Assembly (NCBI GenBank): GCA_900208305.1
Contig: OAPG01000004.1
Span: 372,001-436,000 of the forward strand
Direction of reading: 5' to 3'
DNA length: 64,000 nt
Source: Melanopsichium pennsylvanicum
Lineage: Eukaryota; Basidiomycota; Ustilaginomycetes; Ustilaginales
The notes beneath the pieces are model-generated. The model searched no databases. It had not been told where the DNA came from and was given only the letters and a program-made list of their open reading frames with translations. The first letter of the stretch is position 1; every line of letters begins with the position of its first letter. A program made the position numbers and the translations under genes. Shown piece after piece: positions 1 through 64,000 of the stretch.

Positions 1-504
1 GTCGCGATCTAGAACCTGCGTTCCTTCTTTAGCACCTGCTTCGGCCACCGCGGTTTCTTCTGCATTTGTTGCTCGGGTAATGTTGAGTGTGACACTCCAG
101 CTTCGATCGTGGACACTGAGCGGTCTCGCATCGACAATGTCGAGTCTGCCCTCAGTCCCTCGAGTCTTTACCTTTTCGCCAGGAGAGAAACTAGTTCGAG
201 GTGATGCATGTACACCCCGCACCAATCGCATCATGATAGCCAAGTCTCGTTTGAGCTTCTCCCTGAGCTCCTTTGACTCCGGCGGGATCAAAGCGGAGAG
301 CTTGTGAAGCTTGTCCAACTCTGCATCGCTCAGAACCTCTGAAGACTGGATAGAGGATCGAAGGTCGTTGATGATGTTGTTGATGCTCCACGTGCCTTTC
401 TCTGGGATTGCTGGATGCTCTCTTCGACGCTCCGTTTTTTTATTGCGTGCAAATGTGTGCAGTTCACGGCGCTGGACTGAAATATTCGTCGTTTTGAAGA
501 CAGC
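1..504 (-). CDS. GatC-like mitochondrial Glu-tRNA(Gln) amidotransferase subunit C, partial
   Basis: One open frame runs from 504 off the left edge, so the C-terminus is missing. It carries SDAELDKLHKLSALIPPES followed by KELREKLKRDLAIMMRLV, the two-helix pattern of GatC (HxLAxLxL...L..IL..V). GatC is the small subunit of the GatCAB complex that converts Glu-tRNA(Gln) to Gln-tRNA(Gln) in mitochondria. The frame has no usable ATG of its own: it opens directly after a good acceptor (pyrimidine tract then CTTTTAG ending at 505). The matching donor would be ATG|GTACGT at 767/766, inside the 3' end of the neighbouring ABC transporter gene. Splicing is in phase 0 and gives M|AVFKTTNISVQRRELHTF, basic and presequence-like. 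The protein is therefore either made from a short mRNA starting at that ATG or fused to the transporter. Family assignment is by motif only. Confidence 0.55.
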
Positions 505-766
505 CTAAAAGCAGAAGGGGCAAGGTTACGAAGGACATTAGTCTCGTCAATTGGCATCAGAAGTAGCAGCCAGGCCGTCCCTATGGACAAAGCGAGTAAG
601 AACAGAGTCACAGATCTCGCGACCTCACAGCCAGCGATCACACTAGCCATGCTGCTCAAGAGATATGCAGAATGTCTCTTTTCTATGAATTTCATGAAGA
701 GAGGTGGGGCAGGTCGCCTGTTATACAAGGAGCCGCGATAAGCGCAAGGAGATTTGTTCAACGTAC
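505..766 (-). other. Probable intron joining the ABC transporter 3' end to the GatC-like exon
   Basis: The donor GTACGT at 766-761 follows the codon ATG. The acceptor CTGCTTTTAG ends at 505 and a possible branch sequence ACTAAT lies upstream. The length is 262 nt and the phase is 0. If the intron is retained, the transporter ends three codons later as MVR-stop; if it is removed, the transporter frame continues into the GatC-like exon. Confidence 0.5.
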
Positions 767-3001
767 CATGTGACTTGAAGCGTTGCTAGTTTCTTCAACT
801 TCGACTTCGTGCTGATCAGCAGGCTCAGCGTTAGCCTCGAGCTGAGCAGCCATGAGCGCTCTGAACCTAGACCCAGGACGGTCAAGCTGCTCAAACGTGC
901 CCTGTTCGACAATTTTGCCCTTCTCGAGGACTTGAATATTGTTGGCGCTCTTGATGGTCGAGAGTCGATGAGCCACGATCCAGACGGTGATTTTGCCTTC
1001 ACTGATGATTTGTTCGATGGCTTTATTGACCATCAATTCAGAGGCCGAGTCAAGGGCTGAGGTGGCTTCGTCAAGCAAGAGTATGGATGGTTTGCGGACG
1101 AGTGCTCGTGCAATCGCAATGCGCTGTCGCTGACCTCCAGACAATTGTCGAGAGCCGATCACAGTGTCGAGACCTTTGGGCATTTCGGAGATGAAAGATT
1201 CACAACCGGCCATACGTGCAGCTTGCTCAACTTCCTCGCGTGTTGCAGATTCGGTGCCATATTTAATGTTCTCTTCGAGGGTGCCGTCGAAGAGAATGGG
1301 TTCTTGAGGGACGAATGCGAGGTGCTTGCGAACGCTTTCGGGGCGGTAAGATGCGAGGTCTTGGCCTGCAAGGAATATCCTGCCCTTGGTAGGGTCGTAG
1401 AAGCGCAGCAAAAGCGAATGGACTGACGACTTGCCTGCACCAGACCCGCCAACGAGTGCGTATGACTGGCCAGGCTCAATATTGAGTGAAACACCGCGGA
1501 GAATGGGCTGCTGAGGTCGCGATGGGTAGGTGAAGTGGACGTCCTCGAATCGCACAGGGAGGCGAGCAGATGTGCTCGAGACCTGAAGCTGCTCACCCTT
1601 GCCGAGTGCGACGTTAGACTCGCGGTCTATGAGTTCAAACACTCGAGCACCTGCACCGAGACCCTTCATGAGTGATGCGAAAAACGAGGTCAGGCTCACC
1701 ATTCCTCCGCCCAAGTAGGCAGTATACATGAGGAGCGAGGTCAGATCGCCCACCGAGATCTCGGCACGGCTGACGAGATGACCTCCGTACGTGAGAAGAG
1801 TTAAGATGGCGCAATTGCCGACAAAACCGGTGCCTGCGTAGAAGAAGCCAGATGCGTACGCCTCCTTGGACTGCAGATCGACGATGGAGCCGATCTTGTC
1901 GTCAAAGCGGCGAAGCTCCTGGCGCTGCGTGTTGAAGGCGGTCAGAGTGCGGAAAGCAGGCGGAGAGAGGCGCTCCTCGGCGAGACGAGTCATCTGACCG
2001 ACAGCGTCTTGGGTCTTGTGTGTTAGATCTCGGAGGTATCGTCCGTAGAAAACGGCACCAATGGCGGCCGGAGGCACCACAGCCATCATGAGGAGAGTGA
2101 GCTTGGACGAGATCATAAACATGGCAGTACCAGCGAAGAGAACGGTGGCGCCTGCGCGGAGACCGTCACCGATATCTGAGGTTAGCGACTCTCCGACAAT
2201 GTTGGTATCGACACTGAGTCGGCTGACGACATCTCCGGCACCCTTGTCGGCAAGTTCGACGTCCTGTCGAAGTGCAGATCGGTAGGCTTGGTTGCGGATT
2301 CCCTGTATGACACGTACGCCCGAAAGCTCGAGAAGGATATTGCTACCTGCTTTAGCACCCGCACCGATGGCGAAGATTAAAAGCATCAGCGCGGCAACAG
2401 TTCCGAAGCCGAGACCAAAGAGAGCGTTTTGACCCGAAGTGAAGAAGTCGATGAGACGACCGATAGCAAAGGGCACAGTGAGAGTGATGGAAGACGATAT
2501 AAGCAAGAGACCCAGAGCAATGAGGATGCTCCTCTTTTGCGGCATAGCCAGCGAGAAGAGGCGCCTGAGATCAGGAAAGTTGGTAGGAGCGGGCGAGGCA
2601 CCATCCTTTGACTTTGGCGCTGAGCGTGCGAGCTGTGACTGTAGTAAGGCTTTGACACGCGCAGAGAGCCTGGAAGCTAGCGACGCCGAAGCAGCTGGCT
2701 GTTCCGTAGAGACGGCTTGTGGTGGAACAGTGTTGGACTTGATATGTTGACTTTGTTGCGATGGCGGAGGAGATGATTTGATTGAATCGAGCTTGTTGTA
2801 TCTAGCTGTGGCAGTTGAGAAGTAGCGAGCAGGCGCTGAATGTGTGAAGCATGGGCATGTCGAGATGGCCGACGTAAGAGCTGGGTGTGGTGAGGACCAA
2901 GCTGTACGGGAAACTGACCAGGTGGATCCGAATGCCATCCTGAGCTGCGAAGCTGTAGCGCACGAGCGAATGCCGACGGCGGCGGTGGCCGTTGGCCACA
3001 T
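758..3001 (-). CDS. Mitochondrial ABC half-transporter, Mdl1/ABCB10 type
   Basis: The protein has 747 residues and starts at the ATG at 3001. Residues 1-140 are rich in Ser, Arg and Ala and nearly free of acids, consistent with a mitochondrial presequence. A six-helix ABC exporter domain follows (about 155-460), then one nucleotide-binding domain: Walker A GGSGAGKSS (518-526), signature LSGGQRQR (620-627), Walker B ILLLDE (640-645) and H-loop His678. All catalytic residues are present. Half-size exporters of this kind (yeast Mdl1/Mdl2, human ABCB10) sit in the mitochondrial inner membrane as homodimers and export peptides or haem-related metabolites; the substrate cannot be read from sequence. 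The gene is intronless up to a strong donor, ATG|GTACGT, three codons before the stop, so its C-terminus may be extended by splicing into the GatC-like exon. The family is certain; the exact paralogue is inferred. Confidence 0.92.
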   Translation of the reverse strand: MWPTATAAVGIRSCATASQLRMAFGSTWSVSRTAWSSPHPALTSAISTCPCFTHSAPARYFSTATARYNKLDSIKSSPPPSQQSQHIKSNTVPPQAVSTEQPAASASLASRLSARVKALLQSQLARSAPKSKDGASPAPTNFPDLRRLFSLAMPQKRSILIALGLLLISSSITLTVPFAIGRLIDFFTSGQNALFGLGFGTVAALMLLIFAIGAGAKAGSNILLELSGVRVIQGIRNQAYRSALRQDVELADKGAGDVVSRLSVDTNIVGESLTSDIGDGLRAGATVLFAGTAMFMISSKLTLLMMAVVPPAAIGAVFYGRYLRDLTHKTQDAVGQMTRLAEERLSPPAFRTLTAFNTQRQELRRFDDKIGSIVDLQSKEAYASGFFYAGTGFVGNCAILTLLTYGGHLVSRAEISVGDLTSLLMYTAYLGGGMVSLTSFFASLMKGLGAGARVFELIDRESNVALGKGEQLQVSSTSARLPVRFEDVHFTYPSRPQQPILRGVSLNIEPGQSYALVGGSGAGKSSVHSLLLRFYDPTKGRIFLAGQDLASYRPESVRKHLAFVPQEPILFDGTLEENIKYGTESATREEVEQAARMAGCESFISEMPKGLDTVIGSRQLSGGQRQRIAIARALVRKPSILLLDEATSALDSASELMVNKAIEQIISEGKITVWIVAHRLSTIKSANNIQVLEKGKIVEQGTFEQLDRPGSRFRALMAAQLEANAEPADQHEVEVEETSNASSHMVR

Positions 3002-3959
3002 GATGGCGAGCGAAACAAGCTAGTAAAACGAGCCGAAGATCATCCAGTTTGAAGCTGGCAGCGGTAGACGACAAGTGTTGCGGTGACAGGATAGAACGCA
3101 GCTCTACGACGATGGCGACTCAGCCATCAATGAGATCAAGTACGAGTCGGATGGGATCGTACGAGGCAGTCCGACAATCTGCGTGATGCCAACCAAGTGT
3201 GGTTTGCAAAATTGCGGTGTGAGAGGAGAAGAACGCGGCGCTGTAAATTGTGAATCACGATGCTTTCAGCTAAGCCAATCCAAGTGGAGAATTTCGCGTG
3301 TAAATCTCGATTTTGGGATTCCTTTTGGCTCATCGGGACGATGATCGATGAAATATGAATCGTGAATGGCCGCTTGGTCTTAACAGATGATGATACGCTA
3401 TAGCGATACGCGCGTCCGCGTGTCTTAGGGTTGTCAAATTTATAATATCGTATAGAAATACTGTATCGAGTCAAGAGGAGATCGCTTAGATTCGGCGAGA
3501 CTCTCTGTGCGTGAATTGGGGCGAAACGCGCGGTAACGTTGAGTTTGATGATTTAACTTTTCTACGCAGAGGAGGGGAAGCTTGGCCGCGTACCTTATGT
3601 GGCGCCAGACGAGCCATACTCTTTAGTGGCATGATAATTTGTGCCCTCAAATAATCCATTTCTTGCTACACAGTTTGATTCTTTGATTTGCCGCCAATTT
3701 CAACCGTATCCACATGGCCTGACAGCACAGCCGACCCAACCCAATCACAAACACTCTCTCACCATCCATCCTATCTACAGCATCGCCACCATCGCCCTCA
3801 ATCCATGCCTCTCCACTCACGTATGCTTTGAAGGTCAAAACCTCCTCTTGCTCCTTTTCACCTTTCATCACCATACCTGGTGTGGTGTTAAGTGTGCCTA
3901 ACTACAATCGCCATCATCCACGCATCGCCATCATCACAGCCACCATCATCAGCATCACC
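3002..3959. promoter_or_regulatory. Divergent intergenic region
   Basis: These 958 bases separate two genes read away from each other, so both promoters should lie here. The part next to the + strand gene (about 3650-3959) is rich in C and CA/TC runs on the + strand, typical of a fungal 5' leader. I see no ORF with coding character and no RNA gene. Confidence 0.4.
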
Positions 3960-4919
3960 ATGCTCACGCTCAAGCTACCATCTGTCTTGCCTTTGTCAGC
4001 ATTCACTCTACTCCCTACATATACTTTCGCACAGCCATCCAGTCAAATATCGCTGACCCATGCACAGCCCGTCGCACCTGCACCATCCTCAGCCAACCCT
4101 GACTCGCCAACACAACAAGTAGACATGTCCTCTCAGTCTTCCCATTCGCCCTCGCCCTTCCTTCCCTCGTTTTTAGAAAATCTCAGCAGGCACTGGACGC
4201 AAGCGGGTAGCACAAAGCAAACCTTCATGGCTATTTTGCTCATCATCCAGATCGTTGCTGTTCTTTGTTTCATCAAACGTTCTCTCGACAAAGTTTTTGG
4301 CAGGCGTATAGAGTACCGAGGTCAGCGAACAAAGCATTTCGCACGAAGAGCCGCTGTCGCCGCTGCCGGTGGATCCTCCAAATTCAGCATTCCTCTCAGC
4401 CATCAGCGTCCCCTCTACCGCAACGACAACAAACCTCAGCTACCACCTCGGCCTACACAGAATCACCCCCTCTTACGTCCATCACAATCATCCTCCTCCT
4501 CCCTATATCCTTCTGCCTTCCAAACGACTTCGACTGGCGACATTATTCTTCCTTCATGGACCGAGGCTGGCCCCACACCACTCAAAGTCATTGTCGAAGA
4601 GCCAGAGGACAACATTTCCAGAAGCAATACGCCCCTGTGTTCGCGCTCGCACTCGCCAGTCTCGCCAATTCACCAGGAGACCCCCCAGTATTCTTGGTCT
4701 TTTCGCAACCCCTCGCCCAGAGACAGCACCTCGCTCCGGCAACGCAACGACTATGCAGTACTTCCCTTCTCCATCGATCGCTCGTCCACTCCAGACACTC
4801 GTCTCGAGGAAGTAAAGCGGCCGTTCAACTGTCCTTCCACGCATGATGATCGCTCCTCGTACCGTCTTTCGTCCACATTCAACGACCCTCGCCCTGCATC
4901 TTCCCTTTCCCCAGCCTGA
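3960..4919 (+). CDS. Orphan single-pass membrane protein
   Basis: The protein has 319 residues from the ATG at 3960; the open frame extends upstream but without another ATG. Residues 1-24 look like a cleavable signal peptide (hydrophobic core, end TYTFA). A Ser/Pro-rich stretch follows, then one membrane helix at about 89-107 (MAILLIIQIVAVLCFI) flanked by Lys/Arg on the C-terminal side. The remaining roughly 200 residues are disordered, rich in Ser, Pro and Arg, with many SP dipeptides that could be phosphorylation sites. A type I topology with a long cytosolic tail is inferred. I recognise no domain and give no function. The composition (S/P/A/R-rich, open reading over 960 bases) supports a real gene; its start could be wrong if an upstream exon exists. 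Confidence 0.6.
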   Translation: MLTLKLPSVLPLSAFTLLPTYTFAQPSSQISLTHAQPVAPAPSSANPDSPTQQVDMSSQSSHSPSPFLPSFLENLSRHWTQAGSTKQTFMAILLIIQIVAVLCFIKRSLDKVFGRRIEYRGQRTKHFARRAAVAAAGGSSKFSIPLSHQRPLYRNDNKPQLPPRPTQNHPLLRPSQSSSSSLYPSAFQTTSTGDIILPSWTEAGPTPLKVIVEEPEDNISRSNTPLCSRSHSPVSPIHQETPQYSWSFRNPSPRDSTSLRQRNDYAVLPFSIDRSSTPDTRLEEVKRPFNCPSTHDDRSSYRLSSTFNDPRPASSLSPA

Positions 4920-5349
4920 TCGTGGCTGATCACACAAATTATACCCTCTCGCTTCTCAGGTCAATATCGTCAGCAGATCAAGCGTTTCTCTGGTCTTCTG
5001 GCATCAACGCAACAGTCTCCTCTAATCAGCATTCAACCATTCACTCCTGTCTCTGCTCCATTAATATCATCACTTCTTTCCATTTCTCTTCATGTCGCTC
5101 ATCTCGGTCTTTGCTCCCACGACCCTTACTTTTGTCAGTGTGTGCTTTGCCAATAACATCCCACATCAACACGTACTTCCCGCTCATACACTTTTCCAGC
5201 CCAACAAAATGTGTTTACATTCTAGCGCTCATGCAGTTGTGTGAAATGATCTTTTTGAGATGACGTGTGGATCAGAGTGTTGTGATTCTAGGCTCTGCAG
5301 CGGCTGTACAGTACGGTAAGAGGGTGAAATGTTGTTGCAGGCGACAACT
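4920..5349. other. Convergent 3' region, no gene seen
   Basis: These 430 bases lie between the stop of the orphan membrane protein and the last exon of the amino acid transporter. They are pyrimidine-rich on the + strand in the first half. They probably hold the two 3' UTRs and polyadenylation signals; I see no ORF worth calling. Confidence 0.4.
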
Positions 5350-7548
5350 TCAGCATTGATGCACTGCACCGGTCTTGCCAGTTGCCGTGTCAGAAATCGC
5401 CGTCCAAACTGTTAGCGACGGAAAAGAGAAAAATGAGATTCGTTAGTCGTTTGTCATTCTCGTCATCATGTTGCCGTCACAGCAGTCCATGATCTACCTA
5501 CCACTGATAATCAGCACAATCGAACCAAAAATGGCGCAGGCAACGCTCAGCGGTCGCGTTGATTGCCACCATTTTCGATTTGCTACTGCTGGTCGGAATC
5601 GTACGCTTGCACCGGGCCGCAATGGGAGCTCCACGTCATCTACGTCGACCGAGTCCCTAGCAGGATCGTTATCTCTGGATGTCCGACCCCCTTCCATCCT
5701 TTCAAGATGGTCCAGTGTCGTGGGCTCATCTTCCTCTACACCTTCGTACTCGCTGGTCCGGATGGGATTCTGGCCGCGATCGATGGAGCCATTCGACTGG
5801 TCAATGAGGGCCTCACTTTCCTCTTCGCCGTTTCCTTGGTTGGTTGCGTTGGCGTGGTTGGTGCTGCTGTTACGCCCCTGCTCGCGCCAAGAAGAGCGTG
5901 TGAGGTGAGGCAGATCTGCTGTTGGCACTCGCTTCCCCGTCTCGCTGGTCAGCTTCAGGTAGCAAAGACTTGGAAAGATGAAAGCCAGTGCCGTCGCACT
6001 TAGACCACCGGTGAGCTCGAGGACAATACCCAGGTCGCAGGTCAAGAGCGAGACGATCATTGCGGTCACAACGAGACTAGAGGTGAAGATGAGATGGCGG
6101 TTGCGGTTGAATTCTCCCGCGAAGAAGTATGTTTCCAGTACCTCGCGGCATACGAAGCATTCGAGCGGCAGGGTAGTAAGCATATTGAGACCGAAGAGTC
6201 CGCGTGCAATATTAACAATGACATCGTCGTTCGGGAAGTTGTTGAGGACATTACTGAGTGTCTTTTCCTCGAAGCTCCAGTAGCCAGCGACGCTCATGGT
6301 GATGGTAGCAGCGGCTGCGATGATGGTTGAGTAGTGCGTCACCTGTCCAAACTTGTTCATCGAGGGCTCTTTTAAGGAGCCATAGATGAGTAAGGAATTG
6401 TGGTGGCAGACAAAGGCAAAGCTGATCACCGAAATTGAACGAACGAGATTCGAGACATTGACAACGGTCAATCGAAGGCTGGGATCACCTTTGAGCTCAG
6501 CAGGCATGGCGGGGCCACGGATGGTGACGGCAACGATGATAACCACCATCGATACGAGGGCTATGGCGCTTGCTTTGCTGAGCTTTTCAATATTGCGATA
6601 TAGCGACAGAGGATATGAGATGGCCAAGGTGAAGAATGTGATGACGAACTGTCGATTTGCAAGAAAGGTACTGCCCAAAGCCGGAAAGATCATTTTGATG
6701 ACGTGGGGAATGGTGTCACCAATGACTACGCAGAAGGCGCACATACCTCCGAAGCCGAAGGCGAACTGGAAGATTGACACGGCGGCCTTGCCATTTGGGC
6801 CAAAGCAGTGTTCCATGATTTCGATATAGGTGATACGACCGCTCAATTTAGCATTGAGAACGATGAGACGGATGGTCCAATCCGTAAGGAAAGAGAGGCC
6901 TACGAGCAAGACAAGACCCGCAACAAAACCCGATTCCCGCATGGAGTAAGGGAGACCAACGATGCCTGCGCCGAGAATACTGTTGGCCATGTTGACGGTA
7001 GCATCGAAGACGCCCGCACCTCTTTTGAGCCAGTCCGGAATACCTTCGCCGTCCCATCCAGGCACGCCGAGTGACTGACTGATCGAGCGAATGTCGTGAC
7101 CCAAGCCATCGAGAGAAGCACGAAAGCGACCTTGTCCCGGTATGCGATCGATGAGTAAGTGTGTGCCGTCTCTGTCTCGATGTGAACGGGCGTCGTGTGC
7201 ACCATTGGAGGTGTATATTGAGTTTTCTGTGGATGTGAGGTCAATGTGAGACGCTTGGATAGCCACGACGTCGTCTTCGTCATCAATGTCATCCGAGTCC
7301 GCTTCAAACTGCGCCTCTTTGGATGATGTGGTCGATTTCAGCTGCATGGGGGTGCGGATTGGCTCAGGTGCGTTGGAATAAGAGGGAACTTCGGTGTCGA
7401 GCGAGGTCGAGGAGGAACCGCCGTTTGTTTGGCTCGATAATGGTTGGAGCACGGGCACATTGGCAGCGTCGTCATCGTATATAAAGATGGTGCTTTCCGC
7501 CGCGCTCTGGCTTGCTGAGCGCGGCGCTGAGTTTGCGGGGTTGCTCAT
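5350..7548 (-). CDS. Vacuolar-type amino acid transporter, AVT/SLC38 family
   Basis: About 701 residues from two exons: 7548-5502 and a short last exon 5408-5350. The ATG at 7548 opens a hydrophilic N-terminal region of about 175 residues with an acidic stretch (EADSDDIDDEDD). Then comes the family hallmark NMANSILGAGIVGLPY (186-201) and roughly 11 membrane helices, including the conserved FVCHHN segment. Members move neutral amino acids across vacuolar or endosomal membranes by proton exchange (yeast Avt proteins, animal SLC38). The first exon alone would stop at ISGR inside the last helix. A donor G|GTAGGT at 5501 with branch GACTAAC and acceptor GCTAACAG ending at 5409 removes 93 nt and adds about 19 residues, completing the helix, so I prefer the spliced form. 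Substrate and membrane are inferred from the family. Confidence 0.88.
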
Positions 7549-7914
7549 AAAAAGCGACTATACAGGTGAAGCACCTTGTTCTGATCCAGCCGAATTTGCG
7601 AGAGCGTGTAAACCCAAGTTCATCGAAGCCACAGTATGTCGAGAGAATGACGAGCCGAGATGGCCGAGTGTGAGCTTGTGAGTTGGTACAAATCGCGGTC
7701 AAAAGAACTGTAGGTCCAGGGTTGAGGGGGAGATTCCGGGAGTTGTTCGGTTGCTATTGGCACCATAGATCAGGATGATGGTCGAGGCGGTGCAGGAAGT
7801 AACTCACGACACCAGGACACGACCAGCAAAGCTATTGCTTCTGCGGCAGATGTGAACCGTGCCCCCTTTTTTGCTTAGTTGTAAGATCTCCCACAAGATT
7901 GAAGATATCTCGGG

Positions 7915-7925
7915 AAAAAAAAAAG

Positions 7926-7966
<41 letters not shown>
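7915..7966 (+). repeat. Poly(A) tract in an intergenic region
   Basis: Ten A, one G, then 41 A lie between the divergent amino acid transporter (start 7548) and GCD1 (start 8160). The rest of 7549-8159 shows no ORF and should hold both promoters. A lysine-run reading frame over this tract is an artefact. The tract could be a slippage-prone homopolymer, the tail of an old retroposed insertion or an assembly artefact. Confidence 0.9.
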
Positions 7967-7968
<2 letters not shown>

Positions 7969-8159
7969 GAGAGAGACCTCACTCAGCCAGCCCAGCCGGC
8001 TACTGTAGCCACGTGATTGAGGGGCACACCAGCTTTTTAGGTCCGACCATCAAGGCTTCTCGACACTTCATACATCATTCCTTCCAATCACCATTCGTTG
8101 CATATACCGTCCTTCGATCACACTCACAAGCGGTGTAGTAGTAGCGACACCAAGCCACC

Positions 8160-10475
8160 ATGGCCGCCATTAGTGCTGGAGGCGCCCAGTCGCATGCTTC
8201 TCTCGTCCAACCGATCATCTTTTGTGGTCCAGGAAGCAATCTTTATCCGCTATGTTCCAACACTGTGGCCCCGGATGACTCCAAGGATTCCTCTCAAACC
8301 GCTCAGAATGATCTGCCAAAAGCCATGCTTCCTATTTTCAACCGACCAATGATTGCGTTCGCATTACAGCAGCTTCTCTCTGCCGGACTTCGTCACGCCA
8401 TTGTCTTTGCTCCATCAGAGCACCATTCCACTATTGCCGCCGCACTCAAATCTCTCATCCTTATTCCCCCAACCCTTGTTCAATCCGGCAAGAAACATGT
8501 CTCTTCCGCAGCAGCTGCAGCAGCAGCTGCTGCCGTTGAAGAGGCCTCCAAGTATCCGAACGTATCGGTGTCGGTAGGCCTCAACAGCACAACCTCCACT
8601 GCACCCGCCGCAACCAATTCATACCTCTCCGGAAACGCTTTCACGGTCTCTTCCATTGCCAACGAAACCGTCATGCGCGTTGACCTCTTGCCGCTTGGAC
8701 CTGACGATGCTGCCAACTCCAAGACGGATTCTCGCATCTCCACCGCAGCAAGCAAGTACAAGAAGCTCGGCACTGCTGGCCTTGTCTCCTGGCTTCATTC
8801 CATTGGAAGGCTTGACAAAGACCCACTCATCCTTCCAGTCGACTTGATTACACAACCCATTTCGCTAATAGACATCATCAACAGTCATGTCTCTGGTGTG
8901 CCACATCCACCCGCCTTGACCTGCTTGATGTACGAAAGAGGGGCAGGCGAAGGTACCGGCAAAGAGCGTGAGAAGGATGGTCCGCCCAAACTTTTTAGCG
9001 CATACGACCGCTCTTTCTCGCAATCCAGCACTTCCGCCTCAGGCGGAAGCGATCACTGCACCACGCATCAGCTCCTTCTCCTCCAGGACTCAGATGATAT
9101 TTCAGACCTCGACTCCTCTGACTTGCACCTGCGCATGTCACTTCTCTGGTCCCATCCCCACGTACGTGTCTCAACCTCCCTTCTTGACTCGCACGTCTAC
9201 CTCTTCGATCTTCAGCAGCTTCTCAGTCTCTTGCGATCGGATGCCGGTCAAAAAAGGAAGAGCTTGCGCGAGGAGATCGTCCCTTTCATGGTCAAGTGCA
9301 GCTGGATGACTGGCCTTCGCGAAAAGGCTGGATGGACCAGCCACAGTCCCAAGAGCCTGGTTGCCTCTCAGCACTTGTCCTCCTGGAACATCCGTGCGGG
9401 AAAGGAGAGTGCGTCGAATGCCCTCCGATCCAGCACCTTCGTCGAGTCCGAGCTCCTCCAAGCCGGCTCGGCCTTCTGCTCTCCCCTGGATGATGCTGAA
9501 AGCCGCGCTTCGCCGCTCTTCATTTCAGAACGCTCGCACCTAGCGTCACCATCAGGCAAGCTCGATGACGGTAAGAGGATAGCTCACATCCGACGACAGG
9601 CTCGTGCCTCAGCGAAGAAGGCTGTCGTCGAATCCAGAGTCAATGCTTTGATCTGTCGACTATCGGCAGATCGGAAGCACCCCATCGACCCGTCTTCGTC
9701 GATCGAAGAGTTTCGAGAGCGCGAGGAAGCTGTCAAGCGTGAGCCGTTCATTGCCCGAGCAAACACAGTGCCGACCTATCTGGAATGCAACCGATACGTA
9801 AGTTATGAGTGTGATAACGCACGCGATCCGAGCTCAAAGTGCCGTTGCTGTTGCTGATTTTGATTTGCTCTTCCTTCCTTGATATCCCAGTTGCTGCGCT
9901 GTCTAGCTAGCAGCTCATCCAGCAGCTCGGCACCAGCAGTCTCGGCCGCAGCCCTTGTGCACTCTTCAGCTCTATCACATCCCTTACCCAACCAGACACT
10001 GTCAGCCCCTGCCGCGTCAACTGGCTCGGCGGTAGCCAACCAGGCAGCAGCCGACTCGGCCTCTCAGGGCGGACAAGACGGAATCGATCCCAAGGCCCAA
10101 ATCTCGTCCGATTCCTTAGTCGAAAACTTCACTCGCGTCGGGGAACGCACGACGATTAAAAGAAGTGTCATTGGGCGCGGCTGCGTAATTGGCAAGAATG
10201 TCAAGCTCACAGGAGCTATTGTCATGGACGGTGTCAGAATCGGAGACAAGTAAGTACAACACGCCATCGCGCTACCGCCTTGCTCTTTCGGTTTTTGTGG
10301 CTGATCATCCCCTCCTCTTGTTGTCTTTCCTCCTTATAGCGCCAAGCTCGAGAATTGCATTCTCTCGGCTGGCTCGGTCGTCGAAGAGAAGTGTAATCTC
10401 AAAGATTGCGACGTTGCTGCTTCCGTACGCGTGGCGTCCGGCACCAATACCAAGGGCGAGAAGTTCGACGAATGA
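8160..10475 (+). CDS. GCD1: Translation initiation factor eIF2B subunit gamma
   Basis: Three exons (8160-9797, 9891-10249, 10340-10475) give 710 residues. eIF2B is the nucleotide exchange factor that recharges eIF2 with GTP; gamma pairs with epsilon in the catalytic subcomplex and is a target of the integrated stress response. The N-terminal nucleotidyltransferase-like fold shows LPKAMLPIFNRPMIAFALQQ (about 52-71) with the typical sugar-nucleotide pyrophosphorylase pattern. The C-terminus is a left-handed beta-helix of hexapeptides: KRSVIGRGCVIGKNVKLTGA, then NAKLENCILS and GTNTKGEKFDE at the very end, as in other gamma subunits. Both introns (93 and 90 nt, GTAAGT donors) are needed to join these motifs. 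It is longer than yeast Gcd1 (about 580) because of Ala/Ser-rich inserts, including an Ala run at 8508-8531 and a Ser run at the start of exon 2. Confidence 0.93.
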
Positions 10476-10513
10476 GCACACAATGTAGAATTAATGAAAT
10501 GACATTCCAATAT

Positions 10514-10566
10514 AACGTACATCCACGCGTGACGAGACTCCATGCGTTGCGAGAATTTTTCTTTCC
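10514..10566 (+). repeat. Direct repeat, left copy
   Basis: Shares a perfect 22-bp core (10524-10545; CACGCGTGACGAGACTCCAT plus GC) and about 80-85% of its whole length with 12061-12112. Both copies end in a T-rich run. The copies are about 1.55 kb apart and flank the transposase remnant. Confidence 0.85.
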
Positions 10567-10591
10567 ATCCGCTCTACCAACTTCAGAAAGG

Positions 10592-11194
10592 GGTTATATC
10601 CGCAACAATTTGGCATTGAAGTGGTTGATTAGGGTATTTGACCCACAGACAATGCTTGTGGAGGGTTGCAAGGAGGAATGGAGACCTCTACAATTTGACG
10701 GCCACAGCAGTCATGTTTCGACTAAGTTCATCAACAAGTGCTGGGCTTTGAGGATTGTGCCGGTATGCTTTCCAGCTCATGCCACTCACATCATTCAACT
10801 GCTTGATGTCTCACTCTTTGGTCCAATTAAGGCATTGTATGCCAAGTCAGCTGCAGCTCTTGGTGGCACAAGCAACAAGATTGATTGTCCAACATTTGCT
10901 TGCCTCCATGCAGAGGCTAGAGCTTAAATCAAAGCTCATGCTATCTGGAAAGCTTTCACCAATGTTGGCATGACCATACCACCAGAGCCAGACAAGGTGC
11001 TCTCACAGCTACCTGGTTACAAGCCTTCTTCAACATCAAGCAACACTTCCAACACAGGTACTGCAACCCCCACAAGCCCAACCTTGTTCAATAGCGTTCT
11101 TACAATCTTGACCAGGGCCAACAATGAAAGGGCTGAGCATGCAGCTGCTCAAAAGCTGCAGAAGGCTCATCACATCCTGGACCACAGCTGTTAG
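10592..11194 (+). pseudogene. Pogo/Tigger-type DDE transposase fragment
   Basis: The translation shows the second half of a DDE_1 catalytic core: QFDGHSSHVSTKFIN carries the second catalytic Asp and LLDVSLFGPIKALY carries the third, with PAHATHIIQ between them as in pogo, Tigger and jerky-like proteins. Downstream AIWKAFTNVGM and PDKVL match the conserved region after the core. The N-terminal DNA-binding part and the first catalytic Asp are missing. An in-frame TAA at 10925-10927 splits the remaining frame, which otherwise runs to the TAG ending at 11194. It cannot encode an active enzyme. Confidence 0.75.
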
Positions 11195-12060
11195 GACCCT
11201 GCCATGGCGCACCTGATGAAGGGAGGAGCCATTGCGGTGGTCTTGGCAAAATTGCATCTGGCACCTCCACATGCCCTGTGCAACCTGCAGGAATCTTGCA
11301 GAACCCATGTGACCTGCATGGTCAATGCTGCAGCCCCCTATCTTCCCCCAACCTCTGACACCTGTCTTCCAGGAGGTTGTCAATTGCATTACATAGCTGT
11401 ATCACCCTGAGGGGAGCACTGCTCAATACAAGTAGACTATTCCTGATCACCATCATTGTGTAGATACCTCTCACACAAGCTTTAACACTTCTGCGCCAAG
11501 CTGCCCAGCATTCCTGTGCACCAGCAGTACAAGACCCTTGGTGCATTCTAACAACAGCCTCAAGCTCATTGAAACACAAAAGGCTTGCACAGCAGCTCCC
11601 ATCAGCACACCTGTTGAGCATGGGGACCAGCAGGTAATTTCAAAAGACTTTCTTATCAACAGATCAACTGGGAAGCAACTGATGAAGAATAGGATTGGAC
11701 TGATCATGACTTGGAGCATTGCCAAGAGGAGACGCTACAGGAGCACCTTGCTAAGCCTTCTGCAAGCAGCAAGAAGCAGCCAAGCAAAGCCACCAAAGAG
11801 AAGAAGGCCTCAGATATGCTCCCAACTCCTACAAAACCAATCACTCCAGCTCCTCCTGCACCAGTTACCATTGCTCAGACGATGCCAATGATGCTTGACC
11901 CTGCCCAAGCAATCTGGCATTGTACGCAACCTTTCCAGTTTCTCACCCTAAATTCAACATTGGTGCACTATTTGGCAACGCATTTGCACGCTTCCCAGTG
12001 TCATTCGCTAGTATTCACACACTTTCAGCACAATGTCTAGGTGTCTTGTGGGTGTAAATA

Positions 12061-12112
12061 AACGTAAATGCACGCGTGACGAGACTCCATGCATCGCGAG
12101 TTTTTTTTCCCT
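12061..12112 (+). repeat. Direct repeat, right copy
   Basis: Partner of 10514-10566, same orientation; the core is at 12071-12092. A third, much weaker resemblance begins near 12761 (CGTACGTCCACCGTGAC) and may be another decayed copy. Confidence 0.8.
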
Positions 12113-14357
12113 ACACCGTCGTATTTTTAAAGTCGAAGTGTCAGTTCAAAGAGCCACCTTCGGTTGTCACTTTTCATGAGGTGGCTTCTCAGGTCACTCC
12201 CAGATGCCGCTCGCTTTTTTGAAATAATGTTTAACCAAATAAATGACGCAACTGAATGTCAAGACACCCAAAACTGGGATCGTCTGTTTTATTCACAAAT
12301 ATAAGCCGGATGGAACAACAGTCACCTCTTTTCTAAAAATTTGCGAAGAGACTGAAATATACAATTATCTTACGAAAGAGGTTTAGGTCGTCCACGCTGC
12401 CCGCAGCGCAGCCTTGCCATACGGGATTCACAGACAGCCGAACCTGAGCCGCCACCCTGGGAAGCCGAGCAAAAAATTCGGCGATTGAGGGCTGTATCAC
12501 GCCAATTGCTTCAAGGATCGACCTTGATCCGGACAGTCGCACATAGCTGCCGCGAGAAGTACGAGCATGAATTACAATCGCAGGTAGGTCCGTTGCCCAC
12601 AGCAAACTAAATGCTGAAAATCGTATAAATCATTTTCCAGATTTGATGAGGAATAGGGAACGGAAAAAGCAGAAGGCATGACTCAATTCCGGCCCACGGG
12701 AAAACTGGACGGAGGTCGAGAAACATACGAAGTAATATATCCCAGTAGTGAAAAGTCATGTATCGTACGTCCACCGTGACAGCAGAACGCACCGCTCTAC
12801 CCCGGTCAAATTATATCGATCCTACAAAATCGACATGCTTTGCCCGTATTCTAATTCTAGGTGGACTGAAATTACACGGTGCTTTTTTCTATAAAATACG
12901 TCAAGAAAATTTGCCATTTTCACGAATCGCCAGTTTATTTGAGACCACGTCATGTGTACGAAGTGAAATGGAATCGAAAAAATTGGAGGACGCCACCCTC
13001 AATGGCCGAAATTTCTATCAGATCGTTGCTTAAGTCCGCTAGGCTATCCATTATAGTGTAAGTCATTTGGGCGAGAGACGAGAAATTCGTCTGCAGAGCT
13101 ATGGGAGAACAGCCACCCCGGCAGCCACCCTCAATCCGATCGGCTGCTTCAAGCAAGCCAGCCACCCAAATACTGTTCGCGAAGCCGCTTATAACAGCCA
13201 GCAACCATCTTTGTTTTCTAGACTCCTTGCTGCCTCTATGTGTGGCTTCGCGAACGACATTTTACTTTTTCGATGTCGAAAATTGTCCGCACAATCGCAC
13301 TTAGAGCCACCTAAGAGGACAACTTGGTGGCTGTCCGGAAATTCTTTAGTTCAAAATCCATGACTGTAATTTCATAGTCACTCCACGTCACTTGCTCCGT
13401 GAAAGCAGAAAACGCTTAGCCTAAAATTCGCAGCCAAGCGACTTTGTGGCTATATCAGCACTGATTCCGCGTGAGCTTATCGTCCGCGGAGCCACCATAT
13501 GAGCAAGCGGCACCTACCCGGAAAACGATGGAACGCAAAATCAGGTCTATTTTCGGTCGCGTTGCGCAAGCGGAAGCCATATCGCGTGATGTTATATCAT
13601 TCAACTCCTTGTGTGTTGTGAAGGATATGTCGTAAGGGACAAGAAGAGGTCAAACTTGTCCGTGGAGCTTGGCGAGAGACTAGGCACAGCTGCCCGGACA
13701 ACTTTTTGCTTTCTTGGCTTTGACTGTTTATAACCTTGAACACACCAGAGCCGTGACAGAGCAGCCACCAAGGAACTTCTTGTCTGGGGACGGCTGATCC
13801 CAAATCTCTAAGTTGCGTGATGGTAATTGCGCGTGTTAGCTGGAGTTGAGTAAACCTAGCACAGCCATTAATACGTCATCTTTTGACACGCTGACAGGTG
13901 CTCACCAAATGCAAACATGATTGTGTTGACGTAGCAATGAAGCTCCAGTGACTTCAAAAGCTCTGAGAATCCAAAAGAATTTAAAACGCAGATTCTGACC
14001 TGCAGGTTGCTGTGACCTGCGGTGAGCCGCATCATTCGGCTGTATACCCGCACAAGCTTCATGATGGCTTTCCTGACAGGCTCTGACTTGCTGTTGCTGA
14101 ACAGCTCACGTGCTATGGCTCAAGCTGTAAGGTGTAGCCTAAATGCAAACTAAGCTTATAAGGAGCAATCAAATTCTGGACACCTAAGAGGTCAAGGACC
14201 TTGTTGTTATGATCAGATGACAGGTGAGTTTGTTTTTCAGGTCTCACAATGTCAGAGCCATGGGGCAAACCAGGAAGGGCACAATTCTGGACAGCCAGTT
14301 GCAACCCAGATCTGATGGGTTGGGCCCTGGATTGGGCAACCTGCACTTGAGGCACAC
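12113..14357. other. Non-coding, decayed repeat-like DNA
   Basis: No reading frame here shows codon structure or a recognisable protein. The heptamer AGCCACC recurs at 12152, 13111, 13123, 13160, 13305, 13490 and 13763, with its complement at 12180 and 13326, twice as hairpin arms (12152-12186 and 13305-13332). The last 500 bases are CpG-poor and look like old transposon sequence. The segment forms the left flank of LTR element A. Confidence 0.5.
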
Positions 14358-15368
14358 TGTCACGGGAGTGGGTCCCAAGGAAGAGGTCTGCGCAGACCAG
14401 AGATGTTGAATCGGCTGAGATCCGGTGGGAGAGCATGTCTCGACGGATCTCAGGGAGATCTGGTGGATATTGGTGGGCTCATGGGATTTAAGGTTAGCAC
14501 AGAACCAAGAAGTTGAATCGGACGAAATCCGGTGAGAGAGCAGGTCTCAACGGATCTCACGGAAATTCGGCAAGTGGCAGTGACTCGCCGGATATCGAAG
14601 GTACCGATGGCAAGGGGAGCATCTGCGATGGCGGCAACCAACGCCACGCCGGAACGACACGTGGGCCGATCGACGCCCAGGGGGGCAATGGAGAGAGAGC
14701 ACGCGGGCGTGCTCGGAAGCACCCTGCCGAAGGACTAGGGGCAGTCTTATCGTGCGGGGGTCCAAGCTCGACGCATGCAGGTCGTACAGTACCGATGGAC
14801 CTCGCACACGATACATATATATAAATACTCTGTTCCCCGCTATCGGATGAGCGGAAGCTCATCCACTCTATCTTATATCTCAGTCACCCATAGTTATCAG
14901 TACGTTGTACTTATCATACTCTTCACACGTTGCACATTGCAATACCATTTATTGCGATCCATATAGTCTGTGTCCCCGTCGGTGAACGGAGAACAACGTA
15001 TAGACGTTGTCGACACCTCAATCGACGCTGTAGCACCTCAACTACAGGCGGAACCTCAACCGCGGGCCTGGCACCACAACCAGTCCCTCATATCTCTACC
15101 GGCAACGACGGCTGAGGTCTAACCCAGCCACCAGCAGTATCCTGTCGACGTCGTGACACTTGCGTCGACCGAGTACCCCGTCCGAGCTTGCCGCGTTACC
15201 TCTGTACGGAGTGTCACCAGCGGTCAGCCGATATCCGTCGAGAGATTGCCACTCGCGGGATTCTCTTCGATATCTGTTGAGGCCAAGCTTAACTGCCGGA
15301 ACTCACTGAAATCCGGCGAGTCGCGTTTTCTCACGGGAATTCGGATCTCTGGCACGCGACCGCTGACA
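14358..15368 (+). repeat. 5' LTR of element A
   Basis: Starts TGTCAC and ends TGACA; its full length is repeated at 29772-30782 at about 97% identity. It contains a TATA box (14816-14825) and the predicted RNA start ATCCACTCTA (14861-14870). Two tandem versions of a roughly 55-bp module with the half-sites TGARATCC and GGATCTCA lie at about 14407-14460 and 14512-14566. Confidence 0.93.
14816..14870 (+). promoter_or_regulatory. LTR promoter of element A and predicted RNA 5' end
   Basis: TATATATAAA at 14816-14825 is followed 36 bases later by ATCCACTCTA at 14861. The latter is the exact complement of 10 bases of the primer-binding site at 15369-15379. This predicts that genomic RNA starts at or just before 14861 and primes its own reverse transcription. 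The same spacing occurs in the LTRs of element B and in the degenerate LTR at 31173-32226. Confidence 0.6.
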
Positions 15369-15379
15369 TTAGAGTGGAT
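15369..15379 (+). other. Primer-binding site of element A (self-priming type)
   Basis: TTAGAGTGGAT directly abuts the 5' LTR. It matches no tRNA 3' end that I recognise, but TAGAGTGGAT pairs perfectly with ATCCACTCTA inside the LTR. Element B has the same 11 bases at the same place. Confidence 0.65.
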
Positions 15380-15408
15380 TGTACAAGCGACGCCCCAAGT
15401 TCACCAAG

Positions 15409-16734
15409 ATGGCCAACTCTGCACTACATGACAGACTCGACCGCCTCATCGCCCTCCTTGAGCAGCAGCAGGTAGACAATGCCGCACTCAAGGCTCGGCT
15501 CGACCAACAGGAGACTCCATCCCCTGGTCGACAAGCTAGGGAGCATGATCTAAGCTCCCCGACCCGTCGAGCCTCGCAGCAGGCGGATGAGTCCTACCTT
15601 GGTGGTCTCGAGACACCCACTCCTGCAACTAGACCACACCCTTGGTCCGTCACCTTCGACATTCTTGACCAACAAGCGTACACCGACCAAGAAAAGTACG
15701 CTACGCCTACTGGACCTCGGTATGTCAAACCGGTGACCCCGGAGGCATGGACCGGCACTGGCAGTGAACAGGACACTCAGCCCCACGCTGCCCTCAAGAC
15801 TCCATTCCCCAAGCTTGACACTTGCGACATCGATATCTTCATTCTCGAGGCCGACGCTTGGTTCAAGGCTAATGGTGTGTACGACCATACTTCGATGATC
15901 CTACACACGGCAGCCCAGCTCGAGGGCACCGCTCGAGAGTGGTGGAAGGGTAAGCTCCGCGTCGATCGGCATCGTCAAGGGATGCTCTTACATGATTGGA
16001 GCCACTTCACCACCCGACTCAGGGAGCTGTACAATCAGCGCAGCGACAGGGTCGATGCCTACAACAAACTCCTAGCGTTGAGACTTATTACCGACACACC
16101 AGGAGCAGCAACGCAACATGTCGAGCAATTCCGAGACCTGGCAGCTCAGTGCCACATGGAGGACCCTGAGTTCGTCATCGACCTCTTCCGAGGGAGCCTT
16201 ACTTGCTCACTTCAGGAGAAGTTCGAGCGTAACCCACCTGAAGACCAGTGGGCCTGGTACCGGGAGGTCAAGGACATTGATCGCCAGCGTATGCGGCATC
16301 AGCAGAATGCTGCCCGCTTCGCCCCAACCCCAGCAATCAGGACTGCTCATACCGAACCTGGCATTCCTCAGAGAACTGGCTCTCGACCGTTGCCCCCTCA
16401 TCTGGCACAGAACCTGCCGGTACGGGAAGCACCACCGAGACCTCGCGACGATCGAAGGGTCGTCCCCGGCCCGACAACATTTAACAGGGACGCTTGTAGG
16501 GTCTGCGGCAAGACCGGGCATTGGCAGCGGAACTGTCCAGACGCCAAGCCAACGGTTTACCCGGCTAGACCATCAGGACCACAGATGCGAGCGCACGTGG
16601 TGTTGGAGTTGGAGAAACCACAGGACAGCTCACCAGAGGAAGGAGACGGAGCTGAAGACCATCGCAAAGACAATGGCGGTCTTGAAGACCACTTTGACCC
16701 CAACCTCTTTGCCGATGATCAAGACGCAGGCGAG
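15409..16734 (+). pseudogene. gag: gag of element A, interrupted by element B
   Basis: The ATG at 15409 opens 442 codons that end exactly at the target duplication of element B. The last 14 codons and stop lie at 24280-24324, after B, and restore a frame of about 456 residues. It encodes the structural protein of the virus-like particle: an N-terminal coiled region with Gln repeats, a capsid-like middle (AREWWKGKLR), and a zinc knuckle CRVCGKTGHWQRNCP (CX2CX4HX4C, near 16495-16540) for RNA binding, then an acidic tail. Apart from the insertion the frame is intact. The restored gag stop TGA (24322-24324) overlaps the pol start. Confidence 0.88.
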
Positions 16735-17824
16735 TGTCAGGGGGCGTTGTGCCAAACTCAAGCTTTGCGCCGAGATCCGCTGAAACCGTCTGTTTTAGCG
16801 TGTTTGAGATTGAGACCTGATAAGCAGGCCGGTGCTATTGTGTTTTGCTATGAGACCTGCTGCGCGACTCTTGAGCTGACTGACCACTGTGAACACTCCG
16901 TTCAGAGGTAATGCGGCTCGTCTGTGTGTTGTAAGACCTTCACGATGCACGAGTGCTCTTGATGCAAGTGTTGGTCACCGTCAGGGACTGCTTCGGATGG
17001 TCTTGAAGCTGTCGTGATAATGAATTGGCTACGGTGGAGGTTCCGTGACCGCGGTTGAGGTTCCGCCTACAGTTGAGGTGCTGTAGTGTCAGTGATGGTG
17101 CTGACAATCGTCAATGAAGCTTGTCTCCTTATACTGAGGAGAACACAGACACTGGATAGCTGCAATACCGTATGATTGCAGCTGCTGACGAGAACTATAT
17201 ACTGAGTAACTGATAACGACTTGTAAAGTAAAGACTGGGTTAATATAAAGTAGAGTGGATGAGTCCCGCTCCTCCACGACTGTAAAGACTGTGTTCTTAT
17301 ATACCTATGGCCCTCCAGGGGCTCCCCTTTGTCCGCTATGACCCTGGTACACCAGAGTATCAATGGCCACCAGAGTTTCGACGTGTCCGCGAGCTTGGGC
17401 CCCGTGCTAATCAATGCCGACTGTCATCAACTATGACAACCACGAGCTTGGGCCCTGTGTTAAACAATGCCGACTGCCCTCAACTATGACAACCACGAGC
17501 TTGGGCCCCGTGTTAAACAATACCAACTGCCAGCAACCATGTCGCCCTTGAGCTTGGGCCCCGTGCTAACCAGTGCTGGCTGTCAGCAACCATGACACAC
17601 ACAGCGGACGGTCCTACATCATGTTGCACCCTTCCATCAGGCCTCCTGTACCAGACGGAGGCCTTGTGTCATCCTTAGTGCCCTGTGTTTCCTCTGCTGG
17701 TTGATACCTGCGTCCAGCGGGCGTCGCACTGATATCGGATGAAACCACGTGTTCTAGCAGACGTCAAACTGAAACCCGATAGAACACAGTGTTTCACCGG
17801 GTTTGAAATCCACCTCCGGTAACA
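16735..17824 (-). repeat. 3' LTR of element B
   Basis: 1090 bp, read here as TGTCAGGGGG...GGTAACA. It is nearly identical to 23185-24274; differences noted are at 16766, 16843, 16855 and one near 16948. It carries the same TATA/ATCCACTCTA arrangement (complement at 17251-17260). Confidence 0.93.
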
Positions 17825-17840
17825 CTACCCCCCTTCCAAG
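17825..17840 (-). other. Polypurine tract of element B
   Basis: On the element's sense strand AAGGGGGGTAG abuts the 3' LTR. It should serve as the primer for plus-strand DNA synthesis. Element A has the same tract (29760-29771). Confidence 0.7.
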
Positions 17841-17971
17841 AACCGAGCTCCTGCAAGGTAATGAAGTCCGGCGGCGCAGAGAACTTAGCTTCTACCAGCC
17901 TTTATCCTTTGTGTACAACTCTTCTTTTGCAATGGTCTTCCTCATCTATTCCTATATCGCCACCATACAAT

Positions 17972-19362
17972 ATGCCTCGTTCCGCCGCTGCCGCTCCAAC
18001 TCGACGTTCTGCTCGCGTGGCCAGCCGTGTTGCGGTTCTTTGTTCGATGTCCATGCCTTCTGCTCGTTCGACGCCTCCTTGCCGCTGTGCCAGAACTCCA
18101 AACCTCTCGGGTGAGTGTACCCCTTCCAACGATATGGTACTGGACCCGGCTGTGCTTGCCAACGAGCATTGTCTGACATCGGACGCGGCCGTTGGCCTGG
18201 TTTTGTTGGCGCTTAGCCCGGCGCACCGTTCGGCGCCTCTACTCAACTTATCTGGCGAAACTCAAGTGGTCTCCCATCCAGTGGGAGAACCTTTATTTCG
18301 CTACGTCTCCCCACCGGCCTCTCCTCTCGTGGATTCTGCCGTCGAAACTACTCCTGAGCGCGATGCTTGTTGGGCCCGCAAACTGGCCCGCAGCATTACA
18401 CCGTCCCCAATTTTGGACCCAGACGATGTGGTGGACGATTTCCTTCTCGGTTTCAGGCCTAGGTCGGCCTCGGTGGTGTCGGATGCGTATTTGCGCAATG
18501 CTAGGGCTAATCCAGCCTCAGCGATCTCGCCTGAACCTTCGCGGGTGACACCACCTCCTGCCCGAACCCCTACACCGCCACCTCGACAAGAGCGTTACGT
18601 GCCCAATCAACACAATATTTTGGATTGGTGCAACACCTTGTCGCCGGTGGTACTGGTCTGTATGGTGGCACGACGATTCTGGCCTGACGAATGGGATGTA
18701 CCGGCCACTTGGGAACTTCCGGCACGTATGAAACTCAACGTGCTGTCAAGACTTACCGAAGGCAGTGCCCCGTGGCCGACTTGGACTTGTTTGCCTTGTG
18801 CGCGGCTCGACATTCCGTAAGTAGTTTATTGACCTCTCATCGCTATTGTAACCCCAACTGACTCCGCTTCCTTACTTTGATTTGTAGTTGCTTTCCTTCG
18901 ACGTTTGCCGACCCCACCGCTCCACGGGGTCGTGTTTCCCGTAAGTGTGTTCGTTGTGCTGAGGTGGACCATCGCAACTGTGAGCGCGATAGTCCTCGTC
19001 ACCCTTCGCACATCTATCGAGGTGACGCTCCCGCACACCTGTTGGCTCCTGGCGTTCGTGGCGTGGTGAGAGCTCACCTGATTACGCCCGACTCGATGCA
19101 TGGCTTGGGCTCGATCCGGTCTTGGGATCGTACCGTCGATCCTCGCGATCGACGTTGGTTCCTTCGAGTGATGGAGAATGTGTGGTACGCCGACCGTACC
19201 ATTAGTCGTAGACTGGTTATGACAGTCTACGATTTCCTTACTCGCCGAGCTGACCTCCGTTCCGAACGTGAGCCTTTTGAAAGTGTTGCGGTTGCTGGTG
19301 GTGTGCCTGAACCGATTGGCACTCGTATCCCTATCCCCCACGATCCTCCTGTGCCATCTTAA
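17972..19362 (+). CDS. Antisense accessory gene of element B, Cys/His-rich protein of unknown function
   Basis: Two exons (17972-18816, 18888-19362) give 439 residues, on the strand opposite to the element's own gag and pol. The 71-nt intron has donor GTAAGT, branch CTGAC and acceptor TTTGTAG; splicing is in phase 2. The ATG is chosen by alignment with the copy in element A and gives MPRSAAAAPTRRSARVASR. The middle is disordered and Pro/Ser-rich. The conserved core begins at VPNQHNILDW and runs through LTEGSAPWPTW to C-x2-C-x6-C-x18-C-x2-C-x4-H-x2-C, where the intron falls just before the third Cys. The tail has YRGDAPAHLL and REPFESV, also conserved. The Cys/His pattern suggests zinc binding and a nucleic-acid or protein contact; that is inference. 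The ATG lies 148 bases inside the 3' LTR edge, so an antisense promoter in that LTR may drive it. No domain recognised. Confidence 0.75.
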
Positions 19363-19658
19363 TGCAACAGACTCGCCTGTATCATGTTGTAATTGCAATG
19401 TCTTGTTCCTTCTTACCATGTTTGTGTTGAAAAGCCTGTGACGTCGCCAACCGTCGCCTTCCACTTTCAGCCCCAGTGTATGAGATCCGATAGAATTACC
19501 ACTTTAAGCGGGTTTCAACTGAGATCGGCTGCAGAGGGTTGTTTTATCGGATTTCAACTGAATTTGGATAAAACAGCGCGTTTTACTGGGTCTGAGATTC
19601 AAACCTAGCTTTCGCGATGCTTTGTCCCAAGGCAATCCGGGGCGGTTTTATGGTACTT
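19363..19658. other. Gap between the antisense gene and pol of element B, palindromic modules
   Basis: Contains several degenerate copies of the half-sites CGGATTTCAAC and TGARATCC (19480-19600), for example CGGGTTTCAACTGAGATCGG. The same half-sites recur in both LTRs and inside pol. No gene is seen. The two genes converge here and would share 3' ends. Confidence 0.5.
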
Positions 19659-21670
19659 CTACGCCGTCCCCCCCTCCAATCGCTCATACTCCTGGATGAG
19701 TTGGGGGGCATTGACCGCCTCTGCTGGTTCCCATGAAGCTGCTTCCTTGGGATACCCTTTCCACTGGACCAAGTATTCCACCTGGCCTTGTCGCCGACGT
19801 ATGTCAACAATGGCTTCCACCTCGAATTCCAAGTCCTCATCATGCAATGTCGGATATGGTTGTATTGTTGAGCGTCAGTCTCTAGGCGAGTCGGCAGATG
19901 GTAATTGAAATGCTTGAGTACTCCGGCCGTCGTGAAGGCCTCAATGAGCTTGTGGAAAGCGTGTTGGGCATCCTCTGGCAGCTCAAACTTCTTGAACCTC
20001 TCCGTCGGCTTGACCAACGAGGTGAGAGGCCTTGCAATTCGTGCGAAATGAGCAATGAACCTCCTATAGAAGTTGGCAAACCCTAGGAATCGCTGGATAT
20101 CGTGTATAGAGGCTGGCATCGGCCACTCCTGAATGGTTCGTACCTTCTCGGGGTCCATTTCAATCCCTCCTGGCTTAATGATGTACCCCAGGAACTCGAC
20201 CTGATCTGTATGGAAAGTGCATTTTGAGAGCTTGGCAAAGAGCCGGTTGGCTCGAAGCCTCTCCAAGACCTCCCGGACGTGATCGATGTGCTCCTCCTCA
20301 TTGTTGCTGAAGATGAGGAAGTCATCCAGATATACGACAACAAACACGCCAATGATGTCTCTATAGATACTGTTGATCCGAGACTGGAAATGCAATGGTG
20401 CGTTGGCCAACCCGAACGGCATCACCAAGTACTCGTACAATCCGAGCTGAGTACCAAAAGCTGTTTTCCATTCATCGCCGTCTGCGATGCGAACCAGGTT
20501 ATATGCAGCCTTAAGGTCCAGCTTAGTATATACCTTTGCATTACGGAGTAAGAATAGTTGCTCCTCAATGAGGGGCAGCGGCGCTCTATTCTTAATTGTG
20601 ATCTCATTGAGACCACGGTAATTGACGCAGAGACGTAGGCTCCCGTCCTTCTTGGGCACAAACAGGACTGGCGAGCGTGCAGGGCTCTTCGACGGTCAAA
20701 TGAATCCCTTTGCGAGGTTCTCGTCAAGGTACTTGCGCAGTTCCTCCATCTCCTTAGGACCCTTCAGATAGAGCGGGCCTTGAGGAGGTTTTGCTCCCGA
20801 TTCGAGCTCTATCTTGAGGTCGTGTTCGGTCCGGTGGGGTAGCTTGTCTGCTTCGACCTCGTTAAAGACCTCGGCAAGGTCCTGGTAAGGCTCCGGTACC
20901 TGCTCCGGGGGCTTGTCCTTCTCAACTTCCATGTCAACCCCTTTGTCTGCCCCGGTAGGGACAAACCCAAAGGCTGGCAACAACGTTGCCGGAACGTCGA
21001 GAAGCATGAACCCAATGGGTCCATCTTCAACGGCAGCCCTTAGAAGCTGCTTGGCCGATACAAACTCGTGACCGTGGAGTTTGAAGTCCAGAACCGGCAC
21101 CCTGTTCTGGCGGGTTTTGGTTGAAATCCGCTGAACTGACCCGTCCTGTCGGGTCTCGTTTGAAATCCGATAAAACGCGTTGTTTAATCGGGTTTTGTGT
21201 GGGGCCCCGGTTTGTGGAGTAAATTCGCAGGGTTCGGCGTTCGTTGTCATCCCAAACTCCACTCGACCTTCCTCCCAATTGATTGAGGGTCGGAGCTTAC
21301 GCAACTGATCATAGCCTATGATAAGGTCATAATCCGCCGCCTTGGCGACCGCTACTTCCACCTGTCCCAGTGAATAGTGGTCGATACTTACCTGTACAAC
21401 AGCGGTATGGTCTATGTACATCTTGTGACCCGTTACGCCGTGAATCGATCTTGTTTTTGTAGGTTTTGTGGTTATCTTGTGGTCCGAAACAAATGCTTGT
21501 GAAAGTATAGACAAGCCAGCACCGGTATCCGCAAGTATGCGAGCTCCATGGCCCTCAACGGTGCCCTTGAGTTCGAGTACCGAGGAACCCGATGTGGCTG
21601 TGAAACAGAATTGGCAGTCTTGAGCAATGCATTGCGATGGCATAGGTGGTTGTAGGGCAAGACACGCCAT
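19659..21670 (-). pseudogene. pol: pol of element B, nonsense codon and large internal deletion
   Basis: The ATG at 21670 overlaps the gag stop as TGATG. The retropepsin motif ILADTGAGLSILS is intact. A TGA at 20696-20698 replaces the Trp of FIWPSKS, which is present in element A. Reverse transcriptase follows in the same frame, with RLCVNYRGLNE, YEYLVMPFGLANAP and the catalytic VVVYLDDFLIF near 20330. Soon after RLETDA, at the start of RNase H, the sequence jumps to the C-terminal chromodomain (EFEVEAIVDIRRRQGQVEYL, 19847-19659) in another frame. Comparison with element A indicates a loss of about 1.8 kb that removes the rest of RNase H and all of integrase. It cannot make a complete polyprotein. 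Confidence 0.9.
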
Positions 21671-23148
21671 CAGTGTGCTGCCCCACGCTCGTTTCCCTGC
21701 CTGTCGTCAGGATCTCCTTCGGGGTTACTTGTGCCTTCGTCGTCATAGACTGCGGCTTCTAGGTCCAGCTGGGGCTCGCCCTCGTAATTGGCCTCCTCAG
21801 GTTCCTGCTGTATATCCTCCCTGCCTTCCTCATCTGCGATGACAACGTTCGCTCCCACACGGGGTCCTGATGGCCTGACGACCGCATGAGTCGTCTTTTG
21901 AGGACAGTTGTTGGACCAGTGGCCTGGCTTCTTGCAGATGTAGCAAGTGTCACTCCCCACGGTTGTGGGTCCAGCTCGAGCAGGGGTGCGTGGAGCCAGG
22001 TGGGGAGGCGGCACCCGATTGGCAATTGGTATACCCTGAGGGGTATAGCTGGCCCTTGGAGCTTGCTGGACTGGCTTGGGCGTGGCCTGGAGTCCTCCAA
22101 CGGGTCTGTTAACGGCCATCGGTGGGCCAGATGGCATGTACGCCGGCCTGGACGACTCCGTTGGTGGAATCGAGTGCCATCGTTGGGCTTGCTGGTTTAC
22201 CACCCGCTGCCGGTCGATGGCTTCAACCTTGGCGTACCACTCCCAAAGCGATGGGGGTGGGCTTCGCTCGAACTTCTCCTGCAGGCTGCGAGAGAGTCCC
22301 GAGCGGAAGTAGTACTTTGCGAGCTCCTGGTCGCCGATGTTGGCTCGGCCTTCAAGGTCCCTAAACCGTTCAAGGTACCTGGTGGCCGTGCCAGGACGGT
22401 TGTCCTGCATACGCAGCTTCTGAAGCTCCGTGATGGCCTCAAGCCTCAGGTCTCGCTGTCCATATTGTTCCTTGAGTCTCTGTGTGAACATATTCCAGTC
22501 GTTGAAGAGGATGCCTTGCTGTTGGCGGTCGGCCCTTAGCTTAGACTTCCACCATTCTCGAGCACTGCCCTCGAGGAACTGACTGGTGTAAGCGACCATC
22601 TTACCATGGTCCCGGATACCCTTCATCCTGAACCACCACTCAGCCTCGATGAAGAACATGTCCATATCCTTGAGGTCCATCTTCGGGAACGGGGTCTTGA
22701 GTTCCGTTGGCCACTTGGCCTCCTCGTCGTCTTTCGACTGCGGGGCTGACTCTCCAGGCGGCCTACTTACCACTGCTTCGGTGGCCAATCCTAAGGCCGG
22801 GGGGAGTTCCGTGGGCGCAACCTGTCGTCTAGCCCCGGTTGGGGTAGAGTAGAGCTCGTACAAGCGAGCTCTGTTGCCCTTGTCGTTGTCTGGCCGGTTT
22901 TGGGCCGTAGGCGTCGGTGTCTCCGGCTCTGGGCGGTATGATACCTCCAGGCGGACGAGCACACGTTCCACCAACGACTGGAGTCTGTCGATGCTCTGGT
23001 CCGTCCTCTTCTGTCGGGCTTCAACTTCCTCGATGTGATTCTTGAAGTCTTTCATCTTTGTCAGTAATTGACCCGTGGTGTCATAGAGCGTCTGGAACAG
23101 GGGTCGTCCCGTCTGCTCCGGAGTCCGGGGTCGGGATTCGTCTGTCAT
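21670..23148 (-). CDS. gag: gag of element B
   Basis: 492 residues from the ATG at 23148, the first after the 5' LTR (an upstream in-frame ATG lies within the LTR). The frame is intact. It has a coiled N-terminal part, a capsid-like core (SAREWWKSKLRADRQQQG) and the zinc knuckle CYICKKPGHWSNNCP, which binds the genomic RNA, then an acidic tail. Its stop TGA (21672-21670) shares its last A with the pol ATG (UGAUG), so pol may be made by termination and re-initiation. It is clearly homologous to gag of element A but diverged, so the two are different families or old subfamilies. Confidence 0.9.
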   Translation of the reverse strand: MTDESRPRTPEQTGRPLFQTLYDTTGQLLTKMKDFKNHIEEVEARQKRTDQSIDRLQSLVERVLVRLEVSYRPEPETPTPTAQNRPDNDKGNRARLYELYSTPTGARRQVAPTELPPALGLATEAVVSRPPGESAPQSKDDEEAKWPTELKTPFPKMDLKDMDMFFIEAEWWFRMKGIRDHGKMVAYTSQFLEGSAREWWKSKLRADRQQQGILFNDWNMFTQRLKEQYGQRDLRLEAITELQKLRMQDNRPGTATRYLERFRDLEGRANIGDQELAKYYFRSGLSRSLQEKFERSPPPSLWEWYAKVEAIDRQRVVNQQAQRWHSIPPTESSRPAYMPSGPPMAVNRPVGGLQATPKPVQQAPRASYTPQGIPIANRVPPPHLAPRTPARAGPTTVGSDTCYICKKPGHWSNNCPQKTTHAVVRPSGPRVGANVVIADEEGREDIQQEPEEANYEGEPQLDLEAAVYDDEGTSNPEGDPDDRQGNERGAAH

Positions 23149-23173
23149 ATTGGCGAGGGGCACTACTTGAACG

Positions 23174-23184
23174 ATCCACTCTAA
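23174..23184 (-). other. Primer-binding site of element B (self-priming type)
   Basis: On the element strand TTAGAGTGGAT directly follows the 5' LTR. It is identical to the site in element A and complementary to ATCCACTCTA in the LTR (23710-23701). Confidence 0.65.
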
Positions 23185-24274
23185 TGTCAGGGGGCGTTGT
23201 GCCAAACTCAAGCTTCGCGCCGAGATCCGCTGAAACCGTCTGTTTTAGCGTGTTTGAGATTGAGACCTGATAAGCAGGCCGGTTCTATTGTGTTTCGCTA
23301 TGAGACCTGCTGCGCGACTCTTGAGCTGACTGACCACTGTGAACACTCCGTTCAGAGGTAATGCGGCTCGTCTGTGTGTTGTAAGACCTTCACGATGCAC
23401 AAGTGCTCTTGATGCAAGTGTTGGTCACCGTCAGGGACTGCTTCGGATGGTCTTGAAGCTGTCGTGATAATGAATTGGCTACGGTGGAGGTTCCGTGACC
23501 GCGGTTGAGGTTCCGCCTACAGTTGAGGTGCTGTAGTGTCAGTGATGGTGCTGACAATCGTCAATGAAGCTTGTCTCCTTATACTGAGGAGAACACAGAC
23601 ACTGGATAGCTGCAATACCGTATGATTGCAGCTGCTGACGAGAACTATATACTGAGTAACTGATAACGACTTGTAAAGTAAAGACTGGGTTAATATAAAG
23701 TAGAGTGGATGAGTCCCGCTCCTCCACGACTGTAAAGACTGTGTTCTTATATACCTATGGCCCTCCAGGGGCTCCCCTTTGTCCGCTATGACCCTGGTAC
23801 ACCAGAGTATCAATGGCCACCAGAGTTTCGACGTGTCCGCGAGCTTGGGCCCCGTGCTAATCAATGCCGACTGTCATCAACTATGACAACCACGAGCTTG
23901 GGCCCTGTGTTAAACAATGCCGACTGCCCTCAACTATGACAACCACGAGCTTGGGCCCCGTGTTAAACAATACCAACTGCCAGCAACCATGTCGCCCTTG
24001 AGCTTGGGCCCCGTGCTAACCAGTGCTGGCTGTCAGCAACCATGACACACACAGCGGACGGTCCTACATCATGTTGCACCCTTCCATCAGGCCTCCTGTA
24101 CCAGACGGAGGCCTTGTGTCATCCTTAGTGCCCTGTGTTTCCTCTGCTGGTTGATACCTGCGTCCAGCGGGCGTCGCACTGATATCGGATGAAACCACGT
24201 GTTCTAGCAGACGTCAAACTGAAACCCGATAGAACACAGTGTTTCACCGGGTTTGAAATCCACCTCCGGTAACA
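23185..24274 (-). repeat. 5' LTR of element B
   Basis: 1090-bp partner of 16735-17824. In the element's orientation it starts TGTTACCGG and ends CCCTGACA. It contains the promoter elements listed separately, and a GGGCCC(A)AGCTC motif repeated four times between about 23840 and 24010 at roughly 50-70 base spacing. Confidence 0.93.
23701..23753 (-). promoter_or_regulatory. LTR promoter of element B and predicted RNA 5' end
   Basis: On the - strand TATATAAG (23753-23746) is followed by ATCCACTCTA starting at 23710, about 43 bases after the TATA box. The spacing matches element A and the degenerate LTR. Confidence 0.55.
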
Positions 24275-24279
24275 GCGAG
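24275..24279. repeat. Target site duplication of element B, right copy
   Basis: GCGAG here and at 16730-16734. Removing B plus one copy rejoins gag of element A in frame, which confirms the boundaries. Confidence 0.95.
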
Positions 24280-24320
24280 CCCTACCACGAGGACGAGGGA
24301 AACGACCTTGGAGCGATGCA

Positions 24321-27300
24321 ATGATGGCATGCATCGCTCTAAGACCGCCTTCGCCATCACCTTGTATATGTCAAGATTGTTCATTATGTTTCTCTGCAGC
24401 TTCCGGTGCCTCAGTACTTGAGCTAGCAGGTACGGTCAACCACCATCCTGCTAGCATTCTCGCCGACACCGGCGCTGCATTGTCTATAGTTTCAGCTCCG
24501 TTTGTTTGCAAGTACTCGATAACCACAAAACCCATAAAAAACAGAACCGTACACGGAGTGACCGGACATTCCCTCACAATCACGAGCGCTGCTGACGTCA
24601 ACGTAGTCATAGGAGGACAACACCTAGGGATGCTCAAGGTCGCCGTCGCTGACGCTAGCGACTACGATTTCATCCTGGGGTACGATGAACTACGACGCCT
24701 ACAGCCAAGGGTCCATTGGGATACTGGACAGCTCGATTTTGGATAACCCAACGAGATCCGGTCAGACGCGGTCGTTCAAGGGATTTCACCAAAATCCGCC
24801 GAGACCGGCCGATCTGCCGAATCTCGAGCAAACTTAGTAGTACATGGCTACAAGTTTGTCGACGCCAACGAGCTCGTTCAGGCGGCACTACGGGATGGCC
24901 CCATAGGGGTCATGCTAATCAGCGCTCCTCCGACGTCGCTCCCGTCGTTTGGCTTTGTTCCCATGGGAGGCGACAAAGGCATAGAGATGGAAACGACACT
25001 AGAAGAGCCTCCCACTGCCGTCGAAATCCCAGCCCCATACTACTCCCTCAGGGATGTATTTGACGAGGTCAAAGCGGACAAGCTTCCCCCTCACACAAAG
25101 CACAACTTGCACATTGAGCTACTACCCAGTTCGACGCCACCTCAAGGTCCGCTATATCTCAAGGGACCTAAGGAGATGGCCGAGCTGAGGAAGTACCTCG
25201 AAGAGAATCTTGAGAAGGGATTCATTTGGCCCTCAAAGAGCCTGGCGCAATCCCCCGTCCTCTTCGTGCCTAAGAAGGACGGCGGCCTGCGACTCTGCGT
25301 AGACTACCGCGGTCTCAACGAGGTCACGGTTAAGAACCGAGCACCACTGCCCTTAATCGAGGAGCAGCTGTTCCTCCTACAAAAAGCGAAGATCTATACC
25401 AAGCTGGACCTAAAGGCAGCTTACAACTTGGTTAGGATTGCCGACGGGGACAAATGGAAAACTGCGTTTGGAACTCAACTCGGACTGTATGAGTATCTGG
25501 TCATGCCATTCGGATTGGCAAATGCGCCCGCGCACTTCCAATCGCTCATCAACACCATCTACCGCAACATCATCGGCGTATACGTGGTAGTATACCTTGA
25601 CGACTTCCTGATCTTCAGCGACAACGAGAAGGAACACATCAAGCATGTCAAGACGGTGCTCAGTAGGCTCAAGGTATGGCGGTTATTTGCCAAACTCTCG
25701 AAGTGCGTGTTCCATACCGATACTGTTGAGTTCCTTGGCTACATCATCAAGCCGTCAGGTATCGAGATGGACCCCGACAAGATCAGGACTATCAAGGAAT
25801 GGCCCATGCCGGAGTCTATACACGACATCCAACGTTTCCTCGGGTTTGCCAACTTCTATCGCAGATTCATCTCTCATTTCGCACGTATAGCGAGACCGCT
25901 CACTTCCCTCGTTAAGCCCACAGAGCGATTCAAGAAGTTCGACCTCCCTGATGACGCTCGCGCTGCTTTCCACAAGCTGGTGGATATGTTCACCACCGCT
26001 GGGGTTCTCAAACACTTCGACTACCATCGTCCTACCCGGTTGGAAACGGATGCAAGCAACTTTGCTCTCGCTGGAGTACTCAAACAAGAGCACGACGGAC
26101 GATGGCACCCAATAGCATTCTACTCGCGCAAGATGGCATCGGCGGAGAAGAACTACAAGATCCATGACAAGGAACTCCTTGCTGTTGTCGTCTGTCTCAA
26201 CCACTGGCGGCACATGCTTGCAGGACTACCTAGTCAGCTCATTATTCTCACTGATCATGAGGCGCTCAAATACTTCAAGTCTCAGCGGAAGATCACAGGT
26301 CGGCAGGCTCGATGGTCAGTGTTACTCGCTGACTTCGACTTCGTACTCCAATACAGACCGGGAGATAAAGCAGGAGAGCCAGATGCGTTGACACGACGAA
26401 GTGATATGCAGCCGACCACAGAAGAAGACCTACACAACGTCCGACAGCTGTTACCGGCACGAGTATTTGCTGAGGATTTTGAAAACCGCCGAGTGGACTC
26501 AACTCGGCGGATTTCACCGAAATTTGCCAAGAAAGAGCAACTCGCCGAATCTCAAATAAATATGCTAAAGCCAACGATGTCCGATATCGCGGAGGGAGGG
26601 CTGGTCCAACTCGTAAAGACTTTCCAGCCGCTCGATGCCGAGCTCGCAGAGCTTCATCAGAAGCAACCTTTCAAAGTTAGAAATGGCCTGTGGTATCGCG
26701 ACGGTCGGCTAGTGGTGCCGCGAGTCACATTACCAGGTAAGAAAGGTCAACGCAACACTCGGAGTGCCGCCAAAGCAAAGGATCGCTTGCTCTCGGTGGA
26801 GCACCTGAGGTACATGGTAATGTCCCAATGCCACGACAGCGCTACCGCTGGCCATGCTGGTCAAGACGCTACCCTCGAGCTCACAAGGCGGCATTATTGG
26901 TGGCCAAATATGGCGGCATGGGTTGCTGACTATGAAGCAAGCTGCCCAGTGTGCGCTCGATATAAAGCACCGCAACACCGACCATATGGCCTTTTGCAGC
27001 CGCTGTCGACGCCGTCAAGACCCTGGAATTCCATCTCAATGGATTTCATTGAAGGTTTACCTAAATTGGAGGGGTATGACTCGATCTTCGTAGTGGTTGA
27101 CCGGTTGACCAAATATGCCATCTTAACCCCAACGTACAAGACAATAACGTCGGAGCAGACGGCAAAGATGCTCAAAGACCAAGTTATGACCCGTTTTGGG
27201 GTACCAGAGCACATTGTCTCAGACCGCGGCCGACAATTCGTCTCGGCGGCATGGAAAGAGTTCACCGACAAGCTGGTCATCCACCACTCGCTCAGCACAG

Positions 27301-28085
27301 CCTACCACCCACAGACGGACGGGCAAACGGAACAAGTCAATCAAGTTGTCGAGCAGTACCTCCGTATGTACTGCAACTACGAGCAGGACAACTGGGTAAC
27401 CTGGCTGCCAATGGCCGAGTTTGTTTACAACAACACGGTCCACAGCAGCATAGGAGTCTCGCCTTTCTTTGCTTGCTACGGGTGGAATCCAAAGTCACAC
27501 CCCAATCTCCCAGAACAAGTCGGTGTGCTCGACCCCAAGAGGAAAGAGTTTGCCACCCGAAGAAAAGAATTTACGGCGTATCTACAGGAGCAAATCAGGT
27601 ACGCTCAAAGCCGAACCGTTGAGCAATATAACCGCAAACAAAGGGACATCGAGTTCAAAGTTGGAGACATGGTCTACGTCAACCGAAAGAACTGGAAGAC
27701 AGCTCGACCCAGTCCCAAACTCGACACAAGATTAGCAGGCCCGTTCCCCATCCTCGAATGAATCGGCAGAAGAGCATACCAGCTCCAACTCCCAACAAGT
27801 TTGCGCGTACACGACGTTTTCCATGTCTCGATGCTTGAGCCTCAAAGGGCAAGCTCACTCCCACAGCGCTCCACACTCAAAGTCACGCCGCCCCTACCGG
27901 ACGACACTCTAGAATTCGAGGTAGAGGCTATTGTGGGAAAGCGAAAACAGGGTAGGCAAGTGCAGTACAAAGTCCAATGGAGGGGCTACCCCAAGGAGGC
28001 AGCCTCGTGGGAACCAACAGACTGTCTCAACTGCCCAGACCTCATCCGGGAGTATGAGGAATCGGCGGGGGGACGGAGACACTAA
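24321..28085 (+). pseudogene. pol: pol of element A with two nonsense codons
   Basis: The frame of about 1,250 codons starts at ATGATG (24321), overlapping the gag stop. Domains in order: retropepsin (ILADTGAALSIVS, about 24460); reverse transcriptase (RLCVDYRGLNE, catalytic YLDDFLIF near 25592); RNase H (RLETDAS near 26040); integrase with its HHCC zinc domain (HAGQDATLELTRRHYWWPN ... CPVC, 26800-26960) and DDE core (SMDFIEGLP, IVSDRGRQFV, QTDGQTEQVNQ); and a C-terminal chromodomain (EFEVEAIVGKRKQGRQVQYK, from about 27913), which marks chromoviruses and is thought to guide insertion to marked chromatin. The frame is broken by TAA at 24744-24746 (protease/RT linker) and TGA at 27759-27761 (before the chromodomain; the context suggests CGA to TGA). 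Otherwise it is continuous, so decay is at an early stage. Confidence 0.92.
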
Positions 28086-28511
28086 GCCGAAGAGAATCCT
28101 GCGACTGCGAGCCGCGATGCATGCCATCACAGGAGAGTAAGATGGTGAGAAGCAGCTCGACAAGGACGATGTTGAGCGGCAAAGGTAGAAGGTTGCAGGA
28201 ATCGAGATCCGGACAATGACCCCGACTCAGGGAATTTCCACAAAATCCGCCGAGTACTGCAGAATTCAACGGATCTCAGAAAAAATTAAAAAAATTGCGG
28301 GGTAACGAGAACCTAAAAGTCACGAAATTCGCCAAGGAATGCATGATCCAAAGGATCTCAGGCCCTAACGGGCGACGCAAGTCGACAAGTATATTTCTCA
28401 GAGTCGTCGCACCTGTTGCACACCAGAAGTCACACAATCAAGCTCACACTAGGTTCAATGGGTAACAAGGCACTGCCATTGCAACAAGTCGACACAGCCA
28501 GCGGGCACAGA
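28086..28511. other. Gap between pol and the antisense gene of element A, palindromic modules
   Basis: No gene. It contains AATCCGCCGAG...AACGGATCTCAG (28238-28282) and AAATTCGCCAAG...AAAGGATCTCAGG (28325-28363), two degenerate copies of the same module found in the LTR and within pol. Pol and the antisense gene converge here. Confidence 0.5.
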
Positions 28512-29670
28512 CTACTCCGCCGACTTGGGGGCTGACGAAGGCCCAGGCACCGAAGAAGGCTCGAGAGCCTCGAATGGCGAGCGCATAGACCGCACTTGCC
28601 GCTGACGATCGAAGTACTCCTCGATCATCGTCAGCACCGGGACTCGCCGACTACAAGGCAAGGCAGACCAAATGATGCGCATTGCATACGCCCAATGGGG
28701 GTCCACCACACCATCCGAGTCACGGTCGATCCCACGTACCTCTCCCAATCCGCGACCTCCCGCTCCCGTGACGTGAGCTCGCTCGACGCCACGCTCGCCT
28801 CGATGCAGATGGCGAGGAGGAGCGTCGCCAGCGTATACCGTCGTTGGCAACGCCCTCGCATTCCGCACGCACTTCTTGTGGCCGCCAAGATGGCAGTGCA
28901 CACAAGCGCGCGGAGTTCTGCCCTTGCCACCGGCAGAAAGTACGTCAGCAAAGGCCGACGCAAAACAACTGGGACAAAAAAGGGGAGAACCACGGTCAGC
29001 AATGCGTATCAAACGGACAGCAAGTATCAAACGGAGAAGGGGGCAGTAGTACTTACGGTATACCAAGCTTGGCGCAGCGGGCGCATTGCCAGCTCGGCCA
29101 AGGCATGCAGCCCTCGGTCAGTTGAAGGAGGACCAGACGATGCAGCCAATCGGCCGTCACGGAACCCTCCGATACCTCCCAAGTAGGGGGCCAGGCCTCG
29201 CACGCCACAAATACCAGCAACACCGGAGCAATAAAAGACTCCGCCCACAGCGCGATCTCAAGGTAGTTGGGCACACGAGGCCCAACGAGCGGAGCGACAG
29301 GGTCCTCCCCGGCCTCGCTAACCCTCCCCACAACCGACTCCTCCACCTCCATTGCCTCCAGCCGCTCCTCCTCCTCCCCCGCGGCATCGTTCCCCAGGAA
29401 CAACGGTTCTAGTGGTCGCGGCGTCAACCGCAACGCGACGAGCTGCTCGGCAGCAACAATCTCGAGAGGCTGCTTGCCAGCAGCAGAGGACAACGTAGCT
29501 GTGGCCTCAAGGCCGACAGCTGAAGGGTTTGCCACTGCCCGAGCGGCAGGATTTCGTTCACGAAGCCTGGCGCTACGGCGCACAGGCTCTTCTGCCCTGA
29601 GGGCAGGCATTTGTGTCGACGCTGGTCGCGATGACGCAGCGGAAGGGGCGGTATTGGTGGTGCTCGACAT
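28512..29670 (-). CDS. Antisense accessory gene of element A, Cys/His-rich protein of unknown function
   Basis: Two exons (29670-29057, 28968-28512) give 356 residues, opposite in strand to element A's gag and pol. The 88-nt intron (GTAAGT ... TTTTTTGTCCCAG) sits at the same codon and phase as in element B's copy, just before the third Cys of C-x2-C-x6-C-x20-C-x2-C-x4-H-x2-C. The start MSSTTNTAPSAASSRP leads to a RRSARLRERN motif shared with B (RRSARVASR). The core VPNYLEIALW ... LTEGCMPWPSW, then YAGDAPPRHL and RSPFEAL, aligns along its length with the B copy but is far more diverged than pol. The frame is fully open although pol in the same element has two stops. The ATG is 101 bases inside the 3' LTR edge. 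Zinc binding is inferred from the Cys/His pattern; function is unknown. Confidence 0.75.
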
Positions 29671-29759
29671 CTTGACAGTTGGAAAGAGCTGTTGGTGGAA
29701 GAACAAGTCGGGGAAACATCCGCCGACCCTATTTAAGCCTCAACGGAGCTCGGCTCTCG

Positions 29760-29771
29760 AAGGGGGGGTAG
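29760..29771 (+). other. Polypurine tract of element A
   Basis: AAGGGGGGGTAG abuts the 3' LTR, as in element B. Confidence 0.7.
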
Positions 29772-30782
29772 TGTCACGGGAGTGGGTTCCAAGGGAGAGG
29801 TCTGCGCAGACCAGAGATGTTGAATTGGCTGAGATCCGGTGGGAGAGCATGTCTCAACGGATCTCAGGGAGATCTGGTGGATATTGGTGGGCTCATGGGA
29901 TTTAAGGTTAGCGCAGGACCGAGAAGTTGAATCGGACAAAATCCGGTGAGAGAGCAGGTCTCAACGGATCTCACGGAAATTCGGCGAGTGGCAGTGACTC
30001 GCCGGATATCGAAGGTATCGATGGCAAGGGGAGCATCTGCGACGGCGGCAACCAACGCCACGCCGGAACGACACGTGGGCCAATCGACGCCCAGGGGGGC
30101 AATGGAGAGAGAGCACGCGGGCGTGCTTGGAAGCACCCTGCCAAAGGACTAGGGGCAGTCTTATCGTGCGGGGGTCCAAGCTCGACGCACGCAGGTCGTA
30201 CAGTACCAATGGACCTCGCACACGATACATATATATAAATACTCTGTTCCCCGCTATTGGATGAGCGGAAGCTCATCCACTCTATCTTATATCTCAGTCA
30301 CCCATAGTTATCAGTACGTCGTACTTATCATACTCTTCACACGTCGCACATCGCAATACCATTTATTGCGATCCATATAGTCTGTGTCCCCGTCGGTGAA
30401 CGGAGAACAACGTATAGACGTTGTCGACACCTCAATCGACGCTGTAGCACCTCAACTACAGGCGGAACCTCAACCGCGGGCCTGGCACCACAACCAGTCC
30501 CTCATATCTCCACCGGCAACGACGGCTGAGGTCTAACCCAGCCACCAGTAGTATCCTGTCGACGTCGTGACACTCGCGTCGACCAAGTACCCCGTCCGAG
30601 CTTGCCGCGTTACCTCTGTACGGAGTGTCACCAGCGGTCAGCCGATATCCGTCGAGAGATCGCCACTCGCAGGATTCTCTTCGATATCCGTTGAGGCCAA
30701 GCTTAACTGCCGGAACTCACTGAAATCCGGCAAGTCGCGCTTTCTCACGGGAATTCGGATCTCTGGCACGCGACCGCTGACA
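29772..30782 (+). repeat. 3' LTR of element A
   Basis: 1011-bp partner of 14358-15368. It ends TGACA at 30782 and the sequence then switches abruptly to unrelated CpG-poor DNA. The predicted RNA start ATCCACTCTA is at 30275-30284. Confidence 0.93.
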
Positions 30783-31172
30783 TGGGGTTGCTCACAAACC
30801 CTGTTGCAAGTATTACTTAGTCTGCGCAATAGCTGTTGAAGCAATGGCTCCACTTGGTTCATATTGCACTTAGAGCATTTCACCAACCAGCCAGCAAAAT
30901 TTGTTGGTAGATTTCAAATGTCCCCACTGTGTTAGTTTCAAATTTCCCCACTTTCTTAGCATTTCCCATGCAATGCATCAAGCAAATCTTTCTTGCTAAC
31001 TTCCCTTCACAGAAGACCAGCCAAATATTTTCCATGCCACAGTAGGAACAGGAGGATACTTACATTGGGATACAACAACCCAACAATGGGTCATGCCCAT
31101 GGGGCCTGAGCACCAATCAGGTCCAGTGTGTGTTGGTGTGAGCAGAGCAATGGCCACAAGCAGGTAATGAGG
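30783..31172. other. CpG-poor non-coding DNA
   Basis: 390 bases between element A and the degenerate LTR, rich in TG and CA and poor in CG. No ORF or known motif. It resembles the CpG-poor DNA left of element A (13860-14357), so both are probably old mutated repeats. Confidence 0.4.
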
Positions 31173-32226
31173 TGTTACAGGGCACAAAACACCAAGCCGG
31201 ATAAAACTCCTAGTTTTATCAGGTTTCAGTTTGATTTCCAATAAGATAGGGAGATCTAGCCAAACTTGGTTGGAATCTGCCAAAATGCTGTTGATAAGGA
31301 ACAGGGACTATCAAGTAACTTGGTAAGGCATGCTAGGTTTCCAGCTGGTATGGAAGGCCTAGTCAGATAGCGTAGCATGTAAGAGGCTCAGATGCTGTCA
31401 GTCACTGACTCAGGAAGTCAGACTTGATAAGCATGGGGCTGTTAAGGCTGTAGGGTCTAGATACCGCGGGCGGCTACAGCCGGGATGGAGGCTACGGGTA
31501 CGGAGAGGTCGTAGGCGGGGGCGACACAGGCGGTCGGGGGTCAGAGCACACTACTGCGTTGCTATAGAGCTAACTAAGTAATACATGCGACGAGGTCCGG
31601 AGGCAACCTCATGTCAGGCGGGGGCGGGGTGGTAAGGTACAGGAGCTATCGGTCACTTCCCACCGCGGCGTTACAATGTTAGGTTGCCGACGGTCGTATT
31701 CTACGTACGGAGGGGCCAGCCGCGGTTGGGCGGTAGGAGGATCGTGTCAGGCCGACCGCTCCGCTGCGAGGGGTCCGGAGAGGGTCGGTCGGGGCCCGAT
31801 CACGACGATCGCTCAATCGGGAGGGGGGCCGAGCACCCCCTCTTTGGACTCCGGTTGGTAGGCACTAACAGGGGCCCAGGCTTGAATACAGTGCAATAAG
31901 AGGATTTAGGAGGAAGATAAGGAGCAAGACAGCCATAGCATATAAGGGTATTGTTGTGCCAGTCATGGAGGAGCAGGGGCTTATCCACTCTACTATTCAT
32001 ACTCTTAGTCTTTACCTTACAAGTTGTTCCCAACATCTCCATATCTAAGTATATTGTCAATCACTACAATCATATGGTATTGCAGCACCCCAGTGCCTGT
32101 GTCCTCCTCATCCAAAGGAGTTCCACATCACTAACAATTGTCAGCACCTCTTCTGACACTTCTGATAGAAAATCCAGTCTCATTGTATTTCAAACTGGTA
32201 CTTGGGTCTGGCACACTGGTCCCTGA
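31173..32226 (+). repeat. Degenerate LTR related to element B
   Basis: Starts TGTTAC and ends CCTGACA, the termini of the B LTR in its sense direction. The stretch 31939-32170 aligns clearly with the B LTR: TATAAG at 31941, ATCCACTCTA at 31983, and then the run that includes CATATGGTATTGCAGC. The copy is heavily mutated and CpG-poor, except for a CpG-rich patch at about 31441-31860 that has no match in the B LTR. No internal coding region is attached, so it is a solo LTR. The 5-base flanks do not match. Confidence 0.7.
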
Positions 32227-32690
32227 CACCACGGTGACACCTGCAATGTACTTGCAGGTGTGCAGACAACCACAGGCCAAGTTTTTGGTAATCAATATCC
32301 TGCACTTAACAGCTTTTCACGCAATGCAGTGGCACTGACTGTGTGATGATGATCAAACAAGAAGCAGATGCCTCTGCTGCCTGATATTTGCTTGGCAAGA
32401 CTGCCTTGAAGCTGCATTTGGCAGGTGCGCCAGTCATACATATGTATTGTTCTTTATGGTGGCAAGAGCCAGTTCAAGGCCACCTTGGGTAGCATTGCCC
32501 CTGTCCATCTGAGGTCTCTTTGGAATAGAGCCACCCCAGCAGCTATCCACAGGTGTTGGCTGCTTATGAAGCTTGCACACACAGTTTGCTCTCTTCTTTG
32601 ATACAATTCTGGGAGTCACAAGTGCATGCCTGCAAGAAAATGGATCAATTTCATAGGAAAATTGCAGTTCACTTTAAGTCAGATTGATGG
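32227..32690. other. Non-coding DNA at the right edge of the island
   Basis: Contains a perfect 10-base hairpin, ACACCTGCAA (32237-32246) and TTGCAGGTGT (32252-32261), with a 5-base loop, just after the degenerate LTR. Otherwise CpG-poor with no gene. It reaches right up to the stop codon of VPS45, so the 3' UTR of that gene must be transposon-derived or very short. Confidence 0.45.
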
Positions 32691-34887
32691 TCACTGGAGG
32701 CCACTGATGGTTCCCTCAACCCCTCTCCTCACACGACTAAAGATGTCGGAAGCCAAGTCCCTTGCGCCAGTCGCTGCCTCACCGAGATACTCTGGGTCGA
32801 GGAGATTCGCGGCTGCGCCGGCGACAACATCCTGACTCGGACCGTTCGGTGCACCCACCGCTAGCTGGACTGGTCCTATGCTCAAATTCAGGGCTGGACC
32901 TCCGCTGCCCAGATTGGAGGGAGGCTTTGCATTGCGTCCATCAAAGCGAGATGCTGCGTCCTGAATCATGTCCAAATATGATCTGCTGTTGTGTATTGAG
33001 GTGCCTCCTAGGAGAAAGCGTGTCCCAGTTCCGACTACCCCACCGACAGCAACCTGCTGGGCACCCTGCTGCGCGCCCCGTTGATGCTGGGCATTCAGAA
33101 AGGCGATAGAGCGAGCCTCTTCGTAGGTGGCGCCCCCAATGATGAACAAGATCACATCTTGCGGGCGCTCGGTAGCATTCGAGCTGGCCAGACTCGAGGC
33201 GACGAAGGGATAGCTGATGCCTCTCAGCCTTCCGCGCATGAGGTTGTCTATTGTCTGAACTAAGTGCGGCGTATGTTGCGTATATACGTTCTCGACACCC
33301 TTAAGGCCTTTCAGCGCGCTCCTGCCCCTCGAAAAGAAATTTTCGTTCGCGAACAGATCATCCTGCCTTTGATCTGCTCCTGCCATGTTGAGCGTCACAA
33401 AGACCAAAGCTGCTCGGCTTTCGGGCACGCCGGCCTTGAGTAGATCTTGCACGACCTTTTCGATTTGATTGCTTGGCAACTTCTGGTATCGTAGCGCATA
33501 AAGGATCGCTAGTCGGATTTTGGCGTCATGCGTGATCTTTGCCGACTCTATCATGGTCTGCACTGCTTTGAGGTCGGAAGCGTGGCTTTCTACACTGGAA
33601 AGGCTCTGCTCTAGCTCTGAAATCTCCAAGAGTGAGTCCTTTTCGACCCGACGGCTAAGTTCGCCCAGTAAGGCCACATGCTTGCTGACGTTGCCGCCAA
33701 GCTTGCGAAATTCGGGGTACTCCTCGACGAAACGCTTCATGTCTGCGACTGTGTCGATGGTTGCATTAGATGCTGTCCTACACTGGTACTCGAGAACATA
33801 CTTCTTGATGGAAGCACCCAAATCGCCAAAGTTATCGAAAAGATTGGCGGAGAAGAAGGGGTCCTGATCGCCGGATAGGACGATCTCCTTACAGTAGCAA
33901 TTAGGTTCACCAGAATGCGGATGGAAGCAGTGTCAGCAAAGCCTTCAGTCTGGGTTTTATGGCCGTTCCCGTATTCATCTCACCTGAAGGTCAGAGCGGA
34001 TCCCGTCTGCGTCGCCCAAGCTGACGCGCCCATTTCTGATGCCCAGTACCTCGTGCACCATAGCCTGATACGTCCATTGTGTCAGAAGCGGTGTGACGGG
34101 ATCGTTGCGTCGATCGAGTATGAGGAGCAAGGGTGCATTCTCCGTCCTCCTGAAGTCAAACAACCCCGCTTGGCTGTTGTTGATATGATACTAAAGATTG
34201 AAGAGCACAGAAGCGACATCGGGGGAGAGCATGTTACAGGCTGGATGATTAGTTCAGGTCAGAGCGCCACTGTGCTTCCATGTACATGTTACTTACCGAA
34301 AGCTCCTCGCCAAGTCTTTTCGCCAACGCGCTCATTCGCTCGTATCGAATGACAGGCCTCTTTTTGAGACTAAGAAGAAGCGCCAACAGACCTTTAATAT
34401 GTCGATCGAGACCTTGTTGATCCCAGCTGGCTGGATCTTCGGCCCAGATGCGGGAAGGGGGTGTATCGATATTGAGAGAGAAGAGGTCGGAGTTGACAGG
34501 GAGATAATCTGCAAAGAACTCTTGGATCTCCTTCACGACTTCATACTCGTCTGCCTCTGCAAGCAATTCTATATCTTGCTTTTGTAGCACATTCGTGAAG
34601 TACAGCCAGTAGGACTTGTATCTTGGTTGTCGTAATTCGCGGGCTAAAGCAGAAATTGATTGTGGCGTTGGACGGAGGAGAGCAATGCAGTTGAGATGAC
34701 GCATCCGATCACGACTCGCATTGTCCACACGATCCGTGAGGTAAACTTCATGGCTGAGCAGGGATGACTGCGTGAACGACGTTGAAATGATAGGCGTTGT
34801 ATCCTGATCAAGTAAAAGGACTTTGATGCCGGAGACTTCTGTAATCATTCGATGGATGTACGCTGACACCGCTTTTGTGACGTCCAT
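32691..34887 (-). CDS. VPS45: Sec1/Munc18 protein Vps45
   Basis: Three exons (34887-34297, 34190-33984, 33887-32691) give 664 residues. SM protein of the endosome and trans-Golgi network; it binds the syntaxin Tlg2 and chaperones SNARE assembly for vacuolar transport. The start [15 protein letters not shown] matches the family; the upstream open frame is ignored. [44 protein letters not shown] (about residue 208 on), [13 protein letters not shown] and [13 protein letters not shown] are diagnostic of Vps45 rather than Sly1 or Sec1. [18 protein letters not shown] near the C-terminus is the conserved SM hairpin. Introns of 106 and 96 nt have GTAAGT and GTGAGA donors; both are phase 0 and rejoin the family pattern. 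The protein is somewhat longer than yeast Vps45 because of Gln/Gly-rich inserts after the hairpin. Confidence 0.93.
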
Positions 34888-35295
34888 TGCGATGGGTGGC
34901 TCCGCTGCTGATGTGGCTCGAGAAGCCAAGGAATGTGGCACAGAGTACAAGGCAGTCGATCAGATCATGTACGTGATCAGATGGTGCCGTAAAAGGTCGA
35001 AGAACGTAACTGCGTCAATTCTAGGTCTCAGGAAGGAAAGTAGAGAAGGTCCAAGTCAAGAGGGTGGTTAGTTAGTAAGCTACAAAGTGCTGAAGCGTAC
35101 ATGCATAGCATCACAGACCTGATCCGTGCCAAATCCGATTTCCGAATTCAAGAGAGTCATAGTGTCACACGCTCGCGAGCAATGCGCCAATCCAACGATT
35201 TCCAGGCTTCTGAACCACAACCTTCCTCCTCTTTCTGTATCACTCCCGGGCTTTCACCACGACCATACATCTCTTCTTCCATAACAGGCTCGGAC
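34888..35295. promoter_or_regulatory. Divergent promoter region of VPS45 and the dynactin p25 gene
   Basis: 408 bases between two start codons on opposite strands. No other gene is seen. The bases from about 35200 are C/T-rich on the + strand, like a 5' leader. Confidence 0.45.
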
Positions 35296-36022
35296 ATGCC
35301 GTCGACTATCGATTATGTGGCTCCTTATCACCCAAATGAATACGTTCAGACCGCATTGACAGGCAATCGAGTGTCGAGGAAAGCAACCATTCTGGGCTCG
35401 CAAAACATCATCCTAGGCGGCAAATGCATCATTCAGCACGGCGCTATCATCAGAGGCGATCTCAAAAGAATCACACCATCATCACACGCATCAGGAACCG
35501 CAAACCAGCTGCAGCCTATCCAGTCAGTGGCAGTTTACATTGGCAGATACTGTCTTTTGGCTGAATCGACTGTAATACGCCCACCTTATAAGACCTATAA
35601 AGGGTGAGTCAATTGATCGACGAGGCGTCAGTACCTCACGGCGGCCAAAATCTGACACTCAAATACGAGCAGGCTGCTGACCTTCGCTCACTGTTGACCT
35701 GAACAGCATCTTCTCCTACTACCCAATGAAGGTGAGCGATCACGTCTCGGTAGGCGCCAATACAGTCCTAGAGGCGGCTTCGGTCGGCTCGCACGTCGAG
35801 ATCGGCGCCAACTGTCTCGTAGGTCGCTTCGTCATCATCAAAGACTGCGCTCGAATCTTGGACGGCAGCGTCGTCGCTCCCAACACTGTCATTCCATCCT
35901 TCTCAATCTTTGCAGGTAGCCCAGCCAAGCAGGTGGGAGAGCTTCCCGAGACGTTTGCCGAAAGCTGCGAGGCCAAGATGAAGGACTTCTATCAGCGTTT
36001 TCGACCCGCCCATGAGAGATGA
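35296..36022 (+). CDS. Dynactin subunit p25 (DCTN5 type)
   Basis: Two exons (35296-35603, 35707-36022) give 207 residues. p25 is part of the pointed-end complex of dynactin, which helps dynein bind early endosomes in filamentous fungi. The protein is a left-handed beta-helix of hexapeptides: NRVSRKATILGSQNIILGGK, IIQHGAIIRGDL, then after the intron KVSDHVSVGANTVLEAASVG and NCLVGRFVIIKDCARI, ending FSIFAGSPAKQVGELPE, all typical of DCTN5. The ATG at 35296 gives MPSTIDYVAPYHPNEYVQT, which matches the family start. The 103-nt intron (GTGAGT ... GACCTGAACAG, phase 2) joins KG to IFSYYPMK. It is slightly longer than animal DCTN5 (182) because of a Ser/Thr/Gln loop after the first turns. Confidence 0.9.
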
Positions 36023-36365
36023 CCACCTTCCCGGTATTCGACACCGTCCATCAGTGAGCTGGATCGGGCATGCTTTTTTTTTAATTGTAATTGTCTGGGA
36101 GGGAAGCAGAACAACACAAGCACCACCACGGGCCTGGCATCGGAAATCCTCCACACGCGATGTTTAATCAAAAAGCTCACACCAAGATACTTTCACGCAT
36201 TGAGCTTCAAGGATACGCTCGGTCTCTCATCCATCATCACCTTTCCCTGAAACACGTGACGTTTCTCATTGTCCTAGTCTGAGCTTGGCAGTATCCTGTC
36301 ACGGAAGAGGTTTCTGCCAAACACGATCATCTTTGACTCGAGAGCTTTGTTCAAGTCCTGCAGCC
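36023..36365. other. Short intergenic region
   Basis: 343 bases between the p25 stop and the HAD-like pseudogene start, holding the p25 3' UTR and the old promoter of the HAD gene. No other feature seen. Confidence 0.4.
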
Positions 36366-37513
36366 ATGTCGCTCGCAAGATACAACCTGTTGATCGACCT
36401 TAATGGCACGTGCCATATCGCCGACAACCCGACGCCTGGTGCCGTACAAGCAATCGAAAAGCTTCGTGCTGCTCAGCAGCGACAACCGAATCGAATCGAC
36501 ATCCGTTTCTGTAGTAATACCAGCAAGGAATCATCACACTCGCTCCTGTCACGCTTGCGCCGAGTGGGATTCGGTCCAGATCTGGTCTCATCTCGCGATG
36601 TCTTCACCAGTCTCGATGCGGCACATCGTTACGTATCTTGTCGGCAGCTGCGACCATTACTCTTGCTATCGCCTTCAGCCCAGAGCGTCTTCAAAGATGA
36701 CAAACATCTCGCTTCAACATGTTTCTTCGCATGTGCAGACATTGACCCTGAAAATCTTGATTCCGACGACAATCATCGATTACGATCACGCAATGCGGTC
36801 GTGATTGGCTTGTGTCCCGTGGTTTGTGTCCCGAGATCATGACACAGAAATGGCTGAATGAGGCTACCAGGCTGCTTTCGGGCGAACGGGCGAATATGGT
36901 GCTGACGAGCAGGTAGCCTTAATCGCGACACTTCGAGGTAGGTTCCGTCGTCTACCGAAGACCACGAGCTGACATAGTTGTTTCGCACGCTGTCCTCACT
37001 CAGCGTTATATCATCGTTCGAGCGAAGGTGCTGCGCTATTAATGGGCCCCGGCGCCTTTGTGGCAGCTCTTGAAGCCGCATCGCTCTGCTGTGCCAGCTC
37101 GACTACAGTATGCGGTAAGCCCAGCCAAGCTTTGCTGCAAGAATGCATTTCTGGCATGGTGTCGGCGAATCAGGTCATCAGCGACTACACTAACATCATT
37201 GTGAGTCGATTGGGAAGGGACCGCTGCGACTGCATACTAGTCAGCTGCTGACCACTTCGTGAATCTTCTTTGGTATAGATTGGCGACGATTCAGATGCCG
37301 ACCTCGGTAAAGGCACCTTGCACAACTTGGTCTACGTCGGGTGCTAGGTGAGTTTAAAGCAGTGGCAACGTCTCGATCCCTGCGGCTTTTACCACATCTG
37401 ACGCTCTTTTCATCAACACGACACGGCATTGCTAAGTGCGCACTGGCTAACACGACAGCTTAGCTTCGTGGGTGGATCATTTTATCTCTACAGAGCGCAG
37501 ATCCGGTAATTGA
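36366..37513 (+). pseudogene. HAD-superfamily phosphatase, HDHD2-like, frame-shifted
   Basis: The translated pieces follow HDHD2 end to end: ARYNLLIDLNGTCHIAD (HAD motif I, with the second Asp of DxDGT replaced by Asn: DLNGT), FCSNTSKESSHSLLSRL (motif II region), GLCPEIMTQKWLNEATRLL, EYGADEQVALIATLR, ALLMGPGAFVAALEAAS, VCGKPSQALLQE (motif III Lys), IIIGDDSDADLG (motif IV) and a final SWVDHF. Two introns are well formed (36938-37003, 37201-37278). The frame is broken at least three times: a 14-base step between two copies of TTGTGTCCCG (36810, 36824), a 1-base shift near 36883 and another near 37310. I read it as a gene in early decay. Sequencing error, or unusual splicing I have missed, would be the alternatives. 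Confidence 0.65.
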
Positions 37514-39197
37514 CCGCACCGATGGTTACAGACAAACAAGAATGTACGATCCGAACACCAGAGCGAGCGATGTGCCCTGTCAATGGTACGAGGCACGTAC
37601 TAATAGAGTTGCACGTCGAGGCATCAAAGGCGCCCAAGGCGCGTCGATACCAACAACGAGATGAATGGTTTCGGAAAGAGAGTCACGGAAACATCCGAAG
37701 AAGTGAGCGATTATGTGAGAAGGCGAATATAACAAAGGTTGACTACGCGGATGTCTCCGTTTTGGACCCTGTTTCTGACCCCGCTGCGAAGAAAATCAAA
37801 TCGAATCCCCACTATTTTGAATGCTCTTCACAGACCTTGTATGAGGGATGAAGCTCATCCTAGGATGCCTTTTCGTGATTTATTGACAGCGACGTCAAAG
37901 CGAACGGCAGTAAAACCCCTTTTAAGGCCGACATCTTATTCACGCTATGGCAACATCGAGCCTCAGGATGCTCTGATCAGCTGTGATTGACAGAAGCACA
38001 CTCTCGCACAGAATGCGTGACGATCTGACTATTTGCTCCTGATCAAAGTCCGAGGTCACGACCAGATAATACGTCGTTCGATTTGAATGGGAGTGGATCG
38101 GGCAAATCTGATGGGACGCCACGGGAGATGACAGCGATTGAAATGTCGCTCACTTACATTTGTGCATTCGCTTTTGATGAGGTGCAGATAAGATTGTCAA
38201 GATCAAGAAGGAAGGAACAGAAGTAGTTGCTTTGGGGCGTTACAAGGCGAAAGTGCCGAGGTGCAGAATCAGAAGCAGAGTCATCTCTCTCGGAATCAAC
38301 CGCTTTCCAAATCGAGCTCGTGGCTCAACGGTCAAATCGACCACCGACACTGAGATGTGAAGCAGACTGCAGAAAGCCAAGGCTCAAGCCTCACACCGGT
38401 CACCTACCACTTTTCATCCACCACGCTCCTTCCATTCGCCCCCGTCGCTGGCTGAGGAAATTGCTGCGCTACGAGTAACAGATTGGGCATCTGTTTTGGG
38501 TGGGTGAACACTTTGTCAATATTACTCTACGATGCGTACGCAAACATGCAGCATTTGCTCTTGGACCTCAGCTTCAGGAATGAGGTTGAGCGTTCCCCTC
38601 TGAGGCTGCATGAGCCCTCCGAGTCTTACCGCAATACAGTACGCCTTTGCGAATTTGGCCATCTTGATCTTGTCCAGGCATCTGTTTAATTATATATTAT
38701 GTTTTTATTTTCATTATTTAAGCATCTTGAAGGGTACCTTGCCCTTTGCCCCAACATGTACGGACCGCATGCCGAATGTGTTGGCCCTGTTTGTCTCCGA
38801 ATCTTCCCCGCTCAAGATCCTCTTGGACAAATATGAGTGTTGTGGTCACTCGAAACGGTCTTTCCCGCACCACGTTACCCAACTCGATCCTCCAACCGAG
38901 CCAGCCAAGTTTTCAACAACACAGACTCCACCAATCATATTGGACGTTGTGGTCGTGAACAGAATCCTTCCCCGCGCATCTTAGCCCCTTGCTTCTCCAC
39001 AACCATCTGTAGACTCTTCAAATCGCGCTTGTCCCTAGTTCGTAAAAAGTCTTCAGATTCACTCAGCGTAGAGTAGCAGAGCCCCTAAGCATGCAAATCA
39101 GTCACGATCCCTGACATCGACTGCTCTTCAGCTCCTCGAATTGGCGCCATTCAGAGAAGGCACAAGCTCCATCATCACTTTTGAATCGCAGAGCATC
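37514..39197. other. Intergenic region, no gene seen
   Basis: 1.7 kb between the HAD pseudogene and the zinc-cluster factor. A 113-codon frame at 37510-37851 has no ATG-led coding character or known motif. An AT-rich stretch lies at 38686-38730. The final few hundred bases should be the promoter and leader of the transcription factor gene. Confidence 0.4.
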
Positions 39198-42158
39198 ATG
39201 TCGACGGGACCATCACCCAACTCGATCGCCTCAGGGCCAACTCCATCTCCTTCGGCCTCAAGCAAGAGGGATCGCTCCAACACGGCAGAAGACCCGGCTG
39301 CTCGAGCGCAGGCCGATCGCGGTCAAAAACGCACCAGAGTTCGTCAAGCCTGCAACCGTTGCAAGGCTCGTAAGATCAAATGTGGCGACCTAAGACCATG
39401 CAAGAATTGCACCAGCCTCGGCCTGGCGTGTCGAGATTGGCGTCCAGGCGAGGATCCTTACGAACAAAAGGCTTTCGTCCATCCAGCTGGACCGTCATCG
39501 TCAGCAGTCGCCGATACTTCCTTGTCAGAAACTTGGGCTGCTCCAGACTTTCCATTCAGATCACATGACACTGCGACAAGACATAGTCACGCAGACCCGT
39601 ATTTTGATCGGGTCAACCGACATGCCGATATGGATGCAAGGGCAGACAGATCCGGCTCTGCGATTCCATGGCCAAATACGCCTTATGAAAGATCGAGCCA
39701 TACCGTAGCTTGGCCTCCCAAACCTGATCCAAAGCGTCACAGGTACCTCGCCTACCCATACGATTCCATCTATCGCAACGAATTTGGCCACTTGAAAGCG
39801 CTCTCTTTGTCGTCGGGTCTGGGTACACTTTCGTACCTTCACGAGTACCACAAATTAGCCAACGAACAGTTTCTCGATGCGCTCTGGCAAGTACTCGAAG
39901 GCGAAAATCAGGATGGCGCTAATATGCAGATGTTTGCGCTTGAGAACGAATCTCTCTCACCGCATTCTCACGCCAGTCACATGAGCACTGGACTGGGTGC
40001 GCCAAGTGGTGCCTTTAGTGACTCTCTTGCTGCAGATTGGTCACTGGGCGGCGCAACTTCCCTCAATGTTCCCTTCACCTTTGACGCAGCGGCTGGTCCG
40101 ACGCCCGATCGATTCCCTTCGATGCAGATTCCTACCAAGCCAACACTTTCCGTTGCCAGCACCTCATCCGCTGAAACGTCCCCAGCGAATCCTCCGCCGC
40201 ATTCGCACGATTCACGTAGAGCCCGATCTCGAAGCTCCACCCACGCTTCGACCACAAAAAAAGACGATAACATAGCCGCGTCCGAGCAGAGCCAACCTGC
40301 CAAGACCTACCTGGTCGCCGGTCCCCCTCCTGAGGATCTGTGGGCTTTCATGGGCACGAAGATACCGCAGCAGCATCGACGCTCCCTTCTTCATACCTTC
40401 TTGTCTACGACCTACGTTCTATGGCCAACGTTCATTCTCTCCGAATTTCTTGCCACCCTCAAGGACGAGAACGCAAGACAGAACCCTACATTCGTATGCC
40501 TTATCATCGCATGCTGCGCCGTTGCCGCTCGCCAGGAAGCCGGAAGCGTCAAAGGGGGCCACGCTGCTGAGTGGGGTCGAAACTTTGGCTTTTTCGAGCT
40601 ATACCTCGACGTTCGCAGACTGGCTCCACGAAACACGGATTGGGCCAGTTTGAACCATATCCAAGCACTCTTTTACTTGTCTCACTACTGCTTTGGCGCT
40701 TCTGGGCCCTTTGGTGTGACAAGGGCGCATTATCTGATGAACGGATGCGTTTCGAAGTGCTTTGACGTCGGCCTTCATCGATCCGCTGAAACCTATACCG
40801 ACGCTTTCACCCCATCAGAGATCGAAGCTCGTCGACGCACTCTATGGGCCGTGTACTGTGGTGACAAAATTTCTGCCGCCTATGGACGCCCTGTCATGCT
40901 CCGCCTCTCCGATATGGATGTTCCGGAACTCGACGTCGATTCTGATGAATACACCGAGAGGCTTCCTGCAGCCACCTCCTTCGACCGTGCATGCACGCTT
41001 CGACCGTGGCATCGAGCCGCCGTCCGCCTCTTTTGCGTGCTTGAACGCGTCATTGACAAGATCAACCTTCCGGCATGCAGCGGGTCTTCAGCTCTCGAGC
41101 GCGTCATGCGCAAGAAGCCTAAGCGTCCCAGACAATCCGAGAATCATGACGACAGTTGCATGGCCGACCACGAGCCCATCGGTTTCGAGGAAGAACTTGA
41201 GCTAGTTGACGCCTTCCGTTTTGCAGACACCCCAAAGCCCACCACCGCACACGAAGACGATTCCATGTACCAAGCGCATGTTGAAAGATTGCGCACCACA
41301 GCCGCCTTCATCAAAATCTTCATCTTCCGTCATCTCTTCTGCATGGCAAACACCAACCTGTCACGTCAGCCGCCGCGCATTGACTATCGCGATGAAATGG
41401 TCAAATGGTGCCGAGAGCTACTGCTCTCTCAACGCAAGATGATCCAGCGCGGAGATTACACCGACTTTGGCTCGGTCATGTCGTATCAGCTTAGTCAGAC
41501 TGGTCGCGGTCTTATCCCTGCCATCTACATCACCTCGCGCCTCATGGATCCTTCCCAAGATCCCAACTCCAGCGCAATCCTGAAAGAGGCACAGGAGCTT
41601 CTCGTTCTCGCATATGACCTGCTCCGTCAACTGTCACACCGCTTCACGGCATCCAACCGACAGCTCCAGATCATGCAGTCCGCCTTTCGTCGACTCGATC
41701 TCAGCCTCAAGAAAAGGCATCACAAAGTGTCTTCCGGGGCGCATGATACAAGTTCGCACGGTACCGCAGATCGTGCAGGTACGCAGCGCACAGCAGTATC
41801 GAACTCGTCCGAGAAGCAAACGACCAGCGGCCTCGACCTCATCGCCGGTGTTGCGGGTGCAGAGCTGCTCAGTGCAGAGGGCCTTGGAGAGTCAACGGCC
41901 AGCAACGAGGAAGAAGATGACTTTGAAGACGATCTTGACAGGGTTAAGAAGCCTGGGTGTAAGTATACGAGATCCATACCTCTAGATTGTCTGCCTGCGG
42001 ACTGTACACTGACTCTCTTCACTTTATTTTCGTATCTCGCAGGGATCTCCGATTTGCCTATCAATCAGCCAGCAGAGAAGACTGCCCCACATCCTGTCAG
42101 CGCATTTGTCGGTTGGCCAACAGCCCCTGCATCTGGCTTGCCTCAGCGCGAAGAATAG
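39198..42158 (+). CDS. Zn2Cys6 fungal transcription factor
   Basis: The DNA-binding zinc cluster is at residues 52-78, CX2CX6CX5CX2CX6C (CNRCKARKIKCGDLRPC...), preceded by a basic stretch. The middle homology region (fungal-specific transcription factor domain) spans roughly 380-640, with HRRSLLHTFLSTTYVLWPTF, RRTLWAVYCGDKISAAYGRP and MLRLSDMDVPELDVD. A C-terminal acidic stretch (SNEEEDDFEDDLDR) may activate transcription. The start ATG at 39198 (MSTGPSPNS) is the first in frame. A likely 84-nt intron at 41959-42042 (T|GTAAGTAT ... CTCGCAG) keeps the frame either way, giving 958 residues if spliced or 986 if retained. Target genes cannot be inferred; it is not clustered with an obvious pathway, though a membrane transporter lies just downstream in the convergent direction. 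Confidence 0.9.
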   Translation: MSTGPSPNSIASGPTPSPSASSKRDRSNTAEDPAARAQADRGQKRTRVRQACNRCKARKIKCGDLRPCKNCTSLGLACRDWRPGEDPYEQKAFVHPAGPSSSAVADTSLSETWAAPDFPFRSHDTATRHSHADPYFDRVNRHADMDARADRSGSAIPWPNTPYERSSHTVAWPPKPDPKRHRYLAYPYDSIYRNEFGHLKALSLSSGLGTLSYLHEYHKLANEQFLDALWQVLEGENQDGANMQMFALENESLSPHSHASHMSTGLGAPSGAFSDSLAADWSLGGATSLNVPFTFDAAAGPTPDRFPSMQIPTKPTLSVASTSSAETSPANPPPHSHDSRRARSRSSTHASTTKKDDNIAASEQSQPAKTYLVAGPPPEDLWAFMGTKIPQQHRRSLLHTFLSTTYVLWPTFILSEFLATLKDENARQNPTFVCLIIACCAVAARQEAGSVKGGHAAEWGRNFGFFELYLDVRRLAPRNTDWASLNHIQALFYLSHYCFGASGPFGVTRAHYLMNGCVSKCFDVGLHRSAETYTDAFTPSEIEARRRTLWAVYCGDKISAAYGRPVMLRLSDMDVPELDVDSDEYTERLPAATSFDRACTLRPWHRAAVRLFCVLERVIDKINLPACSGSSALERVMRKKPKRPRQSENHDDSCMADHEPIGFEEELELVDAFRFADTPKPTTAHEDDSMYQAHVERLRTTAAFIKIFIFRHLFCMANTNLSRQPPRIDYRDEMVKWCRELLLSQRKMIQRGDYTDFGSVMSYQLSQTGRGLIPAIYITSRLMDPSQDPNSSAILKEAQELLVLAYDLLRQLSHRFTASNRQLQIMQSAFRRLDLSLKKRHHKVSSGAHDTSSHGTADRAGTQRTAVSNSSEKQTTSGLDLIAGVAGAELLSAEGLGESTASNEEEDDFEDDLDRVKKPGCKYTRSIPLDCLPADCTLTLFTLFSYLAGISDLPINQPAEKTAPHPVSAFVGWPTAPASGLPQREE

Positions 42159-42486
42159 ATTCTGTCGATTCACACAAGAAGCCAATGTATCTACAGAATC
42201 TTCTCCTTGACCTCGACTCGTTCGTGGAAGCACGCACGTAGCAAGAAGCATTCTTGGCCGTCCTTGAAAAATTGACAAGTTGCGACTGCTCAATGACAAT
42301 CAATTTTCTCAGAGCAGTCTGATGCGTGACCCTTCTTCACCTGTGCAGGGACGGCTGATGCTGTGACACATTATGGACACGGAAATGGGTTATGCGAATA
42401 TTGTGACGATGCCGACGCCTTGTGTTATTTTCGAGCCTTTCTAGCAATGTTTGAACAGTCTGCATGAATGTGCCTACACCATTGAG
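42159..42486. other. Convergent 3' region
   Basis: 328 bases shared by the 3' ends of the zinc-cluster factor and the SLC35G-type transporter. No other feature seen. Confidence 0.4.
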
Positions 42487-44268
42487 CTATGACTTGCCAG
42501 CGGCAACCCAGGCGGCGGAAATTAAGATGACCATCATACCAATTGCGCTGAGCGGTTGGATGGGAGTGTGCAAGAATATGAGTTGATACAAGGACGCATA
42601 CACAATTTGTAAATACGTGACAGAGACGGCTCTGCCTGCTTTTTCTCTCTGCAATCCCATTGCCAGCAAGATCTGCGAGTCGTGATTACGGGACAGGAAA
42701 CGTCAGCGTCTTCATTCTTCATGCTTGCAGATCGCCGAAGCAGATTCGACGAGAGAAAGTTCAACTCACCTGAGCTGCGAGGCCGAAGATACCCACGCAG
42801 ATGAGGAGGACAATCCACTTTGGGTGTGTGGGGAGAACGAATTTGGTCCCGGTGAAATACATCAGCAAGCCGCTCACGAGGGTAGAGTAAAGCGAAAAGT
42901 AGGCGACCGAATGCGTTGCGGATGCGCGACGGCCGATTGCGCGGATGGTGATGTAGGCGGCGGCGCCACCGCAGATACCGAGCAATGCGAGGCTGTTCAG
43001 GACAAGGTGGAGGAAAAAGTCAGTTCGTTGGCTTCAATCAAGCTATTCTTACTTTGAAAACGCGAGGACTCACCCAACCGCGAACAGACGCTGCTTCTCC
43101 GTAACACCATCGACGATCACGGTTTTATCCAAGCCGTCAACGAATGTGCTGTTGTTGCTGGTGCGTCTAAGCACATCTGTTGCGTTCTGCACAAAATGTT
43201 TAAAGATGGCTGAGCCTAATTGAACAGTCACATTCTGACCGTCGGGAATCGTCGCGGTAACGAGATCGACGGTGAGCGGATGGTCGAGGTCGGAATCAGC
43301 CGCCTTTCGGCCAAAAATGAAGGCAGGTCGAGCAATGAGTACAACACCTCCAAGACTGACAATGCCGCCAAATGTCTCGCGAAGAGTAAAGGGTTCGCCG
43401 AGCACGAGGTAGCCAAGTAAACCAGTGGCCAGCGGACCCAAGAACGTGATCACGGTGGCATCGGCCAGCGACAAAAATTGAAGCGAATAGTATAGGCCGA
43501 CTGCGAGGACAAATTGACGAATGTGTGAGTTCAGTTAGCAAAAAAGCATGCATGGTAGGCTGTGGGGGGGGATGACTTACACAGACCAAAGAAACCCACG
43601 AAGCCTCGAAGAGCCAAAAGCTTGCGGACCTCCTTCGGACCCAAGATGGGATTTTCGACACCGGAGATGAGCATGAACCCGACACATCCGACCCAAGTGA
43701 TGGACATGCGAATCAAGATGATCTCAAGCGCCGTAACCGGAGCACTTTCTTCAGGCGGCAGGAGGTTGATGAGCTTGAAGAAAAAATTCATGGTGGAAAA
43801 GAAGAGCTGTGCCAGTCCAAGAAGCAGGATTCCTTCGTTGCGTTTCACTAAGCCCTTGAACTTGGAGGCATTCTTTTTTGCGCGGTAGTTCTTGGGTCGC
43901 AGAGGCTTGGAAGGGTCTGATTGAGAGGGGAATGGGAGTGCATTGATGTGATCCTGGTGTTCAAACGAGCTGCCGCGCTCGATGTCGCGAGAAGACGAGC
44001 TAGGGTCAACGCGATCCTCGGATGTGAATTCGTCGGGCGTTTGATCGAGAAGACGAGCTGTCTCTGGTACGATATCATAGTCGAGCGATGGTCTTGTAGT
44101 GACGGAGAGCTTGGGTGATCTTGTAGACGGTGCTGCTGCGGCATAAGAAGGGGTCAACGACCTCGAAGGGGTGTCTTCGTCTTCGGGCAAAGCTGTGGGC
44201 AGTTGCTGAGTGGAGAGAAGAGGACTCCTCTCATTGCTCCGCTGCGAAGATACTGATGATGTTTGCAT
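42487..44268 (-). CDS. EamA/DMT-superfamily transporter, SLC35G1-like
   Basis: Four exons (44268-43581, 43500-43074, 42992-42770, 42672-42487) give 507 residues. The N-terminal 145 or so residues are hydrophilic and Ser/Pro-rich with the tract RSPLLSTQQLP. Then about ten membrane helices in two EamA repeats: GILLLGLAQLFFSTMNFFFK, LRGFVGFFGL|FGLYYSLQFLSLADATVI, TGLLGYLVLGEPFTLRE, SLGGVVLIARP, then in repeat two ALLGICGGAAAYITIRAIGR and a final LSAIGMMVILISAAWVAAGK. Introns of 80, 81 and 97 nt have GTAAGT or GTGAGT donors and join conserved segments in frame. A luminal loop with NVT and NAT sites lies between the halves. The SLC35G group moves small metabolites; the substrate is unknown here. 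Confidence 0.87.
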
Positions 44269-45200
44269 TGTTGATGTCTATCGGTTCTAAAAGAGGCTTT
44301 CGTGCTTAGAGGGCCGCAATCTGACTACGGCCAACCTGGATATCAGCTGCTGACGTATGATGATTGAAGAGGAGGATATGTCTTAGTGTAAGACCAGCTT
44401 CGCGCGACGACAATAATATGTGCGATATGATGGCAATCTTGAGCAGGGGATAGTCTGTGAAGCTGAGTAAATCTCTTCAGCAAGGCAATTTCAGCAAATT
44501 GGCTTCGATGGTCTGGGCAAACGGCTGCCAACATGTCTGCTCAGCGTCCGGAAAGGCAAATCTCCGCGAGGCTTTAAGGTCGTCCAGGAGGGCCGGCGCA
44601 AATCTGGCTCAATTTTACGAATGGTATTGCACAGTAAGTACGGCTCAAATGCCTGCAAGAGTGCGGCTTTACTTTTCGAAGTCAGCCATTCCTGCCTCTT
44701 AGATTCGTCGATGACTACGCTTATATTTATTGAACGAGGCTAAAGCTTGTATGCGCTTGGAAGATGCGAGCAGCCTTGGGCCAATCCGTCGATGTGGTAG
44801 CAAACATGACTTTGAAGGCGAGGGAGGAAGGCGGAAACAAGAGCTTTCCCCACAGATCTCTTGTCTTCAGGACGTCGGATAGCCGCAACAATCGAATTGT
44901 TAGACTCTCGTTTTCTACAGCCAAGGATCGCTTGGAAAACGGACACGGCCGGAAGATTTAGTTGAGTGACGAACGCGTTCCGAGCGTCTGTGCGGCGGGA
45001 TGCGCTGGAGGTTTCAACACTTTGCAACATCGCTATACTATACTTCATCCTTCTCCAATCTTCTCATCCTTGGGGTGCCTCATACTCATCTCCAACATAT
45101 ACGTAAAACGAAACCAAGCGCAGCTGCAAGTCCCTTCGGCTGATACTTTAAGCCATCATTTCTATCACGTCGCTAAGTAGCAAAGGTCGCATATTATACG
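44269..45200. promoter_or_regulatory. Divergent promoter region of the SLC35G-like gene and SEC13
   Basis: 932 bases between two divergent start codons. Short frames here lack coding character. No RNA gene recognised. Confidence 0.45.
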
Positions 45201-46472
45201 ATGGCGACGGTGACCACCTTGTCCGCGGGGCTTTCGCTCTCCGCTGAGCGCCCAAAGAACATCGAGACCCAACACGAAGACATGGTACACGATGCGCAGC
45301 TCGACTTCTACGGAAAGCGCCTAGCAACTTGCTCTTCGGATCGCACAGTCAAGGTGTTTGACATTGTCAACGGCACCCCTTCCACAAATGCAGAGACTCT
45401 TCAAGGCCATCAAGGCCCAGTCTGGCAAGTCGCTTGGGCCCATCCCACTTTTGGCGACATCCTTGCCAGCTGCTCGTACGATGGAAAGGTCATTATCTGG
45501 AAGGATATTGGCGCTGCTGCCGGAAATGCTGCGCCGGGAACATATGGCTCGCAGTCGGCGTACGGTGCTCCTGCCTCGACAGCAGGAGGCTGGACCAAGA
45601 TCAAGGAGCACACCCTTCACACAGCGTCTGGTGCGTACATCGAACTAGATAATTAAGCCGAATGGCAGCCTCCCTCGATCTTCTGTTGCTGAAAGCTCTA
45701 GTTTCTTCCCCATTCTTCCGAACAGTCAACTCCATCTCGTGGGCACCTCATGAGCTTGGCTCCGTCCTTGCCTGCGCTTCTTCCGACGGGAATGTTTCCG
45801 TTCTCACATTCAACAGTAAGCATCAATGTACAACTGCTGCTTGTCCTTGATATTCCTGTCCCCGTACTAATCTGATCTCCTCTGAGCTCTGTCCCACAAA
45901 CAGATGACGGTACATGGGCTGTCGACCTTGTAGCCGCACACCCTGTCGGTTGCAACGCGGTGTCATGGGCTCCTGCTGTGATACCTGGCTCTCTCATCTC
46001 TGCGCAATCCACCGGCCCCAACGCGGGCGCATCAAACGGTGAAGCCAAGCTCGTCAAGCGCTTCGCTTCAGCAGGATGCGACAATACGGTCAAGATCTGG
46101 CAGTTCAGCGACGAGGCCAACCGCTTTGTTGAGGCAGAGTCTCTCCACGGCCACTCGGACTGGGTTCGGGATGTCGCCTTCGCACCCAATGTCGGCCTTC
46201 CCCGCAGCTATCTCGCAACCGCTTCGCAGGATTGCACTGTCCTGATCTGGACCCAAGACTCGCCTAGCGCAGCGTGGACCAAGACCGCGTTGACTCCATC
46301 GTCAGCCTCCGACACTGCTACCGGGGGCAACAAGTTTCCTGACACCGTGTGGAGGGTCAGCTGGAGCGTCAGCGGTAACGTCCTGGCAGTGAGCTGCGGT
46401 GACGGTAAGATCACATTGTGGAAGGAGAACCTCAAAGGCGCTTGGGAATGCGTCAGCGAGATGGACTCGTAA
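45201..46472 (+). CDS. SEC13: COPII coat and nuclear pore protein Sec13
   Basis: Three exons (45201-45630, 45726-45815, 45904-46472) give 362 residues. Sec13 pairs with Sec31 in the outer COPII cage that buds vesicles from the ER, and with Nup145C/Nup84 in the nuclear pore Y-complex. WD repeats are clear: [20 protein letters not shown] with [26 protein letters not shown] with [67 protein letters not shown] with [10 protein letters not shown], and [20 protein letters not shown] with KITLWKE. The first two introns' donors are GTGCGT and GTAAGC, and both acceptors are preceded by pyrimidine runs; splicing restores SVNSISW and [11 protein letters not shown]. It is longer than yeast Sec13 (297) mainly because of a Gly/Ala/Ser loop after repeat two. 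Confidence 0.95.
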
Positions 46473-49400
46473 AACTCTGTCTACTTGGCGCATTTCATAT
46501 TTCTTTGGGCGATTTGCCAGCATATCAGCATAGGCGTGGTCGATAGCCATAGTTGAGGCGTCTTGTAACACTGTAAATTTGACACCTTGTTCGCAAGCAT
46601 GCATGTGCGGAACTTGGCCCTTTGGGCGGTCGGTTGAATTCAGATCGCGAGAAAGGAAGCTGGCTTGCGCTGCTCCTTCGTCACAAAGTCTGTGAGCATG
46701 TACCGAAGCGAGCCGGATCAACTCGACCAGATCTTGACCGGTGTCCGCCTTGATCCGAGCGAGGGGTGCATGAAAGAATGTGTTCACGAGCAGAGGCTTG
46801 GCGAAGAGGGCAAAAATGGACGAGATGCAGCGCTGTTTTTGATCGCGCTTGCAAAGTGAAGGAAGATTTCGCACGCTGCAGTCATAAGATTGAGAAGCGG
46901 CCATCGTCACTGGAAGAAGTTGGAATCGCCTCGGATGGAGCAATTTTCAGTACGAGAAATGCATTTACAAAAAATGACTTGCTTGCAACGCTGGAGATCA
47001 AATTTGATGCTTCGCAGCGGAGCAGAAGGAACATCATAGCAAGATAAGCAGCGTTGCGATCTATTAAAAGCCCTTGCTGTTCAACAGGCGAATCGGACGC
47101 TTTCCGGGGATCTTATCAGGTGAAAAACCATCTTTGCTTGGTCACGAAATGGTCTCAGAGATCCGTCAGCAATTGCATCAATGAGGCCAAGCATCCTCAA
47201 ATGGAGATCCTGATGCTGATGAAGGTGTTGAAATGGGTCTACGATGATGATTCGCTGCAAAGCTTTACGATTGACTTCCAGCTTGAGGGAGCGGGAGACC
47301 TTGAAGCAAAGGGCTCGCGTATAGTATTACTGCGGGCCAGGGTAATTGAGCCGATTCAACCCCGCTGTCCAAGCGTGCAAGACATTGCTAAGGTGTTGAG
47401 ATGCGGGGTAGCGGGACAGCTCTTGCTCTTTCGCGTGACCCAGTTGTCGGGACTACCACCATCTGAAGGCAAGTTTGCTCATCTGGTGGCACAAAGAGCG
47501 GGATGCCCTTGATGATTCGGGATGCCTGCAAGCACGGGAATGTAGCTCAATGCTAGGCTGACAGCGTAGGAACATGTAGCAAGCGGATGGAGGGTGAATG
47601 AACAGGCAGTGACAGCAGCAGCAGCAGCAGCAGCAAAACCAAGAGAACGTTTGAGACAAGGTCACTCTTTGCCGAGGCAAAGCCACAATGCTGGAGTACC
47701 GTGGAATTTATCCCGCGATACGCCCAGAAGTGACAAGACCGAGATCAGAGCAAGGATTCATAAGCATTTTCGAGGGCGTTGCACGCGCCTGTGCCGACTG
47801 GTCTCTGTGATATTGATGGGAGGAAGAATGCCAAGACGGAGACGAAAACGGAGCGGAAGGCGAGATTCGAAGGCAGGAGCTTGAGACTGACAACTGCACT
47901 CGGTGGAAGGAGCACCGGAGCGTGCCTGTATCGGGGACTTTGGTCGCTCAGAAGAGAGTGCTCCGTGACTCAAATGATGTGAAATGAGATCCAGATCGAT
48001 GCAGGGTTGTGGTGTTGGTCCTGCCTCTGTGGCGAGATAATGATATCTTTGCATTTACAGGAGCACGAGGTTTTGGGTTGAGGATGATGGCATCCCGCAT
48101 ACGTGAAATGAGCTCGCTTGGTCAATGAGAAAGGAGATGCAGAGATCAGAGGAGTCGAGCCGAATAGCACCGAGAACTAGATTTTGTGGCTGTGATTCCT
48201 GGGTATGGAAGCGGATGTAAAAAACGACGCCAACAGCCTGAACCCTTGCCAAGGATGCTTATCCGATACAGAGGTTCAAAGTCTGGGCGAATGGCACCAA
48301 GGCGCGAAAGACAAACAGGCAGAGCAAGATAGCGAGTGTACAGTTTGAGATGTGGGGCTCGGAAAGGCGAAATGAGAAGGGGTATTGCGCGAGAGCGAAA
48401 GCGCGAAGCCACCCCAATAATCTCTTACAACCCGACGATCGGAGACTACATGCGTTATGCGGTCTCGACAAGCACAGAGAATGATGAATTGATCGGATCA
48501 GATGATGGATTGAGAGGCTGATCACCCTGACAAGAGCTTCAAGCTTATTTCGCTCGAATTTTGGTGCGATCCCCTGAGATGAACAGCGACAAAGACATTT
48601 CACATTCACATTTAATCCTATCTTGTTGTCTTGCTGCTTATCGGATGAGAAAGATCCACGTTCGCCATCTGTTATAATGGCGTATAACTGCGTGACGGTC
48701 GAGCTAGAAATGTTTGGCATCACATGAGTTAGAGTCGAACGAACGGCACCTTTTCGACCCTTGTCGGAGAGGCCAGTCAGGGTCCAGAGGAGGTGAGACA
48801 ACAAGGGTCTCTCGCAAAGCTTAAGTTAGTTAGACTCTGCAGAAATTACAGCGTGGATGTGGGGACGAAATATGGCGGAATATCAACATCTCAGCATCCT
48901 CATCACAATGGTCTGCAATCACGGCATGGCGTTCTGCAACTTATTCCGTGTCTGCAAAATCCCGTGTCCCGTTACCTCCATCTTGCGATCTTTCGACTGG
49001 ATCGTGTTTGCCCTTAGCGTTTGTCGGATGATAGTTGCGAGATTACGGTTCCAGACACATGTCGCTTGTATCTCGCTCCTGAACGCCGCGCAAAGAAGAC
49101 AGCCTTTATAGTCATGATTTAGGACCGCTTGCGTTGCAAAAAGCACCCTCTTCGTCTTGACTGGTTTGAACAGCAACAGTGAATGCCAGCACTCGTTCAA
49201 GACTGGACCCTGGCATGTCTCGCCTCCCAGAATTGAGTCTAGTCAAGCGGAACATGTGCACTAGATCACAGCTGAGCTCAACAGCCAAATCGATACGCTG
49301 CCAGACCATCCACCGTCACGACGAACACGTCGGGGTCCAGTGACGGACCCGGGTATTCGTCCGACTGAGACATGTTCTCCACACATTCGCTTCGGCAAAG

Positions 49401-52400
49401 CTGAAGCGAAGTCGCCCTTGCCTGCAAAGCCTGGTTTCTGATCCCCCTTTCCGTGCCGTTCCGGGCTTGTACTTGCTGTTGAGCTCGCTCCGGATCTCGT
49501 TGAAACAGATAGCGCTCTTGTTGCTTGCGCATCAATGGTAAATAAATTGGTTTGGTACACTTGCTTGTTCGGCTATTCTATCGCGGCTGCGTGTCAGCCT
49601 TACCGATGCTTGCTCTCTGCAGCTGAGCGTCTTTGTAACAACGAATTGATATCACGAATAAATACAGAACGAGCCAATGAACTGAATGCAGTGATGTTTC
49701 CTTGCATCTACTACGACCTCCTTCTTCTCGCATGAGATATGGCTCTAACAAGCAGTCTGTGCCGAAGGCAGATATCAGGCTGTCGTACCTCTCGGTCATT
49801 CCGCTTGGGTTCGACTCAAGCTTAGGCCTGAGCGAGGGTCTGTCCGATCGTCACTTAACAAGGCGCTTGCGAACCAGAGCATCAAAATCAGTGTCTAGTG
49901 TCAATCCGAACTGTGTCTCGATTACGTACCGTATACATATATGCATATTTGTGAAGAGGCGCTCGATTCATCAATCCCCTTAGCGAGCTTGCCGCTTGAC
50001 TCATGAAACCCTTGCCAGGATTGTTCAGCTTCTCATGATCCAACACGGCTCCTTGAGCGGATTCCCAAATTGAGATTGAAAAGGTGTGACGGTTGATGTC
50101 GAGGCCTTGTTACGAGAACCAATCGCCATGCGGCCTGTCGACATGATCAAGGGAGACTGCACAACCATTAACACATCAGCTGCGTCACTCATGTCACTCG
50201 CAGCGTGGTCTTTCCATTGAGAACATCGGAAAGCATGAGAAGGCGAGATCGCGAACTGCATTTTCTTAGCTACAGGGTAAATTTACTTCTGTACTCTAAA
50301 TTTTACTGCACAAGGATGATAGAAGCTTCGCTGCTGCAAATTTCTCCAATCATTATTCCTGTGCGCGTTGACCAGACTTTGCTATCTTTAGCGCCGATAT
50401 TATAGCCCCTGACTTGCGTCTAGCAGCCAAGTCGGAATGCCATGTTAAGTTCTAGCTGAGAGTCAGATGACCAAAGAAGCGGCTGTCCATGCCATCTACG
50501 AGCAGAGCCCTTGAACCCTCACAAGTGCAAGTGCTAGGCTCGAATGATTTCGGATGAATCCCGAACCACCAGTATCGGGAGAGAGGGAGGGGGAAAGAGA
50601 GATCTGGACCTATTCCTAGACACTGAGATAACGAGAATCATGACAGTATCACCCTTACCGCCTATCTCACCTGTTCTCCGCCTGATATCAGAGCTGGCGG
50701 GCGGTCCCCTCTGCGATATGTGCATCACAAGCGCTAGGATAGTTCCCGATCGCCGAATACGTGCCTGCCTGCCTGCAGATTGTTCTTCTTCTCGGCGACT
50801 CAGCCCTAAGCGGTCCATGTTAGCTGCCATACATCCCGTGATTGTTGACTCTTTTGATAGCCATGCGCATCTTACGTACTGGCGCATCGGCGAATTCTCC
50901 CCCTATCTCCATGGTGGGTCGTGCTTGTCAGATGGCAAATGACAATCCCTCCCTTACCACAGCCTTTTCTCTAATGATCTCGATGACGCTGTGCGAAGGG
51001 CAAAGAGGCAGCCACATGCAGCCAACTTAGTTTCGTGAATAGGAGCAGCGATAGACAAAAAGATTGGAAAGTGTACGTAAGTTGGTCAGTTTCATTGACC
51101 GACAAGCTGGATCGACGAGTGTCAAGAATCAGCTGTTGCGCGCTCTAACTCAAACCCTCGTTGTTCCTGGGCTGTTCGTCCCGGACACTTGCTTGGCATA
51201 GTCGCCAGGCTGTAACGTGGCATTGTCATGCTGGCAGCGGATGGCGGTACACCTGGAACACGCAATACATGATACAAGTGCAAACTTGGTGACCGCGCGA
51301 GGCATGGCTCGTCACATTCGAGCCTCAGCTTGACCGTTGCGAAAACCTTCGAAAGAAGACTTAACCCTGCAGCGGCTACCAATTGTTTCATTTTTTTTCG
51401 ATGCTTTGCTTTTCATGACGCCTCATTAGCAGCTGTCACGCATGCCTGCGACGGACAAATTTGCCAACTTGGCTATGCCGCTTCTCGTTAAAAGACGACG
51501 GTACCTTTGCTAAATCCTTCAATTTCACCAAGCCCGTGAGATTTTTTCTTCTTCTTGTCTTGATTGTTTAGTTCTCAACATAGCCGCCTCGGTAAAGCAG
51601 TAGCTGCGCTGTCTGCCTGGGACTCTTAAGCTCTTTCAAAAGAAAGTCTGCTGGGATCGCTTTTCCTTCTCTTATCTGCAGAGGCTATGCTTCGATGAAT
51701 TGACTACAGCAAACATTGCTGAACATCTTTGAAATGATATCCTGATCGCGGCATAAAGAAACGGAAAGCTGCGTGGCGGCAATCAACTCGACAGCGCCTG
51801 TTGCGGTAATTAGCCGAGGTTGCACCCTGAGATCATGAAGCAAGACGCATCAAACTGAGCACGCCTCTTCTACCGAAGCGCCGACTGCATCGCTTGAATT
51901 CAAACATGTCGGTCCACCATTCGCGAGCCTAGGGGATACAGTAGTGGTTAATCCAACCGTCAGAACTCTACCCCTGCAGAACGAAGCGAAGCCAGCCGAT
52001 TCAAAAAGTCTAAGTTACTGCGAGACCCGGCATCCCAAGCCCGAAATATGAGCCAAGAGTCAAGACATGACACGCGAAGACAGTCTTCTATCCAGACGTC
52101 TCCGAGATCGGTTTCGCGCTTCCAGCAGTGGAGCATTTGGCTGTTGTTCTTGTTACTGTTCTGAAAGGTCAACAATAAGGAAATGGAGACCGAACAATAC
52201 AATTGACTTGCCAAGCACCGTCAGACTACAAGATGGATGCTTTTGTCATGGTTCATACAGTAGGAACTGGTCTGACGATCGTGATCGTGTTTGCGCTTCA
52301 TTTGCTCGATTGTTGTCGAGCTCCCTGTCAAATGTCGTGAAGGACGACAAGTGGGACAGTCAGAAGATTCGGGTAGACACAGCTTTCAGAATCGAAATGC

Positions 52401-54837
52401 CCGATCGGACGGCCAACCCACCGGGCATGAGGCGTTTCAGTGAAAGGTGAGACGGTCGAATTGAGATGTGCAACCACTCTGCTGACCTATTCTTGACCTA
52501 AAGCTGACTCACTTGTTGTGCTGTAATGCACTTTATACTGTAATATGCTGTAACGATCAAGTATGGTGGCCAACAGCATGCTTTTAATAAATGGATATCA
52601 AGTGGGTCTGCAATGCTTTGCGGTGCAATGCCCTGCAATCACAAATGCCTTGGACATGAAATCCGTTGGCTTCTTCTTGATGGACACAACGGTTAAGTAT
52701 TTGATTCCGGCTCTGATTTGGACATGAACTTGGTACGTGGAGAATCAAGAGGAGGAGAGGAGGAGGAGGAGGAGGGGAAAGACTAAAATAAAATTTAATT
52801 TCGCTACTGCATGGATGAGTGAATTTTGGTGTTGGTCTGCCAAGTGTGTGACAACCGATGCTTGAAATCAAAGCCCAGAATTTGATGCTTGACTGATTTG
52901 TGGGTGCAGGCGCGTCCCCCTATGCGCGAGTATGTTGAAAGAAATGGTATGCGTGTGTTGTGAAGCAGGCTCGTAGAAGATCACAGCATCACACCGCAGG
53001 AAAACGTACTTCAAGAGGCGTGCCTTGACGGTCTTGTTCGCTGCAGCGCGTCGACCAATTTTGTAATAAGTGAGTTGGCCGTGGATCGAGCCCACAAGCC
53101 AAGCCAGACCCGTGCTGCTGCTCCACCTGGTCAAATAGAAATCGTCAACACCACATAGTTAACATTTTTCCTTTGGGCTTTTTCCTTTGGGCTTGGTGCT
53201 GCCTGCACTCTCTCCTGGAGCCTGCAATGCAATCGTGGAGATCCCGAAAACAGAAGTCAGAAATTAAAACCTGGAACAGGAGCGTGCTGGCTTTGCTATC
53301 ACACTAAATACTTGGACCGCTTGCCTACTGCAGGTCATTCGGCCTTAGCTTTGGCGAGCACCATACCATCGTTTGGGCTGACTTTCCCCTCACTTTTTCT
53401 CTTCTCCTTCAACAGTCTTGCACCTGCACTTGACGTTGGAAGAGCCGAAAAGCAGTCCGCAGTCGTGGGATTTGCCGTCTCAGAGAGTGTCGACTTTCTA
53501 GCACAGTCACACAGTCACTCACATACACACTGTCCCCCTCCTCTGTCTCCTCTCCTCCTTCTTCACACAGATCAACTTACTCACTTATCCTCTAACTCTT
53601 CCTCTCCGTTGCCGTCGCCACCATCCTCTCACCTTTGCGCAGCCATTGATTATTCCATATTTCACACGCATTCGGACCATCGTGTGAGTGCGGCGCTCGC
53701 ATCGACAACCGACTATTATCTCAGCGCATTGCTTTTGCAAATTGACTTCAGGCACGCAGCCATTCGTTGTCTTCCCTTCTGCATACCGTCAGCATTGACT
53801 TGCATACCAGTGAAACTCGACACTTGACCATCTTCAGCAACATCTCGAGCCAGCTTGACGTTGGTATTCGATCGCCATCCTATCATCTTTCCTGCTATAC
53901 TCATCGCTTATTCGTGTCTTTGGTCTTCAAATCAAGGGGTTCGCATTAGCATTTGCCCGTTCCTCAAGTCTGGCCTTCGAAAATCTGCGTCACATTTGGG
54001 CCGTGCTGCTGCGCTGTGTCCATTTGTCTGTCGATGCATTCAGCACGCCGGAAGGTGCGATCCCCAACTACTTCAGCTGCGATCGAACTCCAGTAGAAGC
54101 CGTAAAAGGGTCAACCTGCTGTTTTGAGCTTAACTGCGCGAGCTAGAGCAAAAAGCTTAAGTGAAAGGTTGAGCTCAACATCAGATTGATCGACGATCCA
54201 TTTCCTCCGACCATCCCACCTTGGTTCCCCCGTAGTCGTGCTTTGCAATCCGACGATCAAGACTTCAGCGTCCCTCTGCCTTTCCGACCGGCTTTTGCCC
54301 TTTCTGTTCTACAAAATCAGATATAGAATCTGCCCAAGCTCAATTGGCAGCTTGCGGCGGAAGCACAGATTCAGCTCAGCTCTCCCGACCTCGACCCACA
54401 TCCCTGCAGCCTGCATCAGCACACTAGATTTGCTTCGCTTGGAATCGCCTCTTCTGCGTCCCAACTTTGAGCTTTAGCTCTGGGCATAGCAACACAGCGT
54501 CATCAAGGAGTAAGTTTCGACTCCGAGGCTACATCTTTGTGGCCTAGCCGAGACCGCCAATACTAAAATTCCCCTGGCATGTCACTCGGGGCTGCTGAGG
54601 TTGTTCGCATCAGTTTATGGAGCGACTTGCCACCCGACAGCCGCGCAAATCTCACTGACACCCTCGTTGCCTTTCGTTCACAGTCACCTGCTCACCACGC
54701 TGAAGCGACTCATCTTATCCACCCGAACTGAAGTCCGGCCGGACGGGAATGAAGGCCAACTGAACCTCTTCTTTGGGATCCCCCTAGAACCACTACAACC
54801 ATTGTAGATAGACGTCGGGCCCAACGCCATCCTCACT
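46473..54837. other. 8.4-kb stretch without a recognisable gene
   Basis: No frame here combines an ATG, codon structure and a known motif. The longest frames (48259-48804 minus, 50544-50942 plus) look random in composition and lack family matches. Small features: a CAG run at about 47611-47635, a GA-rich microsatellite at about 52750-52780 followed by an AT-rich stretch, and C/T-rich leader-like sequence from 53500 on. The last 1.3 kb probably holds the promoter and leader of the kinase gene, with a GTAAGT at 54511 that could start a leader intron. The rest may carry non-coding RNA, regulatory DNA or decayed repeats; I cannot tell. Confidence 0.45.
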
Positions 54838-57800
54838 ATGGCTGTAGCGACTGCGACCATCGTCTCATCGGCTCCAGACTTCGTCAGTATGGATCACCGT
54901 TCAACGGACGCGCATCGACTACCGCCAGCTGGATTTGCCGATCCGAACATGGTCACAGGTAGATCGCTGCGCTCCCAGAAGTCGGTACCTTCGCCATCGT
55001 CACCATCGTCACCATCGTCACCATCGTCACCATCGTCACCATCGTCACCATCGTCACCATCGTCACCATCGTCACCATCGTCACCGTTCCGTGTACGTGG
55101 TGGGCGACAATTGCCTTCGATCCCGCATCGCCGCGTCTACAACCTCGACGACGAGTCCGCAGCCAGTTCTTCTGCCTCTTCGGTCACGCCGTCCCAGTCT
55201 GCCTCCAGCGCCTCGCCAACCAAGTCGCCGGCTCGTCTAGGTGTGCCCTTGCCTCAATCCATCCCAGGCTCGCCTACTCGAGCATTGGCACACAAGAAGT
55301 CGGCCGAACGCAGAAGCAAAGCGACTCGCAATCTGACCAACCTAGAAGCCGCATCCCTCTCTACCCCTGAGCTTCACATGGCCTCGGATCCGATGCTCGA
55401 TACCCAAGAGCCATCATTCTTGCGCAAGCTCGTTCGGAACTCCAGAACCCAGTCTAACGACGCAATGTCCAGCGCCGGCGGCGAAGGTCTGACATCCTCA
55501 CACGGTCGGACCAACAGTACATCGCATTATGCCGGGATCAAGCCAGGCCTGGCATATTCGAGCTTTGGCGCCGTCATGAGCGCAGTGGATTCGCACAACG
55601 ACAGCTCGCACTCCCGTGCGATTCTCAAGGAGCATCGCTCCCGCAAACAGAGCAACGCCACCCTTCGCAGCGCGGATTCCTCATCAACCACTTCGTCGTG
55701 GACCGGTCAAAATATGAGCACTGACACACTGAGTCCGATAAAGGACAGCGACTCGCGACCTTCTACCGCAAAGTCACTAGCAGTGCAGCCCGAATCGACA
55801 ACCGGCACCTGGTTCCGACGCAATCAAAAGGAAGGAAAAACTTCTCGGAGAGGATTGGCAGAGCAGGATGCCGCTAATGATGTCGCCGAAACTGCCCAAG
55901 TCTCCGCTGCAGATTCCTCGACTCAGGTCTCGACGCAGCACAGCCAGACGAGCGCAGCAACAGCTGGGTCAGGCACAACCTTTCTCTCCGAGAGCAACCT
56001 CACGCTGCTCTCCACCACAACCGACGCATCATTCGGCATGTCCGACCTTGCATCTCCCCAAGCGGCGCTCGAAAGCATTCGAAAAGCCCGTTCCTTCATG
56101 ACTCGAGAGCTCGGTAGTGTTCTAGAGCCTGGTCTCGATAGACAGCGAATCTCAGCGCTGGTTTCGCAGATGAGCATTGAGGCACACGACCCCAGGACTG
56201 AAGCATCTCGCTTCTGGCACAGCATCTCCGATGGCGTCCTTTTGTGTTTGCTGGCAAACCGTCTTAGGCCGGGGAGCGTAGAACGCGTTGACCGCAGAGA
56301 TCAGGAATGGGTCAAGGTCGACAACATCTCAAGGTTCTTGAGGGCAGCACGCGATCACCTCGGCCTGCGCTCGAAGGATCTATTCCAGAGTTTCGACCTT
56401 ACCGACGGCACTGTCGAAGGTCTGCTTCGCGTCGTTCATACGCTCCAAGCAGCAGAGAGGATGGCCAAGCGCAGCTCCAAGCTGGCAGCCGCTCGTGCCA
56501 CTGCTATCAAGATTGAGCCGAGAACCACCTCAATGACACCGCCATCCACACCACGTGCGCAGGATCGAAGAATTCTCTCGGCTGGAAATGGCGACCTTGA
56601 ACGCATCGACAACAGCTTGGAGCTCTCCTTGAACGACGACACGCCCAGGCGTACCATGCTCACCATCCAACAGAACCGAAGCGAAGCAGAGCGCATCCTG
56701 ATGGGAAGATCCAACTCTGCTCGTCCAGGGATTTCGGCGACAGATGCAAAGCGTCGCTCCATTGAGCTCGGCTCTTCAAAGCAGAAAAGTTCGTCCATCA
56801 CTTTTGCCGATTCGGTCAAGCTGAAGAGCTACAACGGCGATGAAGAGGGTCGCATGCCGTATCGCGATCGCAAACTCAGCGAATCGGCGATCAGTCTCAT
56901 GGGCGTTGCAGAAGAGCCAGAGGATGGGGTCGCCCCGAGCGGCGAAACGCTAACAACAGCCGACTCGTTCTCCAGCAACCAGTCGGTGTTGATGGAAAGG
57001 GGAGAAGGGAGAAGAGGCAGCAGCGAATCGGACAAGTCTGGCAAAGGCTACTCCGTCAGGCCTCCACCACTTGCTCGCAGTGCATCGCAGAAGCGCATCA
57101 GTCAAGAACTCGCGCTCGGTCAGCTTCCGAGGGCAGTGATCGGATCTACCGAAAATCTCGACGAATATATCTTCCCGTCCGGTAGCCCTTCGCGACAAGC
57201 TCCCAGTCGACGACACAGTGCACGCCTCTATCCTGGTCCATCCCTCCTCAACCCTTCTCGCGAGTCACTCCTCCTGCTGGGTACTCAGTCCACGGGAGAG
57301 TCGGATGCGTCGCCACCTAGTCGCGTGCCCTTCCCTCGCGGAGCCAACGACTCCCCAGGTCCTCGCAGAATGGCGCGCCATCTCTCGATGAACGCAGGCA
57401 GCGTCGACTCATTTTCATTGGCATCGGGACCTCCAACCACAATCAATGGCAGCAGCAGCTCTCCCAAAGTCAGTTCTCGACCACAATTCCGACACATGCG
57501 CTACTCTTCTGACCTGCACCTCCCATTGCTGAACAAGCCAACCTCCCTTGGTGGACGCTCGCCCGACCCTTCGGTTGATGAGCGTTCCTTCGTCTCGACC
57601 TCGCGCAGCCGCTTCGACTCTGAGATCGGCTCGATCTACGCCAATACGCTTGGCAGTCTCACCACGGACGAGAACGGATCGGCGGTCACTAAGGGCAGCC
57701 GCGATGCCACGGGTCCCAAACATAAGCTGGTTGTCACTGAAGCAGGCAAGCCTAACGTCACATATCAGCTTGGCAACTGCATCGGCCGCGGTCAGTTTGG

Positions 57801-59901
57801 ATCCGTGTATCGTGCTCTCAATCTCAATTCGGGTCAGATGGTCGCAGTCAAGAGGATCAAGCTCGAGGGCCGTACCGATGATGAGGTCACCGAATTGATG
57901 GGCGAGGTCGACCTTTTGAAGAGCCTCACCCACCCAAGCGTTGTCAAGTACGAAGGTCTTGTGCGCGGACCTGACGTTGTCTCCATCATCCTAGAGTACG
58001 TCGAGAATGGCTCTCTCTTGCACACCCTTAAAGCATTTGGCAACTTTCCCGAGAAGCTCGTCGCCAGCTATGTCATAAAGATACTCGAAGGTCTCAACTA
58101 TCTGCATGAGCAGAATGTGGTGCACTGTGACCTGAAGGCAGCCAACATTTTGACGACCAAGAATGGCAACGTCAAGCTTTCCGACTTCGGTGTTTCGCTC
58201 AATTTGAAAGCGGTCAAGAAGATGGGCAACAAGAACGACGCGATTGGCACACCCAATTGGATGGCTCCGGAGGTCATCGAACTCAAAGGCGTCACCACAG
58301 CCGCCGACATCTGGTCGTTGGGATGCACCATCATAGAGCTGCTGACCGGCAAGCCTCCGTACTACGACATGCTGGCAATGTCGGCCATGTTCAGGATCGT
58401 CGAGCACGACTGCCCCCCCATTCCAGAGAAGTGCTCGGATGCACTTCGCGACCTTTTGCTGCAGTGCTTCAACAAGGACCCAACAAAGCGACCCAGCGCT
58501 GAAACGCTTTTTGAGCACGAATGGATCAAACAGGTCTGGGGCGGTAATAAGGAACTTCGACCGCAAGACAGCGTACCATTCCTCCGCCGTATCAGTGCTG
58601 ACATCCGTCGTCTGGATCCTCGCATTTTCGAGAAAGACGAAGGAGCCAGCCATGCCCAGCCTCCCATGGAAAGGTCCACTTCCTCGCCTCCTCATACTTT
58701 GCAGCGCCCTGACTTGGTGGCGCTGCGCGCCAACACAACCCCTACCGAGTCTTCAGCAGGCACAGTCACCGAAAAGGTGAACAGCATCTCGCCCACAACC
58801 TCCCCTCCTGACAATAAGTCTTCGCTGCCAAGCCTCGACACGGCATCTACCGACGCATCGTCCAAGTCAATGACCCAATCGCCTGGTCCCTTCTCTGTCA
58901 GCCCCACGGTTGTGTCACCCATCGGCGAGCCATCTCTGCTCGACCTCGGCTTGATCGCATACGAGGAAGCCAAGCCGCATGCCTTTGTCAAGAGTACGTT
59001 CAGCAAGGCTGTGGCCTGCAAAATCTGCCGCGAGCCGGTCAAGAAGCACGCCGTCCTGTGTGAAGAATGCGGTCTTGTGTGTCATGCAAGATGCGCCGTC
59101 CACGCCCCTTCGCCGTGCAATCTGCGCGCTCAGCTGCTGCTACTCCAGCAACGCGCCTCGTTGGATCAGACGAGCCCGATGTCATCAGCAGCCCATCTCG
59201 CGCCCGTGTCGCCCGTGCTTGGCGGCGCTCTCAACAACGTCGGAGCACCGATCAATTTCCGCTTCCCTTTCGGCATGAAACGCCAGTCCAAGTCGCCAAC
59301 AATTGAATCACAGCCTCAGCTGGGTAACGGCGCAGCCGCGAGTTCGAACAATGAAGCTGGGCTGCCCCCTTCTCCTTCCAACGGGACCGGCAAGCTGACC
59401 AAAGACGTTGCTCGCAAGCGTCGCATCTCGCTGATCCCCAGCCGACAGCGCTCGCCCTCGCCTTCTCCGGACAACGTCGAAGCTACGCGAAGCACCTATG
59501 GCAATGGCATACTTCATGGAGTGAGGCGCCACAGCTCCATGAGCTACGGTAGCATCAGTGGCGCCAGCAGCATCTCGAGCGCAGGAGGCGGTATCGTCAT
59601 GGGCAACTCCAGCTCAAGAGCATCATCCGCTCATCAGCATCAGCAACATTACCAGTTGGGCGCATCGACACCTGTCTTGCCTATTGAACAGCAGCTCAAT
59701 GAACGTTCACCCACGGACCGCTTTCGCCGCCGCCTCTCCTCTGGTGTCGCTCACGGTGCTCCCGAACTCATTTCCGCGAACAAGAGAACGGGCAAAGATG
59801 GCGGCATCGCTATAGGTCAGGTCACTCCAACGCCGCAATCTGCGGTGGAGCGCAAAAAGTCTCGCAAAGTCTCTTCGAAGACGGACTGCGTTATCATGTG
59901 A
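54838..59901 (+). CDS. Cdc7/SepH/Cdc15-type septation kinase with CH, kinase and C1 domains and a CaaX tail
   Basis: 1687 residues in one exon. A calponin-homology domain lies at about 450-545 (FWHSISDGVLLCLLANRLRP; LFQSFDLTDG). The protein kinase domain starts at about 976: Gly loop GRGQFGSV (983-990), VAVKRIK with Lys1005, catalytic loop VVHCDLKAANIL (Asp1098, Cys in place of the usual Arg) and DFG 1116-1118, then GTPNWMAPE. This pattern is that of the STE11-like Cdc15/Cdc7/SepH kinases that trigger septation downstream of a small GTPase. A C1 zinc domain lies at about 1381-1430 (HAFVKSTFSKAVACKICREP ... HARCAVHAPSPC). The last residues KKSRKVSSKTDCVIM form a polybasic stretch plus a CaaX box, predicting farnesylation and membrane binding. 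Long linkers are Ser-rich and disordered; an SPS repeat lies at residues 53-83. Cytokinesis and polarity are inferred roles. Confidence 0.9.
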   Translation: MAVATATIVSSAPDFVSMDHRSTDAHRLPPAGFADPNMVTGRSLRSQKSVPSPSSPSSPSSPSSPSSPSSPSSPSSPSSPSSPFRVRGGRQLPSIPHRRVYNLDDESAASSSASSVTPSQSASSASPTKSPARLGVPLPQSIPGSPTRALAHKKSAERRSKATRNLTNLEAASLSTPELHMASDPMLDTQEPSFLRKLVRNSRTQSNDAMSSAGGEGLTSSHGRTNSTSHYAGIKPGLAYSSFGAVMSAVDSHNDSSHSRAILKEHRSRKQSNATLRSADSSSTTSSWTGQNMSTDTLSPIKDSDSRPSTAKSLAVQPESTTGTWFRRNQKEGKTSRRGLAEQDAANDVAETAQVSAADSSTQVSTQHSQTSAATAGSGTTFLSESNLTLLSTTTDASFGMSDLASPQAALESIRKARSFMTRELGSVLEPGLDRQRISALVSQMSIEAHDPRTEASRFWHSISDGVLLCLLANRLRPGSVERVDRRDQEWVKVDNISRFLRAARDHLGLRSKDLFQSFDLTDGTVEGLLRVVHTLQAAERMAKRSSKLAAARATAIKIEPRTTSMTPPSTPRAQDRRILSAGNGDLERIDNSLELSLNDDTPRRTMLTIQQNRSEAERILMGRSNSARPGISATDAKRRSIELGSSKQKSSSITFADSVKLKSYNGDEEGRMPYRDRKLSESAISLMGVAEEPEDGVAPSGETLTTADSFSSNQSVLMERGEGRRGSSESDKSGKGYSVRPPPLARSASQKRISQELALGQLPRAVIGSTENLDEYIFPSGSPSRQAPSRRHSARLYPGPSLLNPSRESLLLLGTQSTGESDASPPSRVPFPRGANDSPGPRRMARHLSMNAGSVDSFSLASGPPTTINGSSSSPKVSSRPQFRHMRYSSDLHLPLLNKPTSLGGRSPDPSVDERSFVSTSRSRFDSEIGSIYANTLGSLTTDENGSAVTKGSRDATGPKHKLVVTEAGKPNVTYQLGNCIGRGQFGSVYRALNLNSGQMVAVKRIKLEGRTDDEVTELMGEVDLLKSLTHPSVVKYEGLVRGPDVVSIILEYVENGSLLHTLKAFGNFPEKLVASYVIKILEGLNYLHEQNVVHCDLKAANILTTKNGNVKLSDFGVSLNLKAVKKMGNKNDAIGTPNWMAPEVIELKGVTTAADIWSLGCTIIELLTGKPPYYDMLAMSAMFRIVEHDCPPIPEKCSDALRDLLLQCFNKDPTKRPSAETLFEHEWIKQVWGGNKELRPQDSVPFLRRISADIRRLDPRIFEKDEGASHAQPPMERSTSSPPHTLQRPDLVALRANTTPTESSAGTVTEKVNSISPTTSPPDNKSSLPSLDTASTDASSKSMTQSPGPFSVSPTVVSPIGEPSLLDLGLIAYEEAKPHAFVKSTFSKAVACKICREPVKKHAVLCEECGLVCHARCAVHAPSPCNLRAQLLLLQQRASLDQTSPMSSAAHLAPVSPVLGGALNNVGAPINFRFPFGMKRQSKSPTIESQPQLGNGAAASSNNEAGLPPSPSNGTGKLTKDVARKRRISLIPSRQRSPSPSPDNVEATRSTYGNGILHGVRRHSSMSYGSISGASSISSAGGGIVMGNSSSRASSAHQHQQHYQLGASTPVLPIEQQLNERSPTDRFRRRLSSGVAHGAPELISANKRTGKDGGIAIGQVTPTPQSAVERKKSRKVSSKTDCVIM
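54994..55083 (+). repeat. 9-bp coding minisatellite, ten copies
   Basis: Ten perfect copies of CCATCGTCA encode a run of PSS near the N-terminus of the kinase. The perfect identity, with no synonymous changes, points to recent expansion by slippage, so copy number may vary between strains. Confidence 0.95.
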
Positions 59902-60645
59902 TTAATACCCGGCTCCGCTCACGACGCATCACAATTACATCTTCAACTACCCATAGCGGCCCAAAATATTCCGAGCATTAATACACGAACTCGGACCCAG
60001 GATACCGCATGCTTTGCTCCATCTTTCTCCTGACACCATGACTTCGTCTTGTCGTATACCTCGCTATCTCCTTGACAGACGACCAGGTTCCAAAGCCGCA
60101 TCTAAGACACAGTTCTTCTACAGTCGAGGCACCACTTTCGCTTCTTACACGCATATTATTCCTTAACTTAACTAAGCATTGCTCTTTTCCCTTTATTATA
60201 TCATGTATGTGTGTTAGCTCATGAATGACGTTGGAAGCGTTACCTGCATGCTGCATCGATCTTCAACTACGTCCTTTGGTTGTTTGGGCTTGGATTCGAC
60301 AGAGAGAAGATCCCGATTTTGGTCGTTCCCATCCTTTCGAGATATTGAGTTTGCTTGCATATGAATTCAGGATTTGTTGTTCGTCCTGTGTCTTTCAGAG
60401 GTGTGGCATTTGTTGATTCATCACACCGCAGTAGCATGCAATGATACCAAAATTGTAAAGAGGGTCAGGTGTGGGTTATCAAGCTAGAGACCAAGATTAC
60501 ATTGAGATGAAGAAACATAAAAGAGAACAAAGCGAGAAGCCAAAAAAGAACGGGTCATTGCTAAAACGCAGGTATACAGTTTGTGCGAATGCGTACAAAA
60601 GGGATGAAGGGAATGTACGTGTATGCCAGAAAGGCGAAAAAGAGG
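59902..60645. other. Convergent 3' region
   Basis: 744 bases between the kinase stop and the stop of the orphan type I membrane protein on the other strand. No gene seen. Confidence 0.4.
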
Positions 60646-61602
60646 CTATCGGGAGCTTTGCTTGGTCAAAAAAGACGTTTGGGAGTGTTGCCAATCTCTC
60701 TGCTGATAGAGGCGCTGTTGTTGTTGCTGTTGCATTTGAGCATATTCGAGCTCGGACTGTGATGCAAATGGGATGTCTCTACGATAATAGCTGCTGTTGA
60801 TCTGTGACGACCCAGCAGTCTTGGAAAAGTGCTGGCTTTGACCGTAAGTGGGCAAGTCGAAATTTGCTGCATTGCTGGCAGTCACATCGACGCTTGTTCC
60901 ACCCTTGTAGTGATGCGTGCCTCTTCGTGTTGAAGCGTAGTTGGCCTGTTCTGATTCCAGCACCGGGTCTCTTGGTAGCGGTCTCGCCTCTTGCAGTTTC
61001 AGTCCAGGTACGAGTCGCGCCATGTAATCTCCACCAGCTGGCACGTCTCCAGCATTTTGACTATAACCATGATTTAGATCCACACTATCCTCATCAATCT
61101 TTTGCAACGTCTCCTTTCTCCTTCTGTAAAACATGCCTCCGACCAGCAATAGGACAAGCAGCAGTATCACACCGAGAACAATACCGATAATGGTGGGAAC
61201 CATGTTCTTTTGGGACTGGTGTTCGTCTTTGTGCTTCCTATCATATTCCGTGGCGAGGAGACACGTGGTGTTGCCGCTAGGATTAGCCATGACGGTTGCG
61301 GATGCAGTGACGAGGGCGGTTTGGGTCGGGGATGAGCCAATCTGATCAGTCACGGTCATGACAGCGGTGGTATTGGCAACCAGGTCTACTGAGTCCCAAG
61401 TTACAGCTGATACACCTTTTCTGACGTGTGCACGGAAGACAAGTTTGTGAGAGTCCTGGTCACGACCTTCGATGGTGTAATTGCCCTGAGCAAGAACGCG
61501 AACAGTGGCTGGTTCGCAGGAGTAGAGCGAGGGGAGCTCGATCGTTGCTGCACTGATCATATAGACCAGAATGGCACAGCTAAAAGCTGTGGAGAAACGC
61601 AT
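60646..61602 (-). CDS. Orphan type I membrane protein with polyglutamine tail
   Basis: 318 residues from the ATG at 61602. A signal peptide at about 1-19 (FSTAFSCAILVYMISAA) leads into an extracellular domain of about 115 residues with sequons NYT (41), NTT (77) and NTT (111). Its single beta-rich domain has Cys at 29 and 114. One membrane helix follows at about 136-159 (PTIIGIVLGVILLLVLLLVG), then YRRRK as stop-transfer. The cytosolic tail is Tyr-, Ser- and Gln-rich with a Gln run near residue 290 coded by CAA/CAG repeats. The layout resembles fungal single-pass cell-surface proteins of unknown role, including the shape of sensor proteins, but I recognise no named domain. It is like the orphan at 3960-4919 only in topology. 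Confidence 0.75.
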   Translation of the reverse strand: MRFSTAFSCAILVYMISAATIELPSLYSCEPATVRVLAQGNYTIEGRDQDSHKLVFRAHVRKGVSAVTWDSVDLVANTTAVMTVTDQIGSSPTQTALVTASATVMANPSGNTTCLLATEYDRKHKDEHQSQKNMVPTIIGIVLGVILLLVLLLVGGMFYRRRKETLQKIDEDSVDLNHGYSQNAGDVPAGGDYMARLVPGLKLQEARPLPRDPVLESEQANYASTRRGTHHYKGGTSVDVTASNAANFDLPTYGQSQHFSKTAGSSQINSSYYRRDIPFASQSELEYAQMQQQQQQRLYQQRDWQHSQTSFLTKQSSR

Positions 61603-61870
61603 GGTGGACAGCAGAGGTGAGAGTAGGCCGAGAAAGATGATCTGGTCAAGGTGTTGCTCGAGTCTCTTTTGAGGATGCTATCCAGGTGTTTGCCCGCAAG
61701 ATGGTACCACAAGCAAATTGTTTAGTGTATGTACTGTGAAGAAGAGTGAATGATGGTGAGAGAAGGATATTGGAGAGCGAGATGGTTGTGAAGAAGCTCA
61801 AGGCAATCGGGATGGTCGGAGGAGAAACGTGAGATTGGCAACAGAGTCGACACCAAACCTGTTTGGCGAT

Positions 61871-62426
61871 AGACCGGGCTTCGGAACTTAGCCGACGGTA
61901 CGGATCTCCTAGCGCTCCTACCGGATAGGATCTGCCTGTAGATCACAAAAGATATCACAGGGGCCGACGTAAAGGCCATGATGGAAGGCGGCATCGGATC
62001 GCAACGTACCGCTTGGGCAACTCAGATAGTCTAGCAAGAGTCGCTCTTTGCTGAACTTGGCATTTCACTGTACAGTAATTTACAGTCTACTGCAGACTCG
62101 ACCACCGAAACAGTCAGTATTGTAATTGGGCGGGGGAAGGAGGGGGACAGACCGGGCTTCGGAAATCAGCCGACGGTACGGATCTCCTAGCGCTTCTAGC
62201 GGATAGGATGTGCCTGTAGATCACAAAGGATCCCATAGGGACCGACGTAAAGGCCATGATGGAAGGCGGCATCAGATTGCAACGTACCGCTTGGGCAACT
62301 CAGATAGTCTAGCAAGAGTCGCTCTTTGCTGAACTTGGCATTTCACTGTACAGTAATTTACATTCTACTGCAGACTCGACCACCGAAATGTTCAGTATTG
62401 TAATTGGGTGGGGGTAGGAGGGGGGG
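61871..62426 (+). repeat. Tandem duplication, two copies of 278 bp
   Basis: Copy one is 61871-62148 and copy two 62149-62426, in the same orientation. They agree at most positions (roughly 93-95% by eye); differences are scattered single bases. Both start AGACCGGGCTTCGGAA and end in a G-rich run. The pair lies upstream of the orphan type I membrane protein (start 61602), so it may belong to its promoter. No ORF is shared by the copies. Confidence 0.9.
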
Positions 62427-63871
62427 AATAGGGGTGGATTTACGCCTCTTGGCGCTGTACTGATTGAAACACTTGTTGCTCCATTGTGTTGCTGGAAGTT
62501 TGTTTGGCGGAGATGAAGTGGGAGCAGTATTGATACGAGCGGGACAGGCGACGCGTCGGAGACGCCTTGGAGGAGAGAGAGTTTGACTATTCTGCGTCCG
62601 ACGTTTTGGCCCTTTGTTGCCGAGTCAGGCTGAGTCCTGCTCACTTTCGTCTTTCGCACTATCTGAATCGCGAGCACTCTTTCATGGCTTCATGCTTTGT
62701 TCTTGGAGCTCTCAGATAGTCGCTAATTCCGTCATCGGCACGTCCGTCAGCATCACACTCGTTACGGATCACCTCCGTTTCCTATGGGTGTTCTCGCGGC
62801 AAAGATTCCGCATCGGCAAAGCCGGTGAGGATGCGAGACAGACACGTTTAATGCAGTCATAGGCAATCGCCGTGCCAGCCTTTGATCTGCTACGCAACAA
62901 TTAGGAAGCTGAGTAGTATCAAGTTAGCGTAGGGAATCTGTTGGCAGACGAGCACGAAGAGACACAGTGGGAGAAAGGAGCGGTTCTTGATCGGCGGCAT
63001 CTCCGCTCATTCTTTTTGTCTCTTCGCTGCTGAAAAGATAGCACAGGAAATCCGGCTAAGGCTGTTCAACAGGATCTCAAGACAAGCAGCCCAGTCAAAA
63101 CGAACAAGTTTGCCTCGCTCGAGATGCGAACGGCAGAACAACCGAGCATCGCTCCGAAGAAGATAGAGGCTCGGGGTTGACTGCCATTTTCCTGCACCAG
63201 CCTCAACGTTCTGAGAAGAAGACGTGGCTCTGCGCATGGGTTGCTGAGACCCTGTGAAACGTGGCAATTTCTCTGTTTCTTTCCCAAACGTAAATAGTTT
63301 TTTTATTTTTTATTTTAATTTTATTTTTATTTTTATATAATATTTTACTCCCTTCGGTAAGGGCTCAAGTCAACATGCTAGAACAAAGGCTTTCTTAGTT
63401 CGCTGTTCTGCGAGGCTGCATCAACCAAAGAGAGGCGGTGCATTGTTCCTTAATCGACCTTCACATGACCACGATACTTTGTGCCAACTCTGCCGAGTAG
63501 CTCGGAATCGAAGAAATTTTACGTCCGAGTGTCCGCGATCGAGTGTTAGTCGAGACCAACACTGGAAACAAACTTGCCCATCCCGATCAAGACTCCATCG
63601 GGCGTAATGATATTCGATGGGGTGGAGATTGGACTCGCTTCGGAAACTTCACATGTCGAAACGGGGCGGGGCGGGAAATTTTTCGAAAGCAGGGCTTCTG
63701 AAGCAACTAAGGTACGACATCCGGAGAAGCAAACGTCCAACTCTAACTTCCAGTTTCATCGTATTCGCTTATCTTCGACTAAGTCACTTGCACGGTATAC
63801 GTATTGCTTCTGAGTACAGAGCCTCACTTGGCCGGCAAGCACATTTTCTGGGGTGCTCAGAAGCGAAGCCT
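62427..63871. other. Intergenic region, no gene seen
   Basis: 1.4 kb without a recognisable gene. An AT-rich block of T runs and TATTTT repeats lies at 63299-63350. The last few hundred bases may be the promoter of a gene that begins at the right edge. Confidence 0.4.
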
Positions 63872-64000
63872 ATGCGAGGTGCTCTGTCGCTAAGCACCTT
63901 CTTACGATCAAAATTCATCCCGCGACGTGATCTTTCCAACCAAATCGACTTGCCCAAGTCGATGAAGAAGTTGGCAACAATGTCCGCCTCAATCCCACCA
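63872..64000 (+). CDS. Possible start of a gene cut by the window edge
   Basis: An ATG at 63872 opens 43 codons to the edge without a stop: MRGALSLSTFLRSKFIPRRD and so on. The first 25 residues have Arg, Ser and Leu and no acid until Asp20, a presequence-like pattern, and a second ATG (MKKLATMSAS) follows. I cannot name a family from so short a piece, and chance alone could leave such a frame open. Confidence 0.3.
   Translation, partial: MRGALSLSTFLRSKFIPRRDLSNQIDLPKSMKKLATMSASIPP

What the first reader, a model, noticed from the sequence alone, without database searches (positions are those of the whole stretch)
17972..29670. Two LTR retrotransposons each carry a homologous, spliced, antisense gene for an unknown Cys/His-rich protein
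Elements A and B both have, between pol and the 3' LTR, a gene on the opposite strand (28512-29670 minus in A; 17972-19362 plus in B). The two predicted proteins align through VPN...W, LTEG..PWP.W, a C-x2-C-x6-C-x18-20-C-x2-C-x4-H-x2-C array, Y.GDAP and R.PFE. Each has one intron at the same codon and phase, immediately before the third Cys. The reading frames, intron site and location in non-identical elements make chance unlikely. A spliced antisense gene near the 3' LTR is reminiscent of the antisense genes of some complex retroviruses, but I know of no described counterpart in fungal Ty3/gypsy elements. Its role (regulator of copy number, capsid cofactor, silencing suppressor, integration-site factor) is open.
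Basis: partly seen in the sequence, partly recalled or inferred. Interest (0 to 1): 0.9.

Follow-up and report, generated by a model that had tools for sequence, protein, structure and literature searches.

The report
Variable backwards gene in fungal retrotransposons
Jumping elements in a smut fungus carry an extra gene written backwards next to their right end; it is a real, selected protein gene that exists in several old versions on otherwise nearly identical elements, which hints at a regulator or self-recognition factor, although its function is untested.

Summary
Two nested Ty3/gypsy elements in a smut genome (Melanopsichium pennsylvanicum by contig match) each carry, between pol and the 3' LTR, a homologous antisense gene with one phase-2 intron at the same codon. 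It is a genuine protein gene: in 30 family A copies exon lengths change only by multiples of three while the intron varies freely, splice sites are kept, and dN/dS (29 copies) is 0.29, lowest in the predicted strand and frame. The core is six cysteines; the histidine is not conserved. Named relatives came only from Ustilago and Melanopsichium. The claim of no fungal counterpart is wrong: Boty of Botrytis carries the antisense gene brtn. Unexpectedly, the gene is a diversity island: copies differ by about 9% there but 2-4% in LTR, gag, RT, pol end and spacer. The excess lies in discrete old allele groups, not mutation rate, and gene and backbone trees reject each other. In family B, 20 near-identical places share a deletion of the gene, so it is not needed in cis. 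Best reading: a trans-acting accessory regulator; allele-specific self-regulation is possible but unproven. New variant of a known kind.

The parts
14358..15369 (+). 5' LTR of element A
   Evidence: 97.1% identical to 29772-30783
29772..30783 (+). 3' LTR of element A
   Evidence: begins TGTCACGG just after a G-run
15379..16734 (+). gag of element A, its end interrupted by the insertion of element B (coordinates approximate)
   Evidence: Retrotrans_gag and zf-CCHC matches; in other copies the match ends at residue 452, the rest of this frame belongs to the LTR of B
24912..27761 (+). pol of element A (RT, RNase H, integrase), stopped early in this copy; other copies continue into a chromodomain ending near window 28086
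29057..29670 (-). antisense gene A, exon 1 (aa 1-204 and two bases of codon 205)
28969..29056 (-). antisense gene A, intron (88 nt, GTAAGT...CCCAG, phase 2)
   Evidence: AG in 34 of 34 copies, GT in 33 of 34
28512..28968 (-). antisense gene A, exon 2 (last base of codon 205 to stop)
29730..29736 (-). TATA-like TTAAATA about 60 nt upstream of the gene A start codon; candidate antisense promoter (inference)
   Evidence: present in 22 of 22 copies examined
29762..29768 (+). G-run at the 3' LTR edge, probable polypurine tract of element A
   Evidence: next to the LTR start TGTCAC
17972..18816 (+). antisense gene B, exon 1
18817..18887 (+). antisense gene B, intron (71 nt, GTAAGT...TTGTAG, phase 2)
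18888..19362 (+). antisense gene B, exon 2
16735..17824 (-). 3' LTR of element B (B lies on the minus strand)
   Evidence: 99.6% identical to 23185-24274; GCGAG repeat on both flanks of B
23185..24274 (-). 5' LTR of element B
21670..23211 (-). gag of element B
19583..20659 (-). part of pol of element B (RT and start of RNase H; integrase missing)
17967..19337 (+). stretch of element B (nearly the whole antisense gene) that is absent from the gene-less lineage of family B; the right end is approximate (BLAST ends 19326 and 19338)

Best explanation
It is an element-encoded accessory gene. Shown by sequence: a spliced protein gene, convergent with pol, present whole or in part in 34 of 35 family A copies, under purifying selection for its protein, and split into discrete old allele groups that have recombined onto a nearly uniform element backbone. 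Inferred: it is transcribed from its own promoter in the short stretch between the polypurine tract and the start codon, so it can be made when sense transcription is off; the mRNA is spliced; the product is a nuclear, zinc-binding protein of six cysteines with a basic, disordered N-terminus; and it acts in trans to set the expression or mobility of its own element family. The allele structure fits a factor whose success depends on which version it carries (specific self-regulation, or escape from a host factor), but it can also arise if old versions were merely picked up by recombination.
For: Protein gene: dN/dS 0.292 over 29 copies, bootstrap 0.226-0.368; domain aa 133-340 0.217 (0.153-0.303). 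The predicted strand and frame have the lowest ratio of the six in each exon, and the frame shifts across the intron as predicted. Exon lengths in 30 copies differ only by 0, -9, -21 or +21 nt while the intron has 13 different lengths from 70 to 93 nt. C196, C199, C206, C230, H235 and C238 are unchanged in 34 of 34 copies and C227 in 33. Own promoter: TTAAATA in 22 of 22 copies, in a stretch that varies little (0.5-4.9% per 20-nt window) down to about -21. Trans action: 20 places of family B share one junction that removes the gene, at 99-100% identity, so gene-less elements spread. Allele lineages: mean pairwise distance gene exons 0.085, third positions 0.137, intron 0.119, against LTR 0.029, spacer 0.040, pol 3' end 0.031, 20 copies; in 5 copies RT 0.026, gag 0.023, gene 0.097. 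Non-CpG transversions show the same excess. Pairs with the same allele (15 of 210) differ in the gene (0.019) about as much as in LTR and flank (0.017, 0.027). Gene and flank trees reject each other, AU p 7e-8 and 1e-5.
Against: No RNA evidence. No fold or family match: both AlphaFold models are poor (pLDDT 57 and 54), no structure match with E<=0.001, no Pfam match better than E 0.065 among 44 family proteins. Nuclear location, zinc binding and regulation rest on motifs only. The alleles differ mostly at silent sites and share the same core, which is weak support for a specificity locus; aa 31-60 have dN/dS 1.0 but with a wide interval (0.54-2.10). Of 34 aligned copies 18 lack an intact frame. 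In family B most full-pol copies have spread without the gene.
Confidence: 0.45

Rival explanations
1. The protein counters host silencing (RNAi or chromatin), protecting the element family; allele diversity reflects an arms race with the host.
For: The host has RNAi parts: one Piwi match, RdRP matches at three loci, and DNA methylase matches. Convergent sense and antisense transcription would itself make double-stranded RNA (inference).
Against: No match to any described family. No excess of amino-acid change: dN/dS is 0.29. A gene-less lineage spread, though protection in trans is possible.
Confidence: 0.2
2. The protein is a structural or integration cofactor needed at a step of transposition (particle, nuclear import, target choice).
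For: Purifying selection as strong as in the pol end: 0.281 against 0.363 in the same 20 copies. Whole or in part in 34 of 35 family A copies with full RT (read).
Against: Twenty near-identical gene-less places of family B show it is not needed in cis. A cofactor gives no reason for deep allele lineages.
Confidence: 0.15
3. The diversity island is a neutral relic: old element subfamilies recombined, and the gene segments happen to retain older ancestry, with no selection for variety.
For: Gene and flank trees conflict, so recombination took place. Ty1 gag of yeast was exchanged between subfamilies and species (PMC7055915, abstract and section 8). Alleles differ mostly at silent sites.
Against: The excess ends abruptly at about -20 and fades, unevenly, over about 300 nt past the stop; LTR, gag, RT, pol end and spacer are all far more uniform, so neutral retention would have to hit only this gene in many separate copies.
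Confidence: 0.35
4. Only the antisense RNA matters; the protein frame is incidental.
For: Antisense RNAs inhibit Ty1 and may restrict Tf2 (PMC7175516, passages).
Against: dN/dS, frame-keeping indels, kept splice sites and kept cysteines.
Confidence: 0.02
5. The island reflects a locally higher mutation rate (for example CpG decay or transcription-linked damage).
For: Exons are G+C-rich with more CpG columns, 29% against 18-23% in LTR, spacer and pol end. Singletons at third positions and intron (0.143) exceed those in LTR, spacer and pol end (0.058-0.083).
Against: Excess is as large at non-CpG transversions: 0.020 in exons against 0.003-0.008. Same-allele pairs show no excess. Over all exon sites singletons are similar (0.095), while shared variants are 0.190 against 0.071-0.098.
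Confidence: 0.03

Closest known systems
brtn of Boty-like Ty3/gypsy elements (Botrytis cinerea, Sclerotinia); Zhao et al. 2011 Virology, seen only as a citation in PMC8365987 and in PMC7264820 section 5
   Same: An additional antisense gene in a fungal Ty3/gypsy element, between pol and the 3' LTR
   Different: Splicing and allele structure of brtn are unknown to me.
Plant antisense additional ORFs: Grande gene23, RIRE2, Retand ORF4/TRP28, PvRetro13 (PMC7264820 sections 5, 7, 8; PMC11963269 passages)
   Same: Position, orientation, presence in most copies, own upstream promoter in Grande, suspected nuclear or regulatory role
   Different: Other protein families (no TRP28 match here); the word intron does not occur in the main text of PMC11963269
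Ty1 copy number control factor p22 and the Ty1/Ty1' gag alleles (PMC7055915 abstract and section 8; PMC4599808 title and start of abstract in a search listing)
   Same: Diverged gene alleles exchanged by recombination on a related backbone, in a gene that encodes a self-acting control factor
   Different: p22 is a sense-strand piece of Gag; here it is a separate antisense gene and Gag is uniform among the copies compared. Whether it restricts anything is untested here.
HTLV-1 HBZ and other retroviral antisense genes (PMC11963269 passages; PMC7264820 section 8)
   Same: Antisense, near the 3' LTR, promoter apart from the sense one
   Different: No sequence relation was tested; the HTLV antisense promoter lies inside the 3' LTR, here a TATA-like site lies just outside it
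Fungal Zn(2)Cys(6) cluster (PF00172)
   Same: Six cysteines in a similar C-x2-C-x6-C ... C-x2-C-x7-C order (family spacing recalled)
   Different: No match near the Pfam cut-off; best E 2.7, in 5 of 44 members

Membership tests
Antisense additional ORF between pol and 3' LTR (aORF-3R class) | lies between pol and the 3' LTR, antisense | tested here: met
Antisense additional ORF between pol and 3' LTR (aORF-3R class) | present in most copies with protein-level conservation | tested here: met
   Family A: of 35 copies with full RT, 28 hold a nearly whole gene, 6 a part, 1 none; dN/dS 0.29. In family B it is not met: 6 loci hold the gene, whole or broken, and 20 junction places lack it
Antisense additional ORF between pol and 3' LTR (aORF-3R class) | transcribed in antisense | not testable with these tools
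   no RNA data
brtn of Boty | sequence homology to BRTN | tested here: inconclusive
   brtn sequence not held; the profile search found only Ustilago, Melanopsichium and unnamed records at E<=10, but it scored only the 7996 candidates sharing most words
Fungal Zn(2)Cys(6) cluster PF00172 | six cysteines in the cluster order | tested here: met
   the six positions are kept in 33 or 34 of 34 genomic copies; 18 of 79 public gene models hold the full pattern, the other 61 are cut, spliced elsewhere or changed
Fungal Zn(2)Cys(6) cluster PF00172 | Pfam score over the curated cut-off | tested here: not met
DUF3716 | Pfam match | tested here: not met
   no match at E<=1 for A and B; not among the 10 families listed at E<=10 for 44 members
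Plant TRP28 (PF04195) | Pfam match | tested here: not met
Chromovirus-type Ty3/gypsy element | integrase followed by a chromodomain | tested here: met
   RT, RNase H, integrase in window A; SH3_Tf2-1 and Chromo (E 2.1e-15) in the pol end of a family A copy, L021
Ty1-like copy number control | allele-specific reduction of mobility in trans | not tested
   needs a mobility assay

The most novel reading that the evidence does not exclude
The antisense gene is a polymorphic self-recognition or immunity locus of a retrotransposon family: each allele makes a trans-acting protein that restrains elements carrying its own version, rare versions escape, and negative frequency-dependent selection keeps many versions alive on a recombining, otherwise uniform backbone, like the immunity regions of temperate phages.
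Probability: 0.13. Interest if true: 0.85.

Novelty: new variant of a known kind. Interest (0 to 1): 0.6.

Why it matters
Antisense extra genes are known in plant LTR elements and in Boty-like fungal elements, but their roles are unknown. Here is a clear case of a spliced, selected antisense gene in basidiomycete elements, with three things that make its role testable: a candidate promoter motif kept in every copy examined, a natural lineage that lost the gene and still spread, and old allele groups on a nearly uniform backbone. If the alleles are kept by selection, retrotransposons can carry a variable self-regulation locus, a link to copy number control in yeast and to phage immunity.

Tried and rejected

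Higher mutation rate as cause of the diversity island: judged unlikely. Antisense RNA only: rejected.

A second antisense frame of 196 codons in a third gypsy family (RT 55-57% identical to A) is open, with no internal stop, in 36 of the 38 places matched over (nearly) its full length, but dN/dS on 8 copies is 0.57 on that strand and 0.42 in a frame of the other strand, so it is not shown to be a gene. A first attempt at that count was spoiled by one misaligned piece, L085, which I dropped.

The N-terminal 262 residues of the Ustilago model P0029 match only three proteins, itself included; no conclusion.

Rows dropped: L068, L069, L010, L026, L023 from dN/dS (partial or frame-shifted); L068, L069, L010, L026 from the length count; L016, L025, L003 of 23 from the pol comparison; L003 and L016 of 22 from the sliding profile, site counts and trees; L016 from the allele-pair table. 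Copies with stops stayed in; stop codons were skipped. The 34 aligned copies are those with most of the gene; one search lists 41 places, fragments included.

Limits: no RNA reads; no Ustilago genome DNA was reachable, so that the Ustilago relatives lie in LTR elements is inferred from copy number (cluster P0030 has 75 member sequences), not shown. Genome searches score only the best candidates, so copy counts are lower bounds. Nine paper searches ran; no listed title or abstract start describes this gene, but I opened only six papers, in part, and most subscription papers are not held.
Full report
What is there. The window lies in a 21.1 Mb genome of 61 contigs. Contig lengths printed for MEPE_ proteins (for example 679549, 565576, 312315) match those of this genome, so it is Melanopsichium pennsylvanicum, a smut fungus. 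Element A (plus strand) runs from LTR 14358-15369 to LTR 29772-30783. Element B (minus strand, LTRs 16735-17824 and 23185-24274) is inserted near the end of A's gag, with a GCGAG target repeat. Both are Ty3/gypsy elements by RT, gag and, for A, integrase matches; family A pol ends in a chromodomain (on the pol end of copy L021). Window A has an early pol stop and window B lacks the integrase.

The gene. Each element has a gene convergent with pol, between pol and the 3' LTR. The intron splits the same codon in phase 2, just before the third cysteine.

Is it a real protein gene? Family A has 35 full RT copies at 95-100% identity. Reading together, downstream of RT and on the other strand 28 of the 35 carry a nearly whole gene, 6 a part of it (two lack the start, one is split by an insertion, three keep only a piece), and the copy at C3:7648 has none. 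In 34 aligned copies the acceptor AG is kept in 34, the donor GT in 33, and 16 have an intact spliced frame. In the 30 copies without large loss, exon lengths differ by 0, -9, -21 or +21, while the intron takes 13 lengths between 70 and 93. Pooled dN/dS is 0.292 (29 copies), 0.217 in the domain and 0.397 in the N-terminus; of the six frames in each exon the predicted one is lowest, 0.331 in exon 1 and 0.242 in exon 2. In the same 20 copies the pol end with its chromodomain gives 0.363. This is protein-coding selection on the antisense strand and across the intron.

The protein. N-termini of A and B share a basic RRSAR stretch; a nuclear role is inference. A profile search found 61 proteins at E<=10 among 7996 candidates scored, from Ustilago hordei, U. 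nuda, U. tritici, U. bromivora, two Ustilago without species name, Melanopsichium, or records without a name. Nine public models of 79 end exactly at the G-[IVT]-P before the intron, as an unspliced reading would; five of the nine are named Ustilago. This agrees with the same donor in Ustilago. Other public models use other donors with the same acceptor, so the annotated models disagree. No known family or fold was found.

A diversity island. Along the 3' end of 20 copies the mean distance per 100-nt window is 1-5% in the LTR (10% in the outermost window, which takes in 17 nt of unrelated flanking DNA), 6-14% over the gene, and 2-5% after it. Over sites: LTR 0.029, exons 0.085, third positions 0.137, intron 0.119, spacer 0.040, pol 3' end 0.031. 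Synonymous distance is 0.193 in the gene and 0.058 in the pol end of the same 20 copies. In five copies RT is 0.026 and gag 0.023 while the gene is 0.097. Excluding CpG and counting transversions only, the excess remains (0.020 in exons, 0.030 at third positions; LTR 0.004, pol 0.003, spacer 0.008). The step at the start codon side is sharp, at about -20; on the other side it fades, unevenly, over some 300 nt.

Why it is probably not mutation rate. Of 210 pairs, 15 have gene distance under 3%; in these the gene (0.019) is like the LTR (0.017) and flank (0.027). In the other 195 the gene is 0.092 while LTR and flank are 0.029 and 0.030. The split was made on gene distance itself, so the low gene value is partly by choice; the point is that the flanks do not follow it. 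Clustering at 5% gives 11 allele groups in 22 copies. The gene and flank trees reject each other (AU 7e-8 and 1e-5). So old alleles were moved among nearly uniform backbones. Against a strong selective story: alleles differ mainly at silent sites and keep the same core. Singletons at third positions and in the intron are also somewhat raised.

A natural deletion. Family B has 22 full RT copies at 81-82% identity to A, four cut at the same point (78%) and further fragments. Twenty places hold one shared junction that removes nearly the whole gene (window 17967 to about 19330), at 99-100% identity; two of them lie 1.6 kb apart on C10 and are probably one locus, and one goes with a cut RT copy on C1. 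Six loci keep the gene, some of them broken, and one diverged relative lies at C23:281578-282396. A gene-less lineage therefore spread recently; the gene is not needed in cis.

Promoter. Between the G-run at the LTR edge and about -21 the sequence varies little (0.5-4.9% per 20-nt window), about as the LTR does, and holds TTAAATA in 22 of 22 copies. I infer an antisense promoter there; no transcript was seen.

Known relatives. Antisense extra genes between pol and the 3' LTR are a described class in plants, and Boty of Botrytis carries brtn. Grande gene23 has an upstream promoter and a nuclear product. Retand elements carry TRP28 antisense genes (passages). The closest match for the allele pattern is Ty1, where diverged gag alleles were exchanged by recombination and set copy number control. 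The U. hordei retrotransposon paper PMC9603552 (passages) does not use the word antisense in its main text, and for its ancestor reconstructions kept only elements with all domains on one strand.

Judgement. Works like: a retroviral or plant-type accessory antisense gene, perhaps with allele-dependent self-regulation. Member of: the antisense additional-ORF class by position, orientation and conservation; not shown to be homologous to any named one. The host has RNAi genes, so a silencing-counter role stays open.

Noticed in passing
L073 (G000:C18:309300-313300) 199-786 minus, and 42 places: A third gypsy family (RT 55-57% to A) has a 196-codon antisense frame open in 36 of 38 places matched over (nearly) full length, unrelated to the gene studied as far as one search shows; selection test inconclusive.
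   Followed up: partly
window 31440-31870: About 430 bp that recur at 98-99% in L062, L065 and L073 beside RT of the third gypsy family; probably its LTR.
   Followed up: partly
L073 2517-3605 plus: An open frame that looks to me like a tyrosine recombinase beside an RNase H-like stretch, as in DIRS-type elements (recognised by eye, not searched).
   Followed up: no
G000:C22:253554-262582 (L062, L065): A family B antisense gene copy appears split by insertion of an element of the third gypsy family.
   Followed up: partly
P0029, P0047 (Ustilago proteins): A variant of the antisense protein with a different N-terminus of about 260 residues (P0029 cluster has 15 member sequences); that N-terminus matches only three proteins. 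Possible fusion or gene-model artefact.
   Followed up: partly
window 17334-17647 and 23784-24097: Imperfect tandem repeats of 53 nt inside the LTRs of element B.
   Followed up: no
window 61865-62424: A 278-nt unit repeated twice head to tail at 93%.
   Followed up: no
P0062, P0067, P0070 (public records): Members of this family carry misleading public names such as monocarboxylate permease and Mig1 protein.
   Followed up: no
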